Of a stretch of DNA of 64,000 bases, positions 1 through 64,000 are shown piece after piece; the stretch's first letter is position 1; each line of letters starts with the position of its first letter. Origin of the DNA: Oceanospirillum linum (GTDB lineage Bacteria; Pseudomonadota; Gammaproteobacteria; Pseudomonadales; Halomonadaceae); NCBI RefSeq assembly GCF_001995095.2, contig NZ_MTSD02000008.1, positions 62,001 through 126,000 on the forward strand, given 5' to 3'. The notes beneath the pieces were generated by a model. The model was not told the origin of the DNA, did no database searches, and worked only from the letters and a program-made list of their open reading frames with translations. The position numbers and the translations under genes are program-made.

Positions 1-815
1 CGGGAACCGGGCCATTTTTCACGGGCAGCCACTGCGACAGGCTCAAGGTTTCCGGCATCCATCGCGGCCAGTACACGGGCTTTAGGGTAGCCTTGCGCCA
101 GCGTCTTACCAGTGGCCCAGCCTTCACAGATCAGCGTTGCCGGGGCGGTTGGCGGCATCTGTACAGGTATAAAGTGCTCTGTTTTCCGGCATCCCTTGGT
201 AAACCGCTTACTACCGTCTGGGAATATTGCCTGTAATCCCCATAGTGCCCCGTCTACATCCACAAACGGCAGGAACAGGCGGTTAAGGTGGTCGGCGGGC
301 ATCTGGCCGGGCACTACTCCAACCAATCGAGCAGCGCCACCCGCTCCAATTAGGAAAGGCGGGCCTTCCAGCTTGCGGGGTAAGCTCAGGCCCTTAGCCA
401 ACAGATACGGGTGTTCAGGATCGGCAGGGATTAGCGCCTCTGTGATGCTGGCCGCTTCCCATTGGGCGGCGCTATGTTTTGCGCGGTCTTCCGCTTCCCG
501 TGCCTCCCGTTGCTCCCTGATATGGCGCTTTAACTCTTCCTGCTCCCGAAAGCTCAGGCGGCCCCCTTTGCTGCCGTAGGCCCAGTTTTCATGGTAGCCG
601 GTGCGGTAATTGCCAAAGTAACCAGCGGGATACTGATCCAGATACAAGCGACAGTAACAGGCTTTGTTGCCTCGCTTGCCTTCTGGGTCATCAAAGCGGG
701 TATGGTCGTTCAGGTCGATAGTGTCCGGGGCAGCCCCCATGCTGCGAAGCATGGCGGCTTTAAACGCTTCAATCACTTGTACGGCGGTTGGGGGCTGTTG
801 CTGGCGCTTATTCAT
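1..815 (-). CDS. TOPRIM-domain primase of a P4-like element (partial, C-terminal part off the left edge)
   Basis: Reading the minus strand from an ATG at 815 gives one open frame to the window edge, at least 271 codons, so the gene is cut by the window and not necessarily broken. The N-terminal half is charged. The later part contains LFLPFVDVDGALWGLQ, then SKRFTKG, then CEGWATGKTLAQ; this is the TOPRIM_3 pattern, with the acidic CEG motif, found in primases of satellite phages and integrative elements. It probably primes element replication. The start overlaps the preceding small gene by 8 bases and has a GGAGGG ribosome site, so it is translationally coupled and last in the visible alpA-led operon. 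Whether a helicase domain follows cannot be seen. Confidence 0.82.
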   Translation of the reverse strand, partial: MNKRQQQPPTAVQVIEAFKAAMLRSMGAAPDTIDLNDHTRFDDPEGKRGNKACYCRLYLDQYPAGYFGNYRTGYHENWAYGSKGGRLSFREQEELKRHIREQREAREAEDRAKHSAAQWEAASITEALIPADPEHPYLLAKGLSLPRKLEGPPFLIGAGGAARLVGVVPGQMPADHLNRLFLPFVDVDGALWGLQAIFPDGSKRFTKGCRKTEHFIPVQMPPTAPATLICEGWATGKTLAQGYPKARVLAAMDAGNLEPVAVAAREKWPGS

Positions 816-1080
816 GGCCTCGCCCTCCCTGCTGCTGCGCTTCGCTGATCTCCTCAATACGGGCGGCAACTTCGGCCACCTGATCCGCGATAGCTTCCAA
901 AGCATCCATCATAGAGACGGTTTCATCATCGCTTAAAATGCGTTCGTGGCTCTCAAGGCTGCGCGTGACCAAGCGAGTAATGGCCTGTGTTCCGCTATGG
1001 GCGGTCAGTAGCTTGTTAGCGTAGACCTGCAACAGGTCGGACTGATAACGCTGCTCAGGTGTGGTCTGTGGCTTAGGCAT
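808..1080 (-). CDS. Small acidic hypothetical protein, element operon (90 aa)
   Basis: A 90-residue protein of unknown function. It is predicted mostly helical, with a heptad-like C-terminal half (DALEAIADQVAEVAARIEEI) resembling the end of the 85-aa product at 1648-1905, so the two are probably paralogues. It ends in GGRGHE because its last codons also encode the GGGAGGG ribosome site and the ATG of the primase gene. Its own start overlaps the end of the preceding gene by 8 bases. No enzymatic motif is visible. Its position between AlpA and the primase suggests an early accessory function of the element, which is inference. Confidence 0.7.
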   Translation of the reverse strand: MPKPQTTPEQRYQSDLLQVYANKLLTAHSGTQAITRLVTRSLESHERILSDDETVSMMDALEAIADQVAEVAARIEEISEAQQQGGRGHE

Positions 1081-1363
1081 GGCGGAATCCTCCCTTTTGT
1101 GCTGGTTTCAGGTGCTGGCGCAGCTGTTCATCAAAGTCATAACGGCGGTCTTCCACTTCCTCCGACAGATCAATCAGAGACTCCGATAGGCGCGTCAGGG
1201 CACGGTGTAAACCTCGTTTGTCCCGGTCGCTCAGGTCGTCATTGTCCAGCATCCGAGTAATTGCACCCACGGCAAAGCCAATTTCAACCGCTTTGTTGGT
1301 GTAATCGGGAATTGTGGTTTCAGTGAACCAATACAGGTTGGGTTTCTGCTCAGGATTAGGCAT
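1073..1363 (-). CDS. Small hypothetical protein, paralogue of the next upstream gene (96 aa)
   Basis: A 96-residue protein without a recognised domain. It shares a clear pattern with the 99-aa product at 1356-1655: PDY, then GFAV, R-ML, L--AL-RL--SL-DLSE-VE, then QHL-P and a GG tail, so the two arose by duplication. The start at 1363 is preferred over longer in-frame starts because it has a GGGAGGG site directly upstream and reproduces the 8-base ATGCCTA(A/G) overlap seen at every junction of this operon. It is probably a soluble helical protein. Confidence 0.7.
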   Translation of the reverse strand: MPNPEQKPNLYWFTETTIPDYTNKAVEIGFAVGAITRMLDNDDLSDRDKRGLHRALTRLSESLIDLSEEVEDRRYDFDEQLRQHLKPAQKGGFRHA

Positions 1364-1655
1364 GGCGCGGCCCTCCCTGCTGCAACGGGTTAAGGTGTTG
1401 TTTAATGTCTTCGTTGATCTCGTGGCGCTGATTCTCGACCGACTCTGACAGATCGGTAAGGGAATCACCCAGGCGCTCAAGTGCTGACAGAAGGCATTGC
1501 TTTTCCTCCACGGTCAGTTCGGAACGTTCGGCTAACATCCGGGCGATACCCATTACAGCAAAGCCAGTATCTGAGGCTTTACTGATATAGTCCGGCATCA
1601 CCCTCTCATTGAGAAGGTGAACTTTTTTTGAGGCCAGTTCGTTAAGGCTAGGCAT
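1356..1655 (-). CDS. Small hypothetical protein, paralogue of the 96-aa gene downstream (99 aa)
   Basis: A 99-residue, mostly helical protein of unknown function. It carries the LERLGDSLTDLSESVENQ segment that aligns with LTRLSESLIDLSEEVEDR in the neighbouring gene. The start at 1655 (MPSLNE) is chosen for the GGGAGGG site and the 8-base overlap with the upstream gene. The C-terminus QQGGPRHA is dictated by the ribosome site and start codon of the next gene. The longer in-frame reading back to 1733 lies inside the upstream gene and is unlikely to be used. Confidence 0.7.
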   Translation of the reverse strand: MPSLNELASKKVHLLNERVMPDYISKASDTGFAVMGIARMLAERSELTVEEKQCLLSALERLGDSLTDLSESVENQRHEINEDIKQHLNPLQQGGPRHA

Positions 1656-1905
1656 GGCGCGGCCCTCCCTTGTTGCTCTGGCGGGCTTCATCCAAGCGTT
1701 CGCCAATGGCGGCGGCTTGCGTGGCGATAACATCCAAGCGGGCCAACAGGATCAGGGCATCAGCCTGTGTGATCTCTGGTAACCGCTCCTGTGCTTTGCC
1801 GGTGAACAGGTCGGTCAGTTGCCGAGCGGCCAGCGTGATGCTGTATAGCGTGTAATCAGCCACCTGTGCCGGTGTGGGTTGTGTGCGGTCAGAAGGATTA
1901 GGCAT
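1648..1905 (-). CDS. Small hypothetical protein, element operon (85 aa)
   Basis: An 85-residue helical protein of unknown function. Its second half (LARLDVIATQAAAIGERLDEA) has the same helical register as the end of the 90-aa product at 808-1080, which suggests distant paralogy. The start at 1905 follows a GGGAGGG site and overlaps the preceding gene by 8 bases; the C-terminus is GGPRHA. With the other small genes it forms a polycistron transcribed from alpA toward the primase. Confidence 0.7.
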   Translation of the reverse strand: MPNPSDRTQPTPAQVADYTLYSITLAARQLTDLFTGKAQERLPEITQADALILLARLDVIATQAAAIGERLDEARQSNKGGPRHA

Positions 1906-2386
1906 GGCGCGACCCTCCCTGTGCTGGTTTACGGCAGACAAGCGCCAGCGACAGGCCAGCAAAGACCGAGCGGGCTTGATTCAGGTTTGAGGCGTAACAG
2001 CTCACCATGCGAACGCGATTAAGCGCCGATAGTTTTAAGCCCTTGGGGGCAATTAGAAAGGTGTAGATCATTGAGGAAAAGTCCTTTGTATCTGTGGCGC
2101 TCGGGGCGCTCTCAAGTACAAAGGCGGATCGGGTAGCCGCAAACCAGCGCCACAAAGGACAAGGGCGCAGCTGGGGGCGTTTTCTTTGGCTCCCGACCCA
2201 TACCCCCAAAACAGGGGACACCAGACGGATTGAGGCCGCCTGATAGAAATGGGGGTGTGCTGAATTGTCCTTTGTAGTCATTGGCTGCGGGTGGTTAATC
2301 CGCCAGCTCTGCCAGGTGGTTAATCCGGCAAGGCAGATAGTAGCGGCACCATAGGAAGAATACAAGGCGGGTTTTAGTGGCATCAT
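1898..2386 (-). CDS. Hypothetical protein of the element; start uncertain (162 aa, or 57 aa from 2071)
   Basis: The open frame gives 162 residues beginning at an ATG that overlaps the upstream stop as ATGA, consistent with translational coupling. The N-terminal two thirds have odd composition (Trp, Ser, Arg rich, low complexity around residues 55-90). The last 57 residues, starting at an internal ATG at 2071 (MIYTFLIAPKGLK), look like a compact independent protein with an AAAGGA site upstream. It may be an Ash-like satellite protein with internal initiation, but I cannot confirm that family. The end GGSRHA again comes from the overlapping ribosome site and start codon of the next gene. Confidence 0.5.
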   Translation of the reverse strand: MMPLKPALYSSYGAATICLAGLTTWQSWRINHPQPMTTKDNSAHPHFYQAASIRLVSPVLGVWVGSQRKRPQLRPCPLWRWFAATRSAFVLESAPSATDTKDFSSMIYTFLIAPKGLKLSALNRVRMVSCYASNLNQARSVFAGLSLALVCRKPAQGGSRHA

Positions 2387-2709
2387 TTCAGACCCTCCGG
2401 CATCTGGTACTGACCCAGCAGGGCGCGGGCTTTGGCTTTGCTGCTCTCTTTAAGCGTGTAGCGGGTAAAGTGCGAAACACCACCATCAGGGCGCGGGCGG
2501 CTGGGTTCCCGTGCTTTCTCAAACTCCAAGCCGTGCTTATGGTGTAGCTCGCTGATGGTTGTTGGTAATGCGGTTTCCCAGTACAAAGCGGCCGCCTCTT
2601 TCTTGTTGAGGGATCGCGTCATCAGGTAGTGAAGGGCTATAATGTTCTTGGTTGGTTTTTTAAGACGGGCGGCTTTCTTGGTGGGAGCCGCTTGTTTTTT
2701 ATGTGGCAT
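2383..2709 (-). CDS. Small basic putative DNA-binding protein (108 aa)
   Basis: A 108-residue protein with a Lys/Ala-rich basic N-terminus (about residues 1-22) followed by a segment that reads like a winged helix: LMTRSLNKKEAAALYW as a possible helix-turn-helix and GGVSHFTRYTL as a wing. Proteins of this shape follow alpA in other satellites, so a regulatory or replication-accessory role is plausible but inferred. It starts 15 bases after the alpA stop with a GAGGAG ribosome site, and its stop overlaps the next start as ATGA. Confidence 0.65.
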   Translation of the reverse strand: MPHKKQAAPTKKAARLKKPTKNIIALHYLMTRSLNKKEAAALYWETALPTTISELHHKHGLEFEKAREPSRPRPDGGVSHFTRYTLKESSKAKARALLGQYQMPEGLK

Positions 2710-2724
2710 CGCTTTATCTCCTCG

Positions 2725-2916
2725 TTAGGCAGCGTCTTTGCTGCTGATCTGCTGTTCAATCCATTCCTGAATATCGCTTTCCAGCCATCCGACCCGGCGG
2801 CCACCCAAGGGGATAGACTGCGGGAAGGTTCCCTCTTTCATCCGTGCGTAAATGGTGGAGCGGGTCAGAGCGGTTGTTTGCTCGACTTCTTTCCGGTTCA
2901 GAATGCGTTTTGTCAT
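2725..2916 (-). CDS. alpA: AlpA-family transcriptional regulator / excisionase-like protein
   Basis: A 63-residue MerR-like winged-helix protein with the AlpA family pattern: RKEVEQTTALTRSTIYARM forms the helix-turn-helix (about residues 8-26), then FPQSIPLGGRRVGWLESDI forms the wing, then EWIEQQI. AlpA/Vis proteins of P4-like elements activate or repress element genes and can direct excision by the integrase. It is the first gene of the operon leading to the primase, with an AGAGG site before the ATG. Only 23 bases separate its start from an intrinsic terminator, so its transcript has to read through that terminator unless a cryptic promoter overlaps it. Confidence 0.85.
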   Translation of the reverse strand: MTKRILNRKEVEQTTALTRSTIYARMKEGTFPQSIPLGGRRVGWLESDIQEWIEQQISSKDAA

Positions 2917-2939
2917 GGCGTACCTCTTTTTTCAGGCAT

Positions 2940-2964
2940 AAAAAAACCCGCACGGCGGCGGGTT
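2940..2964 (-). terminator. Intrinsic terminator just upstream of alpA
   Basis: On the minus strand AACCCGC and GCGGGTT form a 7-bp stem, followed by a run of seven T. It lies 23 bases before the alpA start, which makes it a leader terminator for that operon as well as a possible end of upstream transcripts. Confidence 0.8.
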
Positions 2965-2992
2965 CAGTGATTTATGGGTGGGTTTTCAGGCA

Positions 2993-3036
2993 CAAAAAAG
3001 CCCCGACAGGTCAGAGTCTGTAAGGGCTTCGGGGTT
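2993..3036 (-). terminator. Intrinsic terminator 2 of the leader series
   Basis: CCCCGA (3001-3006) pairs with TCGGGG (3029-3034), and the stem is followed on the minus strand by six T. It has the same GGGGCTTTTTTGTG ending as the next two terminators. Confidence 0.65.
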
Positions 3037-3058
3037 GTGGCTGTGGTTTATGATCAGG

Positions 3059-3184
3059 CACAAAAAAGCCCCGGCTACTGGGTAACTAGGGCTGATCTCG
3101 CAACTATCGTCAAGATAGCATTTATGATGCTCAAATGTTAAGAACCTTGCAACCTTTTTCGGCTTTCATCGGTATTACAGGGAT
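3059..3184 (-). repeat. 126-bp direct repeat, copy 1
   Basis: This copy matches 3194-3319 at a constant offset of 135 with only scattered substitutions. On the minus strand it carries a GAGCAT/ATGCT inverted repeat, then a short unstructured stretch, then an intrinsic terminator. In this copy TTAACA and TATCTT sit 18 bases apart and could act as a promoter. Each unit could therefore be a small RNA gene or part of an attenuated leader. Confidence 0.85.
3062..3093 (-). terminator. Intrinsic terminator inside repeat copy 1
   Basis: AGCCC and GGGCT form the stem around a 17-base loop that can itself fold, followed on the minus strand by six T. One base pair is lost compared with copy 2. Confidence 0.65.
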
Positions 3185-3193
3185 GATACCGGA

Positions 3194-3319
3194 CACAAAA
3201 AAGCCCCGGCTACTGGGTAACTGGGGCTGATCTCGCAACTCTCGTCACGATAGCATTTATGATGCTCAAATGTCCGGCACCTTGCAACCTTTTTCGGCCT
3301 TCATCGGTATTACAGGGAT
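3194..3319 (-). repeat. 126-bp direct repeat, copy 2
   Basis: Second copy of the unit at 3059-3184, separated from it by 9 bases. The terminator stem is perfect here (AGCCCC with GGGGCT), while the possible -35 element differs (CGGACA instead of TTAACA), so the copies may not be equally expressed. Confidence 0.85.
3197..3228 (-). terminator. Intrinsic terminator inside repeat copy 2
   Basis: AGCCCC (3202-3207) pairs with GGGGCT (3223-3228) and is followed on the minus strand by six T. It is the first terminator met by transcription coming from the integrase side. Confidence 0.75.
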
Positions 3320-3344
3320 CACACCAGACGTTTTAAAGGCTTAC

Positions 3345-3433
3345 TGTTCCCCCTGTTCCCTCTGCTTTTTTCATGAGGGAACGGCTACAGGCCCCGTGGT
3401 TACTGGCTGTTCCCCGTGTTCCCCCTGTTCCCT
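3345..3433 (-). repeat. GGGGAACA-type iterons at 9-bp spacing, candidate element origin
   Basis: TGTTCCC(C/T) occurs on the plus strand at 3345, 3354, 3408, 3417 and 3426, always in the same orientation and exactly 9 bases apart within each cluster. A near-match in the opposite orientation lies at 3376. The intervening stretch includes a T run. Iterons of related sequence are bound by the replication protein of satellite P4. This element carries a primase gene, so a replication origin is plausible but inferred. Confidence 0.55.
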
Positions 3434-3471
3434 CACAAAAAACCAACATCAGAATAAAACACGGATTATTT

Positions 3472-4707
3472 CTAACCGGCTTTGGCTCCAAAGCTGGCGC
3501 TGATCACGTTACCGGTAAGGGCCTGCGCTTTCAGGTCATCCAGGTAATCGGCCCACCGTTGCATCATCTCGAAACGCTGATTTAAGTGCTTTGTCCGGTT
3601 GTAGGCTCTGCCGTTGGGGTCTTTTACCGCATGTGCCAACTGTTGCTCTATCCACTCCACCCGGAATCCCAGAACCTCATCCAGCAGGGTGCGCGCCATT
3701 GCCCTGAATCCGTGGGCGGTCATAGTGTCGTTATCGTACCCCATAGATCGAAGGGCGGTTCTTACAGCGTTATCTGACATAGGGCGGCTGGCACCACGGG
3801 CAGACGGGAACAGAAACTCCGACCGGTGGCGTGTGTGTAGCGCCAGCTCTTCCAGTATCTCCAAGGATTGCCGTGATAGGGGGATGATGTGCTCCTGATG
3901 GGTCTTTGAGGCTTGCAGCTCGATACGCTTTTCCTCCCAGTTCACCTGATCCCATCGCATGTGGCGCAGCTCACCCGGACGGCAGAACCAGAGGGGTGAT
4001 AAGCGTAGGGCGGCTTTAACAACCGGGGTTGCGTTGTATTCATCAATTGCCACCATCAGGCGGCCAACGTCTTTGGGGTCGGTAATGGCTGCCAGGTGCT
4101 TTTCTTTCGGGCTGGGTAGTGATCCGTCAAGGTCACGGGTGGGGTCACGTTCAGTCCGCCCGGTGGCAATGGCATAACGGAATATCTGTCCGGCGGTCTG
4201 TTTTACCCGGTGGGCGGTTTCTACGGCCTGCCTCTCACTGATGATCTTTTTCAGCACCGTCAGTAACTCGATGGCCTTAATGTCGGATATGGGGCGCTTG
4301 CCAATGTAAGGGAACAGATCGCGTTCTATGGCGCTTTTAGTGCGCTTGCGGTGTTTCTCGCTTTTGTCTGCCATCTTGGTTTCAAACCATTCTAGCGCTA
4401 CCCGTTTAAAGCTGTTGTCTGACTCTTGGTGTTTAATCATCTGGTCTATCTGCTTTTGCATAGATGGGTCTATATGCTCTGCCAGTTGCTGCCTTGCTTT
4501 GTCTCTGGCTGCCCGTGCTTCCTTCAAGCTGACTTCCGGGTAAACGCCAATCGCTAAAACCTTCTCCTTACCTGCAAACCGGTACTTTAAACGCCAGTAG
4601 CGTTTATTGGTCTTGGTGATCAGCAGATAAAGGCCCTTTTCATCAGAAAGTTTGTAGTCCTTCTCTTTTGGCTGTGCTGCGCTTATGGCTTTGGCTGTCA
4701 GTGGCAT
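3472..4707 (-). CDS. int: P4-type tyrosine recombinase (integrase)
   Basis: A 411-residue site-specific recombinase that inserts and excises the element. The N-terminal arm-binding DUF4102 region covers about residues 1-85, a core-binding SAM-like region about 100-185, and the catalytic domain 205-390. Catalytic residues visible are R243 (CRPGELR), K268, H332-x-x-R335 (AHGFRAMARTLL), H359 and the nucleophile Y369 (GRAYNRT). The start at 4707 (MPLTAKAIS) is used because it is the normal family start; the open frame extends back to 4989 but that part lies in the tmRNA gene. It lies next to the ssrA 3' end, its expected attachment site. The gene appears intact. Confidence 0.95.
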   Translation of the reverse strand: MPLTAKAISAAQPKEKDYKLSDEKGLYLLITKTNKRYWRLKYRFAGKEKVLAIGVYPEVSLKEARAARDKARQQLAEHIDPSMQKQIDQMIKHQESDNSFKRVALEWFETKMADKSEKHRKRTKSAIERDLFPYIGKRPISDIKAIELLTVLKKIISERQAVETAHRVKQTAGQIFRYAIATGRTERDPTRDLDGSLPSPKEKHLAAITDPKDVGRLMVAIDEYNATPVVKAALRLSPLWFCRPGELRHMRWDQVNWEEKRIELQASKTHQEHIIPLSRQSLEILEELALHTRHRSEFLFPSARGASRPMSDNAVRTALRSMGYDNDTMTAHGFRAMARTLLDEVLGFRVEWIEQQLAHAVKDPNGRAYNRTKHLNQRFEMMQRWADYLDDLKAQALTGNVISASFGAKAG

Positions 4708-4709
4708 CT

Positions 4710-4806
4710 GTACCCCCAGTGAATAGCTATTTGGGGGTATCGGTTTTCTCTGGTGGGAAATGTACCCCCAAAAATACCCCCGCATACCCCCGGATATTGG
4801 GGGTAT
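4710..4806. promoter_or_regulatory. Six TACCCCC octamers upstream of the integrase: candidate arm-type/AlpA sites
   Basis: (A/G)TACCCCC occurs at 4710-4717, 4762-4769, 4774-4781 and 4784-4791, and as its complement GGGGGTAT at 4733-4740 and 4799-4806. Six copies in 97 bases between the attachment site and the int start fit binding sites for the integrase N-terminal domain, AlpA/Xis, or both. The first copy overlaps the int ribosome-site region, so binding could also repress int. Confidence 0.6.
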
Positions 4807-4836
4807 GTGTCGGGACTCATAGGAATACAGTATAAA

Positions 4837-4862
4837 CAAAAAAGCCCGCAGGGTGCGGGCTT
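4837..4862 (-). terminator. Intrinsic terminator following ssrA, on the element side of the attachment site
   Basis: AGCCCGC and GCGGGCT form a 7-bp stem (4843-4861) followed on the minus strand by seven T with one break. It lies 35 bases beyond the tmRNA 3' end and should end the ssrA transcript before it enters the element. Confidence 0.8.
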
Positions 4863-4896
4863 GAAAGAACTTCTGGGAAGTCCTCGGTACTATGTT

Positions 4897-4921
4897 TGGT
4901 GGAGGTGGGGGGAGTCGAACC
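4897..4921. other. Probable attachment site: 3' end of ssrA
   Basis: The T-arm and acceptor end of tmRNA is the known target of many P4-type integrases, and the integrase gene lies next to it on the downstream side. The gene is complete through CCA, as expected when the crossover restores the target. The partner copy is not in the window, so it should lie left of position 1; the exact core cannot be defined from one copy. Confidence 0.55.
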
Positions 4922-5255
4922 CCCGTCCGCCAGTCCTCTGCCATCGGCTCTACATGCTTAGTTTCGTTTTTTAGTTTAACGCCTGGCACTCCAACGAACA
5001 GGATTGCCTAGCGCGAGTCTCTAAAAGTTTTAGAAGCGCGGCCTGAGACGGACGTTGCTTCGAGCCTGTTTCGCGGGCTCATACCTCGTCTAGAAGATAC
5101 AGGCATCTTCCGTCTGAGGGAGCAGCAATTAAGCTGCTAGAGCGTAGTTTTCGTCGTTTGCGACTATAAAATTGTAACGCTGGATTTACGAGATACGTTA
5201 CCCTCTCGACATGCACCTCAGGGTTTGAAACCGGCGTCGAAGCCATGTCACCCCC
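4897..5255 (-). ncRNA. ssrA: tmRNA (10Sa RNA), trans-translation
   Basis: The minus strand from 5255 begins GGGGGUGAC and ends at 4897 with CACCUCCACCA; these ends pair as the alanine acceptor stem, and the UUCGAC T-loop is present. The internal frame at 5161-5129 starts at a GCA resume codon and encodes the tag ANDENYALAA followed by UAA, close to the proteobacterial consensus. tmRNA with SmpB frees stalled ribosomes and tags the unfinished protein for proteolysis. At 359 nt it has normal length. It is immediately downstream of smpB on the same strand. Confidence 0.97.
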
Positions 5256-5312
5256 AAAGAAGTGGGGCATTCTAACAGAATTCCCCTTTGATTGCCTAAT
5301 TATAAGGCTATC

Positions 5313-5795
5313 TTATCCTGCGTGTTCACGCACAATGCGTTGTTTCTGGCGACCCCAGTCACGGTCTTTCTCGGTCGCGCGTTTGTCGTGCAGTTTTTTA
5401 CCGGTTACCAGTGCGATCTCGCATTTTACTTTGTTATTTTTCCAGTACAGAGCGGTTGGCACACAGGTGTGACCTTTCTGCTGAATTGCTGCAAAGATTT
5501 TAGCGATCTCTTTCTTATGAAGTAAGAGCTTCCGGTTGCGGGTTGGTTCCGCAAGAACATGGGATGAAGCGCTGATCAATGGGGTAATGTGCGCACCCAT
5601 CAGCCACACTTCTCCTTTGTGCATAATGACGTAGCCCTCAGTAATCTGGACTTTGCCTGCACGGAGACTTTTTACTTCCCATCCACCCAGGGACAAACCC
5701 GCCTCGAACTTTTCATTGATATGAAATTCATGGCGTGCACGTTTATTCAGGGCGATGGTTGAGCTGGTTGCTTTTGCTTTCTGTTTCTTAGCCAT
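5313..5795 (-). CDS. smpB: SsrA-binding protein SmpB
   Basis: A 160-residue partner of tmRNA that delivers it to stalled ribosomes. The conserved beta-barrel segments are visible: [12 protein letters not shown] near the start, [18 protein letters not shown] at about 38-55, and the [20 protein letters not shown] tail that folds in the empty mRNA channel. It has the family's usual length and a typical start. It lies 57 bases upstream of ssrA on the same strand, so the two partners of the system are adjacent. The spacer contains a TAGAAT element that may be the ssrA -10 box. Confidence 0.97.
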
Positions 5796-5985
5796 AGATC
5801 TTATTATAAGGCTAAGAAAGGCAAAGGGCTATCAGGCGAAACCGTTAAAAATCAAAATCATGCTACAATTCTGCCTTTAAGTGGACAGTAGCTTCTGTTG
5901 CTGCCCGATTTTGCTACCGATTTGACCTGTTTGCTGTCGGTTTTCCCCCGGCAGGGTCAAGATGAAGAGAGCGAGAGCGTCATAA

Positions 5986-6420
5986 ATGACAACGGTGACC
6001 CGAAGCGCGCTGGTTATGCATTCCGCCCGTGAGATGTATGACCTGGTAAATGATTGTGAGTCCTACCCGAAATTTCTTCCCTGGTGTGGCGCTGCCACGT
6101 TGATTGAGTCATCCGAAAGGCATATGGTCGGTAGGCTGGAGATCTCTAAGGCGGGCATTAAGCACAGCTTTACCACCCGTAATACGCTGGAGGCTCCGCA
6201 TCATATTCATCTGCAGCTGGTGGATGGCCCTTTCAAAAAACTGGAAGGGGACTGGCAATTTGAGGCGCTGTCAGATGAGGCTTGTAAGGTCACTCTGACC
6301 ATGGAGTTTGAGTTTGCCGGAAAACTGTTAAGTATGGCTCTTGGTGGGATCTTTAATCAGGCGGCAAACACGATGGTTGAAGCATTTTGTAAACGGGCGG
6401 ACGAGGTTTATGGTCGATAA
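5986..6420 (+). CDS. ratA: RatA/Coq10-family START-like lipid-binding protein
   Basis: A 144-residue SRPBCC-fold protein (MTTVTRSALVMHSAREMYDLV, then YPKFLPWCGAATLIE). In E. coli RatA (PasT) has been described as an inhibitor of 70S ribosome association. The eukaryotic homologue Coq10 binds ubiquinone and supports respiration, so either role is possible. The frame ends 11 bases inside the next gene. The RatA-RnfH pair divergent from smpB is a common gammaproteobacterial arrangement. Confidence 0.9.
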   Translation: MTTVTRSALVMHSAREMYDLVNDCESYPKFLPWCGAATLIESSERHMVGRLEISKAGIKHSFTTRNTLEAPHHIHLQLVDGPFKKLEGDWQFEALSDEACKVTLTMEFEFAGKLLSMALGGIFNQAANTMVEAFCKRADEVYGR

Positions 6421-6721
6421 TATGGATGCTAAGCAGATTCGGGTGGAAGTTGTATATGCACTACCGAATGAGCAGAAGGTTATAGAGCTTTACGTTCCTG
6501 AAGGGACAACGGTACTGCAGGCAGCAGAACGTTCCGGCCTGAGCCAGCATTACCCTGAAATTGATTTGGCCACTGTTTCGCTGGGGGTTTTCAGTAAACT
6601 GGTTAAGGCGCCGAAGGAGCAGGTTTTGAGGGAAAATGACCGGGTTGAGATTTACCGCCCACTTATTGCTGATCCCAAGAAAGTACGGGCCAACCGTGCA
6701 GCTAAGCAGAAGAAAGCCTGA
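6410..6721 (+). CDS. rnfH: RnfH/RatB family ubiquitin-fold protein
   Basis: A 103-residue beta-grasp protein (IRVEVVYALPNEQKVIEL, LYVPEGTTVLQAAERSG, then DRVEIYRPLIADPKKVRANRA). RnfH/RatB proteins always accompany RatA; their biochemical role is unsettled. The start at 6410 has a GAGG site and overlaps ratA by 11 bases, suggesting coupling; an ATG at 6422 is an alternative. The basic Ala/Lys tail is typical of the family. Confidence 0.88.
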   Translation: MVDNMDAKQIRVEVVYALPNEQKVIELYVPEGTTVLQAAERSGLSQHYPEIDLATVSLGVFSKLVKAPKEQVLRENDRVEIYRPLIADPKKVRANRAAKQKKA

Positions 6722-6822
6722 CCGTTTAAAGCTGTGCTTACAGTAATGCCATAAAGTCCCAGGGCTGACTTTGTTCGCCGGCCCGGGGAGCTTATACCTA
6801 ACCCTGTTTCCAGGCTTATCGC

Positions 6823-7137
6823 TCAGGGTGTTTTATTGATTTCAACCAACCGGTTGTTATCAAACACCAGGCTTACTTTTTGTTGGGTGACATTATCTCT
6901 GGGATCTTTAGACCAATAGATATAGTCCCAGCGATTTGGATTGATAGTGGAGGGTGTCAGGGGGTTGCCCATCACATAAACCACCTGTTCCCGGGTAAGC
7001 CCCGGCTGGAGTTGATTGATCATCTCATCGGTCATAACCTGACCTTGCTGAAGCTCCCGTTTGTAAACGCCAGGGAAAATACAGCCGGAAAGTGTGACTA
7101 ACGACGAAAAGATGACTAAAATGATCAGTCTTTGCAT
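6823..7137 (-). CDS. bamE: Outer membrane protein assembly factor BamE (lipoprotein)
   Basis: A 104-residue lipoprotein of the Bam complex, which inserts beta-barrel proteins into the outer membrane. The signal peptide MQRLIILVIFSSLVTLSGC ends in a lipobox with the acylated Cys at 19. The mature part has the SmpA/OmlA fold motifs GLTREQVVYVMGNPL and RWDYIYW. The start at 7137 is chosen because it gives a proper signal peptide; longer readings would add an unlikely N-terminal extension into the fur start. It is divergent from fur with an 82-base promoter region, as in Pseudomonas. Confidence 0.94.
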   Translation of the reverse strand: MQRLIILVIFSSLVTLSGCIFPGVYKRELQQGQVMTDEMINQLQPGLTREQVVYVMGNPLTPSTINPNRWDYIYWSKDPRDNVTQQKVSLVFDNNRLVEINKTP

Positions 7138-7219
7138 ATGAGAATATCTTTCACCTTGTTGTGCAAGTTTGGGATAATACCGGAAATAAGCACCAACTGC
7201 GAAGCGAGACGGGAAAAAC

Positions 7220-7630
7220 ATGGCAGATGAAAATCAGGAATTGAAAAAAGCAGGTCTGAAAGTAACCCTGCCACGCATTAAAATTCTTCAGCTTCTGGAG
7301 AATGCGGCTGCGCATCATATGAGTGCAGAGGATGTGTACAAGGCGTTACTGGAAGCAGGGGAAGATGTAGGTCTTGCTACTGTATACCGTGTATTGACTC
7401 AGTTTGAGTCTGCAGGCTTGGTTGTACGTCATAATTTTGATGGCGGCCATGCGGTCTTTGAGTTGGCAAAAGACGAACATCATGACCATATTGTTTGTGT
7501 CGACAGTGGTGAGGTGATTGAATTTTTTGATCCTGAGATCGAGCGTCGTCAGCATGAAATTGTCGCTGAGCACGGTTACGAATTAGTGGATCACTCATTG
7601 GTTTTATATGTCCGCAAGAAAGACAGCTAG
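7220..7630 (+). CDS. fur: Ferric uptake regulator Fur
   Basis: A 136-residue metal-dependent repressor of iron uptake genes. The N-terminal winged helix contains GLKVTLPRIKILQLLE and VGLATVYRVLTQFE. The dimerisation domain has the HHDHIVC metal site and the EIVAEHGYELVDHSLVLY end. The second Cys of the CxxC pair seen in E. coli is Ser here (CVDSG), as in Pseudomonas-type Fur, so the structural zinc site is probably absent. No clear Fur box was identified in its promoter. Confidence 0.96.
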   Translation: MADENQELKKAGLKVTLPRIKILQLLENAAAHHMSAEDVYKALLEAGEDVGLATVYRVLTQFESAGLVVRHNFDGGHAVFELAKDEHHDHIVCVDSGEVIEFFDPEIERRQHEIVAEHGYELVDHSLVLYVRKKDS

Positions 7631-7645
7631 TTTACATGTGGTACC

Positions 7646-7684
7646 TGAAAGCCTGCTCCCCGAAAGGGGGCAGGCTTTTTTTTG
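7646..7684 (+). terminator. Terminator after fur
   Basis: A GC-rich stem (AGCCTGC.CCCC with GGGG.GCAGGCT, GAAA-type loop) at 7650-7676 is followed by a run of eight T. Confidence 0.88.
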
Positions 7685-7718
7685 GCTATCGTAATCGCCG
7701 GGGGCAGATGGGTTGGTA

Positions 7719-8033
7719 TCAGGCGCGATGCTTTACCAGTGGCGAAAGCAGTAATATCGCATAGAGGCTGGTACCCAGTGCTACGGCAACTAATGCCAGA
7801 ATATCTGTTGTTGTTTGAACATAGCTGAGCTTTGACAGTGTTATCGCTGGCGCAAGCAGCGCCGCGATGATACCTATGCCCAGGCTTAGCCCATAAACAT
7901 ACCCGGGTACTGAGCCCTTTTTGTTTCGGCCCATCCATTGGGTGATCAGTAATAGCATGGCCAGCAGTAATAATAGCGGCCAGTAGGGTTTAAGGCTGTA
8001 CATTACAATGGTGATGATGCCTGAAAATGTCAT
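7719..8033 (-). CDS. Small three-helix membrane protein linked to the SQR-like gene (104 aa)
   Basis: A 104-residue protein with three predicted membrane helices: about residues 17-34 (YWPLLLLLAMLLLITQWMG), 44-67 (VYGLSLGIGIIAALLAP) and 75-98. No enzymatic motif is visible and I do not recognise the family. It starts 11 bases after the end of the flavoprotein gene on the same strand, so it is very likely co-transcribed. A membrane anchor or quinone-side partner of the exported flavoprotein is a reasonable guess, not shown by the sequence. Confidence 0.75.
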   Translation of the reverse strand: MTFSGIITIVMYSLKPYWPLLLLLAMLLLITQWMGRNKKGSVPGYVYGLSLGIGIIAALLAPAITLSKLSYVQTTTDILALVAVALGTSLYAILLLSPLVKHRA

Positions 8034-8044
8034 GGATTAGCCTC

Positions 8045-9373
8045 CTATACCTGACCGTTAAGCATGGCGTAATACGCGGGTTGCAGCATCTTCTCTTTCA
8101 TCACCCATACCGCCCAGGATTCTTCTGTCGGATCGATAAAGGAGAAGGAGGGCATCAGTTCACCGCCATAACCAAATTCAGCCAGTATCGCTTTGCCGAT
8201 GGATGTAATTAGCGGGCATGAGGTGTAGCCATCGTATTTAGCGGCTAAAGGGCGATCTGCCAGGTAAGACAGGATATTAGCTTCAGCAACCGGAGCCTGT
8301 TTTTTTACGCTGGCTGCAGTTTTGCCGAAAGGTGTGCCGATGACGTCGCCAACCCCGAAAATTTCCGGATAACGACGGTGCTGCAGGCTGTATTGATCAA
8401 TCTCCAGCCATTGGTGCGCCATAGGCCCTTCCTGCCAGGCAAGTTCACTATGCCGGATCGCATCCGGTGCGCTCATGGGCGGGACTATGTGGATAAAATC
8501 GTAGGCTTCCTGCTGGCGTTGACCGTTTGCGGTGGTGAAGGTGGCTTCTTGTCTCTCCACATCAATGGCGGTGAGTACACGCTGATCATATAGACCCACG
8601 TTTTGTTCCTGCCAGCGATCCAGAACGAAATCGTTGTACACAGGGACAGAGAAAACCTTGTTCTGGAACGGTGTAAAGAAGTCGACCTGAAAAGCATCCC
8701 GTCTGCCGGTATCCTCAAGACGGGAAAGCGTGGTGAAGGTCATCTTCAGCGGTGCACCGGCACATTTGATCGGGGTATCACTCAGGGTGAAGAGCGCCCT
8801 GCCTTCTCCCGCACGGATCAGAGATTCAATCTGCCGGTTAGTGGCTGTAGCACCTTCGGCGCTGGCGTAGACACTGCCAATACCCTTTTGCCCGATCAGC
8901 TCCGGGCTCATTCCTTCGATCTCAGAGTAGTTCAGCTGACAGCCGGTAGCGACCACCAGCAGGTCATACTCCAGTGTCTGACCGTCTTTCAGACTGACAG
9001 CGCGTTTGTCCGGAAAGAGTTCTGCTACATCTGATGGGATCCAGCTTATCTCAGAAGGCAGCCAGTCCCGGGTCGGCGTCGCGACTTGCTCTGTTTGCCA
9101 AAGACCCGAGGCGATCAGAGTGTAGCCTGGCTGGTAGTAGTGTTGCGGGCGTTTACCGACGATGGTGATGCTGGCACCGGACAGGGCGTTATTCAGTCGG
9201 TTGGCCATAGCGGTTCCTGCGGCCCCGGCCCCTAAAATCAGGATGCGGGCCTGGGTTTTCTGTCGGGCAAACGCGATACCAAAGGGCAGAACCGACGCTG
9301 CAGCACCGCCTATTCCCCATTTGATAAATTGCCGACGTCCGGGATTGTGGGTGGGGTGTTTCAATGGGGGCAT
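8045..9373 (-). CDS. Tat-exported sulfide:quinone oxidoreductase-like flavoprotein
   Basis: A 442-residue FAD enzyme of the pyridine nucleotide-disulfide oxidoreductase fold. A twin-arginine signal (RRQFIKWG, residues 13-20, then a hydrophobic stretch) predicts periplasmic export. The FAD motif GAGAAG is at 48-53 and GVGD at 340-343. Three Cys sit where sulfide:quinone reductases have theirs: C145 (ATGCQLNY), C204 (IKCAGAPLKM) and C386 (YTSCPLIT). HYYQPGYTLIASG also matches SQR rather than ferredoxin reductases. No cytochrome subunit is adjacent, so SQR is favoured over flavocytochrome c. It probably oxidises sulfide to sulfane sulfur; a divergent exported rhodanese supports this. Confidence 0.82.
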   Translation of the reverse strand: MPPLKHPTHNPGRRQFIKWGIGGAAASVLPFGIAFARQKTQARILILGAGAAGTAMANRLNNALSGASITIVGKRPQHYYQPGYTLIASGLWQTEQVATPTRDWLPSEISWIPSDVAELFPDKRAVSLKDGQTLEYDLLVVATGCQLNYSEIEGMSPELIGQKGIGSVYASAEGATATNRQIESLIRAGEGRALFTLSDTPIKCAGAPLKMTFTTLSRLEDTGRRDAFQVDFFTPFQNKVFSVPVYNDFVLDRWQEQNVGLYDQRVLTAIDVERQEATFTTANGQRQQEAYDFIHIVPPMSAPDAIRHSELAWQEGPMAHQWLEIDQYSLQHRRYPEIFGVGDVIGTPFGKTAASVKKQAPVAEANILSYLADRPLAAKYDGYTSCPLITSIGKAILAEFGYGGELMPSFSFIDPTEESWAVWVMKEKMLQPAYYAMLNGQV

Positions 9374-9545
9374 TTGAGCTCCTCCGTTGACGTTTATATT
9401 TTATTTAGTTATATCTTTATTAGTATTTGTTTTAATAAGCTTAGATTATGGATGCTTGATGTGAAATCTCAAGTTTTCCGCCTAGTCATTTTGTCGCACC
9501 CGCCAGATAGACAGGGGCGACTCAGAAAAGCAAAAAGGTTTTCAG

Positions 9546-10112
9546 ATGAAAAAACGATTGATGGCTTTAGCTCTGATCTCATCGTCCCTGATGTTTTGCG
9601 GAGCACTGCGGGCATCTGAGCTGGGAGTAACGCCTGTGCAGGCGTATGAGATGAACAAGGGTCCACAGGCACCGGTATTGCTGGTTGATGTACGTGATCC
9701 GGTAGAGATTATGTTTGTTGGCTTTACCGATGAGGTTGATCTGAATATTCCTTTTCTGATGGTGGACCGTCAGGGATGGGATGAGAAGAAAAACCGTTTT
9801 CGCCTTTACCGTAATCCTGATTTTGCTGCTCAGGTTGAACAGGCGCTTCAGGCAAGGGGGCTGGATAAGACCGCGACAGTCATTACGATGTGCCGTTCCG
9901 GTAGTGAACGAGGTTTGCCGAGTGCGCAATACCTAAGAGATCAGGGGTTTAAAAATGCCCGCTATGTGATTAATGGGTTTCAGGGTGGTTCGCTAAAGGC
10001 GGGTGAGCACAAGGGTATGCGGATTAAAAATGGCTGGCAAAACTCAGGCCTGCCTTGGGGCGCAAAACCCAATCCGGATAAAATATATCGGGCAGATAAG
10101 AGACAGCCCTGA
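9546..10112 (+). CDS. Secreted rhodanese-like sulfurtransferase
   Basis: A 188-residue protein with a cleavable signal peptide (MKKRLMALALISSSLMFCGA, predicted cleavage near LRA) and one rhodanese domain. The domain shows LLVDVRDPVE, then the active-site loop MCRSGSERG with catalytic C116, then YVINGFQGG. It should move sulfane sulfur in the periplasm. It is divergent from the exported SQR-like gene across a 172-base promoter region, which suggests a shared pathway. Confidence 0.88.
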   Translation: MKKRLMALALISSSLMFCGALRASELGVTPVQAYEMNKGPQAPVLLVDVRDPVEIMFVGFTDEVDLNIPFLMVDRQGWDEKKNRFRLYRNPDFAAQVEQALQARGLDKTATVITMCRSGSERGLPSAQYLRDQGFKNARYVINGFQGGSLKAGEHKGMRIKNGWQNSGLPWGAKPNPDKIYRADKRQP

Positions 10113-10150
10113 CTTATTTTTATTACGTTTATAAAAACGGCTTGGCAGGG

Positions 10151-11836
10151 TCAGGCCTGGGCTTTCTCTTTGCTGTTTTTCAGCATCTCGGCAGCATGGG
10201 CTAAAGTTTGCTCCGTCAGATCGACGCCGCCCAGCATACGGGCCAGCTCTGTAGTTCTGTCCTGATCGGTCAGCCAGTTCATCTGTGAGCGAGTTGTGTT
10301 TCTTGTGCTGTGCTTGCTGATATGCAGATGCTGATCACCCTGTGCGGCGACCTGTGGCAAGTGTGTTACCGACAGAATTTGTCCCTTTTTAGCCAGATTA
10401 TGCAGGAGTTTGCCGACGATCTCCGCCGTACCGCCGCTGATGCCCACATCCACTTCATCGAACACCAGTGTCGGGATGGTGGACGTTTGGGCAGTGACCA
10501 CCTGTATTGCCAGGCTGATCCGGGATAGCTCGCCGCCGGAAGCGATCTTGATCATGGGTTTTGCAGGCTGGCCGGGATTGGTGCTGATCATAAATTCCAC
10601 ATCATCCGTGCCGGTGGGCTGGAACTGCTCACTGTTTTTGATCGAAACTTCAAAGTGAGCATTGCTCATGCCCAGCTGAGCAAGCTGGTGGTTGATGCTT
10701 TTGTTGAGTTTTTGTGCAAATTGTTGCCGCTTCTGATTGAGTTTAGCTGCATGTTCCCGGTATTGATGGGTGAGCTGATCCAGTTGTTCTGCGAGTTGAT
10801 CGATGTTCTGGGGGCCGCTCTCGATATTGTCCAGTTCTGCTCTCAGGGTCAGGCTGTGATTGTATAGCTCTTCCGGGGTAATGTGGTGCTTGCGGGCCAG
10901 CTGGTAAATGGAGGAAAGGCGCTCCTCCACAAACTGCAGGCGTTCCGGGTCCAGCTCGCAGCGTTCAATAAAGTAGCTGAGTTCCCTGGATGCTTCCTCA
11001 ACCTGAATTAGGGCATCATTGAGCATTTGGGCAATATTGGTCAGCTGCGGGTCCTGAGAGGGAATCTGGCCCAGGCGTTGACAGGCATGATTTAGTGCCT
11101 GACGGGCGCCGCCATCATCACCATCGCAGAGGTCGAGGGTCGCCTGACCCTCAGAGATCAGTGTTTCAGCATTGGCCAGTTCCTGCTGCTCATTTTCAAG
11201 CCCCTGAAGCTCGCCTTCCTCAAGCCCCAGTTGCTCCAGCTCTTCCACCTGGTAGCGTAACAACTCAAGACGAGCCTGCTGCTCGCTGTCCTGGGTTTTC
11301 AGTTGTTCAAGCTGCTTACGTACCTGTTGCCAGTCTTTATACAAAGAGCGCTGTCTGGTGACCTCTTTTTCCAGATGTCCGAACTCATCCAACAGGATCA
11401 GATGAGTCTCCTTGCGCAGTAGTGACTGGTGCTCATGCTGACCATGAATATCGATCAGATGACTGCCTAGTTGCTTCAGTAGTTGAGCTGAACATGACTG
11501 ACCGTTAATCCAGGCTTTGGAGCGCCCGTTCGCATGAATAATACGGCGAAGTACGCACTCACACGCGTGCTCTTCATCGGTGAGCTCCTGCTCCTGTAGC
11601 CAGTGTTGAGCTTGCGGCAGAGCTGTAATATCAAAGTGGGCGTGAATTTCAGCTTTTGATGCACTGTGCCGCACACTGTCAGCGTCTGCGCGGTCACCTA
11701 GTGCTAGGCCCAGGGCATCCAGCAGGATCGACTTGCCAGCACCGGTTTCACCTGTGATCACGGTCATGCCTGAAGGCAGGTCAAGCTCCAGGTGTTCTAC
11801 TATAGCCAGATTATTGATCGCCAAATAGGTCAGCAT
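10151..11836 (-). CDS. recN: DNA repair protein RecN
   Basis: A 561-residue SMC-like ATPase for double-strand break repair. The Walker A motif GETGAGKS is at about residues 29-36. Long coiled coils rich in Glu, Gln and Leu fill the middle. The C-terminal half has the ABC signature ASGGELSR and Walker B TLVFDEVDVGISGG. The length is as usual for the family. A 15/20 match to the LexA box lies about 95 bases upstream, in keeping with SOS control of recN in relatives. It is divergent from grpE. Confidence 0.96.
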   Translation of the reverse strand: MLTYLAINNLAIVEHLELDLPSGMTVITGETGAGKSILLDALGLALGDRADADSVRHSASKAEIHAHFDITALPQAQHWLQEQELTDEEHACECVLRRIIHANGRSKAWINGQSCSAQLLKQLGSHLIDIHGQHEHQSLLRKETHLILLDEFGHLEKEVTRQRSLYKDWQQVRKQLEQLKTQDSEQQARLELLRYQVEELEQLGLEEGELQGLENEQQELANAETLISEGQATLDLCDGDDGGARQALNHACQRLGQIPSQDPQLTNIAQMLNDALIQVEEASRELSYFIERCELDPERLQFVEERLSSIYQLARKHHITPEELYNHSLTLRAELDNIESGPQNIDQLAEQLDQLTHQYREHAAKLNQKRQQFAQKLNKSINHQLAQLGMSNAHFEVSIKNSEQFQPTGTDDVEFMISTNPGQPAKPMIKIASGGELSRISLAIQVVTAQTSTIPTLVFDEVDVGISGGTAEIVGKLLHNLAKKGQILSVTHLPQVAAQGDQHLHISKHSTRNTTRSQMNWLTDQDRTTELARMLGGVDLTEQTLAHAAEMLKNSKEKAQA

Positions 11837-11931
11837 CAGTGCATCCTCGTGCCGGCTGTTGACGCCGGATTTATAGATAAAGCTGCATGAGTTGGGGTGT
11901 TCAGCCCGTGATCATCTTTTTTAAGAATTGG

Positions 11932-11951
11932 TTATGGCTATTTATACAGTA
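11932..11951 (-). promoter_or_regulatory. Candidate LexA (SOS) box of recN
   Basis: On the minus strand TACTGTATAAATAGCCATAA matches 15 of 20 positions of the TACTG-(TA)5-CAGTA consensus; the left half is perfect and the right half is degraded. Its position upstream of recN fits known SOS control of the gene. Confidence 0.45.
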
Positions 11952-12082
11952 TTTTTACTGTAAGGGGCAAACATTGGCATCAGGAAGGTGGCAGCTTATT
12001 TCTTCCGTGCCTATGAGAGTCTGTCCCGGAAGGTATTTTTTAATCAAATGTAGCATTTCTGGGGAATTAGCCCGGTATAAGG

Positions 12083-12110
12083 GTTGAAAAAAAATGGGCA
12101 AACCCAATAT
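12083..12110 (+). promoter_or_regulatory. Sigma-32-type heat-shock promoter of grpE
   Basis: GTTGAAA (12083-12089), a 13-base spacer, then CCCAATAT (12103-12110); this is close to the RpoH consensus CTTGAAA-N13-CCCCATNT. The start codon of grpE is 48 bases further on. Confidence 0.75.
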
Positions 12111-12158
12111 AGCTCAGCAATTGGTGATAACAGATCTGAAGTGAGAGAAACTGACGCA

Positions 12159-12746
12159 ATGACAACTGAAGAGCAGAAAAAGACCGCACAGGACGAGCTG
12201 GATCAGGCTCAGCAGACTGCCGAAGATGCGCAGGCTACCCCGGAAAATCTTATTGAAGGTGATGTGGTAGATGCTGCCGCGGAAACCGATACCAATGAGG
12301 TTGCAGCCCTTGAGGAACAGCTTGCGCAGGCTAAAGATCAGGTGCTGCGTGCTCATGCTGATGCTCAGAATGCCCGTCGCCGTGCTGAACAGGATGTGGA
12401 AAAAGCACATAAGTTTGCACTGGAAAAGTTCACTAAAGAATTGCTACCCGTTATCGACAGTCTGGAGCGTGCCATTGAGGCTTTCGACCAGAACGATGCC
12501 CCCGCGGCACTTCGGGAAGGTGTAGAGATGACGTTGAGTATGTTTATCAGCACTCTGGGCAAGTTCAATGTGGAGCCCGTTAATCCACAGGGTGAACCCT
12601 TTGACCCTCAGTTCCATGAAGCGATGTCGATGGTGCCAAACCCTGAGGTAGAGCCAAATACCGTAATCGCAGTTATGCAGAAAGGCTACCTGCTGAACGG
12701 TCGCCTTGTTCGACCTGCGATGGTGATGGTTTCTAAGTCGGCATAG
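12159..12746 (+). CDS. grpE: Nucleotide exchange factor GrpE
   Basis: A 195-residue co-chaperone that releases ADP from DnaK. It has an acidic disordered N-terminus (about 1-50), a long helix ([20 protein letters not shown] onward) that forms the dimer stalk, and the C-terminal beta domain with [10 protein letters not shown] and [14 protein letters not shown]. The ATG at 12159 is used because upstream in-frame codons would overlap the heat-shock promoter. dnaK follows after 148 bases with its own promoter. Confidence 0.95.
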
Positions 12747-12781
12747 TGTCGGAATAAACTTAAGAAAATTAATCTGCAGGC

Positions 12782-12809
12782 CTTGAAAGAAATCGTAAAG
12801 GCCGCATAT
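12782..12809 (+). promoter_or_regulatory. Sigma-32-type heat-shock promoter of dnaK
   Basis: CTTGAAA (12782-12788) matches the -35 consensus perfectly. After a 13-base spacer comes CCGCATAT (12802-12809), one change from CCCCATNT. It lies 85 bases before the dnaK start. Confidence 0.8.
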
Positions 12810-12894
12810 AGCAGTTAAATGCAAAGAAAAGTGGCGAAAAGCACAGCTAAAGCCGCTAAGTCTACAGAATTAGATTGAAAGACCGGAGAATATT

Positions 12895-14826
12895 ATGGGC
12901 CGCATTATCGGTATCGACTTAGGTACAACCAACTCTTGTGTTGCTGTAATGGATGGCGAAAAAGCCAAGGTGATTGAGAACGCTGAAGGCGATCGCACCA
13001 CCCCATCAATTATCGCTTTCACTGAAGACAACGAAACACTGGTAGGCCAGTCTGCCAAACGTCAGGCAGTGACAAACCCGAATAATACTCTGTTTGCGGT
13101 TAAGCGCCTGATTGGTCGCCGGTTTGAAGATGATGTTGTACAGAAAGACATCAAAATGGTGCCTTATACCATCTCTAAAGCCGACAATGGTGATGCTTGG
13201 GTTGAGGTAAAAGGCGACAAGAAAGCACCACCTCAGATCTCTGCAGAAGTTCTGAAGAAAATGAAGAAAACTGCAGAAGACTATCTGGGTGAAGAAGTAA
13301 CTGAAGCTGTTATTACGGTTCCTGCATACTTTAACGACTCCCAGCGTCAGGCTACTAAAGATGCCGGTAAGATTGCAGGTCTGGAAGTTAAGCGGATCAT
13401 CAATGAGCCAACCGCTGCTGCTCTGGCATACGGTATGGACAAAGCCCGCGGCGACCGCACTGTGGCTGTATATGATCTGGGTGGTGGTACGTTTGATATC
13501 TCTATCATTGAGATCGCAGAAGTCGACGGCGAGCACCAGTTTGAAGTACTGGCGACTAACGGTGACACCTTCCTGGGTGGTGAGGATTTCGATCTGGCGG
13601 TGATCAACTACCTGGCCGACGAGTTCAAAAAAGAGTCCGGTATCGATCTGCATAATGATCCTCTGGCTCTGCAACGTCTGAAAGAAGCCGGTGAGAAAGC
13701 GAAGATCGAACTGTCCAGCAGTCAGCAGACAGACGTGAATCTGCCGTACATCACTGCAGATGCCACCGGTCCTAAGCACCTGAACGTAAAACTGACCCGT
13801 GCTAAGCTGGAATCACTGGTAGAAGATCTGGTTCAGCGCTCTCTGGCACCGTGCGAAATCGCGCTGAAAGATGCCGGTCTGTCCACGTCTGAAATTGATG
13901 ACGTGATCCTGGTCGGCGGTCAGACCCGTATGCCTCAGGTGCAGGCGAAAGTTGCTGAGTTCTTCGGCAAAGAGCCACGTAAAGATGTTAACCCTGACGA
14001 AGCGGTAGCCATCGGTGCGTCTATTCAGGGTGGTGTACTGGCCGGTGACGTGAAAGACGTACTGCTGCTTGACGTAACGCCTCTGACTCTGGGTATTGAG
14101 ACTATGGGTGGCGTTGCGACTCCGGTTATCGATAAAAACACCACGATCCCGACTAAGAAGTCTCAGGTGTTCTCGACTGCAGACGACAACCAGACTGCTG
14201 TAACTATTCACGTGGTGCAGGGTGAGCGCAAGCAGGCGACGCAGAACAAATCTCTGGGCCGTTTCGATCTGGCAGATATCCCACCGGCTCCACGTGGTGT
14301 ACCTCAGATTGAAGTTACCTTCGATATCGATGCGAACGGTATTCTGAACGTAAGCGCGAAAGATAAGGCGACGGGTAAAGAGCAGTCCATCGTGATCAAG
14401 GCTTCTTCAGGTCTGTCGGATGACGAAGTAGAGCAGATGGTTCAGGATGCGGAAGCAAACGCTGAAGCAGATAAGAAGTTTGAAGAGCTGGTGCAAACCC
14501 GTAACCAGGGCGACACCATGTTGCATGCCACTAAGAAAACCTTAGAGGAAGCAGGCGACAAGGCGACAGCTGAAGAGAAAGAGAAGATCGAAGCGGCGAT
14601 TAAAGATCTGGAAGAAGCACTGAAAGGTGATGATGCGGACGATATCAAAGCTAAGACTAACGCCCTGACGGAAGCTTCCGGTGAGCTGGCTCAAAAGCTC
14701 TACGCTGAGCAGGCCGCTGAAGCCCAGCAGGGTGAGGGTGGCGAGCAGGCTGCTGATCAGGGTTCTGCTAAAGCAGATGATGTGGTTGACGCTGAGTTCG
14801 AAGAAGTTAAAGACGACAAAAAATAA
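12895..14826 (+). CDS. dnaK: Molecular chaperone DnaK (Hsp70)
   Basis: A 643-residue ATP-driven chaperone. The nucleotide-binding domain carries [13 protein letters not shown] at the N-terminus, [13 protein letters not shown] at about 195-208 and [10 protein letters not shown] at about 340. The linker [10 protein letters not shown] leads to the substrate-binding domain with [11 protein letters not shown], and the end is the Gln/Gly-rich tail with AEFEEV typical of bacterial DnaK. Preceded by a sigma-32-type promoter and followed by dnaJ; the three genes form the heat-shock module. Confidence 0.99.
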
Positions 14827-14847
14827 GTCGTTTTAAGCTAAGGAATG

Positions 14848-14878
14848 CAAGAACGCGGGAAACTCTCCCGCGTTCTTG
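14848..14878 (+). terminator. Strong hairpin after dnaK
   Basis: A perfect 13-bp stem (CAAGAACGCGGGA with its complement, loop of about five). No T-run follows, so it may attenuate or stabilise the dnaK message rather than stop all transcription into dnaJ. Confidence 0.5.
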
Positions 14879-14933
14879 TATCCGAATCTTTTTCAGCTCC
14901 CTTTCCTCTTTCATAACCTATGGTTAGCTAGCA

Positions 14934-16082
14934 ATGTCAAAACGTGATTACTACGAGATTCTGGGTGTTTCCAAGGATGACGACGAAAAAGCCATTAAAA
15001 AAGCTTATCGTCGCCTGGCGATGAAATATCATCCGGACCGTAACCCGGATGACGAAGAAGCGGCGGAGAAATTTCGTGAAGCGACCGAGGCCTACGATAT
15101 TCTGACGACCCCGGAAAAACGCTCGGCGTATGACCAGTATGGTCATGCCGGTGTTGATGGTCAGTCAGGCTACGGCGGAGGTGGTTTCGGTGGTGGTGCC
15201 GGTGCCGGTGGTTTTGGTGATATTTTCGGTGACGTATTCGGTGATATTTTTGGTGGCGGCGGTGGTCGTCATGATCCGAGTGCCCCGCAGCGTGGCTCTG
15301 ACCTGAGATATCGTCTGGATCTTAATCTTGAAGAAGCTGTGCACGGTACGACTGTCAGCATTAAGGTGCCGACACTGGTCGAGTGTGATAGCTGTCATGG
15401 CACCGGCTCTGCCGATGGCTCTGCTCCTGTGACCTGCTCAACCTGTGGTGGTCATGGTCAGGTACGTATGCAGCAGGGTTTCTTCTCTGTACAGCAGACT
15501 TGTCCGAGCTGTCATGGTCGCGGTACTGAGATTAAGAACCCTTGCCGTAAGTGTCATGGTGATGGCCGTGTTCAGGAGCAGAAAACCCTGTCCGTTAAAA
15601 TCCCGCCAGGTGTTGATACCGGAGATCGTATTCGCCTTTCCGGTGAAGGTGAGGCCGGTGCCAATGGTGGACCTGCCGGTGATCTATATGTTCAGGTGAG
15701 TGTACGCCAGCATGAAATCTTTGAGCGTGATGGTCGTGATCTCTACTGCGAAGTGCCGGTTTCCTTTGTGGATGCTGCCCTTGGTGGTGAGCTCGAGGTG
15801 CCGACTCTGGATGGTCGCGTTAAGCTGAAGATTCCGGCGGAAACTCAGACAGGTAAGCTGTTCCGGTTACGGGGTAAAGGTGTTAAGCCTGTGCGTGGTG
15901 GTGCTCAGGGTGATCTGCTGTGTAAGGTTTTGGTGGAAACGCCGGTGGATCTTACGGATCGCCAGAAGGAGCTGCTGCGTGAGTTCAAGGAAAGTATGGA
16001 AGATACCCAGGGCCGTCACTCACCAAAAACCAATAGTTGGTTTGATTCGGTGAAAAAGTTCTTTGAAGACTTTAAGAACTAA
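14934..16082 (+). CDS. dnaJ: Co-chaperone DnaJ (Hsp40)
   Basis: A 382-residue type I J-protein that stimulates the DnaK ATPase. The J domain at residues 4-70 contains the HPD tripeptide (KYHPDRNP). It is followed by the Gly/Phe-rich region (about 75-115). The zinc-finger domain has four CxxCxGxG repeats ([32 protein letters not shown]). The C-terminal substrate domains are complete. It begins 107 bases after dnaK. Confidence 0.98.
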
Positions 16083-16228
16083 GCGTTAAAATCAAAGCTC
16101 GGCAGGAAGCATTGTTCGCAGTGATAACCTTGTATCGCTGTGGATCGCTTCCTGTTTTTATTTCTGCACTGTTTTTTTTCAGTATTCGTTTTCTCCCCGA
16201 TTAAGGGATATCTGACTAGAGGTGAGTT

Positions 16229-17029
16229 ATGGCACCTGTTCAACTGGATTCACAGGCCTTATGGCGTGAGATTCAAGAGGAAGCCCGTCTGGAAGCTGAG
16301 CGGGAGCCGTTTCTGGCAAGTTATTTTCACAGTACTATCATCGGGCATAATGATCTTGCCGGGGCACTATCCTACCTATTGGCGATGAAGCTTGGCGATG
16401 ATGTACTGTCCGCCGTCAGTGTTCGTGAACTCATCGAAGAAGCCTTCGAAAGTGAGTGTCAGATTATTCGTTCGACCTGTCAGGATATTGTGGCGGTCCG
16501 TGAGCGTGACCCGGCAATTACTCAGCTTTCCACTGTATTGCTCTACCTGAAAGGCTTCCATGCGCTACAGGCTTATCGGGTTGCTCATTGTATGTGGTGC
16601 CATGGCCGTCGCTCTATGGCGCTCTATCTGCAGAGTCGTATCAGCCAGGTTTTTCAGGTGGATATTCATCCGGCAGCAAAGATCGGGCGGGGAGTCATGT
16701 TCGATCATGCAACGGGTATCGTGATCGGTGAAACCTGTGTTATCGAGGATGACGTTTCTATTCTGCAGAATGTTACCCTGGGTGGGACCGGTAAAGACTG
16801 CGGTGATCGCCACCCTAAGATTCGTGAAGGCGTTCTGATTGCGGCAGGGGCCAAGATCTTCGGCAATATTGAGATCGGTGCCGGTGCCAAAGTCGGTGGT
16901 GGCTCTGTGGTGCTGGAAGATGTGCCGCCGCACACAACGGTCGTGGGTGTGCCTGCGAAAATTGTGGGCAGCTCAGGCTGCGAGAAACCTGCGCTGGATA
17001 TGAATCAGCAAATCTCTAATTCCGAATAG
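16229..17029 (+). CDS. cysE: Serine O-acetyltransferase CysE
   Basis: A 266-residue enzyme that makes O-acetylserine from serine and acetyl-CoA, the first step of cysteine synthesis. The N-terminal helical domain includes REIQEEAR and FHSTIIGH. The C-terminal left-handed beta-helix shows hexapeptide repeats around IHPAAKIGRGVMFDHATG, IVIGETCVIEDDV and GAGAKVGGGSVV. Catalytic His and Asp of the family are in DIHPAA and FDHATG. An AGAGG site precedes the ATG. The nearby sulfide-oxidation genes are not part of this unit. Confidence 0.95.
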   Translation: MAPVQLDSQALWREIQEEARLEAEREPFLASYFHSTIIGHNDLAGALSYLLAMKLGDDVLSAVSVRELIEEAFESECQIIRSTCQDIVAVRERDPAITQLSTVLLYLKGFHALQAYRVAHCMWCHGRRSMALYLQSRISQVFQVDIHPAAKIGRGVMFDHATGIVIGETCVIEDDVSILQNVTLGGTGKDCGDRHPKIREGVLIAAGAKIFGNIEIGAGAKVGGGSVVLEDVPPHTTVVGVPAKIVGSSGCEKPALDMNQQISNSE

Positions 17030-17073
17030 CCACGTAAGCTGCTTTATTAAGCGTTTTATCAAGAGAAGCATAA

Positions 17074-17889
<816 letters not shown>

Positions 17890-18037
17890 AGTTTGGCTCA
17901 GAGTGAACTGGCTGCAGCCCCTATGTTTTCAGGCTTCCTGAAAAATAAGGCAAAGGAAGTCATGGACGCGGCCTGCTAAATTGCCTAAAATATGGCGGAT
18001 TACTGGCCAGGCTAAGGGCCAAATCACACCAAATTAT

Positions 18038-18076
18038 AAAAAAGCGGGATGGAACTATGTTTCATCTCGCTTTTTT
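18038..18076 (+). terminator. Terminator between dapB and carA
   Basis: AAAAAAGCGGGATG pairs with CATCTCGCTTTTTT (one wobble/bulge in the stem); the A and T runs make it potentially bidirectional. Confidence 0.75.
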
Positions 18077-18161
18077 GCAGCTGTAGGTCGAGGTTTTGCA
18101 GTAATAACCTTTACAGTGCAGAGCTTATCAGATCAGAATCGCGCGACGGGAGGAGGTTGAC

Positions 18162-19307
18162 TTGAACAGACCAGCCATATTGGCCCTTGAAGACGGAAGT
18201 GTATTTCAGGGTGTGGCCATTGGTAATGATGGCATCACCAGTGGCGAGGTGGTATTTAACACCTCAATGACCGGATATCAGGAAATCCTGACGGATCCAT
18301 CCTATACCAAACAGATTGTTACCCTCACTTATCCTCATATTGGCAACACTGGCACGAACAGCGAAGATGTTGAATCCGATAGTGTTTGTGCTTCTGGTCT
18401 TATTATTCGTGATCTGCCTCTGCTGGCCAGCAGCTTCCGCAACCAGAAATCACTGGATGACTACCTGAAAGAGAACGGTATTGTTGCGATCGCTGATATT
18501 GATACCCGCCGCCTGACCCGGATTCTTCGTGAAAAGGGCTCTCTGCGTGGCGCTATCGTCGCCGGTAGTGATGTTTCTGAAACACAGGCTCTGGAAGCCG
18601 CTAAGGCGTTCCCTGGCCTGAAGGGCATGGATCTGGCCAAAGAAGTGACTACCCGTCAGTCATACCGCTGGAGCCAGTCAAGCTGGGAGTTGGGCAAAGG
18701 TTATGCCCATCGCGATGACAGCGACCTGCCTATGCACGTGGTGGCCTATGACTACGGTGTGAAATACAACATTCTGCGTATGTTGGTTGAGCGTGGCTGT
18801 CAGTTGACCGTTGTTCCGGCACAGACGCCTGCCAGTGAAGTGCTGGCGCTGAAACCTGATGGTGTATTTTTATCTAATGGCCCGGGTGATCCTGAGCCAT
18901 GCGATTATGCCATCACCGCGATTAAAGAGATTCTGGAAACAGATATCCCTGTATTTGGCATCTGCCTGGGTCACCAGCTACTGGCGCTGGCCAGTGGCGC
19001 GCAAACTGAAAAAATGAAGTTTGGTCACCACGGTGCTAACCACCCGGTGCAGAGCTTGGACGACAAAACGGTCATGATCACCAGCCAGAACCACGGTTTT
19101 GCGGTTGACGAAAGCAGCTTGCCAGCCAATCTGCGTACGACGCACAAATCGTTATTTGACGGTTCTCTGCAAGGTATTGAGCGTACCGATAAGAAAGCGT
19201 TCAGCTTTCAGGGGCACCCTGAAGCAAGCCCCGGCCCACGCGATGTAGCGCCTCTGTTCGATCGTTTTATCGATAACATCAAGGACTATGTGGAAAAGCG
19301 CGGTTAA
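18162..19307 (+). CDS. carA: Carbamoyl-phosphate synthase small subunit (glutaminase)
   Basis: A 381-residue class I amidotransferase that supplies ammonia to CarB. The N-terminal domain has [12 protein letters not shown] and PHIGNTGTN. The glutaminase triad is visible as the Cys of FGICLGHQ, the His of [11 protein letters not shown] and the following Glu. The start codon is TTG at 18162, with a GGAGGAGG site 8 bases before it; E. coli carA also uses UUG. The product feeds both arginine and pyrimidine synthesis. Confidence 0.97.
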
Positions 19308-19385
19308 CAGTATTTGATGCGACCCGGTTAGCCGGGTTCCTGATGCTGAACTGATACCAACCGAATTTTTAGTGTGTGAGCGACC

Positions 19386-22300
19386 ATGCCAAAACGTACC
19401 GACATAGAAAGTATTCTGATTCTGGGCGCAGGCCCAATCATCATTGGTCAGGCCTGTGAGTTTGACTATTCCGGCGCACAGGCTTGTAAAGCCCTGCGTG
19501 AAGAGGGTTACCGTGTCATTCTGGTGAACTCTAATCCTGCGACCATCATGACTGACCCGGCAATGGCTGATGCGACCTACATCGAGCCTATCACCTGGCA
19601 AACCGTTGCTAAGATCATCGAAAAAGAGCGCCCGGATGCCGTTTTGCCGACCATGGGTGGTCAGACCGCATTGAACTGTGCACTGGATCTGGAAAAGCAT
19701 GGTGTTCTGGAAGAGTTTGGTGTTGAGATGATCGGTGCAAACGCCGATACCATCGATAAAGCGGAAAATCGTGAGCGTTTTGACCAGGCGATGAAAAACA
19801 TCGGTCTGGAGTGCCCGCGTGCAGATATTGCACATACCATGGAAGAAGCCTGGGACGTACAGTCCAAGCTGGGTTTTCCATGCATTATCCGCCCTTCTTT
19901 CACTATGGGAGGTACCGGCGGCGGTATCGCGTATAACAAAGAAGAGTTTGAAGAGATCTGTACCCGTGGTCTTGATCTGTCACCTACCAGTGAGTTATTG
20001 ATCGACGAGTCTCTGATCGGCTGGAAAGAGTACGAGATGGAGGTTGTACGTGATAAAAACGACAACTGCATCATCGTATGTGCTATCGAGAACTTTGATG
20101 CCATGGGTGTACATACCGGTGATTCCATCACCGTTGCTCCGGCACAGACCCTGACCGATAAAGAATACCAGATCATGCGTGATGCCTCCCTTGCGGTACT
20201 GCGTGAAATCGGTGTAGAGACGGGTGGTTCTAACGTTCAGTTCGGTATGGACCCTAAAACCGGTCGCATGGTCGTGATTGAGATGAATCCGCGTGTTTCC
20301 CGCTCATCGGCGCTGGCATCAAAAGCAACGGGTTTCCCTATTGCTAAAATTGCCGCAAAACTAGCCGTGGGTTATACCCTGGATGAGCTGCAGAATGATA
20401 TTACCGGTGGTCGCACTCCGGCATCATTCGAGCCGTCTATTGACTATGTTGTGACTAAAATCCCTCGTTTCACCTTTGAGAAATTCCCTCAGGCTAATGA
20501 CCGTCTGACCACTCAGATGAAATCTGTGGGTGAGGTTATGGCTATTGGCCGTACACTTCAGGAGTCGATGCAGAAGGCGCTGCGTGGTTTGGAAGTAGGT
20601 TCTAACGGCTTTGATCCGATTCTGGATAAGACCGAAGAAGACTACATGGACAAGCTGAAAGGTGAGTTGCAGAACCCTGGCGCTGACCGTATCTGGTATA
20701 TCGGTGACGCATTCCGTCTTGGTATGTCTGTAGAAGAGTTATATGGCATTACCGGTGTGGACCCATGGTTCCTGGTTCAGATCGAAGACATTATTAAAGA
20801 TGAGCAGCGTGTCGCTAAGATGGGCATGGCAGACCTGTCTGAAGATGTGATCTTCCGTCTGAAGCGTAAGGGCTTCTCAGATGCGCGCCTTGCTGACTTA
20901 CTGGATGTATCTGAAAAAGAGTTCCGTAAACTGCGTCAGAAGCTGGGTGTTCGTCCGGTTTATAAGCGTGTTGATACCTGTGCCGCAGAATTCGCTTCCG
21001 ACACCGCTTATATGTACTCCACTTATGAAGAAGAGTGTGAGGCAGATCCGAGTGACCGTGAGAAGATCATGGTCATTGGTGGTGGCCCTAACCGTATTGG
21101 TCAGGGTATCGAGTTTGACTACTGCTGCGTACATGCTGCTCTGGCTGCCCGTGAAGACGGTTACGAAACCATTATGGTGAACTGTAACCCTGAAACGGTT
21201 TCTACAGATTATGATACGTCTGATCGCCTGTTCTTCGAGCCGATCACCTTAGAAGACGTGTTGGAAATCGTTGATAAAGAGCAGCCAAAAGGTGTGATCG
21301 TGCAGTTTGGTGGCCAAACGCCACTGAAACTGGCCCGTGAACTGGAAGCGGCTGGCGTACCGATTATTGGTACTACGCCTGACGCAATTGACCGGGCGGA
21401 AGACCGCGAGCGCTTCCAGAAAATGATTGAGCGTCTAGAGCTGAAGCAGCCGCCTAATGCGACAGCCCGTAGCCTGGACGAAGCTCTGCTGCTGGCTCAG
21501 AAAATCGGTTATCCACTGGTTGTTCGCCCGTCCTATGTTCTGGGTGGCCGTGCCATGGAGATCGTATATAGCGATGAAGAGCTGAATCGCTACATGAATA
21601 CTGCGGTTAAGGTCTCTAACGACAGCCCGGTTCTGCTGGATCATTTCCTGAATGCTGCGATTGAGATTGATGTTGATGCGGTTTCAGACGGTAAGCAGGT
21701 GGTTATCGGCAGTATTATGCAGCACATTGAGCAGGCCGGTGTTCACTCCGGTGACTCGGCTTGTTCTCTGCCTCCTTACAGCCTGCCATCTGATGTTCAG
21801 GATCAGATGCGGGATATGATTAAACGGATGGCTTTGGAGCTGGGTGTTGTCGGCCTGATGAACGTTCAGCTGGCTTGGCAGGATGGTGAGATCTATGTGA
21901 TCGAAGTGAACCCTCGTGCATCCCGTACTGTGCCATTTGTTTCCAAGTGCATCGGCACGTCGCTGGCGAAAATTGCGGCACGTTGTATGACGGGAATCTC
22001 TCTGGAAGAGCAAGGCTTTACCAAAGAGATCATTCCAACATTGTTTAACGTAAAAGAAGCCGTATTCCCGTTCAATAAGTTTCAGGGCGTTGATCCGATT
22101 CTGAGTCCTGAGATGAAATCTACCGGTGAGGTGATGGGAACCGGTGACACGTTTGCCGAGGCTTTCCTGAAAGCTCAGCAAGGTGCTGGTGAGCAGATGC
22201 CACGGGATGGTGGTCGTGCCATTCTTAGTGTTCGTGAAGCAGACAAGGCAGCGGTTCTTGATGTTGCTAAGTCACTGCAGAAGCTGGGCTTTGAACTACT

Positions 22301-22610
22301 GGCAACCCGTGGTACTGCAAAAGTTCTGGAAGATGCAAATATTCCGGTTCAGGTTGTCAACAAGGTGAATGAAGGTCGTCCTCACCTGGTGGATATGCTG
22401 AAAAATGATGAAATTTCCTATGTACTGAATACGACGGAAGGCCGTAAAGCGATTGCTGACTCGTCTACTATACGTCGTACGGCGCTACAGCATAAAGTTG
22501 CCTACACCACAACATTGGCAGCCGCTAAAGCAGTGTGCATGGCACTGGAGTATGGTGACGAGATTAATGTGCGTCGCCTGCAGGACATACATTCAGGAGT
22601 AAACGCATGA
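19386..22610 (+). CDS. carB: Carbamoyl-phosphate synthase large subunit
   Basis: A 1074-residue synthetase with two homologous ATP-grasp halves. The first phosphorylates bicarbonate ([20 protein letters not shown]), the second phosphorylates carbamate ([19 protein letters not shown]). An oligomerisation segment lies between them and the allosteric MGS-like domain at about residues 940-1074 ([17 protein letters not shown]) binds effectors. Full length and complete. Its stop overlaps the greA start as ATGA. Confidence 0.98.
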
Positions 22611-23083
22611 AGCGATATCCAATGACGGTCGATGGCGAAAAGCGTCTTCGGGCAGAACTGGACGATCTGAAATCTGTTCAACGCCCAAAAGTTATTGAAG
22701 CTATTGCTGAAGCCCGTGAACATGGCGACTTGAAAGAGAATGCTGAGTATCATGCCGCCCGTGAACAGCAAGGTTTTATTGAAGGTCGTATCCAGGAGCT
22801 GGAAGGCAAGCTGTCTACTGCTCAGGTTATTGATATTTCGACAATACCTAAAAGCGGTAAGGTAATTTTTGGCACTACGACAGATCTCTATAATCTGGAT
22901 ACTGAAGAAGAAGTGCGTTACCAGATTGTTGGTGATGATGAGGCGGATATTAAAGCCGGTAAAATTTCGGTGAACTCGCCCATTGCACGCGCTCTTATTG
23001 GCAAGGAAGAAGGTGATGTCGTCGTCGTCGTGACGCCGGGTGGTGAAGTGGAGTACGAAATTTCAGAAGTGCACCACATCTAA
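22607..23083 (+). CDS. greA: Transcription elongation factor GreA
   Basis: A 158-residue factor that rescues backtracked RNA polymerase by stimulating transcript cleavage. The N-terminal coiled coil has the acidic tip ([15 protein letters not shown]) that reaches the active site; the C-terminal FKBP-like domain includes [15 protein letters not shown]. The gene overlaps carB by 4 bases, so the two are co-translated. A strong terminator follows. Confidence 0.97.
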
Positions 23084-23085
23084 AA

Positions 23086-23112
23086 ATAAGGGGGCAATTT
23101 GCCCCCTTATTC
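23086..23112. terminator. Bidirectional terminator between greA and yhbY
   Basis: AATAAGGGGGCAA and its complement form a 12-bp stem with a 3-base loop; the A/T flanks suit both convergent transcripts. Confidence 0.85.
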
Positions 23113-23198
23113 TATTTTCACCGTAGAGTGTCTGAGAGGTTACAGGGAGTACGGATTGCGTTCGTATCCTGTTAAGCTAAACGGTGACAGGTCTGTTG

Positions 23199-23522
23199 TT
23201 AGCGATTCAGGTAATGCTGATAACGTACCAGATTGGATAACTTAGCATTCTGCTCTTTCGCTTTACGGAAGAGTATGGCCATTTTACCAATGGTTTGAAC
23301 GAGTTCTGCGCCTGTTTCTTTACGGATCTCTTCGATCAGAAGCACTTTACTTTCACGGTCTGCAACGCTGATCCGTACTTTGATGAGTTCATGATCGGTC
23401 AGTGCGCGATCAACTTCGGCCAATAATGCCTCGCTCAGTCCGTTTTCTGAAACAATCACCACTGGATTGAGGTGGTGAGCAATAGAGCGGTACTGTTTTT
23501 TAACTGCAGATGTCAGGGACAT
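23199..23522 (-). CDS. yhbY: CRS1/YhbY-domain RNA-binding protein
   Basis: A 107-residue protein with the IF3-C-like CRM fold: LKK-type N-terminal helix, NPVVIVSENGLSEALLAEVDRALTDHELIKV, the conserved GAELVQTIGKMAILFRKAK. YhbY associates with pre-50S particles in E. coli and is thought to act in ribosome assembly. The start at 23522 (MSLTSAVKK) has a GGAAG site; the longer reading to 23570 is not needed. It is divergent from rlmE, the usual arrangement. Confidence 0.92.
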   Translation of the reverse strand: MSLTSAVKKQYRSIAHHLNPVVIVSENGLSEALLAEVDRALTDHELIKVRISVADRESKVLLIEEIRKETGAELVQTIGKMAILFRKAKEQNAKLSNLVRYQHYLNR

Positions 23523-23632
23523 AAAACTTCCAGAGGTGCTTGCCTTGAATTTGGCTTGTGTAAAACCCACATTGTAGCTAAGTGCGGAGCGGATGGTAAT
23601 CTCTGACAGAGGTTTGTTTACAGGAAATTTTT

Positions 23633-24253
23633 GTGGCTAGATCAAAAACCAGCGCCGGTTGGCTGAAAGAACACTTTGATGACCGTTATGTGCAAAAATC
23701 CCGGGATGATGGCTATCGTTCCAGAGCCAGCTATAAGTTGCTGGAGCTGGATGAGAAAGACCGGCTTTTTCGATCTGGCATGACGGTTGTGGATCTTGGG
23801 GCGGCCCCTGGCGGCTGGTCACAGATTGCCATTGAAAAAGTGGGTGAGTCGGGTGTGGTTATCGCCTCAGATATTCTTGAGATGGAGCCTATCGCTGATG
23901 TGACCTTTATTCAGGGGGATTTTACTGAAGATAAGGTTTACGACGAGATTATGGCGGCTATTGGAAACCGTCCGGTGGATATGGTTATTTCTGATATGGC
24001 ACCCAATATGAGTGGTATGTCGGCAATGGATCAGCCCCGTGCGATGTATCTGGTAGAGCTGGCGTTGGACTTAGCTTCCCGCACACTCAAAAAAGAAGGT
24101 ACATTTCTGGCTAAGGTTTTCCAGGGGGAAGGCTTCGATGCTTACCTGAAAGACCTGAAAAGCCAGTTTAAAACAGTGATTACAAGAAAGCCGGATGCCT
24201 CAAGGGCAAGGTCCAGAGAAGTTTATCTTCTTGCGAAAGGATTTAAAGGCTAA
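23633..24253 (+). CDS. rlmE: 23S rRNA 2'-O-methyltransferase RlmE (FtsJ/RrmJ)
   Basis: A 206-residue enzyme that methylates U2552 of 23S rRNA. The SAM-binding motif is [15 protein letters not shown], with the K-D-K-E catalytic set visible in the early [13 protein letters not shown], in [10 protein letters not shown] and in [12 protein letters not shown]. It starts with GTG at 23633 after a CAGGAAA site. It lies 96 bases before ftsH, as in E. coli. Confidence 0.97.
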
Positions 24254-24349
24254 ACCCTGGTCGGATGGTTGAACCGATTGGAGTATAGTATTGTCTATTA
24301 AGGATCCTGAAATGCAGGCAATCAAAGCGATCAAACAGAGGGTGAGCCC

Positions 24350-26350
24350 TTGAACGATATGGCAAAAAATTTAATTCTGTGGTTGATTATCGCTGCAGTG
24401 TTATTAACAGTTTTTAATAATTTCAGTGTTGATTCGTCACCGCTGCGCATGAACTACACCGACTTCATTGAAGAGGTGCAACGTGATCAGGTGCGCAAAA
24501 TTGTGGTGGACGGTTATGTGATTTCCGGCGAGCGTATTGACGGTAGTCGTTTTGAGACAATTCGTCCGGCGGTTCAGGATCCTAAATTAATGGATGACCT
24601 GATTCAGCATCAGGTGACGGTTGAAGGTCGTCAACCTGAACAGCAAAGTGTCTGGTCTCGTTTGCTGGTGGCCAGCTTTCCTATCCTGATTATTCTTGCG
24701 ATCTTTTTCTTCTTCATGCGCCAGATGCAGGGCGGTGGCGGTGGTGGCAAAGGCCCTATGAGCTTTGGCAAGTCCAAAGCACGCCTGCTGCCACAGGATC
24801 AGATCAAAACGACGTTTGCTGATGTCGCTGGTGTTGATGAAGCGAAAGAAGAAGTTAAAGAGTTAGTGGATTTCCTGCGTGATCCGGGCAAATTTCAGCG
24901 CCTGGGCGGTAAGATTCCCCGTGGTGTACTGATGGTTGGTCAGCCGGGTACCGGTAAGACTATGCTGGCAAAAGCGATTGCCGGTGAAGCCAAGGTGCCG
25001 TTCTTTACCATTTCCGGTTCAGACTTTGTTGAAATGTTTGTGGGTGTGGGTGCATCCCGTGTCCGCGATATGTTTGAACAAGCCAAGAAGCAGGCACCCT
25101 GTATCATCTTTATTGATGAGATCGATGCGGTAGGTCGTCAGCGTGGTTCCGGTATGGGTGGTGGCCACGATGAGCGTGAGCAGACTCTGAACCAGTTGCT
25201 GGTTGAAATGGATGGTTTTGAAGGTAACGAGGGTATTATCGTTATCGCTGCAACAAACCGCCCTGATGTTCTCGATGCAGCCCTTCTGCGTCCGGGGCGT
25301 TTTGATCGACAGGTAACCGTTGGCTTGCCAGATATTCGTGGCCGTGAGCAGATTCTGAAAGTGCATATGCGCAAAGTGCCGGTGGCCGATGATGTGGATC
25401 CGGCGATTATTGCCCGTGGTACACCTGGCTTCTCCGGTGCTGACTTGGCAAATCTGGTGAACGAGGCTGCGCTGTTTGCGGCCCGGAGTGATAGCCGTCT
25501 GGTACGCATGGCTGAGTTTGACCTGGCTAAAGACAAAATCATCATGGGTACTGAACGTAAGACTATGGTGATGTCGGATAAAGAGAAGCTGAATACGGCT
25601 TGCCATGAGGCGGGTCATGCGATTGTTGGTCGTTTGGTGCCGGAGCATGACCCTGTGTACAAGGTGAGTATTATTCCTCGCGGCCGTGCCCTGGGTGTCA
25701 CCATGTTCCTGCCGGAAGAGGATCGCTACAGTCAAAGTCGTACCGGTCTGCTGAGTCAGATCTGTAGTCTCTATGGTGGCCGTATTGCTGAAGAGATGAC
25801 ACTGGGCTTTGACGGCGTCACAACCGGCGCTGCTAATGACATTAAGCGTGCTACAGAAATTGCCCATAGTATGGTGACAAAGTGGGGGCTTTCCCGTGAA
25901 CTGGGCCCACTAATGTATGACGAAGATGAGTCTCATCAGTTTCTGGGCGGTGGCGGTGGCGGCGGAGCAGGTAAGTTCTCCTCAGCCGAGATCTCCAGCA
26001 AGCTGGATAAAGAAGTGCGCAGTGTGATCGATCAGTGCTATGAACGGGCGATGCAAATCCTGACGGACAATCGTGATAAGCTGGATATGATGACGGATGC
26101 TTTAATGAAGTATGAAACCATTGATGCCAAGCAGATCGATGCGATTATGGAAGGTCGTGAACCGGATGCTCCTGAGGGCTGGACAGAAAAAGGCCACGCT
26201 GCTGCTGAGTCAAAACAAGATGCAGAAGAGGCATCAAATGTTGCCCCAATCAGACCTGAAGCAGAGGCTGAGAAGCCAGCCGAGGATCTCGCTGAAAAGG
26301 GAAAACCTGAATCAGATTCTGATAGCGAGAAGCCTAAAGATCAGGAGTAA
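24350..26350 (+). CDS. ftsH: ATP-dependent zinc metalloprotease FtsH
   Basis: A 666-residue membrane AAA+ protease. Two membrane helices (about 6-24 and 104-123) flank a small periplasmic domain. The AAA module has Walker A GQPGTGKT (197-204, with Gln where E. coli has Pro), Walker [11 protein letters not shown] and the [12 protein letters not shown]. The zinc site is HEAGH (419-423). The start is TTG at 24350, spaced well from GAGGGTGAG; ATG at 24359 is the alternative. Unusual features are a run of seven Gly at 533-539, between the protease helices, and a long acidic Pro/Glu tail from about 610. It degrades unstable regulators and bad membrane proteins. Confidence 0.97.
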
Positions 26351-26425
26351 TATCTGAGTTTCTAATTGCTTGCCTAAGCAGAAGGGCGTGATTTAAAGTG
26401 TTTGATTTTAAAGCGGGAAAGCTTG

Positions 26426-27277
26426 ATGTCGAACCTGAAATCGCGCCCTTTTTTATTTGGCCGTCATACACTGGATCTGACCCGGATTCAGGTGATGGGC
26501 ATCCTCAATGTTACACCGGACTCATTCTCTGACGGTGGCCAGTATAACGGGCGTGATGCTGCGCTCCGTCACGCTGAAGCCATGATCAAGGCAGGAGCCA
26601 CTCTTATCGATGTTGGGGGTGAGTCTACGCGGCCTGGGGCGTTGGCTGTTTCTGAGCAGGAAGAGTTGGATCGTGTGATACCGGTTGTTGAGGCGCTGAC
26701 AGAGGAACTCGATGCATTGGTTTCCGTCGACACCAGTACCGCCTCTGTTATTCGGGAATCAGCAAAGGCAGGTGCCAGCCTGATTAATGATGTGCGGGCA
26801 TTGGAAAAAGAGGGTGCCCTGGAGGCCGCCGCAGCCAGTGGGCTGCCGGTTTGTCTGATGCATATGCAGGGACAGCCCCAGACGATGCAGGATGCTCCCT
26901 CCTATGCCGATCTGCTTCGGGAAGTAACTGACTATCTGCAGAAGCGGGCTAATGCCTGTCTTGAGGCGGGCATTCCCCGGAACCGGATTATTCTTGATCC
27001 CGGTTATGGCTTTGGTAAAAGCGTTGAGCATAATTGCAGCCTGATTAAGCACTTAAAAGATATTCAGACGTTAGGCTACCCACTTCTGACCGGGACATCG
27101 AGAAAAAGCATGTTGGGCGCTATTACAGGTAGAGAGATACCTGCAGAGCGTATTGCAGTCAGTGTCGCAAGTGCTCTGATCTGTGCGCAACAGGGTGCAT
27201 GGATTTTGCGGGTGCATGACGTGGAAGAAACAATTGATGCACTGAAAGTTTATCAGGCAGTGCAGGGAGCAGAATAA
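26426..27277 (+). CDS. folP: Dihydropteroate synthase
   Basis: A 283-residue TIM-barrel enzyme of folate synthesis, joining pterin pyrophosphate and p-aminobenzoate; the sulfonamide target. Signatures are [26 protein letters not shown] and [10 protein letters not shown], and the sulfonamide-sensitive loop is of normal length. The ATG at 26426 is preferred over an upstream TTG at 26402 because it has the better ribosome site (GGGAAAG). glmM follows 2 bases after the stop. Confidence 0.96.
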
Positions 27278-27279
27278 TA

Positions 27280-28626
27280 ATGAGTCGAAAATATTTTGGC
27301 ACCGATGGCATTCGTGGGCGTGTAGGTGAGGGCGTTGTGACCGCAGAGTTTATGCTGAAGCTGGGCTGGGCGGCGGGTAAGGTTTTTAATCAGAAAGGTT
27401 ATAATAAAATTCTGATTGGTAAAGATACCCGTATATCCGGCTATATGTTTGAGTCCGCTCTGGAAGCTGGTCTTTCTGCTGCAGGGGTTGATGTCTACTT
27501 GTTAGGGCCGATGCCGACACCGGGAATTGCCTACCTGACCCGAACATTTCATGCTCAGGCGGGCATTGTGATCAGCGCATCCCATAACCCGTTTGAAGAT
27601 AACGGCATTAAGTTCTTTTCAGCTCACGGGACTAAACTACCCGATGAGGTTGAGGCTGCCATTGAGGCGCAGCTTGATGAACCCATGGTGACTGTGAGCC
27701 CCGATAAGCTGGGTAAAGCGAAGCGGATTGCTGATGCTGCGGGTCGATATATTGAGTTTTGTAAAAGCACGTTTCCGAATGACTACGATCTTAATGGTCT
27801 GAAGATCGTGCTGGATTGCGCTCATGGTGCGACATACCACATTGCGCCCTCGGTTTTTACGGAATTGGGTGCGGAGGTTATTGCCATTGGAGCTCAGCCT
27901 AACGGGTTGAATATAAACGAAGGCGTTGGCTCAACTTCACCGGCAGCACTGCAGGCCGCTGTGCTTGAGCACCAGGCAGACCTTGGTGTCGCGTTTGATG
28001 GTGATGGTGACCGGGTTGCTATGGTCGACCAGCAGGGTCGTCTTCTGGATGGTGATGACCTGTTATATATCATTGCGACGGATATGCAGCGGGAAGATAT
28101 GCTCTGTGGAGGTGTTGTCGGCACCCTGATGAGTAATTACGGCCTTGAAAAAGCTTTTGCGGAGCTGAATATTCCTTTTACACGGGCTAAAGTCGGCGAT
28201 CGCTATGTGATGGCTGAGTTAAAAGCAAACGACTGGCGTGTTGGTGGTGAGAACTCCGGCCATATTGTTTGTCAGCATGTGCAGACCACCGGAGATGGTA
28301 TAGTGTCGGCTTTGCAGGTAATGGCCGCTGTTGCCCGTAGCGGAAAATCGCTCTCTGAACTACTTCGGCCGTTAAACAAGTTGCCTCAGGTGCTGATTAA
28401 TGTTCGTCTTGGTCAGGCTTCTGCTGAGCGTGTGCAGAAAGCTGTAGCGGTTCAAGCTAAAATTGCAGAGGTAACACAGACTCTGGAAGGAAGAGGACGG
28501 CTTTTGCTGCGCCCGTCCGGTACCGAGCCGCTGATTCGGGTGATGACAGAAGGTGAAAACAGGGTCGAAGTAACAGCCCTTGCTGAGGGCCTGGCCGCAG
28601 TTATTGAACAAGAAGTCGCCATATAA
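27280..28626 (+). CDS. glmM: Phosphoglucosamine mutase GlmM
   Basis: A 448-residue enzyme that converts glucosamine-6-P to glucosamine-1-P for cell-wall and LPS precursors. The catalytic phosphoserine is S101 in [17 protein letters not shown]. The metal loop is DGDGDR and the substrate loop GGENSGH; the C-terminal phosphate site [12 protein letters not shown] is present. Tight spacing to folP shows one transcript; this folP-glmM pair is standard. Confidence 0.97.
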
Positions 28627-28694
28627 AGCGGCTTCACCTTGTCAGTCGGGTTGGCATGAAGTAATATTTTGCGCCCTGAAATACAGGAATTGAT

Positions 28695-29441
28695 ATGCGT
28701 AAGAAAATTGTCGCCGGTAACTGGAAGATGAATGGCTCTATGGAGCTGTTAAACACTCTGGTTCCTGCTCTGGCTGAAGAGGCCAAACAGTCGCAGGCTG
28801 AGATTCTGGTTTGTCCGCCAGCACTTTATTTAGGTGATGTGCAGCGGAAGGCGGGTGATCATCTTTTGGTCGGTGCTCAGAACTGCCATGAAGCCCAGTC
28901 CGGGGCTTTTACTGGTGAGATTGCCGCCGGCATGCTGGCAGAGATGCAGTTAAGCCATGTTCTGGTTGGTCACTCAGAGCGCCGGGCAATTTATGGCGAG
29001 ACAGATCAATTGATTGCAGCAAAGACTCAGGCGGCGATTGCCTCAGGCTTGGTTGCGGTTCTTTGCGTAGGTGAAACACTGGATGAGCGTGAGAGTGGCC
29101 GTACATTGGACGTTGTCCTTGGTCAGGTCAACGCTGTTGTGAGTCAGCTGGGTCTTGCTGACTGGTCTCGCCTGGTGATTGCCTATGAGCCTGTATGGGC
29201 CATTGGTACGGGAAAAACGGCAACAGCCGATCAGGCTCAGGACGTGCATAAGGCGATACGCAACGCCCTGGCTGATTATGGGCAGGATTATGCGGATGCC
29301 ATGCGAATCCTGTACGGTGGTAGTGTTAAAGCTGCTAATGCAGAGGAGCTTTTTACCTGCCCTGATATTGATGGTGGCCTCGTTGGTGGTGCATCATTAA
29401 ACGCAGACGAATTTATTTCAATTTGCCGTGCGGCAAATTAA
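28695..29441 (+). CDS. tpiA: Triosephosphate isomerase
   Basis: A 248-residue TIM barrel interconverting dihydroxyacetone phosphate and glyceraldehyde-3-phosphate. Catalytic residues are visible: Lys in GNWKMNG, His in VGHSERR and Glu in AYEPVWAIGTG; the phosphate loop is LYGGSV then GGLVGGASL. It lies between glmM and secG as in Pseudomonas. Confidence 0.97.
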   Translation: MRKKIVAGNWKMNGSMELLNTLVPALAEEAKQSQAEILVCPPALYLGDVQRKAGDHLLVGAQNCHEAQSGAFTGEIAAGMLAEMQLSHVLVGHSERRAIYGETDQLIAAKTQAAIASGLVAVLCVGETLDERESGRTLDVVLGQVNAVVSQLGLADWSRLVIAYEPVWAIGTGKTATADQAQDVHKAIRNALADYGQDYADAMRILYGGSVKAANAEELFTCPDIDGGLVGGASLNADEFISICRAAN

Positions 29442-29456
29442 GCATAGGTTGATATA

Positions 29457-29822
29457 ATGGAAACCGTAATTCTGGCAGTACATGTAGTTTTGGCGATTGC
29501 TTTGGTTGGTCTGGTTATGATCCAGCAAGGCAAAGGCGCTGAGGCAGGAGCCTCTTTCGGAGGTGGCGCTTCACAAACCGTATTTGGAAGTACCGGAAGC
29601 ACTAGCTTTTTAGGTCGGGTTACCGCTATAATTGCGACCCTGTTTTTCGTGACAAGCTTGGCTCTTGCCTTTTATGCAAGCCAGCAGGCGAAAAGCTCAA
29701 GCCAATCTGCTGATACCGGTATTGTAACCGAGCAGGCTCAAAAAGAAGCAGTTGGCGGTCTTCCAGCTTTGGAAGATGATTCAGCGATACCTGCGGATAG
29801 TGATGTTCCTGCTGATCGCTAA
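29457..29822 (+). CDS. secG: Preprotein translocase subunit SecG
   Basis: A 121-residue inner-membrane protein that assists SecYEG. Two membrane helices (about 2-22 and 52-73) flank the conserved loop [24 protein letters not shown]. The acidic Ser/Gln-rich C-terminal tail is longer than in E. coli and of low complexity. It starts 15 bases after tpiA. Confidence 0.94.
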
Positions 29823-29898
29823 TTAATTGCAGGTTTTTGGTGTTGCGGTCAATGGCAACACCTTTGCAGAGTGCTTATTTGCTTTGCTTGTTTTATAT

Positions 29899-29985
29899 GC
29901 CGAAGTGGTGGAATTGGTAGACACGCCATCTTGAGGGGGTGGTGACCTTATGGTCGTGCGGGTTCAAGTCCCGCTTTCGGCACCA
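29899..29985 (+). tRNA. tRNA-Leu (GAG)
   Basis: An 87-nt class II tRNA with the GCCGAAG acceptor arm, GGTAGACAC D-arm end, anticodon loop TTGAGGG (anticodon GAG), a long variable arm, the GTTCAAGTC T-loop and encoded CCA. It lies just after secG, the position of leuU in E. coli. Confidence 0.96.
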
Positions 29986-30084
29986 ATTTAGCACAGCAGT
30001 CTGCCTGGACTGTGTTTATGACTTGTTTTCAAATAGTCGGTTGACTATTGGATGTATTGGTCATAGAATGTGCACCTTCATTGA

Positions 30085-30161
<77 letters not shown>

Positions 30162-30173
30162 ATTTTCTATAAC

Positions 30174-30200
30174 AAAAAGCCCCTTTTATAGGGGCTTTTT
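30174..30200. terminator. Terminator after the tRNA pair
   Basis: AAAAAGCCCC and GGGGCTTTTT form a stem with a TTTTATA-type loop. It ends tRNA transcripts before rimP, so downstream expression needs read-through or antitermination. Confidence 0.85.
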
Positions 30201-30247
30201 GTTAGCTGCAAAAAAGTTCAGATTTCTTATTTTTTCAGGGTGATTAG

Positions 30248-30709
30248 ATGGCAAAGAAAGAGACTTTGCTGATCGATCTGGCCAAGCCAGTTGTCGAGGC
30301 GCTTGGACTTGAGTTCTGGGGTTTAGAATATAAGCCTCAAGGCAATCATTCTATGTTGCGGGTATTTATCGATGGGCCGGATGGCGTCACAGTGGATCAC
30401 TGTGCAGAAGTCAGTCGCCAGCTCAGCGGTGTTCTGGATGTAGAAGACCCGATCAGTAGTGAATATACGCTGGAGGTATCCTCTCCGGGTATGGATCGTC
30501 CTCTGTTTACCCTGGATCAGTTTGCTCATTACAAAGGCTATAAAGTGGCCCTGAAACTGAACCTTGCGTATGAAGGAAGACGTAAATTTTCCGGCATTCT
30601 TAATGGCACCGAAGAAGACGAAGTGTTGGTGGTCGTTGATCAGGAAGAATACTGTTTTCCAATTGAAAATATTGAACAGGCCCGAATAGTGCCGCAGTTT
30701 GATAACTAA
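30248..30709 (+). CDS. rimP: Ribosome maturation factor RimP
   Basis: A 153-residue factor for 30S subunit assembly. Visible signatures are VVEALGLEFWGLEY, RVFIDGPDGVTVDHCAEVSRQ and YTLEVSSPGMDRPLF; the C-terminal SH3-like domain completes it. First protein gene of the nusA operon. Confidence 0.95.
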   Translation: MAKKETLLIDLAKPVVEALGLEFWGLEYKPQGNHSMLRVFIDGPDGVTVDHCAEVSRQLSGVLDVEDPISSEYTLEVSSPGMDRPLFTLDQFAHYKGYKVALKLNLAYEGRRKFSGILNGTEEDEVLVVVDQEEYCFPIENIEQARIVPQFDN

Positions 30710-30732
30710 GGACTTTTTGTTGAGGCAATGGC

Positions 30733-32226
30733 ATGAGTAAAGAGATTCTTCTGGTAGTAGATGCCGTTTCAAACGAGAAAGGCGTTTCCAAAGAAGTGAT
30801 TTTTGAGGCAATCGAATTAGCTCTGGCCAGTGCCTCCAAAAAGCGTTTCGAAGGCGAAGAGGCGGACGTCCGCGTCGCAATTGACCGTAAAACCGGCGAC
30901 TATGACACCTTCCGTCGCTGGACAATTGTTGAAGATATTGAGCTTGATGATGTGGATTATGAAATCTCATTAACAAATGCTCAAAAGAAAGATGCTTCAC
31001 TGGATCTTGGCGATGTGATTGAAGAGCAGATCGAGTCGGTGGCTTTTGGCCGTATCGCAGCTCAAACCGCTAAGCAGGTTGTTGTACAAAAAGTACGTGA
31101 GGCAGAACGGGCAGAGATTGTACGTCAGTACTCCGAGCGTGAAGGCGAAATTGTCAACGGCACGGTCAAGAAAACTACACGGGATGGCGTTATTGTCGAC
31201 TTGGGCAACAATGCCGAAGCTTATTTGCCCCGTGATGAGATGATCGCCGGTGAAAAATATCGCATGAATGATCGTGTTCGCGCTCTGTTGGCAGAAGTTC
31301 GCCCGGATGCGCGTTCCGGTCAGTTGTTACTGAGTCGTGCACGACCTCAATTCCTGATTGAGTTGTTCCGCATCGAGGTACCTGAGATTGCTGAACAGCT
31401 GATTGAAATTCGTGGTGCAGCCCGTGATCCGGGTTTGCGTGCCAAGATTGCAGTTAAAACCAACGACAAACGCATTGACCCTGTTGGTGCCTGCGTTGGT
31501 ATGCGCGGTTCCCGTGTTCAGGCGGTTTCCTCTGAACTGGGTAACGAGCGTGTTGATATCGTTATGTGGGACGACAACCCTGCACAGCTGGTTATTAACG
31601 CTATGGCTCCTGCTGATGTCGCATCTATCATCGTTGATGAAGACAAAAACGAGATGGACGTGGCTGTTGATGCAGAGAATCTGGCGCAAGCTATCGGTCG
31701 CAATGGTCAGAATGTTCGTTTAGCCAGTGAGCTGACGGGCTGGAAGATCAATGTGATGACCGAAGAAGAGGCCGAAGCCAAGCAGGGTGAAGAGTTCGAC
31801 AGCGTTGTTCAGATCTTTATTAACCATCTGGATGTTGATGAAGAACTGGCACGAGTACTGGTTGAAGAAGGCTTCGCCAGTCTGGAAGAAGTGGCCTATG
31901 TGCCAATTGATGAAATGTTAGCCATTGAAGGCTTTGATGAAGATTTAGTTAAAGAACTGCGCAGCCGTGCAAAAGATGAGCTGCTGAATCTGGCGATTGC
32001 TGATGAAGAGCAACTGGAAGATTCTGAACCAGCTGAAGATCTGTTGAATATGGAAGGTATCGACAAACACCTTGCATATGTACTGGCAAGTAAAGGTATC
32101 TGTACCATGGAAGATCTTGCTGAACAGTCCATTGACGACTTGCTTGATATTGATGGTATGTCTGAGGAAAAAGCCGGCCAGTTAATTATGACGGCCCGGG
32201 CACCTTGGTTTGAAGGCGGCGAGTAA
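30733..32226 (+). CDS. nusA: Transcription termination/antitermination factor NusA
   Basis: A 497-residue RNA polymerase factor. Order: N-terminal polymerase-binding domain (1-125), S1 domain (about 135-200, [18 protein letters not shown]), two KH domains ([17 protein letters not shown], then [17 protein letters not shown]), and two acidic C-terminal repeats (about 365-495) with helix-hairpin-helix character. These repeats mark the proteobacterial form. Confidence 0.97.
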
Positions 32227-32254
32227 GCGCAGCAAAGTCACAGGAGAAGAGTGA

Positions 32255-34717
32255 ATGGCAGAATCAACCGTAAAAGAGTTTGCTGATAGTGTTGGCCGAC
32301 CTGTGGAACGTTTGCTGGAGCAGATGAGCGAAGCAGGCCTGCCACATAAGAAAGCGGATCAGCCGGTTTCAGAGCAAGACAAACAGACACTGTTGGACCA
32401 CCTGAAAGAAAGCCATGGTGGTAAGGCAGCGGAGCCGGGCAAGATCACCCTGAAGCGTCGTACAACGACGAAACTGAAAGCGGGTGCCGGAAAGAAAACA
32501 GTTAATATCGAAGTGCGCAAAAAACGTACATACGTGAAGACTGCTGAAGTAGATCAGGCGGCAGAAGAAGAGAAGAAAAAAGCGGAAGAGGAAGCTAAGC
32601 TTCAGGCTGAAAAAGAAGCTAAACGCCAGGCTGATGCCAAGCGTAAAGCTGACGCGCCTAAAGCAAAAGCTCCGGTTTCGACTGAAGCTCCGGCAGCAGC
32701 GCCGGCACCTGCAGCGGCTCCTAAAGAAGCCCCTGCAAAGAAATTCCGCGATGAAAACAACCCGGGTGCTGCTAATAAACCAGCGGGTAAAGGTAAGAAA
32801 ACTTCCGCTAAGCCAGAGTATGGCGAGCGTAAGAAAGAGAAAGAGAACGCACCTCGTCGTGGTAAAAAAGAGATGCGAAGCGCTAAGAAAAGCTCCCGTC
32901 GTGGCGGCAACCGTGATAACGGCCCTAAACGCGAACATGCTTTTGAGAAGCCAGCAGCACCTATTGTACGGGAAGTAGCAATTCCTGAAGCGATCACTGT
33001 CGCCGATCTGGCAGACAAGATGGCTGTTAAAGCCGCTGAAGTGATCAAGGTGATGTTTAAAATGGGCGCTATGGTGACCATTAACCAGGTGATCGATCAG
33101 GAGACAGCTCAGATTGTTGTTGAGGAGATGGGCCATAAGTTCAAGCTTCTGAATGATAATGCGCTGGAAGACGATGTTCTGGATAACATCAGCTACGATG
33201 GCCAAGAGGTCACCCGGGCTCCTGTTGTTACCGTAATGGGTCACGTTGACCACGGTAAAACATCCCTGCTGGATTACATCCGTCGTGCTAAAGTTGCTTC
33301 CGGTGAATCCGGTGGTATTACCCAGCACATTGGTGCGTATCACGTAGAAACGGGTCATGGCATGATCACCTTCCTGGATACTCCAGGACACGCAGCATTT
33401 ACTGCAATGCGTGCCCGTGGTGCTAAGGCAACGGACGTTGTTATTCTGGTTGTTGCTGCTGATGATGGCGTGATGCCTCAGACGGAAGAAGCGATCCATC
33501 ATGCGAAAGCTGCTGGTGTTCCTATCGTCGTTGCTGTAAACAAAATCGATAAAGAACAGGCTGATCCGGATCGGGTTAAGACTGAACTGGCTGCTAAAGA
33601 TGTTATCCCTGAAGATTGGGGGGGTGATGTTCAGTTTATCCATGTATCTGCTAAATCTGGTGAAGGCATCGATGCTCTGCTGGATGCCGTACTGCTGCAA
33701 TCTGAAATTCTGGAGCTGAAAGCGGTTCCTGAAGCACCAGGTAAAGGTGTGGTTGTAGAGGCGCGACTGGATAAAGGCCGTGGTCCTGTTTCAACAGTTT
33801 TGATTCAGAACGGTACTCTGCGTAAGGGTGATATGGTTCTGGCAGGCCTGAACTATGGTCGTGTTCGTGCATTGATTGACGAAAATGGCAAACCGATTGA
33901 TGAAGCCGGCCCCGCCATTCCTGTTGAGATTCTGGGTCTTGATGGTACGCCTGACGCTGGTGACGAGTTCACTGTAGTACAGGATGAGCGTAAAGCCCGT
34001 GAAGTTGCACTATTCCGTCAGGGTAAATACCGTGATGTGAAGCTGGCTCGTCAGCAGGCAGCGAAACTGGAAAACATGTTCGAGAACATGGGCAAAGGTG
34101 AAGTTGCGAACCTGAACATTGTACTGAAGACAGACGTTCGGGGCTCCCTGGAGGCGATCACGGCAGCATTGCTGGATCTGTCTACGGATGAGGTGAAAGT
34201 GAATATCATCTCTTCCGGTGTCGGTGGTATTGCTGAAACAGATGCTAACCTGGCCCTGGCTTCAAGTGCGATTCTGGTCGGTTTCAATGTGCGTGCAGAT
34301 GCGACTGCTCGTACTATTGTTGAGCGTGAAGAGATCGATCTGCGCTACTACAGCGTGATCTACGAGCTGATTGATCACGTTAAGATGGCCATGACAGGCA
34401 TGCTGGCTCCTGAGTTTAAAGAAGAGATTGTGGGTATCGCCGAAGTGCGCGATGTCTTCCGCTCTCCTAAGCTGGGTGCTATTGCCGGTTGTATGGTTGT
34501 TGAAGGCACCGTGTTCCGCAATAAGAAGATTCGTGTCCTGCGTGACAACGTCGTTATCTATGAAGGTGAGCTGGAATCTCTGCGTCGCTTTAAAGATGAC
34601 GTTAACGAAGTTCGCAACGGTGTTGAGTGTGGTATCGGTGTTAAGAACTACAACGATGTTAAAGAAGGCGACAAAATCGAAGTCTTTGACAAAGTTAAAG
34701 TTGAGCGCACCCTTTAA
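32255..34717 (+). CDS. infB: Translation initiation factor IF-2
   Basis: An 820-residue GTPase that places fMet-tRNA on the 30S subunit. A conserved N-terminal IF2_N region ([20 protein letters not shown]) is followed by a Lys/Ala/Glu-rich linker (about 95-235). The G domain has GHVDHGKT (G1), DTPGHAAF (G3) and NKID (G4). The C-terminal domains bind initiator tRNA, whose gene is at the head of this operon. Confidence 0.97.
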
Positions 34718-34756
34718 TTACCCTGCGTAATTTAAATGCGCCAAGGATCAGTCTGA

Positions 34757-35173
34757 ATGTCCCGTGAGTTCAAACGAACGGACCGAATTTCCGAGCAACT
34801 CCAGAAGGAGTTGGCTCGGATAATTCAGTTTGAGATTAAAGACCCTCGTTTGGGGATGGTAACTGTTAACGATGTTCAGATCAGTCGTGATCTGAGCTTC
34901 GCGAATGTTTACATCACCGTTCTGGGTAAAGATAGTGCTGAAGAAGCCAAGGAAGATCTTGGCGTGTTGAACCGAGCAGCAGGCTTTTTGCGTCGTGAGA
35001 TTGGTAAATCGATCAAACTGCGTATTGTGCCGCAGCTCAAGTTTGACTACGACTCCAGCCTGGTACATGGACGCAAGCTGTCCAGTCTGATTGAGGAAGC
35101 TGTTGCTGCCGATAAATCACGTACCGATCTAACCGACCCTGAAGGTCCAAAAAACGATACGGCGGAGGATTAA
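34757..35173 (+). CDS. rbfA: Ribosome-binding factor A
   Basis: A 138-residue KH-fold factor that matures the 5' end of 16S rRNA. The N-terminus FKRTDRISEQLQKELARIIQ and the motif DPRLGMVTVNDVQISRDL are characteristic, and PQLKFDYDSSL is present. It sits between infB and truB as in most proteobacteria. Confidence 0.96.
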   Translation: MSREFKRTDRISEQLQKELARIIQFEIKDPRLGMVTVNDVQISRDLSFANVYITVLGKDSAEEAKEDLGVLNRAAGFLRREIGKSIKLRIVPQLKFDYDSSLVHGRKLSSLIEEAVAADKSRTDLTDPEGPKNDTAED

Positions 35174-35179
35174 GCTCCG

Positions 35180-36094
35180 GTGGCTCGTCGTGGTAAAGGC
35201 CGGAATATCTCCGGCGTCCTTCTGCTGAATAAACCTAAAGGCATTTCCAGTAATCGTGCGCTGCAACGTGTGCGGGCGATGTTTAATGCCAGTAAAGCTG
35301 GTCACACGGGCAACCTTGATCCGATGGCGACCGGTCTTTTACCGTTATGTTTTGGTGAAGCGACTAAATTTTCCAGTTATCTGCTTGATGCTGATAAAGC
35401 CTATATCGCCACAGCCCGTTTAGGGCTGGTGTCCGATACTGGTGATGCTGAAGGTACGATTATTCAGGAACGTCCTGTCCCGGAGCTGAGCGATGCTCAG
35501 ATTTGTGATGCAATGGCGAAATTCCTGGGTGATATCGAGCAGGTACCTCCTATGTATTCCGCCCTGAAGCAAAATGGTCAGCCGCTGTACAAGCTGGCCC
35601 GCGAAGGTAAAACGGTTGAGCGTAAAGCCCGTGCTGTCACTATTTTCGAATTAAAGCTTCTGGAATGGGACGCCCCCGATATGACTTTTTCAGTCCGTTG
35701 TTCCAAAGGTACTTATGTACGTACCTTGGCTGAGGATATTGGAGAGACTTTAGGCTGTGGTGCACACTTAGTGATGCTGCACAGAACCCACACGGGTGGC
35801 TTCGATGCTTCCGGGATGCTGGAGTTTGACCGTCTGCAGTCTGAAAGAGATCAGGATCAGTCTCTCGATGGTTATCTGCTGGATACTGATGTTCTGGTAG
35901 CACATTTCCCTAAGAAAAATTTGTCTGCGGAGGAAACTGCGCGTATCCTCCACGGTCAGGATATTACCTGCGACCAGGTGTATTCTGATAAGGTCCGATT
36001 GTATGATGAGCAGGAGCGATTTATCGGTCTTGCAGAGTCAGCGGAAGCCGGCAGACTTAAGCCTCGCCGGTTGGTCGTGTTCGAAGAGCAGTGA
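35180..36094 (+). CDS. truB: tRNA pseudouridine-55 synthase TruB
   Basis: A 304-residue enzyme that makes pseudouridine 55 in the tRNA T-loop. Catalytic Asp47 lies in HTGNLDPMATGLL; the KPKGISSN and CSKGTYVRTLAEDIG motifs are present, and a PUA-like C-terminal part binds RNA. It starts with GTG at 35180, 6 bases after rbfA. Confidence 0.96.
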   Translation: MARRGKGRNISGVLLLNKPKGISSNRALQRVRAMFNASKAGHTGNLDPMATGLLPLCFGEATKFSSYLLDADKAYIATARLGLVSDTGDAEGTIIQERPVPELSDAQICDAMAKFLGDIEQVPPMYSALKQNGQPLYKLAREGKTVERKARAVTIFELKLLEWDAPDMTFSVRCSKGTYVRTLAEDIGETLGCGAHLVMLHRTHTGGFDASGMLEFDRLQSERDQDQSLDGYLLDTDVLVAHFPKKNLSAEETARILHGQDITCDQVYSDKVRLYDEQERFIGLAESAEAGRLKPRRLVVFEEQ

Positions 36095-36171
36095 TCCTGC
36101 TCTTTGGGCTGCAGATACGATTTTGTTCAGCAGATGATCTTCTGTCTGGACCGCTCTAATCCGGAGCAAAA

Positions 36172-36224
36172 TTAGGCTAACTGTAAATATGCGCGGTTAG
36201 CCTGAATATATGATTCGCATATTT
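36172..36224 (+). promoter_or_regulatory. Candidate autoregulatory pseudoknot in the rpsO leader
   Basis: AGGCTAAC (36174-36181) pairs with GTTAGCCT (36196-36203), extendable by two pairs outside. AAATATGCG (36185-36193), lying in its loop, pairs with CGCATATTT (36216-36224). The two stems interlock as an H-type pseudoknot that ends 5 bases before the AGGAG ribosome site. A competing hairpin (36208-36222) uses part of the second stem. Confidence 0.6.
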
Positions 36225-36240
36225 TATCAGGAGAAGCATC

Positions 36241-36510
36241 ATGGCTTTAACTGCAGAAAAAAAAGCAGAAATCGTTAAAGAATACGCACGTGGCGAAGGT
36301 GACACTGGTTCTCCAGAAGTTCAGGTAGCCCTGCTGACGTTTAACATTAACGGTCTGCAAGAACACTTCAAAGCGAACAAACAGGATCACCACTCTCGTC
36401 GTGGTCTGATTCGCATGGTTAACCAGCGTCGTAAGCTGCTGGATTACCTGAAGAAAAAAGATCTGGGTCGCTACAGTGATCTGATCAAGAGCCTGGGTCT
36501 GCGTCGCTAA
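36241..36510 (+). CDS. rpsO: 30S ribosomal protein S15
   Basis: An 89-residue four-helix ribosomal protein, exactly the usual length, binding the 16S rRNA central domain. Motifs: [35 protein letters not shown], and the LGLRR end. The leader carries a possible pseudoknot by which S15 would repress itself, as in E. coli. pnp follows after a terminator-like hairpin. Confidence 0.98.
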
Positions 36511-36585
36511 TTGCTGACGTTGTCCAAAGGACACTGGCTTATTATCGGTACACAAGTTTTGTATATTGATAATTGATTGCCCTCT

Positions 36586-36616
36586 GAAGCCCGCTATCGC
36601 TTTGATAGCGGGCTTC
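36586..36616 (+). terminator. Hairpin/terminator between rpsO and pnp
   Basis: GAAGCCCGCTATC and its complement form a 13-bp stem around a tetraloop-like GCTT, followed by a short T stretch. In E. coli the same gap carries an attenuator and an RNase III site that control pnp. Confidence 0.75.
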
Positions 36617-36670
36617 TTTGTGTGAAAATAGAGCACACATGAAAGCAATAGATATTGGAAGGAAATTACC

Positions 36671-38791
36671 GTGAATCCGGTTACTAAGACATTTAATTAC
36701 GGCGATCAGGTCGTAACACTCGAAACGGGTCGTATCGCACGCCAGGCTACTGGTTCCGTTATGGTCACTATGGGCAGTACTTCTGTACTGTGTGCTGTTG
36801 TTGCTAAGAAAGATGCAGCCCCGGACGCGGCATTTTTTCCATTGTCTGTTCACTATCAGGAAAAAACCTACGCAGTAGGTAAGATCCCTGGAGGCTACTT
36901 CAAACGCGAAGGCCGCCCGACAGAGACTGAAACTCTGACTTCGCGCCTGATCGATCGTCCGATCCGCCCGCTGTTTCCGAATGGTTTTATGAACGAAGTT
37001 CAGGTTGTTTGTACTGTTATGTCTGCGGACAAGGACAACAACCCGGATATTGCAGCCCTGATCGGCACCTCTGCTGCTCTGGCCGTTTCCGGTGTTCCGT
37101 TTAGTGGCCCTGTAGGTGCGGCTCGTGTCGGTTTTACTGACGAAGACGGTTATATCCTGAACCCAACCAACGAAAAGCTGGAAGAGTCTCTTCTGGATAT
37201 GGTTGTAGCAGGTACTGAAAACGCTGTATTGATGGTTGAGTCTGAAGCAGAAGAGCTGACTGAAGATGAGATGCTGGGTGCTGTTCTGTTTGCTCATAAA
37301 GAGATGCAGGCTGTTAACACAGCAATTAAAGCGTTTGCAGCTGAAGTTGGCACCCCTGCGTGGGATTGGCAGCCAGCGGCAGAAGATACAGAAACTAAGC
37401 AACTGGTTTCTCTGGCTTACGCCGATAAAATTAAAGACGCGTACAAGATTACTGTTAAGCAGGATCGTTACGCTCAACTGGGCGAACTGAAGTCTGAAGC
37501 GGTTGAAAAGCTGGCTAACGATGAAGGTCCAACGGCTGACGCGATTAAGTCTGCATTCGCCAGCCTTGAAAAACAGATTGTCCGTCAGTCTGTTGTGAAT
37601 GGCGAGCCTCGTATTGATGGTCGTGAGCAGGATACTGTTCGTGATATCAATGTTGAAGTTGGTATGCTGCAGAAGACCCATGGCTCTGCACTGTTTACCC
37701 GTGGTGAAACTCAGGCGATCGTGACAGCAACTCTGGGTACTGCCCGTGATGCTCAGATCAGTGAGTCTCTGGCTGGTGAAGTCCGCGACCCGTTCATGCT
37801 GCACTATAACTTCCCTCCATACTCTGTAGGTGAAGCAGGCTTTATGGGTGGTCCTAAGCGTCGTGAAATCGGTCACGGTCGTCTGGCCCGTCGTGGTGTT
37901 CAGGCGGTTCTGCCGACTGAAGAAGAATTCCCGTACTCCATCCGTGTGGTATCAGAGATCACTGAGTCTAATGGCTCAAGCTCAATGGCTTCTGTATGTG
38001 GTGCATCTCTGGCCCTTATGGATGCGGGTGTACCTCTGAAAGCACCAGTTGCCGGTATCGCTATGGGTCTGGTTAAAGAAGGCGAAGGTTTCGCAGTTCT
38101 GACCGACATTCTGGGTGACGAAGATCATCTGGGTGATATGGACTTTAAAGTAGCCGGTACATCTGAAGGTATTACTGCTCTGCAGATGGATATCAAGATT
38201 GAAGGTATCAACGAAGAGATCATGGAAGTGGCTCTGCAGCGCGCTAACAAAGCCCGACTGCACATCCTGGGTGAGATGAACAAAGTGATCAGTGAAGGTC
38301 GTGAAGACCTGTCTGAGAACGCACCTGCGATGACCACGATCAAGATCGATCCTGAGAAAATCCGTGATGTGATTGGTAAAGGTGGCGCAACGATCCGTTC
38401 ACTGTGTGAGCGTACTGGTGCCTCTATCGATATCGATGATAACGGTCTGGTTAAGATCTATGCAGAAAACAAAGCAGCTGCTCAGATGGCGATCAACGAA
38501 GTTGCCGGTATCACTGCAGAAGCTGAAATCGGTACTGTGTACAAAGGTAAGGTTGTACGCCTGGCTGACTTCGGTGCGTTTGTTAACTTCCTGCCGGGTC
38601 AGGATGGTCTGGTGCATATTTCTCAGATTGCCCAAGAGCGCGTTAACAGTGTTAGTGATTACCTGAAAGAAGGTGATGTGATTGCTGTTAAAGTACTGGA
38701 CGTAGACAATCGTGGTCGCGTTAAGTTAAGCGTTAAAGAAGTAACCGAAGAAGAGAAAGCAGCAACTCTGGCTGAAGAAGCCGCTGAGTAA
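36671..38791 (+). CDS. pnp: Polyribonucleotide nucleotidyltransferase (PNPase)
   Basis: A 706-residue phosphorolytic 3'-5' exoribonuclease and degradosome component. Two RNase PH domains are present ([20 protein letters not shown] in the first; [12 protein letters not shown] in the second). A KH domain ([15 protein letters not shown], about 560) and an S1 domain ([18 protein letters not shown], about 622-690) follow. It starts with GTG at 36671. A bidirectional terminator separates it from the convergent thiolase gene. Confidence 0.98.
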
Positions 38792-38879
38792 TCTGTGACC
38801 TTTCGATCCGGTCTGCCTTCAGGGTGAAGGCACCACCGGATCATGGTTAACTGATGGTGCCTAAGGTTTTCATCAGATA

Positions 38880-38933
38880 CAAAAAAACCTCGCAGTGCTT
38901 TTATATAAAAAGCGAATCTGCGAGGTTTTTTTA
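38880..38933. terminator. Bidirectional terminator between pnp and the thiolase gene
   Basis: ACCTCGCAG and CTGCGAGGT form the base of a hairpin with an inner CTTTT/AAAAG stem; seven A before and seven T after serve both convergent genes. The rest of the 230-base gap shows no gene. Confidence 0.85.
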
Positions 38934-39021
38934 TATCCCGATATCTGTGAGATTACCCTGACAGAAATCGGGAAAGCATTAAAACCAGTATTAATGCTTA
39001 AATGCTTAACAGCCGATGGCC

Positions 39022-40200
39022 TTAGCGCTCAACAGCCAGCGCAACGCCCTGACCACCACCGATGCACAGCGTCGCCAGGCCTTTCTTCGCATCCTGCTTA
39101 ATCATTTCGTGAACAAGGCTCACTAATACACGACAGCCGGAAGCACCAATCGGGTGGCCCAGAGCGATCGCGCCGCCATTAACATTCACCTTGCTGGTAT
39201 CCCAGCCCAGCTCTTTATTGACGCTCAGGGCCTGAGCGGCAAAAGCTTCATTCGCTTCAACCAGGTCCAGATCGTTAATATCCCAGCCTGCTTTCTTCAG
39301 GCAGCGCTGAGTAGCCGGAACCGGGCCAATGCCCATAATTTTAGGGTCCACGCCTGCGTTAGAGTACGCAGAGATCTTAGCCAGAACCGGCAAACCCAGT
39401 TCTTCCGCTTTCTTAGCGCTACACAGCATAACCGCTGCAGCGCCATCATTCAGAGTCGAAGCGTTACCAGCAGTGACGGTGCCATCTTTCTTAAAGGCAG
39501 GGCGCATACCGGCCAGTTTTTCAGCGGTAGTACCGAAGCGGGCATTTTCGTCCGTATCGAAAACAACCGGATCGCCTTTACGCTGAGGGATGGTTACTGG
39601 AATGATCTCGTCTGCGAAGCGGCCGCCTTTAATGGCTTCTTCAGCCTTTTGCTGTGATTGGGCAGCGAATGCATCTTGTTCTTCACGGCTGATGGCGTAT
39701 TTCTCGGCCAGGTTCTCAGCGGTAATCCCCATGTGGATATCGTTAAAGGCATCCCACAGGCCATCAACAATCATGGTGTCTTGCAGTGCCCAGTTTCCCA
39801 TACGCTGGCCGTTACGGGAGTTCGGCAGAATGTGTGCAGACTGAGACATATTTTCCTGGCCACCGGCGATGATCAGGTCAGCATCGCCACAGCGAATGGC
39901 TTGGGTCGCCAGATGCAGAGCCTTCAGACCTGAACCGCAGACTTTGTTGATGGTCATGGCCGGAGTAGACTCTGACAGTCCGCCATTAATGGCTGCTTGT
40001 CGTGCAGGGTTTTGGCCTGCACCAGCGGTCAGTACCTGACCCAGCAATACTTCGTCTACCTGTTGAGGATCAATGCCGGTTTTTTCCAGCAGGCTCTTAA
40101 TCACTACGGCACCTAAGTCACTGGCAGAAACAGAGCTCAGACCACCGTTAAAGCTGCCGATTGCTGTACGACCGGCGGCGACGATAACAACGTCTTGCAT
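39022..40200 (-). CDS. Acetyl-CoA C-acetyltransferase (thiolase)
   Basis: A 392-residue biosynthetic-type thiolase that condenses two acetyl-CoA or cleaves acetoacetyl-CoA. Catalytic residues: the nucleophile Cys in [10 protein letters not shown] (about 88), His in [10 protein letters not shown] and the second Cys in [23 protein letters not shown] and [10 protein letters not shown] are family signatures. AtoB- and PhaA-type enzymes look alike; no phaB or phaC is beside it, so the pathway (acetoacetate use or polyhydroxybutyrate) is open. Confidence 0.93.
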
Positions 40201-40295
40201 AGGTATTTCCTTTTTTATCAGATAAAATCTCTATTGTGCTTCGCAGCATAGCATTTTTTTATTGCTTCAGAGGCAGACTACGCCTAAATGATGAC

Positions 40296-40327
40296 AAAAA
40301 AAAAGCTGACCTAAGGTCAGCTTTTTA
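40296..40327 (-). terminator. Terminator after panD
   Basis: GCTGACC and GGTCAGC with flanking A/T pairs and a TAA loop; a run of nine T follows on the minus strand. Confidence 0.85.
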
Positions 40328-40351
40328 TCATCCGTTCGTTACAGTTTCCTG

Positions 40352-40732
40352 TTAGGCAACCTGAACCGGAATTGCATTACTGGTGTGACTGACCTCATTG
40401 CCTTCTGTCATATAGATCAGGGCTGGTTTGAAGTTTGCCAGTTCTGCTTCAGTGTAGTTAGCGTAGGCGCAAATGATCACACGGTCACCGACTTTAGCCT
40501 GATGAGCCGCTGCACCATTAACAGAAATGATACCTGAGCCTTCTTCGCCACGGATTGCATAAGTGGTGAAGCGCTGACCGCCTTCAATGTTGTAGATCTG
40601 AATCTGCTCGTATTCACGGATGCCGGCCATATCCAGCAAGTTGCCGTCAATAGCGCAAGAACCCTCATACTCCAGTACCGCGTGAGTGACACGAGCCTGA
40701 TGCAGCTTTGCTTTAAGCATGATGGATTGCAT
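40352..40732 (-). CDS. panD: Aspartate 1-decarboxylase PanD (pyruvoyl enzyme)
   Basis: A 126-residue proenzyme that makes beta-alanine for pantothenate. Self-cleavage between G24 and S25 (YEGSCAID) creates the pyruvoyl group. [24 protein letters not shown] and VIICAYA are the conserved core. It lies 113 bases downstream of panC on the same strand, so it completes a panB-panC-panD set, with panD possibly having its own promoter. Confidence 0.96.
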
Positions 40733-40845
40733 GATGATTAACCTTTATTTCTTTCTGAGATGCTTGATAAAAGCATTCTGGAAATGCTGTAGAAGTACGC
40801 AGGTTTGCTGCAAATAGCAGCTAGGTCGCGCAGTATGCCTCAATG

Positions 40846-41706
40846 TTATTTCTGATTCAACGCAAATGCGATGTTATCAATCAGTCGTGCTTTACCCAGA
40901 TGGGCTGCGGCCAGAATCACTAGGTGTGAACTCGTGCTGTCCGCAACTTTTAAATTGTCCTGACGGCGAATGCTCAGATAATCAGGCCTGAAACCCTTTG
41001 CCTTCAATTCTGACTTAGCCCGGTCGCAAAGTGTATCAAAATCTGACTGGCCTGCTTCGATCGATTGACGAATTTTGACTAATGTCTGATACAGGGTAGG
41101 AGCAACTGCTAACTCTTCCTGTGTTAAATAGCCATTCCGTGAGCTTAAAGCAAGCCCCGACGCCATACGAACGGTTGGCACGCCTTTGATCTCCAGCGGC
41201 ATACAGAGGTCCTGTGCCATCTTGCGGATGATCGCCAGCTGCTGGAAGTCCTTCTGACCAAACAGCGCCACATCAGGTTGAACAATATTGAATAACTTGC
41301 TGACTACCGTGGTTACGCCGGTAAAGTGACCGGGGCGGGCTGCGCCACAAAGTTCTTCACCCAGCTCAGGTACATTGACCTGAGTCTGGCTGTTCAGGCC
41401 CGTGGGATAGATTTCGCTGGCGTTTGGTGCAAACAGAATATGACAGCCTGCTTCAGATAGTTTCTCGCTATCGGCCTCCAGCGTCCGTGGATAAGAATCC
41501 AGATCTTCATTCGGGCCAAACTGCATCGGGTTCACAAAAATGCTGCAGATGACAGTGTTGCCCTCTTTATGGGCTTCGTGGATCAGCTGAATATGGCCTG
41601 CATGCAGGTTGCCCATTGTTGGAACGAAAGCGACCTTGCCGCCCTCGTTCCGTCGACGCTCCGCAATTGCAGACCTAAGCTCAGCAATGGAGTGACATAA
41701 AATCAT
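40846..41706 (-). CDS. panC: Pantothenate synthetase PanC
   Basis: A 286-residue ATP-dependent ligase joining pantoate and beta-alanine. The HIGH-type motif is in [11 protein letters not shown]; the KMSKS-equivalent region is [17 protein letters not shown] and [12 protein letters not shown] are conserved. The start overlaps the panB stop by 4 bases (ATGA). Confidence 0.96.
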
Positions 41707-42497
41707 GAGAAACAGTGCTCCTCAGCAGGGAAGGTGTTTGCTTTCACCTCCTGATGATAGTTACTCAGAGCTTGCTGAATACTGGAAGCATCCGTCATAA
41801 AGTTTTTTACGAACTTTGCGGTGTGCCCCAGAGTGATGCCCAGCATATCCTGTAATACCAGAATCTGGCCATCGGTATGAGGTCCGGCACCGATGCCGAT
41901 AACAGGTACGGCAACGGCTTCTGTTACCAAACGCCCGACTTCTGTCGGTACACACTCCAGAAGAATGATACTGGCACCAGCAGCTACCAGTTTTTGGCTC
42001 GCTTCGATAATGGCCTGTGCGGCAGCTTCAGTTTTACCTTGGACTTTGTAGCCGCCAAACTGATTAACCATCTGAGGGGTCAGGCCTAAATGTGCACAAA
42101 CAGGTACACCGCGACGGGTCAGCTCGGTAATGCCTTCTGCCAGCCAGGCTTCACCTTCGATTTTGACCATGTGAGCACCAGCCTGCATCAGCTTACCGGC
42201 ATTGATCAGCAGCTGTTCTGTGGAGGCGTTACTCATAAATGGCATATCAGCCATAATCAATGCACCCTGATTACCTCGGGTAACACATTGGGTGTGGTAA
42301 GCGATATCGTCAACACTGACCGGCAGTGTGGTGTTATGTCCCTGTAGAACCATACCCAGGGAGTCTCCCACCAGGAGAACTTCAACTCCTGCCTGGCTGG
42401 CTTGCCCTGAGAAGGTTGCATCATACGCAGTCAGGCAGCTGAATTTCTCACCGGCCTGTTTTAGCTTATTCAGTGTACTGATTGTCACTGTCTTCAT
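41703..42497 (-). CDS. panB: Ketopantoate hydroxymethyltransferase PanB
   Basis: A 264-residue TIM-barrel enzyme that makes ketopantoate from ketoisovalerate and methylene-tetrahydrofolate. Metal and substrate motifs: [29 protein letters not shown] and [14 protein letters not shown]. First gene of the panBC pair. A hairpin separates it from folK. Confidence 0.96.
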
Positions 42498-42519
42498 TAT
42501 TATGTTCCGCCATTACAAT

Positions 42520-42548
42520 AACGCCCACTGCTTTTGGCGGTGGGCGTT
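42520..42548 (-). terminator. Hairpin between folK and panB
   Basis: AACGCCCAC pairs with GTGGGCGTT with additional inner pairs; the T content after it is weak, so termination may be partial and panBC may still be read from upstream. Confidence 0.55.
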
Positions 42549-42604
42549 TCGGAATGTGTTACTTTGACGTTACCTGCATCTAAAGGTAACAAGCTGCGGT
42601 AACT

Positions 42605-43114
42605 TTACTCTGACTTTGTAAGTATCTGCAAGTCATCTGTAGCGATATTAGACAGAATGTCTGTAATAGAACCTTTACCGGGTAGGGTAATTCTGGGGCT
42701 GATTTCAGCCAAAGGTAACAGTACAAAGCCCCGTTCATGCATGTGTGCATGGGGTACAGTAAGGCGAGGATGGGAGATAATCTGCTCGTTAAACAGTAAC
42801 AAATCCAGATCCAGTGTACGTGGCCCCCAGTGGCGCTCACGTACGCGCCTGTGGGCTTGCTCCAATGCCTGAAGCTGGTCAAGCAACTCCAGCGGCTCAA
42901 GGTTGGTTTCCAGCTGAACGACGGCATTAACAAAGTCCGGCTGGTCCTGGGGGCCAACCGGTTTGCTGCTATATAAAGAAGAGGCTTCAACCAATCGGGT
43001 GTCCGGTAGTCGATCCAGCTCTTTCAGTGCGGTTTTAAGCTGTTGAACCGGGTCTTCAAGGTTGCTGCCAAGACCAATATAGGCTGTATTGTTTAGCACA
43101 GTAGACTCTGTCAT
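42605..43114 (-). CDS. folK: HPPK: 6-hydroxymethyl-dihydropterin pyrophosphokinase
   Basis: A 169-residue kinase that activates the pterin for FolP. Conserved stretches: YIGLGSNLEDPVQQL, GPQDQPDFVNAV, and RHWGPRTLDLDLLLF with the two metal-binding Asp. ATGA overlap with pcnB shows translational coupling, as in Pseudomonas and E. coli. Confidence 0.95.
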   Translation of the reverse strand: MTESTVLNNTAYIGLGSNLEDPVQQLKTALKELDRLPDTRLVEASSLYSSKPVGPQDQPDFVNAVVQLETNLEPLELLDQLQALEQAHRRVRERHWGPRTLDLDLLLFNEQIISHPRLTVPHAHMHERGFVLLPLAEISPRITLPGKGSITDILSNIATDDLQILTKSE

Positions 43115-44529
43115 TCCGGGTGGTTCCGGTTACCGCTTTTGGGGTGACTGTCTTTACTGTTACTGCGCCGACGCCGACGCCGCTTTTTGGGCGCGGGCTT
43201 GTCGTTAAGTTCGTTATGCTGCACCAGATTACGGCGGGAATGGGAGTCACTTTCCTGAAAGTCAGTCCACCACTGAGCCAGCTCATGTACGTTTTCCCCG
43301 GTTTCACTGCGCAATACCAGGAAATCATAAGCGGCACGGAAGCGAGGGTGCTCAGCAGTCTGGTAAGCCCGCTTACCCTGGCGGCGTTCAAGGCGCAGCT
43401 GGAACTCCCAAATTTCGCGCATTGGCTGACTGAAACGCTTGGGGATTGATGTGAAATCCACCTGAGCGGTCGTCGTCTGTTGTCCTGCTTGCTGCATTGC
43501 GGGCACCGGAGGCATACCTGAGCGAATCAGGTCACCAAAGGCCCGTTGAGCAACCGGCCAAAGTAGCGCCGCAAACAGAAATGCGGGCGTCACAGGTTTG
43601 TTCTGCTGGATACGCTTGTCAGTATTATGCAGCGCTTTAATAATAAAGCTCTCTTTGTCCGGCGTTTCCTGAAGCGCATCTTCTGTATAGGGGAAAAGCT
43701 GTTCGAACAGGTTGTATTCGCGTAGTAATCTGAAGGTTTCAACAGCCTGGCCGGATAGGAAGAGTTTGAGTACCTCTTCAAACAAGCGGGCGGCAGGTAT
43801 CTGTCGCAGAAGCGTCGCCGAAGCCTGGATAGGGGCTTCAGTTTTAGGCTCGATATTGAAATCAAGCTTAGCCGCAAAGCGAATTGCCCTCAGCATTCGC
43901 ACGGGATCTTCACGATACCGGGTTTCCGGATCGCCAATCATGCGAATCAGCCGTTGTTCAATGTCATTAATGCCGCCGGCATAGTCGTGAATTGAGAAAT
44001 CACGAATATTGTAATAGAGCGCATTGATGGTGAAGTCACGGCGTAGAGCATCCTCCTCTATGCTGCCAAAAACATTATCACGGACCAGAAGCCCCTGATC
44101 TGTCTGAGACGCATGGGATTTAGCCGTGCTTGTATCATGGGGTGCGCGAAATGTTGTCACCTCAATGATTTCACGGCCATAGCGGACATGAACAATGCGG
44201 AAGCGACGGCCAATAATACGGGCATTGTGAAAGAGGCGGTCAACCTGCTCTGGTGTCGCATTAGTCGCTACATCAAAGTCTTTTGGGTGCAGTCCCAAAA
44301 GCGCATCGCGAACACAGCCGCCTACAAGGAAGGCGTCGTAATTAGCTTTCTTCAGGCGATAGAGTACTTTCAAAGCGCTTTCTGAAATGCCGGAACGGCT
44401 GATGGGGTGTTCGTCACGGGAAACGATGCGCAATTCGTGTTTTTCGGATTGCTGTGGGCGCTCTGATTTAAGCAGCTGCCGAATTGAATCGCCGGGACGC
44501 TTTAGAAAAGAAGGAATTCCTTTTAGCAT
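43111..44529 (-). CDS. pcnB: Poly(A) polymerase I
   Basis: A 472-residue nucleotidyltransferase adding poly(A) tails to RNA for decay. The head domain has LVGGCVRDALLG and DFDVATNATPEQV with the catalytic Asp pair, then RRDFTINALYYN, then the RNA-binding neck (RYREDPVRMLRAIRFAAKL). The end is a very basic tail (KKRRRRRRSN). The start at 44529 (MLKGIPSF) is chosen because earlier in-frame codons fall into the terminator of the upstream RNA; its ribosome site is weak. It follows the CrcZ-like RNA by 43 bases. Confidence 0.93.
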   Translation of the reverse strand: MLKGIPSFLKRPGDSIRQLLKSERPQQSEKHELRIVSRDEHPISRSGISESALKVLYRLKKANYDAFLVGGCVRDALLGLHPKDFDVATNATPEQVDRLFHNARIIGRRFRIVHVRYGREIIEVTTFRAPHDTSTAKSHASQTDQGLLVRDNVFGSIEEDALRRDFTINALYYNIRDFSIHDYAGGINDIEQRLIRMIGDPETRYREDPVRMLRAIRFAAKLDFNIEPKTEAPIQASATLLRQIPAARLFEEVLKLFLSGQAVETFRLLREYNLFEQLFPYTEDALQETPDKESFIIKALHNTDKRIQQNKPVTPAFLFAALLWPVAQRAFGDLIRSGMPPVPAMQQAGQQTTTAQVDFTSIPKRFSQPMREIWEFQLRLERRQGKRAYQTAEHPRFRAAYDFLVLRSETGENVHELAQWWTDFQESDSHSRRNLVQHNELNDKPAPKKRRRRRRSNSKDSHPKSGNRNHPE

Positions 44530-44572
44530 CGCTGGGTCTTGAATCTCTGAATAGGAGAGGGGAGTGTACCTT

Positions 44573-44603
44573 AAAAATAAAAGCGGGGCCAAGTTGGCCC
44601 CGC
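44573..44603 (-). terminator. Terminator of the CrcZ-like RNA
   Basis: GCGGGGCCAA and TTGGCCCCGC (44583-44603) form a perfect 10-bp stem with a single-base centre (effective loop larger), followed on the minus strand by TTTTATTTTT. Confidence 0.88.
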
Positions 44604-45078
44604 CGGAACTGTCCGCATCCTTACGAACGGTATGTCAGACTTCGGTAAATCGCCCTGAATACGCAATGACAGTCTATCGGTGACAAACCTTGGTGGCTTA
44701 TGCCTTATTATTTTTGTTTTCCAATGCGAAGTATCACTACTTCTGGTTTGGACCGCCTCGTATTCAAAACAATTATTCCAAGTATTTTTTCTCAGACCGG
44801 TTTTTATTTTTATGATCCGGGCTGGCATCTTAAAGCATTGCTTTTTTATTGTTGTTGCAAGCCTGAGATGCATGAGTTTGCTGTGGTTAACCTCGACCTG
44901 ATTTATTGTTGTTGTTTCAGGTTTGGCATTTTGTTCGGATATTTATTTTTGTTGTTTCCGATTCTGCCTGATTTTTTCCGCTCTGATTTTTGTTTTTGTT
45001 ATTTGAGCGTTACAAAATCTGCCAGTTATTATTTTTATTGAGTTGGCTGTTAGTTAACCGTGTTCTTGTTGTTCTTAC
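44573..45078 (-). ncRNA. crcZ: CrcZ-like Hfq/Crc-titrating small RNA
   Basis: About 506 nt from a predicted start near 45078 to an intrinsic terminator at 44573. It is not coding: the small frames across it have no ribosome sites or sensible composition. It carries at least eight A-rich (AAN)4-5 runs, at 45062-45076, 45025-45039, 44987-45004, 44941-44957, 44901-44918, 44841-44857, 44801-44812 and 44704-44720. Such AAN repeats bind the distal face of Hfq, which with Crc blocks catabolic mRNAs; CrcZ soaks them up. The position (cbrB-here-pcnB), the sigma-54 promoter and the upstream palindrome are those of crcZ in Pseudomonas, where the RNA is about 400 nt. Confidence 0.85.
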
Positions 45079-45087
45079 CCGTATAGA

Positions 45088-45104
45088 CTGCACTTGCTGT
45101 GCCA
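45088..45104 (-). promoter_or_regulatory. Sigma-54 (-24/-12) promoter of the CrcZ-like RNA
   Basis: On the minus strand TGGCAC, five bases, then GTGCA: GG and GC are exactly 10 bases apart, the sigma-54 hallmark, with one mismatch from TGGCAC-N5-TTGCA. Predicted transcription start near 45078, directly before the first AAN run. Confidence 0.82.
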
Positions 45105-45215
45105 TGTTTTGAAAAAACCTTTTAAAACAGGTAGTTAACAGTTTCGATGTAAAGTTTGTCTGTGGCCGAACAAAAGATTGTTACCTGTGAAACCATTATT
45201 TTCAGGGTTGCCTGT

Positions 45216-45230
45216 GTGTTACGGTAACAC
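45216..45230. promoter_or_regulatory. Palindromic enhancer site, probably for CbrB
   Basis: GTGTTAC-G-GTAACAC is a perfect 15-bp inverted repeat about 125 bases upstream of the sigma-54 promoter, the usual distance for an NtrC-family activator. A half site TGTTAC lies at 45179-45184. CbrB is the neighbouring activator and known regulator of crcZ in Pseudomonas; binding here is inferred. Confidence 0.65.
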
Positions 45231-45282
45231 TCTGTGAAGATCTCTCCGGGGCACCTGTCTGAATTCTTTTGACAGGGGTCAA

Positions 45283-45310
45283 TAAAAAAGAGCGGATGTT
45301 ATCCGCTCTT
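45283..45310 (-). terminator. Terminator of cbrB with the stop codon in its loop
   Basis: AAGAGCGGAT and ATCCGCTCTT form a 10-bp stem; the cbrB TAA stop lies across the stem top and loop. Six T follow on the minus strand. It separates cbrAB transcription from the small RNA. Confidence 0.88.
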
Positions 45311-46735
45311 CTTAGATGCTGCTTTTTTTCTCGGGATCCCAAGGCGTTGACGCCTTTCCCAGAGGCATTTTCTACTGATGCCTAGTCGCTGGGCGAGCTC
45401 TGTTTCGCTCATCTGATCCTGATGCTCCAGTACAAAGTGCTGGAAGTAGTCTTCGAGTGAGAGATCCTCCGGAGCCTTAGTGCCGTCATTACGTGCGGCA
45501 GAACGCTGGGATTGTGGGATCATGCCAACAGAAGGGAGCGCGGATTGAACCTGGGGTGGCATGCGGGTTGAATGGGTTACTTCTGGAACAACGCCCATAT
45601 CATCGCTATGAATGAGATTGCCCTCTGCGAGAATGACACCCCGTTCGATGGCATTTTCCAGCTCCCGTACGTTACCAGGCCAGTCATGTTGCATGATGGC
45701 ATCGGAGGCGTGCTTACTGAAGCGCAGGTTTGGGCGATCCATGCGCTTACAGGCTTCTCCCAGCAGAAACTCTGCAATCTCCAGAATGTCTTCTCCCCGG
45801 TCACGGAGTGCTGGCAGGGCGATCTCCATGACATTAAGACGATAGTAAAGATCGAGACGAAACTCACCTTCGCTGGAAAGTTTTTTCAGGTTCCGGTGTG
45901 TGGCGGCGACTAAGCGAACATTTACTTTTTTTGATTGCACAGAGCCGATGCGCCTGATCTCACCTTCCTGGAGTACCCGTAGCAGACGTGCCTGTGCCTC
46001 CAGGGGGAGTTCTCCAATCTCATCAAGAAACAGTGTTCCGCCATCAGCGGCTTCGACTAAACCGCTGCGGTTAGTGTTTGCACCGGTAAAAGCACCTTTC
46101 TCATAGCCAAAAAGTTCGGACTCAATAAGTGTTTCTGGAATTGCCGCGCAGTTCACGGAGATCATCGGCTCTCCTTTCCGGCGGCTGTAATTATGAATTG
46201 CTTTGGCGACCAGCTCTTTACCGGTACCTGATTCACCCTGAACCAGAACGGTCGCCTCTGTGGGAGCTACTTTTCTGATACGTTGGTAAACCATCTGCAT
46301 CGGAGCGCAGTGGCCGATCATACCCATGGTGCCAGCATCTGTTGATGCGGCCTCTGCTTCTTCAATAACACTGGCTGCGGGTCGCTCTGGCTGATCCAGA
46401 ATACGATTAACCGTCTCCAGCATCTCATCGTGATCAAATGGTTTGGCGATATAATCCACAGCCCCTTGCTTCATAGCATCAACGGCGGAGCGCATGCTGG
46501 CGTAGCTGGTCATAATAAGAACCGGCGTGTCTTCTGCCAGCTTAATCAGATCCGTACCTGGTGCTTTGGGCAGGCGCAGATCAGAAATGACCAAATTATA
46601 GCGGTTGCTTTTCAGGTGGCTCAGAGCATCGTCTACCGATGCCGCCTCACTGACTTCAAAGCGGTGTCGCTCCAGCAGCCTTTTAAGAGCTGAGCGAATA
46701 ATATCTTCATCTTCTACTATCAGAATCTTGCTCAT
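45299..46735 (-). CDS. cbrB: NtrC-family response regulator CbrB
   Basis: A 478-residue sigma-54 activator. The receiver domain has the phosphorylated D52 (VISDLRLPKAPGTD). The AAA+ domain has Walker A GESGTGKE (167-174) and the sigma-54 contact loop GAFTGA (214-219). The C-terminal Fis-type helix-turn-helix is SETELAQRLGISRKCLWERR. In Pseudomonas CbrB drives crcZ/crcY and carbon/nitrogen balance genes. The start at 46735 overlaps the cbrA stop by one base (TAATG) with a GGAAG site, so kinase and regulator are coupled. Confidence 0.93.
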   Translation of the reverse strand: MSKILIVEDEDIIRSALKRLLERHRFEVSEAASVDDALSHLKSNRYNLVISDLRLPKAPGTDLIKLAEDTPVLIMTSYASMRSAVDAMKQGAVDYIAKPFDHDEMLETVNRILDQPERPAASVIEEAEAASTDAGTMGMIGHCAPMQMVYQRIRKVAPTEATVLVQGESGTGKELVAKAIHNYSRRKGEPMISVNCAAIPETLIESELFGYEKGAFTGANTNRSGLVEAADGGTLFLDEIGELPLEAQARLLRVLQEGEIRRIGSVQSKKVNVRLVAATHRNLKKLSSEGEFRLDLYYRLNVMEIALPALRDRGEDILEIAEFLLGEACKRMDRPNLRFSKHASDAIMQHDWPGNVRELENAIERGVILAEGNLIHSDDMGVVPEVTHSTRMPPQVQSALPSVGMIPQSQRSAARNDGTKAPEDLSLEDYFQHFVLEHQDQMSETELAQRLGISRKCLWERRQRLGIPRKKAASKKSG

Positions 46736-49704
46736 TAGTACTTCCACGCGGATTCGCTTTTGGCTTCAGCATGGTAGAGAGGCAGGGTGATGGTGACCTC
46801 TGTTCCACGACCTTGCATCCGATCTGCGGGGCTGCTGATCTGAATATGACCATAGTGTTCTTCTATGATGCTGTAGACCAGCGCTAAGCCGAGACCGGTT
46901 CCTTCTCCGGGATCTTTGGTAGTGAAGAAGGGCTCAAATATATGCTCTAACTGTTCTTCAGGAATACCGCAGCCACGATCCGTAACGCTTACCCTGACTG
47001 TATTGTCCTGAATGGTAGCAGTTATAGTAACACTATCACCTGCGTCTGAGGCATCTCTTGCGTTACCCAATAGGTTAACAAATACCTGAATCAGCTTCTG
47101 GACATCACCGATAACGTAAAGATCATTCGGGCATAAATTGCTGAATTCAATATCTTTCCCCTTTGAACTTAAGGAGATAAGGTTAATAGCTTCATCAACG
47201 GCATGCCCGATAACAAGAGGCTCCTGTGCTGCCTGGTTGGCGTGTTGACCCGCATGGGCGAAGCTGACCAGTGAGTGGACAATACGTGTTACCCGCTTCG
47301 TCAGCTGTAGAATCTGTTCGGCGGTTTCCGCAATAACTTCTGGATTGTCTGTCTCATATTTCAGGTTTTGAACAAGGGAGGATATTCCGGTAATGGGATT
47401 GCCGATCTCATGGGCAACGCCTGCTGCAAGCCGTCCTATACTGGCCAGGCGCTCGCTGTGTACGAGCTCCTCTTCCAGTTCCTGCGTTTCGGTATGATCT
47501 TCCAGCAAAATCACCGAACCACCCATATGTGACAGAGGCTCTTCAATATGGGCTTTGTGTAGGGAGAACCAGCGTGGTTTGCTGTTATTCTGTTGCAGTT
47601 TCTGGAACAGATGAGGTGTCTGGCTGCTGACAAACTCACCTAGCAGCCCCTTCCAGGGCTCCGGTAAACTATCAAACCGGGAACCCACAACATCCTTCAT
47701 AGGAATGCCTGTCAGTTCGGCCATGGCGTTGTTCCACATCAGAATCTCAAAATCGTTACCCAATGAGCAGACCCCTATCGGCAGATACTGCAGCGTTTGG
47801 CGATGATAGCGCCTGAGTGAATCCAGCTCCTTGGCAAGACCTGTCAGTTGGTAGCGGTAGTTCTCCAGTCGGGTTTCAACAAAGTGAATATCCTCTGAAT
47901 TATGGCTGTTGGCATTGGCCTGGTAAGGCAGGTGTTGATCAACAATTTCCTGGGCGATAGCAGGGCCCATCAGGCCGGACAAGTTGGCCTGGATTCGGTC
48001 TCTAAGACGGCGCAGAGCGTATGGACGCCCGTCCGTTGGCGTCAGTTCCAGATCTCTCAGTGCATTTCTGACTTCCCGCTCTGCCGTCATTTTCCCCAAT
48101 GGTATCGCCAAAAAGCTAATAAAGTCCTCACAGGTCCTGGCTGCCAGTTGCAGGCGATGAGGTCGGGAAAGAGCATCCACTGAGCAAGAGCTTGCTCCGG
48201 CTTTCTCTTCATCACTTGGTTGCAGGAACAAAGAAGTAAAAATAAAAACCACAATATTGATGATGATGGATGCGAGAGCGACGTCATACCAGCCATCCCC
48301 TCCGGAGTGAAAAACCAGATTAGTCGCGGGCAGAGTGACTTGCTCTAGGTTATAAAGCAGAGGCACAACCTGGCCGAAAATCCAGATGCCAATACCTGCA
48401 CAAAGACCCGCAACCAGGCCAATGCGGTTGGCGGTTGGCCAATACAATACTGCCAGTATTCCGGGCAGAAACTGCAAAATACCGATGAAGGATGTCAGCC
48501 CCAGACTTGCTAGGTCATGTTTTACCCCTAATGTTCGGTAGAACAGATAAGCGGCCAGAATAATCAGACCTATCAGTAGTCGGCGAAACCAGAGCAACCA
48601 GTTGTAGATATCAAATTTGGCCCCGGGCTGATAAACCGGCAGAACCAGGTGGTTTAGGGTCATGGCGGCTAAAGCCAGAGTGACCAGAATAATGGTGCCG
48701 CTTGCGGCGGAAAGTCCTGCGATAAAAGCCAAGATGCCAATCCAGTTTTCTGCACCACCGGCGCCGACACCCAATACGGTATATTCTGCTTTCAGGGGGG
48801 TGCCTTCAGCCATGCCGGCCCAAAGAATAAGAGGTACCGGAAGGCTCAAAAGTAGCAGATAGAGAGGAACAGCCCAGCTGGAACGAAACAGTACATCCGT
48901 AGATTGATTTTCGGTAAAAATAATATGGAACATATGTGGCATAGCCACGGCTGCGGCAAAGAATAATAGAAGCATGGTACGCCACTGACCGGCCTCAAGC
49001 GGTTTTTGTAATGCCTGTAATTGATCCGAGTGGGCTGTTAGCCAGATATCTAAGCCCTGAAAACCACCAAAGACCTCAAACAGGATATAGGCGCCGATGG
49101 CCAGCATGAGTACCAGTTTGATAATGGACTCAAAGGCAATAGCGACCACGAGACTTTCGTGCTTTTCCCGTAGAGAGGTATGACGGGCACCGAACAAAAT
49201 AGCAAATGAAGTCATTACCATGCAGAAACCAAGTGCCAGAGTGTGGGGTGAGGCTTCATTGGTGAGGATATAGATGGAGTCTGCGACAGCCTGAATCTGA
49301 AGTGCCAGTAGAGGAAGTGCCCCCATTAGCATAAGTACTGTTACCAGACTGCCAATCCACCGGCTACGGAAGCGAAAAGCGAAAAGATCGGCCAGGGATG
49401 AGAGCTGATAGGTTCTTGTGATTCGTAGTATCGGCACTAAAAGGACCGGAGCAAGCACAAAAGCACCTGCAACGCCGAGATAGTAAGAGAGAAACCCGTA
49501 GCCGTACTGATTCGCCAACCCAACAGAGCCATAGACAGCCCATGCGCTGGCATAGACTCCCAGAGACAGTACATAAACCAAGGGGTGACGCGTTATTTTT
49601 CGGGGTAACCAGCGCCGCTCGGTTGCATAGGCCGCTGCAAATAATAGCAAGAGGTAGCCGACGCCGATGGCGGATACCTGCCCTAGGCTAAAACTAAAGC
49701 TCAT
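46735..49704 (-). CDS. cbrA: Sensor histidine kinase CbrA with sodium/solute symporter-like domain
   Basis: A 989-residue membrane kinase. The N-terminal half (about 1-500) is a 13-helix SLC5/SSS-type transporter domain. A linker follows (about 510-640, STAC-like), then a PAS domain ([19 protein letters not shown]), the H box [13 protein letters not shown], and an ATPase domain with N ([10 protein letters not shown]), G1 (DRGCGIP), F (IFEPFFTTK) and G2 (GTGLGLALV) boxes. This is the layout of Pseudomonas CbrA (983 aa). The start at 49704 (MSFSFSLGQ) overlaps the small upstream gene by 11 bases. It phosphorylates CbrB; the signal is not settled. Confidence 0.92.
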
Positions 49705-49870
49705 CCAATTTTCTCTTCTGTTCAAGCCAGATAGAAATGCCGATCAGGGCACCCCAAACCAGATAAGGGCGGTACCAGCTGCCGTTACTGTCGCCCCACC
49801 AGTCCATCAGAACCGGGGAAAAGAGGTAACCGGCAAAGACCAGAAAGAGGATTAAACGGTACATATACAT
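49694..49870 (-). CDS. cbrX: Small membrane protein upstream of CbrA (CbrX-like, 58 aa)
   Basis: A 58-residue frame with two predicted membrane helices (MYRLILFLVFAGYLFSPVLM, then PYLVWGALIGISIWLE) and a charged end. The conserved-looking central part is DWWGDSNGSWYRPY. It ends inside cbrA (TAG at 49696-49694, cbrA ATG at 49704), so translation of cbrA is probably coupled to it. A small gene called cbrX precedes cbrA in Pseudomonas putida in the same arrangement; the symbol rests on position and size, as I could not align sequences. An ATG at 49864 is an alternative start. Confidence 0.75.
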   Translation of the reverse strand: MYMYRLILFLVFAGYLFSPVLMDWWGDSNGSWYRPYLVWGALIGISIWLEQKRKLDEL

Positions 49871-49942
49871 GGTCGTTTCACTATTTTGTTCTTATTAAGT
49901 GTTGCTTAGCGGTGTTAAGAGCGTACTTAACCGCCATAAGCT

Positions 49943-50917
49943 TTAGGTTGATGACGGCAGGTCCGCTTCAGGAATCTCCTGCTTCATGGCTAACCGGGAT
50001 GGATCCCATTGGCTGACAGCCCAGTGAAGAATATCAGAGTAGGCGCAGGCCTGTATCTCCTGCTCCGGAAAAACCTGCAGTGCGGCAAGTGCTCTTAGCA
50101 GCAGCTGATGTTTCTCTTTGCTGTTAATTGCCGGTGCCAGATTTTGTTTGCTTAGTTTCTGACCATTGGCCTGAACGATCACCGGAATATGGGCATAGGC
50201 TGGCGGAGTGAGATTCAGGTGTTTCAGCAGCTGCAGCTGGCGTGGAGTGCTTTCCAGAATATCATAGCCCCGGACGACCTGATTGATCCCCTGTTCCTTA
50301 TCATCCAGTACCACCGCCAGCTGATAGGCAAAGAGTTTGTCCCGACGCTGAATAATAAAGTCTCCGACCTGATCCATTGGCCATTGGCAGTGCCCCTGGA
50401 TTCTGTCTTCGATACTGAAACTGCCATCAGTTTTAAGGCGAATTGCACATTCGGCGTCAGTGGGTGGGGGATTTTTACGACAGCTGTTTGGATATACAGT
50501 ATACCCTTTGAGCTGCTTTCGACTGCACTGGCAGCGGTAAGCCAGGCCCTGATCAAGCAACTGATCCACCTGATCCTGATAACGTTCGTTCTGTTGACTC
50601 TGATACATCACCTTGCCATCCCGGAAAAGCTCAAAGGCTTCTAAGGCCTGCAGGATTGCATCGCTGGCGCCGGGTTGTTCACGGGGAGGATCGATATCTT
50701 CAATGCGCATCAGCCATAAGCCGTTGTGAGCTTTCGCATCCAGATAGCTGGCCAGTGCTGCCACCAGCGAGCCAAAGTGCAGTGGGCCGGATGGTGTTGG
50801 AGCAAAGCGGCCGATATAAGCGTCTTTACCTGGAGTGGAAGCCGGGTTATTGATGCCGTTTTGTTTGATATGAGGCGTATCAGAAAGCATTGGAGTCTTT
50901 GTTTCTACTGGTTGCAC
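49943..50917 (-). CDS. gluQ: Glutamyl-Q tRNA(Asp) synthetase
   Basis: A 324-residue GluRS-like enzyme lacking the anticodon domain; it attaches glutamate to queuosine in tRNA-Asp. The HIGH-type motif is in RFAPTPSGPLHFGS, the zinc site in CQCSRKQ with the later NSCR, and the KMSKS-type motif is KLSKQN. The N-terminal 30 residues are variable, so the start at 50917 could be later. dksA lies upstream on the same strand, the usual pair. Confidence 0.93.
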   Translation of the reverse strand: MQPVETKTPMLSDTPHIKQNGINNPASTPGKDAYIGRFAPTPSGPLHFGSLVAALASYLDAKAHNGLWLMRIEDIDPPREQPGASDAILQALEAFELFRDGKVMYQSQQNERYQDQVDQLLDQGLAYRCQCSRKQLKGYTVYPNSCRKNPPPTDAECAIRLKTDGSFSIEDRIQGHCQWPMDQVGDFIIQRRDKLFAYQLAVVLDDKEQGINQVVRGYDILESTPRQLQLLKHLNLTPPAYAHIPVIVQANGQKLSKQNLAPAINSKEKHQLLLRALAALQVFPEQEIQACAYSDILHWAVSQWDPSRLAMKQEIPEADLPSST

Positions 50918-50949
50918 GAAGGTTAAGGGCTATTAAAACTGACAGGCAT

Positions 50950-50972
50950 AAAAAAACCAGCCGGAGCTGGTT
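50950..50972 (-). terminator. Terminator after dksA
   Basis: AACCAGC and GCTGGTT around a CGGA loop, followed on the minus strand by seven T. It makes gluQ expression depend on read-through or its own promoter. Confidence 0.85.
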
Positions 50973-50996
50973 TCTGTTTCTGTACATGCTGGTGGA

Positions 50997-51434
50997 TTAA
51001 CCGCCAATCTGACGCTCTTTTATTTCCGCCAGGGTTTTGCAGTCCACGCACAGGGTTGCTGTTGGACGTGCCTCAAGACGGCGAATACCAATTTCAATAC
51101 CGCAGGACTCGCAGTAACCGTAGTCACCTTCGTCGATATCGTTAAGGGCTTCATTGATTTTTTTGATCAGCTTGCGTTCACGGTCACGGGTGCGAAGCTC
51201 CAGACTGAACTCTTCTTCCTGGGTGGCACGATCAGCTGGGTCAGCAAAATTGTTTGCATCTTCCTGAAGGTGCTGAACTGTACGGTCAACCTCTTCCATC
51301 AACTCTTGTTTCCACTTCAGCAGAATCTGGCGGAAATGCTCCAGCTGTTCATCATTCATGTATTCTTCGCCGTCTTTAATATCATACGGAACGAATGATT
51401 CTAGCTCTGGGTTGTTGGTTGCATTCTCTGGCAT
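50997..51434 (-). CDS. dksA: RNA polymerase-binding factor DksA
   Basis: A 145-residue secondary-channel factor that works with ppGpp. The coiled coil carries the Asp-rich tip ([15 protein letters not shown]). The zinc finger is CESCG with LCVDCK (C-x2-C-x17-C-x2-C), so it is the zinc-containing form. The end [11 protein letters not shown] is typical. Confidence 0.97.
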
Positions 51435-51734
51435 ACGACTGCCCCATCATATTATGTTGTTGGTGGTCTGGGGGATGCCCGCCGATAAATAGTCCATCAT
51501 TGGCACCCTCAGCAACGGACAAAATCCTGTCACGTTTTTGAAAGCCTTGCTTATTTAGCTGAAAAGTAAGAAAAAAGCAAATTCTGAGGCGAATTTATAC
51601 AGTTTTTTACATTTCAGAATACCGGCAAAGTGCTGGTAAAGCTGCATACTTGTTTGCTTTTCACTATGATGTTCAGCTTGGTTAAGCGTGGCTTCATAGT
51701 TGAAACCCTCTGTTTTCAGATTCAGGAGTAGTGT
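51435..51734. other. 300-base divergent intergenic region dksA/aminotransferase
   Basis: I see no gene, tRNA or strong hairpin. It should hold the dksA promoter (minus) and the aminotransferase promoter (plus); an AT-rich stretch at 51590-51625 is the most promoter-like part. A CAGGAG ribosome site lies at 51722-51727. Confidence 0.5.
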
Positions 51735-52913
51735 ATGTCACTGTCGGATTTCCAATGGGCAAGCCGTGTTGCGGATATTGCGCCTTTCCATGTTATGGCG
51801 CTGTTGGGGCGTGCCCGTGAGCTTCAGGCGGAGGGCCGGGACATTATTCATATGGAGATTGGTGAACCAGACTTTTCATCGCCTCCACAGGTGATTGAAG
51901 CTGGACGGCAGGCTCTGGCCGACGGTCATACCGGTTACACTCCTGCGATGGGTATTCCTGAATTGCGTGAGGCAATTGCAGGTCATTATCAGAAAGCCTA
52001 TGGCGTTAAGGTCGATCCTGCCCGTATTTTGGTAACCCCCGGAGCCTCCGGGGCTCTCTTGTTACTGGCGGCCTTGCTGGTTAATCCCGGTGACCAGGTG
52101 ATGATGGCCGACCCGACTTACCCCTGTAACCGTAACTTTATGCGTTTGTTTGAAGGTCAGTCACAGCTGGTTCCGGTAGGCGCAGATAGCCACTTCCAGC
52201 TTAATGCGGATCATATTGAACAACACTGGAATGCCAAAACCCGTGCCGCCATGCTGGCAACACCATCCAACCCAACGGGTACCTTGGTGAGCCTGGATCA
52301 GTTGACGGAAATTTCCCAGGCGGTGAATGCGAAAAAAGGGGCTCTGATCTGTGATGAGATCTATCAGGGACTAACCTATGGTGTTGAGGCGCAAACGGCA
52401 CTGGCGGTGAATGATGACGCTTTTGTTATCAACAGTTTTTCTAAATATTTTGGTATGACCGGCTGGCGGCTGGGCTGGCTGGTGGCTCCTGAGTGCGCTA
52501 TGCCGGAACTGGAAAAGCTGGCGCAGAATGTCTTTTTGTCGGCGACGACGCCATCTCAATATGCTGCCCTGGCGGCTTTTCAGCCGGATACGATTGCTCT
52601 GCTTGAGGAGCGCCGGGCAGAGTTTGCCCGACGCCGGGATTATCTGTTACCGGCGCTGCGTGAGCTGGGTATGTCGATTCCGGTGACGCCGGAAGGTGCG
52701 TTTTATATCTATGCAGGTATCGATCATTTGACCGATGATAGCTTCGGGTGGTGTCAGGATCTGCTGGAAGAAGAGGGCGTTGCTACAACGCCGGGGCTGG
52801 ATTTTGGTATCGCCGGTGCGCGTACCACGGTGCGTTTTGCCTATGCTGCCAGCATCGATAAGCTGGAAGAGGCCGTTGAACGTATCGGGCGCTTTATCCA
52901 GAAGCGGGCCTAA
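51735..52913 (+). CDS. Pyridoxal-phosphate aminotransferase, class I
   Basis: A 392-residue fold-type I enzyme. The PLP lysine is in NSFSKYFGMTGWRLGW; the N-terminal EIGEPDFSSP, GYTPAMGIPELREAI, and NPTGT motifs and the carboxylate-binding Arg in TTVRFAYA are present. It belongs to the AspC/AlaT-like group; substrate cannot be told from sequence alone. It sits between dksA and sfsA, as in Pseudomonas. Confidence 0.9.
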   Translation: MSLSDFQWASRVADIAPFHVMALLGRARELQAEGRDIIHMEIGEPDFSSPPQVIEAGRQALADGHTGYTPAMGIPELREAIAGHYQKAYGVKVDPARILVTPGASGALLLLAALLVNPGDQVMMADPTYPCNRNFMRLFEGQSQLVPVGADSHFQLNADHIEQHWNAKTRAAMLATPSNPTGTLVSLDQLTEISQAVNAKKGALICDEIYQGLTYGVEAQTALAVNDDAFVINSFSKYFGMTGWRLGWLVAPECAMPELEKLAQNVFLSATTPSQYAALAAFQPDTIALLEERRAEFARRRDYLLPALRELGMSIPVTPEGAFYIYAGIDHLTDDSFGWCQDLLEEEGVATTPGLDFGIAGARTTVRFAYAASIDKLEEAVERIGRFIQKRA

Positions 52914-52940
52914 ACAGAATACAGATCAGGGAGATCGGAT

Positions 52941-53699
52941 ATGCGTTGGTCATCACCACTTAAGTCGGCCACTTTGTTAAAGCGCTACAAACGTTTTATG
53001 GCGGATGTGGTGCCGGAGGATCTCTCTGGATATCAGGCGGATGGTGCGGAGCAACTTACCCTGCACTGCCCCAATACCGGCTCGATGAGAAACTGTATGG
53101 GTGAGGGCTGGCGCGTCTGGTACTCCGATTCCGGGAACCCTAAGCGCAAATACCCCTGTACCTGGGAGCTGTCAGAAACCCCTGATGGCAACCTGATCTG
53201 TGTGAACACAGCGCAGGCAAACCGGATCGTCAAAGAAGCGCTGCAGAATAAGGTTCTGGCTGAGCTTGCAGCTTACGATGCCATTAAGCCTGAAGTGAAA
53301 TATGGCGCTGAAAATAGTCGGATCGATTTCCTGTTGACCGCAGAGGGGCTGCCGAACTGCTATGTTGAGGTGAAAAGCGCTACTTTGCTGGATGAGTCTT
53401 TTGGCAAGGGGCAGGGTTTTTTCCCGGATGCGGTTACTGAGCGGGGGCGTAAGCATCTGCGTGAATTGCAGCAGATGGTCACTGAAGGTCACCGTGCTAT
53501 TTTATTGTTCTGTGTGAATCACACAGGGATCAACCAGATTGGTGTAGCGGATCATATTGATCCGGCCTATGGCCAGGTGCTGCGGGAGGCACTGCAGGCA
53601 GGGGTTGAAGTTCTGGCCTATAAATCGTTGATAGATACTGAAACAATTCAGCTTTGGCAATCGGTGCCTGTTGTCTTATCTGAGCAGGCTTATCGCTGA
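52941..53699 (+). CDS. sfsA: SfsA family protein (DNA/RNA nuclease fold)
   Basis: A 252-residue protein with an OB-like N-terminal part (TLHCPNTGSMRNCM) and a nuclease-like core (GAENSRIDFLL, CYVEVKSATLLD with the metal-binding Asp/Glu-x-Lys). First described as a maltose-gene regulator in E. coli; the real activity is uncertain. It is in the usual aminotransferase-sfsA-dksA neighbourhood. Its end overlaps the convergent Rieske gene by 10 bases. Confidence 0.93.
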   Translation: MRWSSPLKSATLLKRYKRFMADVVPEDLSGYQADGAEQLTLHCPNTGSMRNCMGEGWRVWYSDSGNPKRKYPCTWELSETPDGNLICVNTAQANRIVKEALQNKVLAELAAYDAIKPEVKYGAENSRIDFLLTAEGLPNCYVEVKSATLLDESFGKGQGFFPDAVTERGRKHLRELQQMVTEGHRAILLFCVNHTGINQIGVADHIDPAYGQVLREALQAGVEVLAYKSLIDTETIQLWQSVPVVLSEQAYR

Positions 53700-54049
53700 T
53701 CTTCAGTTCTGGTGCGGTCAACGCTCTCGGCTGTCATCAGCATCACCTCTCCGGTCTCACTGATCTCATAAGGAATCTGGCGTAGCTTTTGTCCTGTACA
53801 TGGGCCGTGAATGCATTCGCCGGAGTCGATCAGAAACTGTGCACCGTGCATTGCACACTGAATGAGTTGTTTGCTGCTGTCCAGAAACTGATCCTGCTGC
53901 CATTCAAGGTTGACGCCAAGATGCGGGCACTCATTGGCATACAGATAAAGTTTATGTTTTTTCTTTACCGCAAAGAGAGGGCCAATGGGAGTCTGAAAAC
54001 CTTTGCTGGTTTTGTTGCCGATATCATCCAGATTACAAAGTACGTACAT
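53690..54049 (-). CDS. Rieske [2Fe-2S] protein, small soluble type
   Basis: A 119-residue single-domain Rieske protein. The cluster ligands are C41-P-H43 (NECPHLGVNLEW) and C65-x-x-H68 (IQCAMHGAQF). No membrane segment or oxygenase partner is nearby, so it is most like the NirD/ferredoxin-type stand-alone forms; its partner is unknown. Confidence 0.88.
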   Translation of the reverse strand: MYVLCNLDDIGNKTSKGFQTPIGPLFAVKKKHKLYLYANECPHLGVNLEWQQDQFLDSSKQLIQCAMHGAQFLIDSGECIHGPCTGQKLRQIPYEISETGEVMLMTAESVDRTRTEDQR

Positions 54050-54070
54050 GGTTTTTCTCTAACCGGGCAT

Positions 54071-54098
54071 AAAAAAGCCGCTTGCAGAGCAAACGGCT
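54071..54098 (-). terminator. Terminator after the pentapeptide gene
   Basis: AGCCG and CGGCT with inner TTGC/GCAA pairs, followed on the minus strand by six T. Confidence 0.75.
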
Positions 54099-54220
54099 GA
54101 GAAGGAGGTGCGTTGTCTGACGTTGGAGTCAAATAACCTCTGTTAGACTGCGCCATCATAGAAAACCGTTGTGACTTTAATATGACAGCTGGAATGACAG
54201 ACGTTATTAACCACCGACGA

Positions 54221-54571
54221 TCAGCAGCTCCGGTCGTAGCGCAACCGGGTGCCATGGTTCAGAGACATCACCAGCTCATCGGCTGAGATCTCTTTCGGAA
54301 AAAGGCAGCCGGATATATTGGCCTGAGCGATGCTGGCCCCTTCAAGATTTGTCTGGCTGAAGTCTATGCCACGCAGATCAGCTCCCCGGAAATAAGCACT
54401 GCTCATATCCAGTTTGTGGGCATTCATCTCGCGCAGATCCAGTCCTCTGAAGTCGCCACTGCGCAGGTCTGTCGTTTCATCGCAGGAGCGGGCTTGATTA
54501 AAAGCTCCGATATCTTCTTCTCTTAGTAGCTTGTACAGCTTGTTATCAAGCAGATGGGGTTTGTGACTCAT
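54221..54571 (-). CDS. Pentapeptide-repeat protein (116 aa)
   Basis: A 116-residue protein whose middle (about 36-90) is a run of A(D/N)LXX-type units: DFRGLDLREMNAHKLDMS, then AYFRGADLRGIDFSQTNL, then EGASIAQANISG. Such repeats form a right-handed beta-helix. Some members shield gyrase, but most, like this one, have no known role. Stand-alone gene with its own terminator. Confidence 0.85.
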   Translation of the reverse strand: MSHKPHLLDNKLYKLLREEDIGAFNQARSCDETTDLRSGDFRGLDLREMNAHKLDMSSAYFRGADLRGIDFSQTNLEGASIAQANISGCLFPKEISADELVMSLNHGTRLRYDRSC

Positions 54572-54621
54572 AACCGACTCCTTTTGGCCAATGGCTACTC
54601 GCAGTTTATTTGAAAGATATG

Positions 54622-56199
54622 TTACAGCCCAAACTGGCGGCGAATACTCATGAGTAGCTTGGTGCTTGCATTATCTTCGTCAGTGTTGATGACGATAGTA
54701 TAGTCCGTTTCATCTGAGGCGATATTATCCTGCTCTGCCAGCTGCTTATGCAGGACAGCAAGATCCGCTTCAGATGCATCACTATCTGATGTCAGGCGTT
54801 TTTTGATCCGGCGCTCCAGTGTTTGCTCACTTGCTGTGAATGAAAGTGTCAGAGCGGGTACTCCAAGTTGTTCCGCTTTATCACGCAGAGCATCACGCTG
54901 CCAACGTTTCAGGTTGGTGGCATCAATAATCACAGGTGTTGCCGAGTGAATGACGCAATCTGCCAGTTTTGCCAGTTTGTCATAGGTGCGTTCTGTGGCT
55001 TCCGGGGTATAGATACCGGCATCCAGTTCAGAGTGACTGTCCTGGTCTGGGCTCAGGCCAAACAGGCGTTTACGCTCAACATCGGATCGGATACGGATAA
55101 CGCCCAGCTCCTTGATAACCGCCCGACTTATAGAGCTTTTACCGGAACCGGACACGCCATGGGTGATCAGCATAAAGGGCTGTTCAAATACGGTGTAGGA
55201 TTCCGCCAGATCGATATAGCTCTGGTAATCGGCTTCCAGCGCTTTGCGTCCTGTTTCATCAATGGATGGGTCCAGTAGCATAAAGCGCGTTACCTTGGCG
55301 CGAACCATGGCTCGGTAAGCTTTGTAGAACGGCAATAGTTGAATGCCTTCGTAGTCACCGGTCAGCTCCAGGTACAGGTTGATAAAGTGGCGGGCCAGCT
55401 CTTTCTCACCACGGGCTTCCAGGTCCATCACCAAAAAACCGGCATCGCTGATCACATCGATCCAACGGAACTCATCGTTAAACTCGATGCAGTCAAACAG
55501 AGTAACCTTGTCTTTACCCGCTTCCTGAATCAGGGCCACATTACCTAAGTGGATATCTCCATGGCACTCGCGAATCATTCCGTTGGCTTTGCGACGGGCA
55601 AACAGTGACTCCAGGCGGGTAAACGTATCCTGCATCCAACCTTCCAGCTGGGTGAGCTGATCCAGTTGTGGTTTCTCGCTCAGCATCTCGCGGATCTGGT
55701 CAAAGTTTTGCTGTGCGGGTGCCAGTACTTCTGCAGGGCTGCCCAGTTTCATGCTGTCATCTGCCTGGCGAATTTCAGCATGAAAACCGGCAATCTGGTG
55801 TGCCAGTGAATCAATGTGAGCGGTTGTCACCATACCTTCGGCCTGCAGGTTGCTCAGCAGGCGGTCGCCGTCGAACTGTTGCATGCGGATGGCGTATTCA
55901 AACGGGGCTGAATCATCACCTAAACGGGGGGCGTCTTCGCTACCTGAGATCGGCAGAACATCCAGATAGAGATCCGGAGCCAGACGTTTATTCAGGGCAA
56001 CCTCCTGCTCACAGAAGAACTTACGCTTTTCCAGGGTAGTGAAATTCAAAAAACCAAAGTCCATCGGTTTTTTGATTTTATAGGCATAGTCACCTGTCAG
56101 CAGTACCCAGGATATATGGGTTTGGTACAGTTTAAATTCCCCTGTGTTGTGTTGATACAGGGCTGGGTTCTGAAGTGCCTCAATCAGCTGTTGGCTCAC
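54622..56199 (-). CDS. Fusion of aminoglycoside-phosphotransferase-like kinase and P-loop kinase (525 aa)
   Basis: The first 330 residues resemble the APH/choline kinase fold: a glycine loop-like LLTGDYAYKIKKPMDFGF with the ATP-binding Lys, then the catalytic loop CHGDIHLGN and the metal Asp in LFDCIEFND. The last 190 residues are a P-loop kinase with Walker A GVSGSGKSS (about 345), the RIRSDVERKRLFGL segment and a lid rich in Arg/Lys, similar to gluconate- or AAA-type small-molecule kinases. Such fusions occur in many Proteobacteria with unknown substrate. Confidence 0.85.
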   Translation of the reverse strand: MSQQLIEALQNPALYQHNTGEFKLYQTHISWVLLTGDYAYKIKKPMDFGFLNFTTLEKRKFFCEQEVALNKRLAPDLYLDVLPISGSEDAPRLGDDSAPFEYAIRMQQFDGDRLLSNLQAEGMVTTAHIDSLAHQIAGFHAEIRQADDSMKLGSPAEVLAPAQQNFDQIREMLSEKPQLDQLTQLEGWMQDTFTRLESLFARRKANGMIRECHGDIHLGNVALIQEAGKDKVTLFDCIEFNDEFRWIDVISDAGFLVMDLEARGEKELARHFINLYLELTGDYEGIQLLPFYKAYRAMVRAKVTRFMLLDPSIDETGRKALEADYQSYIDLAESYTVFEQPFMLITHGVSGSGKSSISRAVIKELGVIRIRSDVERKRLFGLSPDQDSHSELDAGIYTPEATERTYDKLAKLADCVIHSATPVIIDATNLKRWQRDALRDKAEQLGVPALTLSFTASEQTLERRIKKRLTSDSDASEADLAVLHKQLAEQDNIASDETDYTIVINTDEDNASTKLLMSIRRQFGL

Positions 56200-56316
56200 A
56201 GGCGGTCTCCTTAAAATTCAGTATTCGGGGCTCGTTGTCCGTTCTGTTACACGGGCGTACGGGTCAGCCTTTTGACCCATAGTGCGTGCTTCAGGTGGCC
56301 GGAGCAATCAGCTTAA

Positions 56317-56340
56317 GGTCTGAGGTGTTTACCTCAGACC
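56317..56340 (-). terminator. Hairpin after hemL
   Basis: GGTCTGAGGT and ACCTCAGACC form a perfect 10-bp stem with a GTTT loop; the following T content is low, so termination may be partial. Confidence 0.6.
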
Positions 56341-56364
56341 CGTTATGATCCGCAAGATGACCTG

Positions 56365-57648
56365 TTAACTCAGTGCAGCAAACGCTTTACGGGCTGCGGC
56401 AAGGGTTTTCTCAATATCGTCATCTGTGTGGGCAGAAGAAACAAAACCTGCTTCGTAGGATGCCGGAGCCAGATAAATACCCTCTTCCAGCATGATGTGG
56501 AAGAATTTATTGAAATGCTCGTTATTACACTCCATTACATCAGCAAAGCCGGTAACGGCAGGTTTATCGGTGAAGAAAACACCAAACATACCTCCTGCTT
56601 TCTGGGTGATAAAGGGAACACCGGCTTCTTTTGCTGCGGCTTCAAGGCCAGCACACAGTTTATCTACTTTGGCGAACAGGGCATCGTGGAAGCCCGGCGT
56701 GCTGATACTGTTAAGTAGGGCGATTCCGGCAGCCATGGCCAGAGGGTTACCGGAAAGGGTGCCAGCCTGATAGACAGGCCCCAGAGGTGAGATATGAGAC
56801 ATGATCTCTTTCTTACCACCGAATGCGCCTACTGGCATACCACCGCCGATAATCTTACCCAGTGTGGTCAGATCCGGTTTAATGTTGAAGCGCTCCTGAG
56901 CGCCGCCCAGAGCAACACGGAAACCTGTCATCACTTCATCAAAGATCAGTACGGTGCCGTTTTCATCACACACTTCGCGCAGGCACTCCAGAAAGCCCGG
57001 CTGTGGCGGAATGCAGTTCATATTACCTGCCACCGGCTCCACAATAATGCAGGCGATCTGGTCGCCAATCTGTTTGAAGCACTCCCGCACATTTTCAATG
57101 TCGTTATACGTCAGGGTGATGGTGTGTTCCGCCAGCGCTTTGGGTACACCCGGCGAGTTCGGTTCACCAAAGGTCAGGGCACCGGAACCTGCTTTAACCA
57201 GCAGGGAGTCGGAGTGGCCGTGGTAGCAGCCCTCAAATTTTACGATCTTGTCCCGACCGGTATAGCCACGGGCCAGACGGATCGCACTCATGGTGGCTTC
57301 CGTACCTGAGTTCACCATGCGTACCATCTCGATGTTCGGCATGATCTCGCAGATACGCTGAGCCATGGTGGTTTCGATTTCAGTGGGGGCACCAAAGCTC
57401 ATACCGTCGTCCAGGCGATCTTTTACTGCCTGCAGTACGGTGTCGTTGGCGTGACCGGTGATCATTGGGCCCCATGAACCTACATAGTCAATGTACTGTT
57501 TGTCATCTGCATCAAACAGGTATGCGCCTTTCGCGCGCTTGATAAATACCGGCGTACCGCCAACACCTTTGAATGCACGTACCGGAGAGTTAACACCGCC
57601 AGGAATAACGGTCTGGGCATTGGCAAATAGCTGTTCTGACGTAGACAT
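56365..57648 (-). CDS. hemL: Glutamate-1-semialdehyde 2,1-aminomutase
   Basis: A 427-residue PLP enzyme that makes 5-aminolevulinate for heme by the C5 pathway. The PLP lysine is in [16 protein letters not shown]; also [16 protein letters not shown], the [14 protein letters not shown] phosphate site and [10 protein letters not shown]. Full length. thiE and thiD lie upstream on the same strand, the common thiD-thiE-hemL order of Pseudomonas. Confidence 0.97.
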
Positions 57649-57791
57649 AGGGTTCCCTATAACTGTTGTTTCTTAAAAATTGCTAAAAACGGTTTGAGGA
57701 GGCCGCAGCCTCCCGAAAGTAATGCGCCCATCATACCTAGGCATGATGACGTGATACAGCGTTGCTGCACCTTATTAAAGATTGATTGTAG

Positions 57792-58475
57792 TTAAACGTT
57801 GATCTGCAACGGGGCTCTGGGTAAGCAGAATCTGTTGAGTGCCTCTGAAGGGTCATGAGTACCGAACAGGCTGTTGACCACGGCAATCATATCGGCACCC
57901 TGATCAAACACCTGACCGGAATTATCTGAATCAATACCACCGATTACGACAATGGGACGCTGAAAGCGGGCCTTTGCCTGAGCAATTAACTCTAATGGTG
58001 CCGCCGGTGCATTCGGTTTGGTTGTCGAAGGGAAGAAACGTCCAAAAGCCAGATAGTCCGCTCCGGCACGCTGAGCTTGCTCCGCCAGATCAAGGGAGGC
58101 ATGGCAGGTTGCACCCAGTATCTTATCTTCACCCAGTTTATGGCGTGCATCCGTCAGTGAGCCGTCACTCTGACCCAGATGAACACCATCGGCATCAATT
58201 TCAAGAGCCAGCTCCAGATCATCGTTAATAATCAGTGGCGTGTTGTATTGCCGGCAAAGAGTCAGCAGCTGTTGCGCCCGTTGTTTTTTCTGATCAGGTG
58301 CGGCGTTTTTTTCACGATACTGTAGGCAGCCAATACCAGCCTTTAATACGATTTCAGCCTTACTGAAAAGCTGGTCGCCGGGCATGAGCTTGCTGTCGGT
58401 AATGGCATAAATAGCTGATCGAGCAATGGCTTTCAGAAAGTATTGCTGAGACCGGGCGTTATGAATTTGGGGCAT
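57792..58475 (-). CDS. thiE: Thiamine-phosphate synthase
   Basis: A 227-residue TIM-barrel enzyme that joins HMP-PP and thiazole phosphate. Motifs: AIYAITDSKLMPGD, CLQYREKNA, IINDDLELALEIDADGVHLGQSD, and IVVIGGIDSDN. The ATG at 58475 is preferred; a TTG at 58505 would add ten residues, and the AAGGAG at 58485-58490 lies between them at a long distance (12 bases). Only a short gap separates it from thiD. Confidence 0.92.
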   Translation of the reverse strand: MPQIHNARSQQYFLKAIARSAIYAITDSKLMPGDQLFSKAEIVLKAGIGCLQYREKNAAPDQKKQRAQQLLTLCRQYNTPLIINDDLELALEIDADGVHLGQSDGSLTDARHKLGEDKILGATCHASLDLAEQAQRAGADYLAFGRFFPSTTKPNAPAAPLELIAQAKARFQRPIVVIGGIDSDNSGQVFDQGADMIAVVNSLFGTHDPSEALNRFCLPRAPLQINV

Positions 58476-58517
58476 ACGGAAATAAGGCTCCTTAACGGGT
58501 GTCAACCACAGTGCAGA

Positions 58518-59315
58518 TCAGGATCTGTCACACCAGAAAAAACGATTGGGCAGATGTTGGCCCGAGCTAAGCTTGTGGGCGCTTTCCAGGCTCTTCCAGG
58601 TGAAACTTTGTGCCATCTCTGTAGCGTTACAAATATCAGCACCCTGAGCAATTAGGGCCGTGCAGGCTGAGGCAAAGGTGCAGCCACTACCATGATATTC
58701 GCCACTCAACCTGGGCCAGGTTTTTTGCTGCATCTCACCGTGGCTACCGAAAAGCTTATTAATTACGTCAGTTGTTTCAGCGTGGGTGCCGGTCACCGCC
58801 ACATGTTTACAACCAAGGCTGATTAAGTGATGAGCCTGGGCTGCAATGGAGTCTGCATTAGGGCTGAGCTGTTTCAGTTCCTGTGTATTGGGCGTCAGCA
58901 GTGTGGTATGAGGCAGTAACAGATCATTGAATGCGGCTACCATCTCCTGAGTGGTCAGGCTTTTGCCGCCACCTGCGTGCAGAATCGGGTCAAAAACCAC
59001 GGGGAGGTGAGGGTAGTCCTGTAAAAGAGTGTGAATCGCTTCAATATTCTCGATGCTGCCCAAGAGCCCGATTTTGATTGCGCTAATGGGCAGATCATCA
59101 AGCATCATACGTGCCTGAGTGATCAGATCGTTAGCGTTAACCGGATGTATGCCCTGAACATTATGCGTATCCTGGGTTGTGGTAGCCGTAATTACTGTTG
59201 CGGCATAGCCACCCAGGGCTCGTATGGTTTCGATGTCAGCCTGAATACCGGCACCACCGGACGGGTCGTGCCCAGCCAGTACCAGAGTAACCGCGGGGTT
59301 GGGGATTGAACTCAT
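58518..59315 (-). CDS. thiD: Hydroxymethylpyrimidine/phosphomethylpyrimidine kinase
   Basis: A 265-residue ribokinase-fold enzyme that phosphorylates HMP-P for thiamine synthesis. Motifs: LAGHDPSGGAGIQADIE at the start, AIKIGLLGS, VFDPILHAGGG, and the anion hole GSGCTFASA. The start at 59315 has GGGAG at good distance; the upstream GTG at 59321 is too close to it. No TPP riboswitch is visible in the short upstream gap. Confidence 0.94.
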   Translation of the reverse strand: MSSIPNPAVTLVLAGHDPSGGAGIQADIETIRALGGYAATVITATTTQDTHNVQGIHPVNANDLITQARMMLDDLPISAIKIGLLGSIENIEAIHTLLQDYPHLPVVFDPILHAGGGKSLTTQEMVAAFNDLLLPHTTLLTPNTQELKQLSPNADSIAAQAHHLISLGCKHVAVTGTHAETTDVINKLFGSHGEMQQKTWPRLSGEYHGSGCTFASACTALIAQGADICNATEMAQSFTWKSLESAHKLSSGQHLPNRFFWCDRS

Positions 59316-59341
59316 CGTCACGCTCCCTATCGCTTTCTGCG

Positions 59342-59776
59342 TTAGCCTGAGAAAGGCTTGACCACAACCAGAATAATAATCCCAATCAGGGCAAATACCG
59401 GTAGCTCGTTAAAAACCCGGTAAAACTTATGGCTGCGCGTGTTTCTGTCTTCGGCAAATAACTTGCGGTAGTGTCCGCAGGCAAAGTGGTAGCCGATCAG
59501 CAGTGTTACAAGTGTTAGTTTAGCGTGCATCCAGGGCTGCGACAGGTAATAACTGGCATTCATGCTCAGTAGCCAAAGGCCTAAAGCGATAACGACGACC
59601 ATAGAGGGAGTGGTAATCCCCCGGTACAGCTTACGCTCCATGATTTTGAAGCGTTCATTACCCGCCTCATCCGTTGTTTCTGCATGGTAAACGTACAGTC
59701 TTGGCAGATAAAACAGGCCACTGAACCAAGTGACCACGGCGATAATGTGAAACGCCTTAACCCAAAAAAAATCCAT
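59342..59776 (-). CDS. hemJ: Protoporphyrinogen oxidase HemJ
   Basis: A 144-residue four-helix membrane protein of the UPF0093/HemJ family. The N-terminal FFWVKAFHIIAVVTWFSGLFYLPRLYVYH carries the heme-ligating His and the conserved Trp and Tyr; WMHAKLTLVTLLIGYHF and a final hydrophobic helix follow. It oxidises protoporphyrinogen IX late in heme synthesis, which fits hemL being close by. Confidence 0.92.
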   Translation of the reverse strand: MDFFWVKAFHIIAVVTWFSGLFYLPRLYVYHAETTDEAGNERFKIMERKLYRGITTPSMVVVIALGLWLLSMNASYYLSQPWMHAKLTLVTLLIGYHFACGHYRKLFAEDRNTRSHKFYRVFNELPVFALIGIIILVVVKPFSG

Positions 59777-59818
59777 TATGACTCCTCATAATTGCTTTTG
59801 TGATTCAGTAAGTATTCA

Positions 59819-61585
59819 TTACCGGTAAAAACCCTCGATCATATCCCGGGTGACAATGCCGATAACTTCTCCTTTTAAGCCTGTTATGTACAGTGTGTCG
59901 GTACGCATATCTGAGATCTGTGTCTGGGCCTCAGCCAGAGTGGCTGTTTGAGACAGAGGGCTGGCGCTGAGTCTGTCCTCGGAGGGTATCTCGCTCAGGA
60001 CAACTTCCTTCAGGCTCTGCCCGTCTTCCTGTAAGTCCAGGTAAACGTAGTTGGCTAAATCTGACGTTGGCATAAGAACAAAGTGATCATTATCGTCTTC
60101 ATGGATCAATAGCCAACGAGGTTTGGCGTTCAGAATTGTTTTAGCCATTCCGATACTCAGCTTATCCGTGCATCGTTTAAAGTCCTTGCTCATTACAGCG
60201 CCAATACCGGTGCGACTGAGTATCTGGGAGAGTGCTGGGTCGTGAAGTTTGAGACCTTTTAATTCAAGAGCGTACTGGAACACTGAAGGGTGATCCGGAA
60301 GCAGGTAGCGGCTGGTCAGTGTCGCACAAACCACGGCCAGCATGCCGGGCATGATGATGTGAGGGTTGGCTGTCAGCTCCATTAAAGCCATTAGTGCCGC
60401 AAGAGGTGCCTGTAGGCAGGCCGCCATCATGCTTGCCATTCCTATCATCGCATAGATATTGATATCCGATACCTGAGTACCGGCCAGGAACGCACCAATA
60501 TGACCGGTTGCGGCACCGAATAACCCCCCAACAACCATAATCGGGCCGATAATACCTATGGGTACGCCCAGGCCAAAAGTGGTGGCTGTCAGCAGCAGTT
60601 TGCAGATAGCCAGAAGAAGTAATACCCCCAGGCTTAGGTCGCCGGTAAATGAAAGATTGACCAGATCAAAACCACTGCCCATAAGAGAGGGCAGGAGAGC
60701 TGCAAAAAGTGCTGTCAGTAACCCTGCGAATAAGAAACGAATCTCAACAGGCCAGTGATGAGTGCGGAAAAGAAGACCTGAGTAACTGATGAACAGTGCG
60801 GCAAAAATACCAATAATAATGCCGCTGGCGGAGACCCAAGGCAGCTCTGCCAGAGTATAGAGAGCCTGCGGAGCTGTGTTGAAAAGGCTCCCTCCTCCGA
60901 GAAGGGATTGACTCAGAGCGGTACCGGTAACTGAGGCCAGAATAATCGGCGTAAATCCCACAAGGGTATACTCTGCAACAATGACTTCCATCGCGAAGAT
61001 AACCCCCGCTATGGGCGTATTAAATGATGCCCCTATGGCTGCAGCAGAACCGCAGCCAACCAACAGGCGAATGCTGTTGTTAGGCAGTTTCAGGTGAACA
61101 CCGATCAGGCTGCTGATGCTAGCTCCCATATGGACTGCAGGGCCTTCGCGTCCAGCGGATAGACCGCTGGTAAGGCTTATTATCGCATTAACAAACTGGC
61201 CAAGTGCATTGGGCCAGGGCATGTGACCCTGGTTGAATGTGAAGCGCTCGATCACATGTGGCACACCGTTTGACCGCCAGCTTTGTTTTGACAAGCGAAA
61301 AATAAACGCCAGCAGCAGACAGCCAATAATTGGGGCCAGCACCCGTATGGTAAGAGATAGCGCTTCATGGTTTTCAGGCTCAATCCCCAATAATGATTTT
61401 GTGGCCAGGTTCAGGCTTATAATAAATAGAACCATCACGCCCCCGGTCGCAATACCGGAGATTAAACCAAGTAAGGCCAGTTGAGGCAGTGCGTCCAGGT
61501 GAGCTAAACGGTTGCGAAAATGTTGTAAAGATAGCCGCTGGAAAAAATTTTTTCGAAACAGGTTCTTAGCCAAAGTGACATCCAA
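59819..61585 (-). CDS. ClC-type chloride channel/antiporter with C-terminal CBS domains
   Basis: A 588-residue membrane protein. The ClC core (about 30-440) contains LSAGREGPAVHMGASI with the gating Glu and GVPIGIIGPIMVVGGLFGA near the second ion site. The first selectivity motif, GSGIP in E. coli, reads SNGVPHV here. Two CBS domains fill about residues 460-588, ending in ITGLKGEVIGIVTRDMI. It probably exchanges Cl- and H+ or passes Cl-. Confidence 0.9.
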   Translation of the reverse strand: MDVTLAKNLFRKNFFQRLSLQHFRNRLAHLDALPQLALLGLISGIATGGVMVLFIISLNLATKSLLGIEPENHEALSLTIRVLAPIIGCLLLAFIFRLSKQSWRSNGVPHVIERFTFNQGHMPWPNALGQFVNAIISLTSGLSAGREGPAVHMGASISSLIGVHLKLPNNSIRLLVGCGSAAAIGASFNTPIAGVIFAMEVIVAEYTLVGFTPIILASVTGTALSQSLLGGGSLFNTAPQALYTLAELPWVSASGIIIGIFAALFISYSGLLFRTHHWPVEIRFLFAGLLTALFAALLPSLMGSGFDLVNLSFTGDLSLGVLLLLAICKLLLTATTFGLGVPIGIIGPIMVVGGLFGAATGHIGAFLAGTQVSDINIYAMIGMASMMAACLQAPLAALMALMELTANPHIIMPGMLAVVCATLTSRYLLPDHPSVFQYALELKGLKLHDPALSQILSRTGIGAVMSKDFKRCTDKLSIGMAKTILNAKPRWLLIHEDDNDHFVLMPTSDLANYVYLDLQEDGQSLKEVVLSEIPSEDRLSASPLSQTATLAEAQTQISDMRTDTLYITGLKGEVIGIVTRDMIEGFYR

Positions 61586-61683
61586 TGATCAATAGGTGCT
61601 GCATACATTAGTCCATAGTTTTGTGTATTATACCGAGATTCGATTCAAGAGTTCGATCCAGGACTGAACAGTGGAGAGCGACA

Positions 61684-62715
61684 GTGATTAAAGTCGGTAT
61701 TGTTGGCGGCACCGGTTACACCGGAGTTGAGTTGTTACGTTTGTTGGCACAGCACCCTGATGCTCAGGTTGAGGTGATTACATCGCGATCCGAGGCTGGT
61801 GTTGCCGTCGCTGATATGTACCCGAACTTACGCGGCCACTATGACCTTGAGTTTACAGTGCCTGATACAGATGCTCTTGCTGCTTGTGATGTGGTGTTTT
61901 TTGCAACGCCTCATGGCGTGGCTCATAGCCTGGCCGGTGACATTCTGGCCCGTGGCTGTCGGGTTATTGACCTTTCTGCCGATTTTCGCATCCGTGACCC
62001 AGAACTTTGGGCTGAGTGGTATGGCCAACCCCATGGAGCCCCTGCTCTGCTGAACGACGCGGTGTATGGCCTGCCTGAAACACAGCGTGAACAGATTAAG
62101 TCTGCCCGTCTGATTGCTGTGCCGGGTTGCTACCCAACGGCCGTTCAATTGGCAGCCCTGCCGCTGCTAGAAGCTGGCCTGATCCGGCCTGAAATTGTGG
62201 CTGACTGCAAGTCTGGTGTAAGCGGTGCAGGCCGGGGCGCAAAAGTGGGTTCTTTGTTATGTGAAACCAGTGAATCTGTCATGGCCTATGGTGCATCCGG
62301 GCATCGGCACCTTCCGGAAATTTCCCAGGAGCTGAATCGTGGAGCGGGTAAAGATGTTGCACTGACTTTTGTACCTCATCTGATGCCGATGATTCGTGGC
62401 ATTCATGCCACTATCTACGCCGATCTTTTGGAAGGGCAGAACGTTGACCTTCAGACTCTGTACGAAAACTGCTATAAAGATGAGCCCTTTGTTGATGTGA
62501 TGCCAGCGGGTTCTCACCCGGCAACACGGAGTGTAAGGGGTGTAAATATGTGTAGAATTTCGTTGCACAGGCCGCAGAATGGCAACAAGGTTGTGGTACT
62601 ATCTGTGATCGATAATTTGGTTAAAGGCGCATCCGGGCAGGCTATTCAGAACATGAATATCATGTTCGGTCTTGAGGAAAATGCAGGGCTCAACCAGGTA
62701 GGATTGATGCCGTAA
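61684..62715 (+). CDS. argC: N-acetyl-gamma-glutamyl-phosphate reductase
   Basis: A 343-residue NADPH enzyme of arginine synthesis. The nucleotide motif is [18 protein letters not shown]; the catalytic Cys is in [12 protein letters not shown] and the active-site His in HRHLPEI. The start is GTG at 61684 with GGAGAG upstream; the frame extends farther but without a better start. argC, the coiled-coil protein and bactofilin follow one another as in Pseudomonas. Confidence 0.96.
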
Positions 62716-62740
62716 CCATAACAATAATGAGTTACCAGGT

Positions 62741-63484
62741 ATGACAATGGTCAAAGGAAGCAAACAGGATCAGTTGGAAATTGTTTCTTATAGCCCAATG
62801 GAGCGTTTCTTGCGCCGTTCGGTTTTTTTATTGTTTCTAATCGTGATTGTTCTTGCCGGGTTTGGTTACGGCCAATACCAGGGGTGGGAAGAGCGCCGTT
62901 CAGCCGTAATCGAGCGTGATGAATTACGCGAAACTCTGACAGAATTAGAAAAAGAAAATGAAACGCTGCGTCAAAAAGTTGCCGTACTGTCTCGCGGTAA
63001 TCAGATTGATCAGAAAACCTATGCGGAGGTCCGTAATACGATTACAGATCTCAATGCTCGCATTGCACAGCTTGAAAATGAAGTGACTTTCTACAAGCGC
63101 GTGATGGCTCCCAGCAGTGAAGACAAAGGCCTTAGGGTTGAAAGCTGGACAGTGGCAAAGACACTGAATCCGTCCCGCTTCAGTTTTAAGCTGGTTCTTA
63201 CTCAGGTTGCAGACAATAACAATTATATAGAAGGTCGCGCGCTGGTGAGTATTGTTGGGCTTCAGGGAACAACCCGACGTGTTCTACCTCTGCGAGACTT
63301 ATCATCGGATGTTAAAGACCTGGGTGTCAGATTCCGCTTTCGCTTCTTCCAGAATGTAAGTGGTGAGATGGTTCTGCCAAAAGGCTTTAAGCCAGAGAAA
63401 ATCGAAGTGATTCTGCAGTCTACTGGCCGTAAGGCGATGCGGGTTGAAAAGAATTATGAATGGTCAGTTCAGGAGGCCGTTTAG
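62741..63484 (+). CDS. Membrane-anchored coiled-coil protein (DUF6776-like, 247 aa)
   Basis: A 247-residue protein with a short cytoplasmic N-terminus, one membrane helix (about 28-44, VFLLFLIVIVLAGFGYG), a coiled coil (about 52-115, EKENETLRQKVAVLSR onward) and a C-terminal beta-rich domain (about 125-235). It has the type II membrane layout of envelope or divisome helpers, but I know no assigned function. It lies 2 bases before the bactofilin gene, so the two may act together; this is inference. Confidence 0.82.
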   Translation: MTMVKGSKQDQLEIVSYSPMERFLRRSVFLLFLIVIVLAGFGYGQYQGWEERRSAVIERDELRETLTELEKENETLRQKVAVLSRGNQIDQKTYAEVRNTITDLNARIAQLENEVTFYKRVMAPSSEDKGLRVESWTVAKTLNPSRFSFKLVLTQVADNNNYIEGRALVSIVGLQGTTRRVLPLRDLSSDVKDLGVRFRFRFFQNVSGEMVLPKGFKPEKIEVILQSTGRKAMRVEKNYEWSVQEAV

Positions 63485-63486
63485 GC

Positions 63487-64000
63487 ATGTTTGGAAAAAA
63501 CAGCAAACCAAGTACACATCATTTTGATACCTTGGTGTCAGGTAAGGCAGAGATCGTTGGTGACCTTCATTTCAGCGGTGGCTTGCACATCGATGGAAAG
63601 GTGTTTGGCAATATTATTGCCGAAGATGACTCAAAGGCAGTGATACGCATCAGTGAGAAAGGTGTTGTCGTAGGTGAAATATCGGCCCCGCACGTTATCG
63701 TGAACGGCCAGGTGTCCGGTGATATCCACTCCTGTGAGCATATCGAGCTGGCTTCCCGGGCTACCGTTAATGGCAACATTTTCTATAATATGATTGAAAT
63801 GGTAATGGGCTCTCAGGTGAGTGGTAACCTGATGCACCGTTACCGGGGCAAGCCAGAAAACCGTCCGGCAATGCCTAAGAGTGTAACCCATGAAAAACCT
63901 GTGTTTAACGAAGGCGTTGAGACCGACTCTAAAGCAGCTAAAACTGCTGCAGATGCGAAGCCTGTCGCCGCGCCTAAAACTACGGGTGCGACTCCTGTTG
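63487..64000 (+). CDS. Bactofilin (polymer-forming cytoskeletal protein), partial
   Basis: The frame from ATG 63487 runs to the window edge (171 codons visible). Residues 15-115 form the bactofilin beta-helix with regular six-residue turns: VSGKAEIVGDLHFSGGLHIDG, KVFGNII, GVVVGEISAPHVIVNGQVSGDI and ASRATVNGNIFYNMIEM. A Pro/Ala/Lys-rich tail follows. Bactofilins polymerise without nucleotide and position cell-wall enzymes. The gene continues outside the window. Confidence 0.9.
   Translation, partial: MFGKNSKPSTHHFDTLVSGKAEIVGDLHFSGGLHIDGKVFGNIIAEDDSKAVIRISEKGVVVGEISAPHVIVNGQVSGDIHSCEHIELASRATVNGNIFYNMIEMVMGSQVSGNLMHRYRGKPENRPAMPKSVTHEKPVFNEGVETDSKAAKTAADAKPVAAPKTTGATPV

Follow-up and report, generated by a model that had tools for sequence, protein, structure and literature searches.

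A probable CrcZ-type Hfq/Crc sponge RNA between cbrB and pcnB in a genus of the Halomonadaceae

The 64-kb stretch of DNA analyzed here (the window; G+C content, 50.4%) carries a segment of about 506 nt on its minus strand, flanked by cbrB and pcnB, that is preceded by a sigma-54 promoter, contains eight runs of AAN triplets and ends in a terminator (Table 1). The original prediction, made from the letters of the sequence, had read this segment as a CrcZ-like RNA lying between cbrB and pcnB, with a sigma-54 promoter directly before the first run and an intrinsic terminator at its end, and each of these features was found where it had been placed. The number of runs also stood, but their length, given as four to five triplets, had to be corrected, since one run has six. 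The promoter places the +1 of the RNA near 45078, with the first run starting two bases past this inferred start. A terminator read by eye downstream of cbrB separates that gene from the RNA. The C-terminal block of CbrB is conserved throughout the order. The product of the adjoining kinase gene has a long N-terminal region that reads as membrane spanning, followed by PAS-like, HisKA and HATPase regions; in Pfam, HATPase_c and HisKA scored above their cut-offs and PAS_4 scored under its own. Pfam gave no symporter domain in this protein at E <= 0.001, and the name CbrA therefore rests on the position of the gene and its pairing with cbrB. Elsewhere, the window also has an S15 leader at 36173-36297 (+) and a tmRNA at 4897-5255 (-), both ordinary known RNAs.

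Table 1. Features of the cbrB-pcnB region, in window coordinates. Half-site distances are counted from the first T of the sigma-54 promoter.
Feature	Coordinates	Strand	Basis or remark
cbrA, sensor kinase	46735..49725	-	name from position and pairing with cbrB
cbrB, sigma-54-dependent response regulator	45299..46732	-	position, domains, orthologues
cbrB terminator (9-bp stem, 3-nt loop, T run)	45289..45309	-	by eye; not in terminator scan list
CbrB half-sites GTTAC (G at 45228, -124) and GTAAC (G at 45222, -118)	45218..45228	-	
CbrB half-site GTAAC (-80)	45180..45184	-	
Sigma-54 promoter TGGCAC-N5-GTGCA (GG-N10-GC)	45089..45104	-	
CrcZ-type RNA	44573..45078	-	transcript ends inferred
A-run 1 (5 AAN)	45062..45076	-	
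A-run 2 (5 AAN)	45025..45039	-	
A-run 3 (6 AAN)	44986..45003	-	covarying hairpin loop
A-run 4 (5 AAN)	44942..44956	-	
A-run 5 (5 AAN)	44902..44916	-	covarying hairpin loop
A-run 6 (5 AAN)	44842..44856	-	covarying hairpin loop
A-run 7 (4 AAN)	44800..44811	-	covarying hairpin loop
A-run 8 (5 AAN)	44704..44718	-	within 3' domain; no enclosing local hairpin in MFE fold
Conserved 3' domain	44641..44784	-	closed by 16-bp helix
Intrinsic terminator of the RNA	44582..44604 (T tract to 44573)	-	10-bp GC-rich hairpin, T tract after it
pcnB, poly(A) polymerase	43111..44532	-	NCBIfam TIGR01942, 550.6 bits vs cut-off 305.65

The original prediction had proposed a search for AAN runs in other cbrB gaps. We assembled 128 cbrB loci, 48 from a CbrB search of 58 genomes, that of the window included, and 80 from a scan in which the C-terminal block of CbrB was searched against named GTDB genomes, these being the best 80 of at least 466 confirmed stretches. 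A sigma-54 site followed 15 to 60 nt on by an AAN run was present in 118 of the 128 loci examined, which are not independent, some coming from one species or from sister species. On the opposite strand of these gaps the arrangement occurred in 0 of 128, and it was likewise absent from 1.18 Mb (both strands) of the remaining locus sequence. The arrangement was found in 6 of 6 loci of the window genus, 20 of 22 from other unnamed Halomonadaceae, 19 of 19 from named Halomonadaceae and 41 of 41 from Pseudomonadaceae, as well as in 18 of 20 other named and 14 of 20 other unnamed loci, the named loci having been grouped by their record titles. Culturable halomonads with the locus include Chromohalobacter canadensis (L078) and Vreelandella neptunia (L081). 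From the first T of the promoter to the first run we counted 27 to 30 nt in the window genus, 27 to 29 nt in other Halomonadaceae, 29 to 30 nt in Pseudomonadaceae and 27 to 48 nt in the remaining loci. Thus, cbrB together with a CrcZ-type RNA is present in the Halomonadaceae and in several other families.

The ten misses (L012, L019, L026, L027, L028, L035, L042, L046, L059 and L077) are of several kinds. Little sequence lies beyond cbrB in L026 and L059, and the genome of L026 carries the RNA on another contig, adjoining pcnB (L169). The L012 genome has the RNA elsewhere (L170), and the L035 genome has a unit elsewhere (L176). Runs are present in L019, where the promoter reads GGGCAC, and in L077, where they lie farther from a promoter-like site; L028 has a promoter-like site and no run. 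The arrangement is absent from L027, L042 and L046.

A promoter-plus-run model (R2) was searched against 38 of the 58 genomes. It found nothing in nine of them, including four (G011, G019, G047 and G052) in which promoter and runs had been seen otherwise. The window genome gave one match at E <= 0.1, at cbrB-pcnB; no second copy was found in this genome at the same threshold, but R2 misses some true copies and a divergent second copy is possible. The number of runs varied among the loci, reaching 13 in an uncultured gammaproteobacterium (L063). Tandem sigma-54 promoters, each with AAN runs, were seen 3' of cbrB in G041 (L177), G047 (L036) and an Oceanicoccus bin (L128); these tandem units are local duplications of the RNA. 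The L176 unit, in G042, is a short sigma-54 and AAN-run unit with GTTAC/GTAAC sites that lies away from cbrB, precedes an apparent gene for a periplasmic binding protein and is CrcY-like.

Whether the genome has a crc gene was a point raised with the original prediction, and a 253-amino-acid Crc is indeed encoded (276.7 bits to P. aeruginosa Crc, PDB 4jg3). The next match of this query was chain 2myi (272.4 bits), which is labeled exodeoxyribonuclease III and which we take to be a Pseudomonas Crc; the next family followed at 200.5 bits (2jc5). By eye, crc adjoins genes reading as rph and pyrE, and in the alignment its product seems, like Crc, to have altered residues at the catalytic positions of the exonuclease family. 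Among the RNA-contact and dimer residues named in the available part of PMC6422490, the alignment reads as keeping the RNA contacts Arg140, Arg141 and Arg196 and the dimer residues Arg229 and Arg230, with Lys155 changed to Thr, Phe231 to Asn and Arg233 to Val. Hfq (136.9 bits to PDB 1u1s) and RpoN are encoded as well.

An RNA of this kind might titrate Hfq alone, as a general Hfq sponge in which Crc plays no role. Two genomes with a sigma-54 site and AAN runs speak for this: G052 (L044), in which the best Crc match reaches only 120.8 bits at 29% identity, and G038 (L043), which gave no Crc match and is 75% complete. A clear Crc orthologue (>200 bits) was, however, found in 46 of the 50 genomes searched (out of 58), that of the window among them, and the other two genomes without one fit the opposite view, the cbrB-pcnB gap of G053 being free of runs and the best CbrB match of G054 being only NtrC-like. 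We consider an Hfq-only sponge unlikely, and a joint role of Hfq and Crc remains the reading that we prefer.

Downstream of most of the runs, the RNA has a 3' domain that the Halomonadaceae share. Its 16-mer core is exact in 45 of the 47 Halomonadaceae cbrB loci and in 0 of the 81 other loci. In an alignment of 37 sequences drawn from those 45 loci, 98.1% of the cells in the closing 16-bp helix pair, and 12 of its 16 base pairs, including G-U pairs, are identical in every sequence. Changes on both sides of a pair were seen at just 3 of 24 pairs. Because these are so few, support for the helix comes mainly from a degree of pairing that no slid version matched; its sequence is itself under constraint. 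A model of the domain (R1), searched against 41 of the 58 genomes, matched once per genome in 34 of the 37 from Halomonadaceae and in none of the 4 from other families; two of the three Halomonadaceae genomes without a match (G021 and G028) still have the RNA by promoter and runs. Among 50 loci searched with R1, the sole good match was L025 (Halomonadaceae, both strands). Homology with a helix of Pseudomonas CrcZ that looks similar by eye was thus not supported, the best of the other matches, in a Pseudomonas locus, having an E value of 7.4 and covering only the inner part of the model. Membership of the domain in a known Rfam family was rejected too, on a best score of 14.4 bits against a cut-off of 40, so that the helix is, for the one locus tested, a nearly invariant RNA domain matching no Rfam family.

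Such constancy invites the view that the main function resides in the 3' domain, which might bind another protein or pair with an mRNA, and that the A-runs are secondary. The near-invariance of the helix over 37 loci, which goes beyond what pairing demands, and the presence of the domain in nearly all Halomonadaceae genomes searched would suit this view. Outside the Halomonadaceae, however, promoter and runs persist without the domain, and the short form of Zhongshania (L064), about 110 nt long with three clustered runs, consists only of promoter, runs and terminator. We judge this alternative improbable, slightly more so than a sponge for Hfq alone. The domain is better described as an added module, the A-runs being the predicted working part of the RNA.

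The eight runs are spread over 45076-44704. Dinucleotide shuffles of the segment gave a mean of 0.58 runs of at least four AAN and a maximum of 5, and none of 5,000 shuffles reached eight. Over both strands of the 64-kb window, all 7 runs of at least five AAN lie inside the segment, as do 8 of the 15 with four or more; no run lies on the segment's opposite strand. The RNA and its runs are kept in 6 of 6 genomes of the window genus, and the loss of the runs from close relatives against which the original prediction had warned was not seen. Across these six genomes, 72 of 80 AA positions in the runs do not vary, compared with 14 of 40 N positions and 197 of 385 positions in the rest of the RNA.

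Many of the runs are also displayed in hairpins. An MFE hairpin test, a stem score and the half-site counts described below were applied to 107 of the 128 loci, in four groups; the 21 left out were same-species duplicates (for example L016/L052, L013/L055 and L033/L078), loci without promoter or runs, and others, four Pseudomonadaceae or similar loci among them. A promoter match was present in 105 of the 107 for the stem score and a promoter followed by a run in 104 for the half-site count. MFE folding put the hairpin fraction at 0.79 in the window genus and 0.85 in other Halomonadaceae, against a background of 0.45 and 0.66 with shuffled flanks. This background was high, and a contiguous-stem score and covariation counts were used next. 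With the 3' flanks re-dealt 1,000 times as the control, the mean stem score and its control mean were 10.85 and 7.95 in the window genus, 11.68 and 8.29 in other Halomonadaceae, 7.17 and 6.70 in Pseudomonadaceae, and 6.69 and 5.75 in other families; the control was as high as the observed score in 1 of 1,000 trials in Pseudomonadaceae and in 0 of 1,000 in each of the other three groups. Strong stems enclosed 21 of 48 runs in the window genus (5.2 expected) and 79 of 183 in other Halomonadaceae (25.0 expected), compared with 17 of 212 in Pseudomonadaceae (13.6 expected) and 15 of 128 in other families (4.8 expected). The pairing of run flanks is thus a large effect in the Halomonadaceae and a slight one in Pseudomonas.

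Covariation was counted in five helices around runs 3, 5, 6 and 7, on a structure derived from the same alignment of the genus in which the changes were counted. Two-sided changes fell at 13 of 30 pairs (5.9 in shuffles) and made up 24 two-sided cells (7.7 in shuffles; 0 of 500 as high), and there was no excess of further pair types in these helices (21 against 21.5). We take each of the loops to present one putative Hfq motif, and the covarying loops hint at a design rule for Hfq sponges. It is very improbable that the A-runs, instead of being binding sites, simply reflect an A-rich spacer or belong to a coding gene: the segment is A-rich and is crossed by open frames of 100 amino acids (sense) and 113 amino acids (antisense), the former intact in the window and its nearest relative (G004), but the sense frame is broken in the other four species of the genus, the shuffles never reached eight runs, the AA letters are held while the N letters drift, and the helices around the runs covary.

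Three CbrB subsites lie ahead of the promoter in the window, one forward and two reverse, as in the CrcZ class; in the part of PMC6296734 available, P. putida CbrB is described as binding upstream of crcZ at one forward subsite, TGTTAC, and two reverse ones, GTAACA. We counted 2.25 to 3.5 GTTAC/GTAAC pentamers per up to 200 nt upstream of the promoter in the four cbrB-bearing groups, where shuffles gave 0.31 to 0.35. Of the 45 cbrB-bearing Halomonadaceae loci with promoter and run, 42 have GTTAC near -124 and all 45 have GTAAC near -80. The 41 Pseudomonadaceae loci have half-site peaks at -121 to -124, -102 to -104 and -80 to -82. The -124 and -80 half-sites of the window are thus at the Pseudomonas distances, and its middle GTAAC, at -118, is displaced relative to that of Pseudomonas (-102 to -104); no half-site near -103 was found in the window or in most of the Halomonadaceae listed, and the -118 half-site is itself missing in many relatives. 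In one cbrB-bearing genome (G028; L170, 1501-2120), the RNA has moved beside a gene reading as hemF, and both half-sites have moved along with it.

Some Halomonadaceae appear to have the RNA without its regulator. A CbrB orthologue was not found in 9 of 37 Halomonadaceae genomes; in eight of the nine, the best CbrB matches had 42 to 45% identity over at most residues 2-385 and were read as NtrC-like, and in the ninth, G021, the best match had an E value of 1.9e-83. Eight of these nine genomes (L152 to L158 and L179; G022 not counted) were seen to keep the RNA before pcnB, with a sigma-54 site and runs, and cbrA and cbrB gave no match in the stretch fetched around it. Upstream of the RNA, the three loci whose frames were listed (L152, L155 and L179) have a gene reading as gluQ, which in the window lies beyond cbrA. 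None of the eight loci has the half-site pair. A GTAAC stands at -78 in one of them, and in four of them between one and three of these pentamers fall within 260 nt, for the most part at other positions; the mean count over seven of these loci was 0.71, against 0.42 in shuffles. The eight genomes form one clade in a PcnB tree built on about 200 columns (support, 97/94, the bootstrap not being fully settled), and the loss of the half-sites therefore counts as one event, not eight. It is probable that cbrB was lost once in this clade, and its retention of the RNA raises the question of which activator replaced CbrB.

Candidate targets were sought in 400 kb of the window's own genome, about a tenth of it, where we found 48 runs with four or more AAN, 33 of which lie between genes. 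The runs in this piece (C109:1-400000) were split 34 to 14 between the plus and minus strands. Nine genes whose start, as called by a simple script, lay no more than about 75 nt from a run were scanned against protein families. The best families were pyruvate-dehydrogenase E1 alpha, HpaH (first 110 amino acids only), aldehyde dehydrogenase, D-amino-acid dehydrogenase and an amino-acid-binding protein, and the other four genes gave no family match at 1e-10. D-amino-acid dehydrogenase alone scored above its curated cut-off among these five catabolic or transport candidates. The candidates from these 400 kb may fit Hfq/Crc control, on evidence that is thin.

Taken together, these findings support the original interpretation well at the level of sequence and add to it the display of runs in hairpin loops, the conserved 3' domain and the arrangement common to 118 of 128 cbrB loci. 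We put the probability at roughly 0.87 that the locus is the crcZ of a Halomonadaceae genus, encoding a CbrA/CbrB-driven Hfq/Crc sponge RNA; this was lowered from 0.88 because the symporter domain of CbrA was not detected and because two genomes with the RNA have no clear Crc. On exhaustion of good carbon sources, CbrA and CbrB would activate the sigma-54 promoter, which would then direct synthesis of an RNA of about 500 nt. Hfq, through its distal face, and Crc would together bind its eight AAN runs, several of them in hairpin loops, and the RNA would thereby draw Hfq/Crc off the A-rich translation starts of catabolic and transport mRNAs. A more ambitious proposal, which we offer tentatively and which is possible without being favored, is that the CrcZ of the Halomonadaceae is a two-module RNA, joining a rack of one-motif loops to a 3' domain with a partner of its own, protein or mRNA, and that it has been kept in the CbrB-less clade under another sigma-54 activator. 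If that were true, the regulatory module would be older than the divergence of Pseudomonas, Halomonas and their relatives. Salt-tolerant biotechnology makes use of halomonads, and the hierarchy of carbon sources matters there.

The known RNA closest to the present one is Pseudomonas CrcZ (RF01675). It had been predicted that a model trained on Pseudomonas might miss the RNA, and the Rfam model did so, scoring 12.6 bits on the window against a gathering cut-off of 95 and giving no match over the whole of the window's own genome; that genome search says little by itself, since 14 control genomes gave no match either. Weak Rfam matches under the cut-off in the window were taken as chance. On 20 loci, RF01675 found 3 of 3 from Pseudomonas (328 to 342 bits) and 0 of 17 others, two of the 17 being from the same species. 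The RNA lies outside RF01675 as modeled, and the failure of the model to reach these 17 loci suggests why such RNAs were missed. In position and promoter the locus is nevertheless orthologous to Pseudomonas crcZ, and the RNA most likely works like CrcZ. The two share the cbrB-pcnB position, the sigma-54 promoter, several AAN runs and the terminator, a first run 27 to 30 nt from the first T of the promoter, and half-sites near -124 and -80; Crc and Hfq are encoded in the same genome, as expected of the class. They differ in size, the present RNA having been predicted to be longer and richer in motifs, and its eight runs in about 506 nt do exceed the six A-rich stretches in 407 nt given for P. 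aeruginosa CrcZ in the part of PMC4063720 available. They differ also in structure, many runs here lying in strong hairpin loops, an effect that is slight in Pseudomonas, and in the 3' domain, for which R1 had no good match in the Pseudomonas loci searched.

CrcX is another A-rich Hfq/Crc sponge RNA under CbrB and sigma-54, and CrcY and CrcX sit elsewhere in the Pseudomonas genome, away from cbrB-pcnB. CrcY is likewise described as an A-rich Hfq/Crc sponge under CbrB and sigma-54 (PMC6296734, in the part available). Unlike these extra copies, the RNA described here sits at cbrB-pcnB and is the single copy found by the promoter-plus-run model, which misses some true copies.

Literature on CrcZ or CbrB outside the Pseudomonadaceae (Halomonas, Oceanospirillales, Marinobacter), in a search with subscription journals largely outside its coverage, gave no report of the RNA, and literature on Hfq and Crc in Halomonadaceae gave none either. 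CrcZ and Halomonas occur in unrelated places in the available parts of PMC9049629 and PMC13086519, and CrcZ occurs in the reference list only in that of PMC8312277; PMC10714802 and PMC13022988 had none of the terms looked for. Transcripts of cbrAB have been recorded in sea water, with no CrcZ in the available part of that text (PMC5073097). CbrAB has been called exclusive of the Pseudomonads (PMC6296734, part available), and a 2022 review, in the portion available, has CbrAB as unique to the Pseudomonadaceae and the cbrA-cbrB-crcZ order as described in Pseudomonas and Azotobacter only (PMC8871633). The spread of cbrB with a CrcZ-type RNA reported here contradicts these statements of the review. 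Azotobacter vinelandii, with its CrcZ and CrcY, is the other described genus with that order (PMC8871633, same portion); it belongs to the Pseudomonadaceae, whereas the present locus lies outside that family and is likened to it by gene order alone. It appears that the food-choice switch, which the review describes only from Pseudomonas and Azotobacter, exists far more widely, with a different build.
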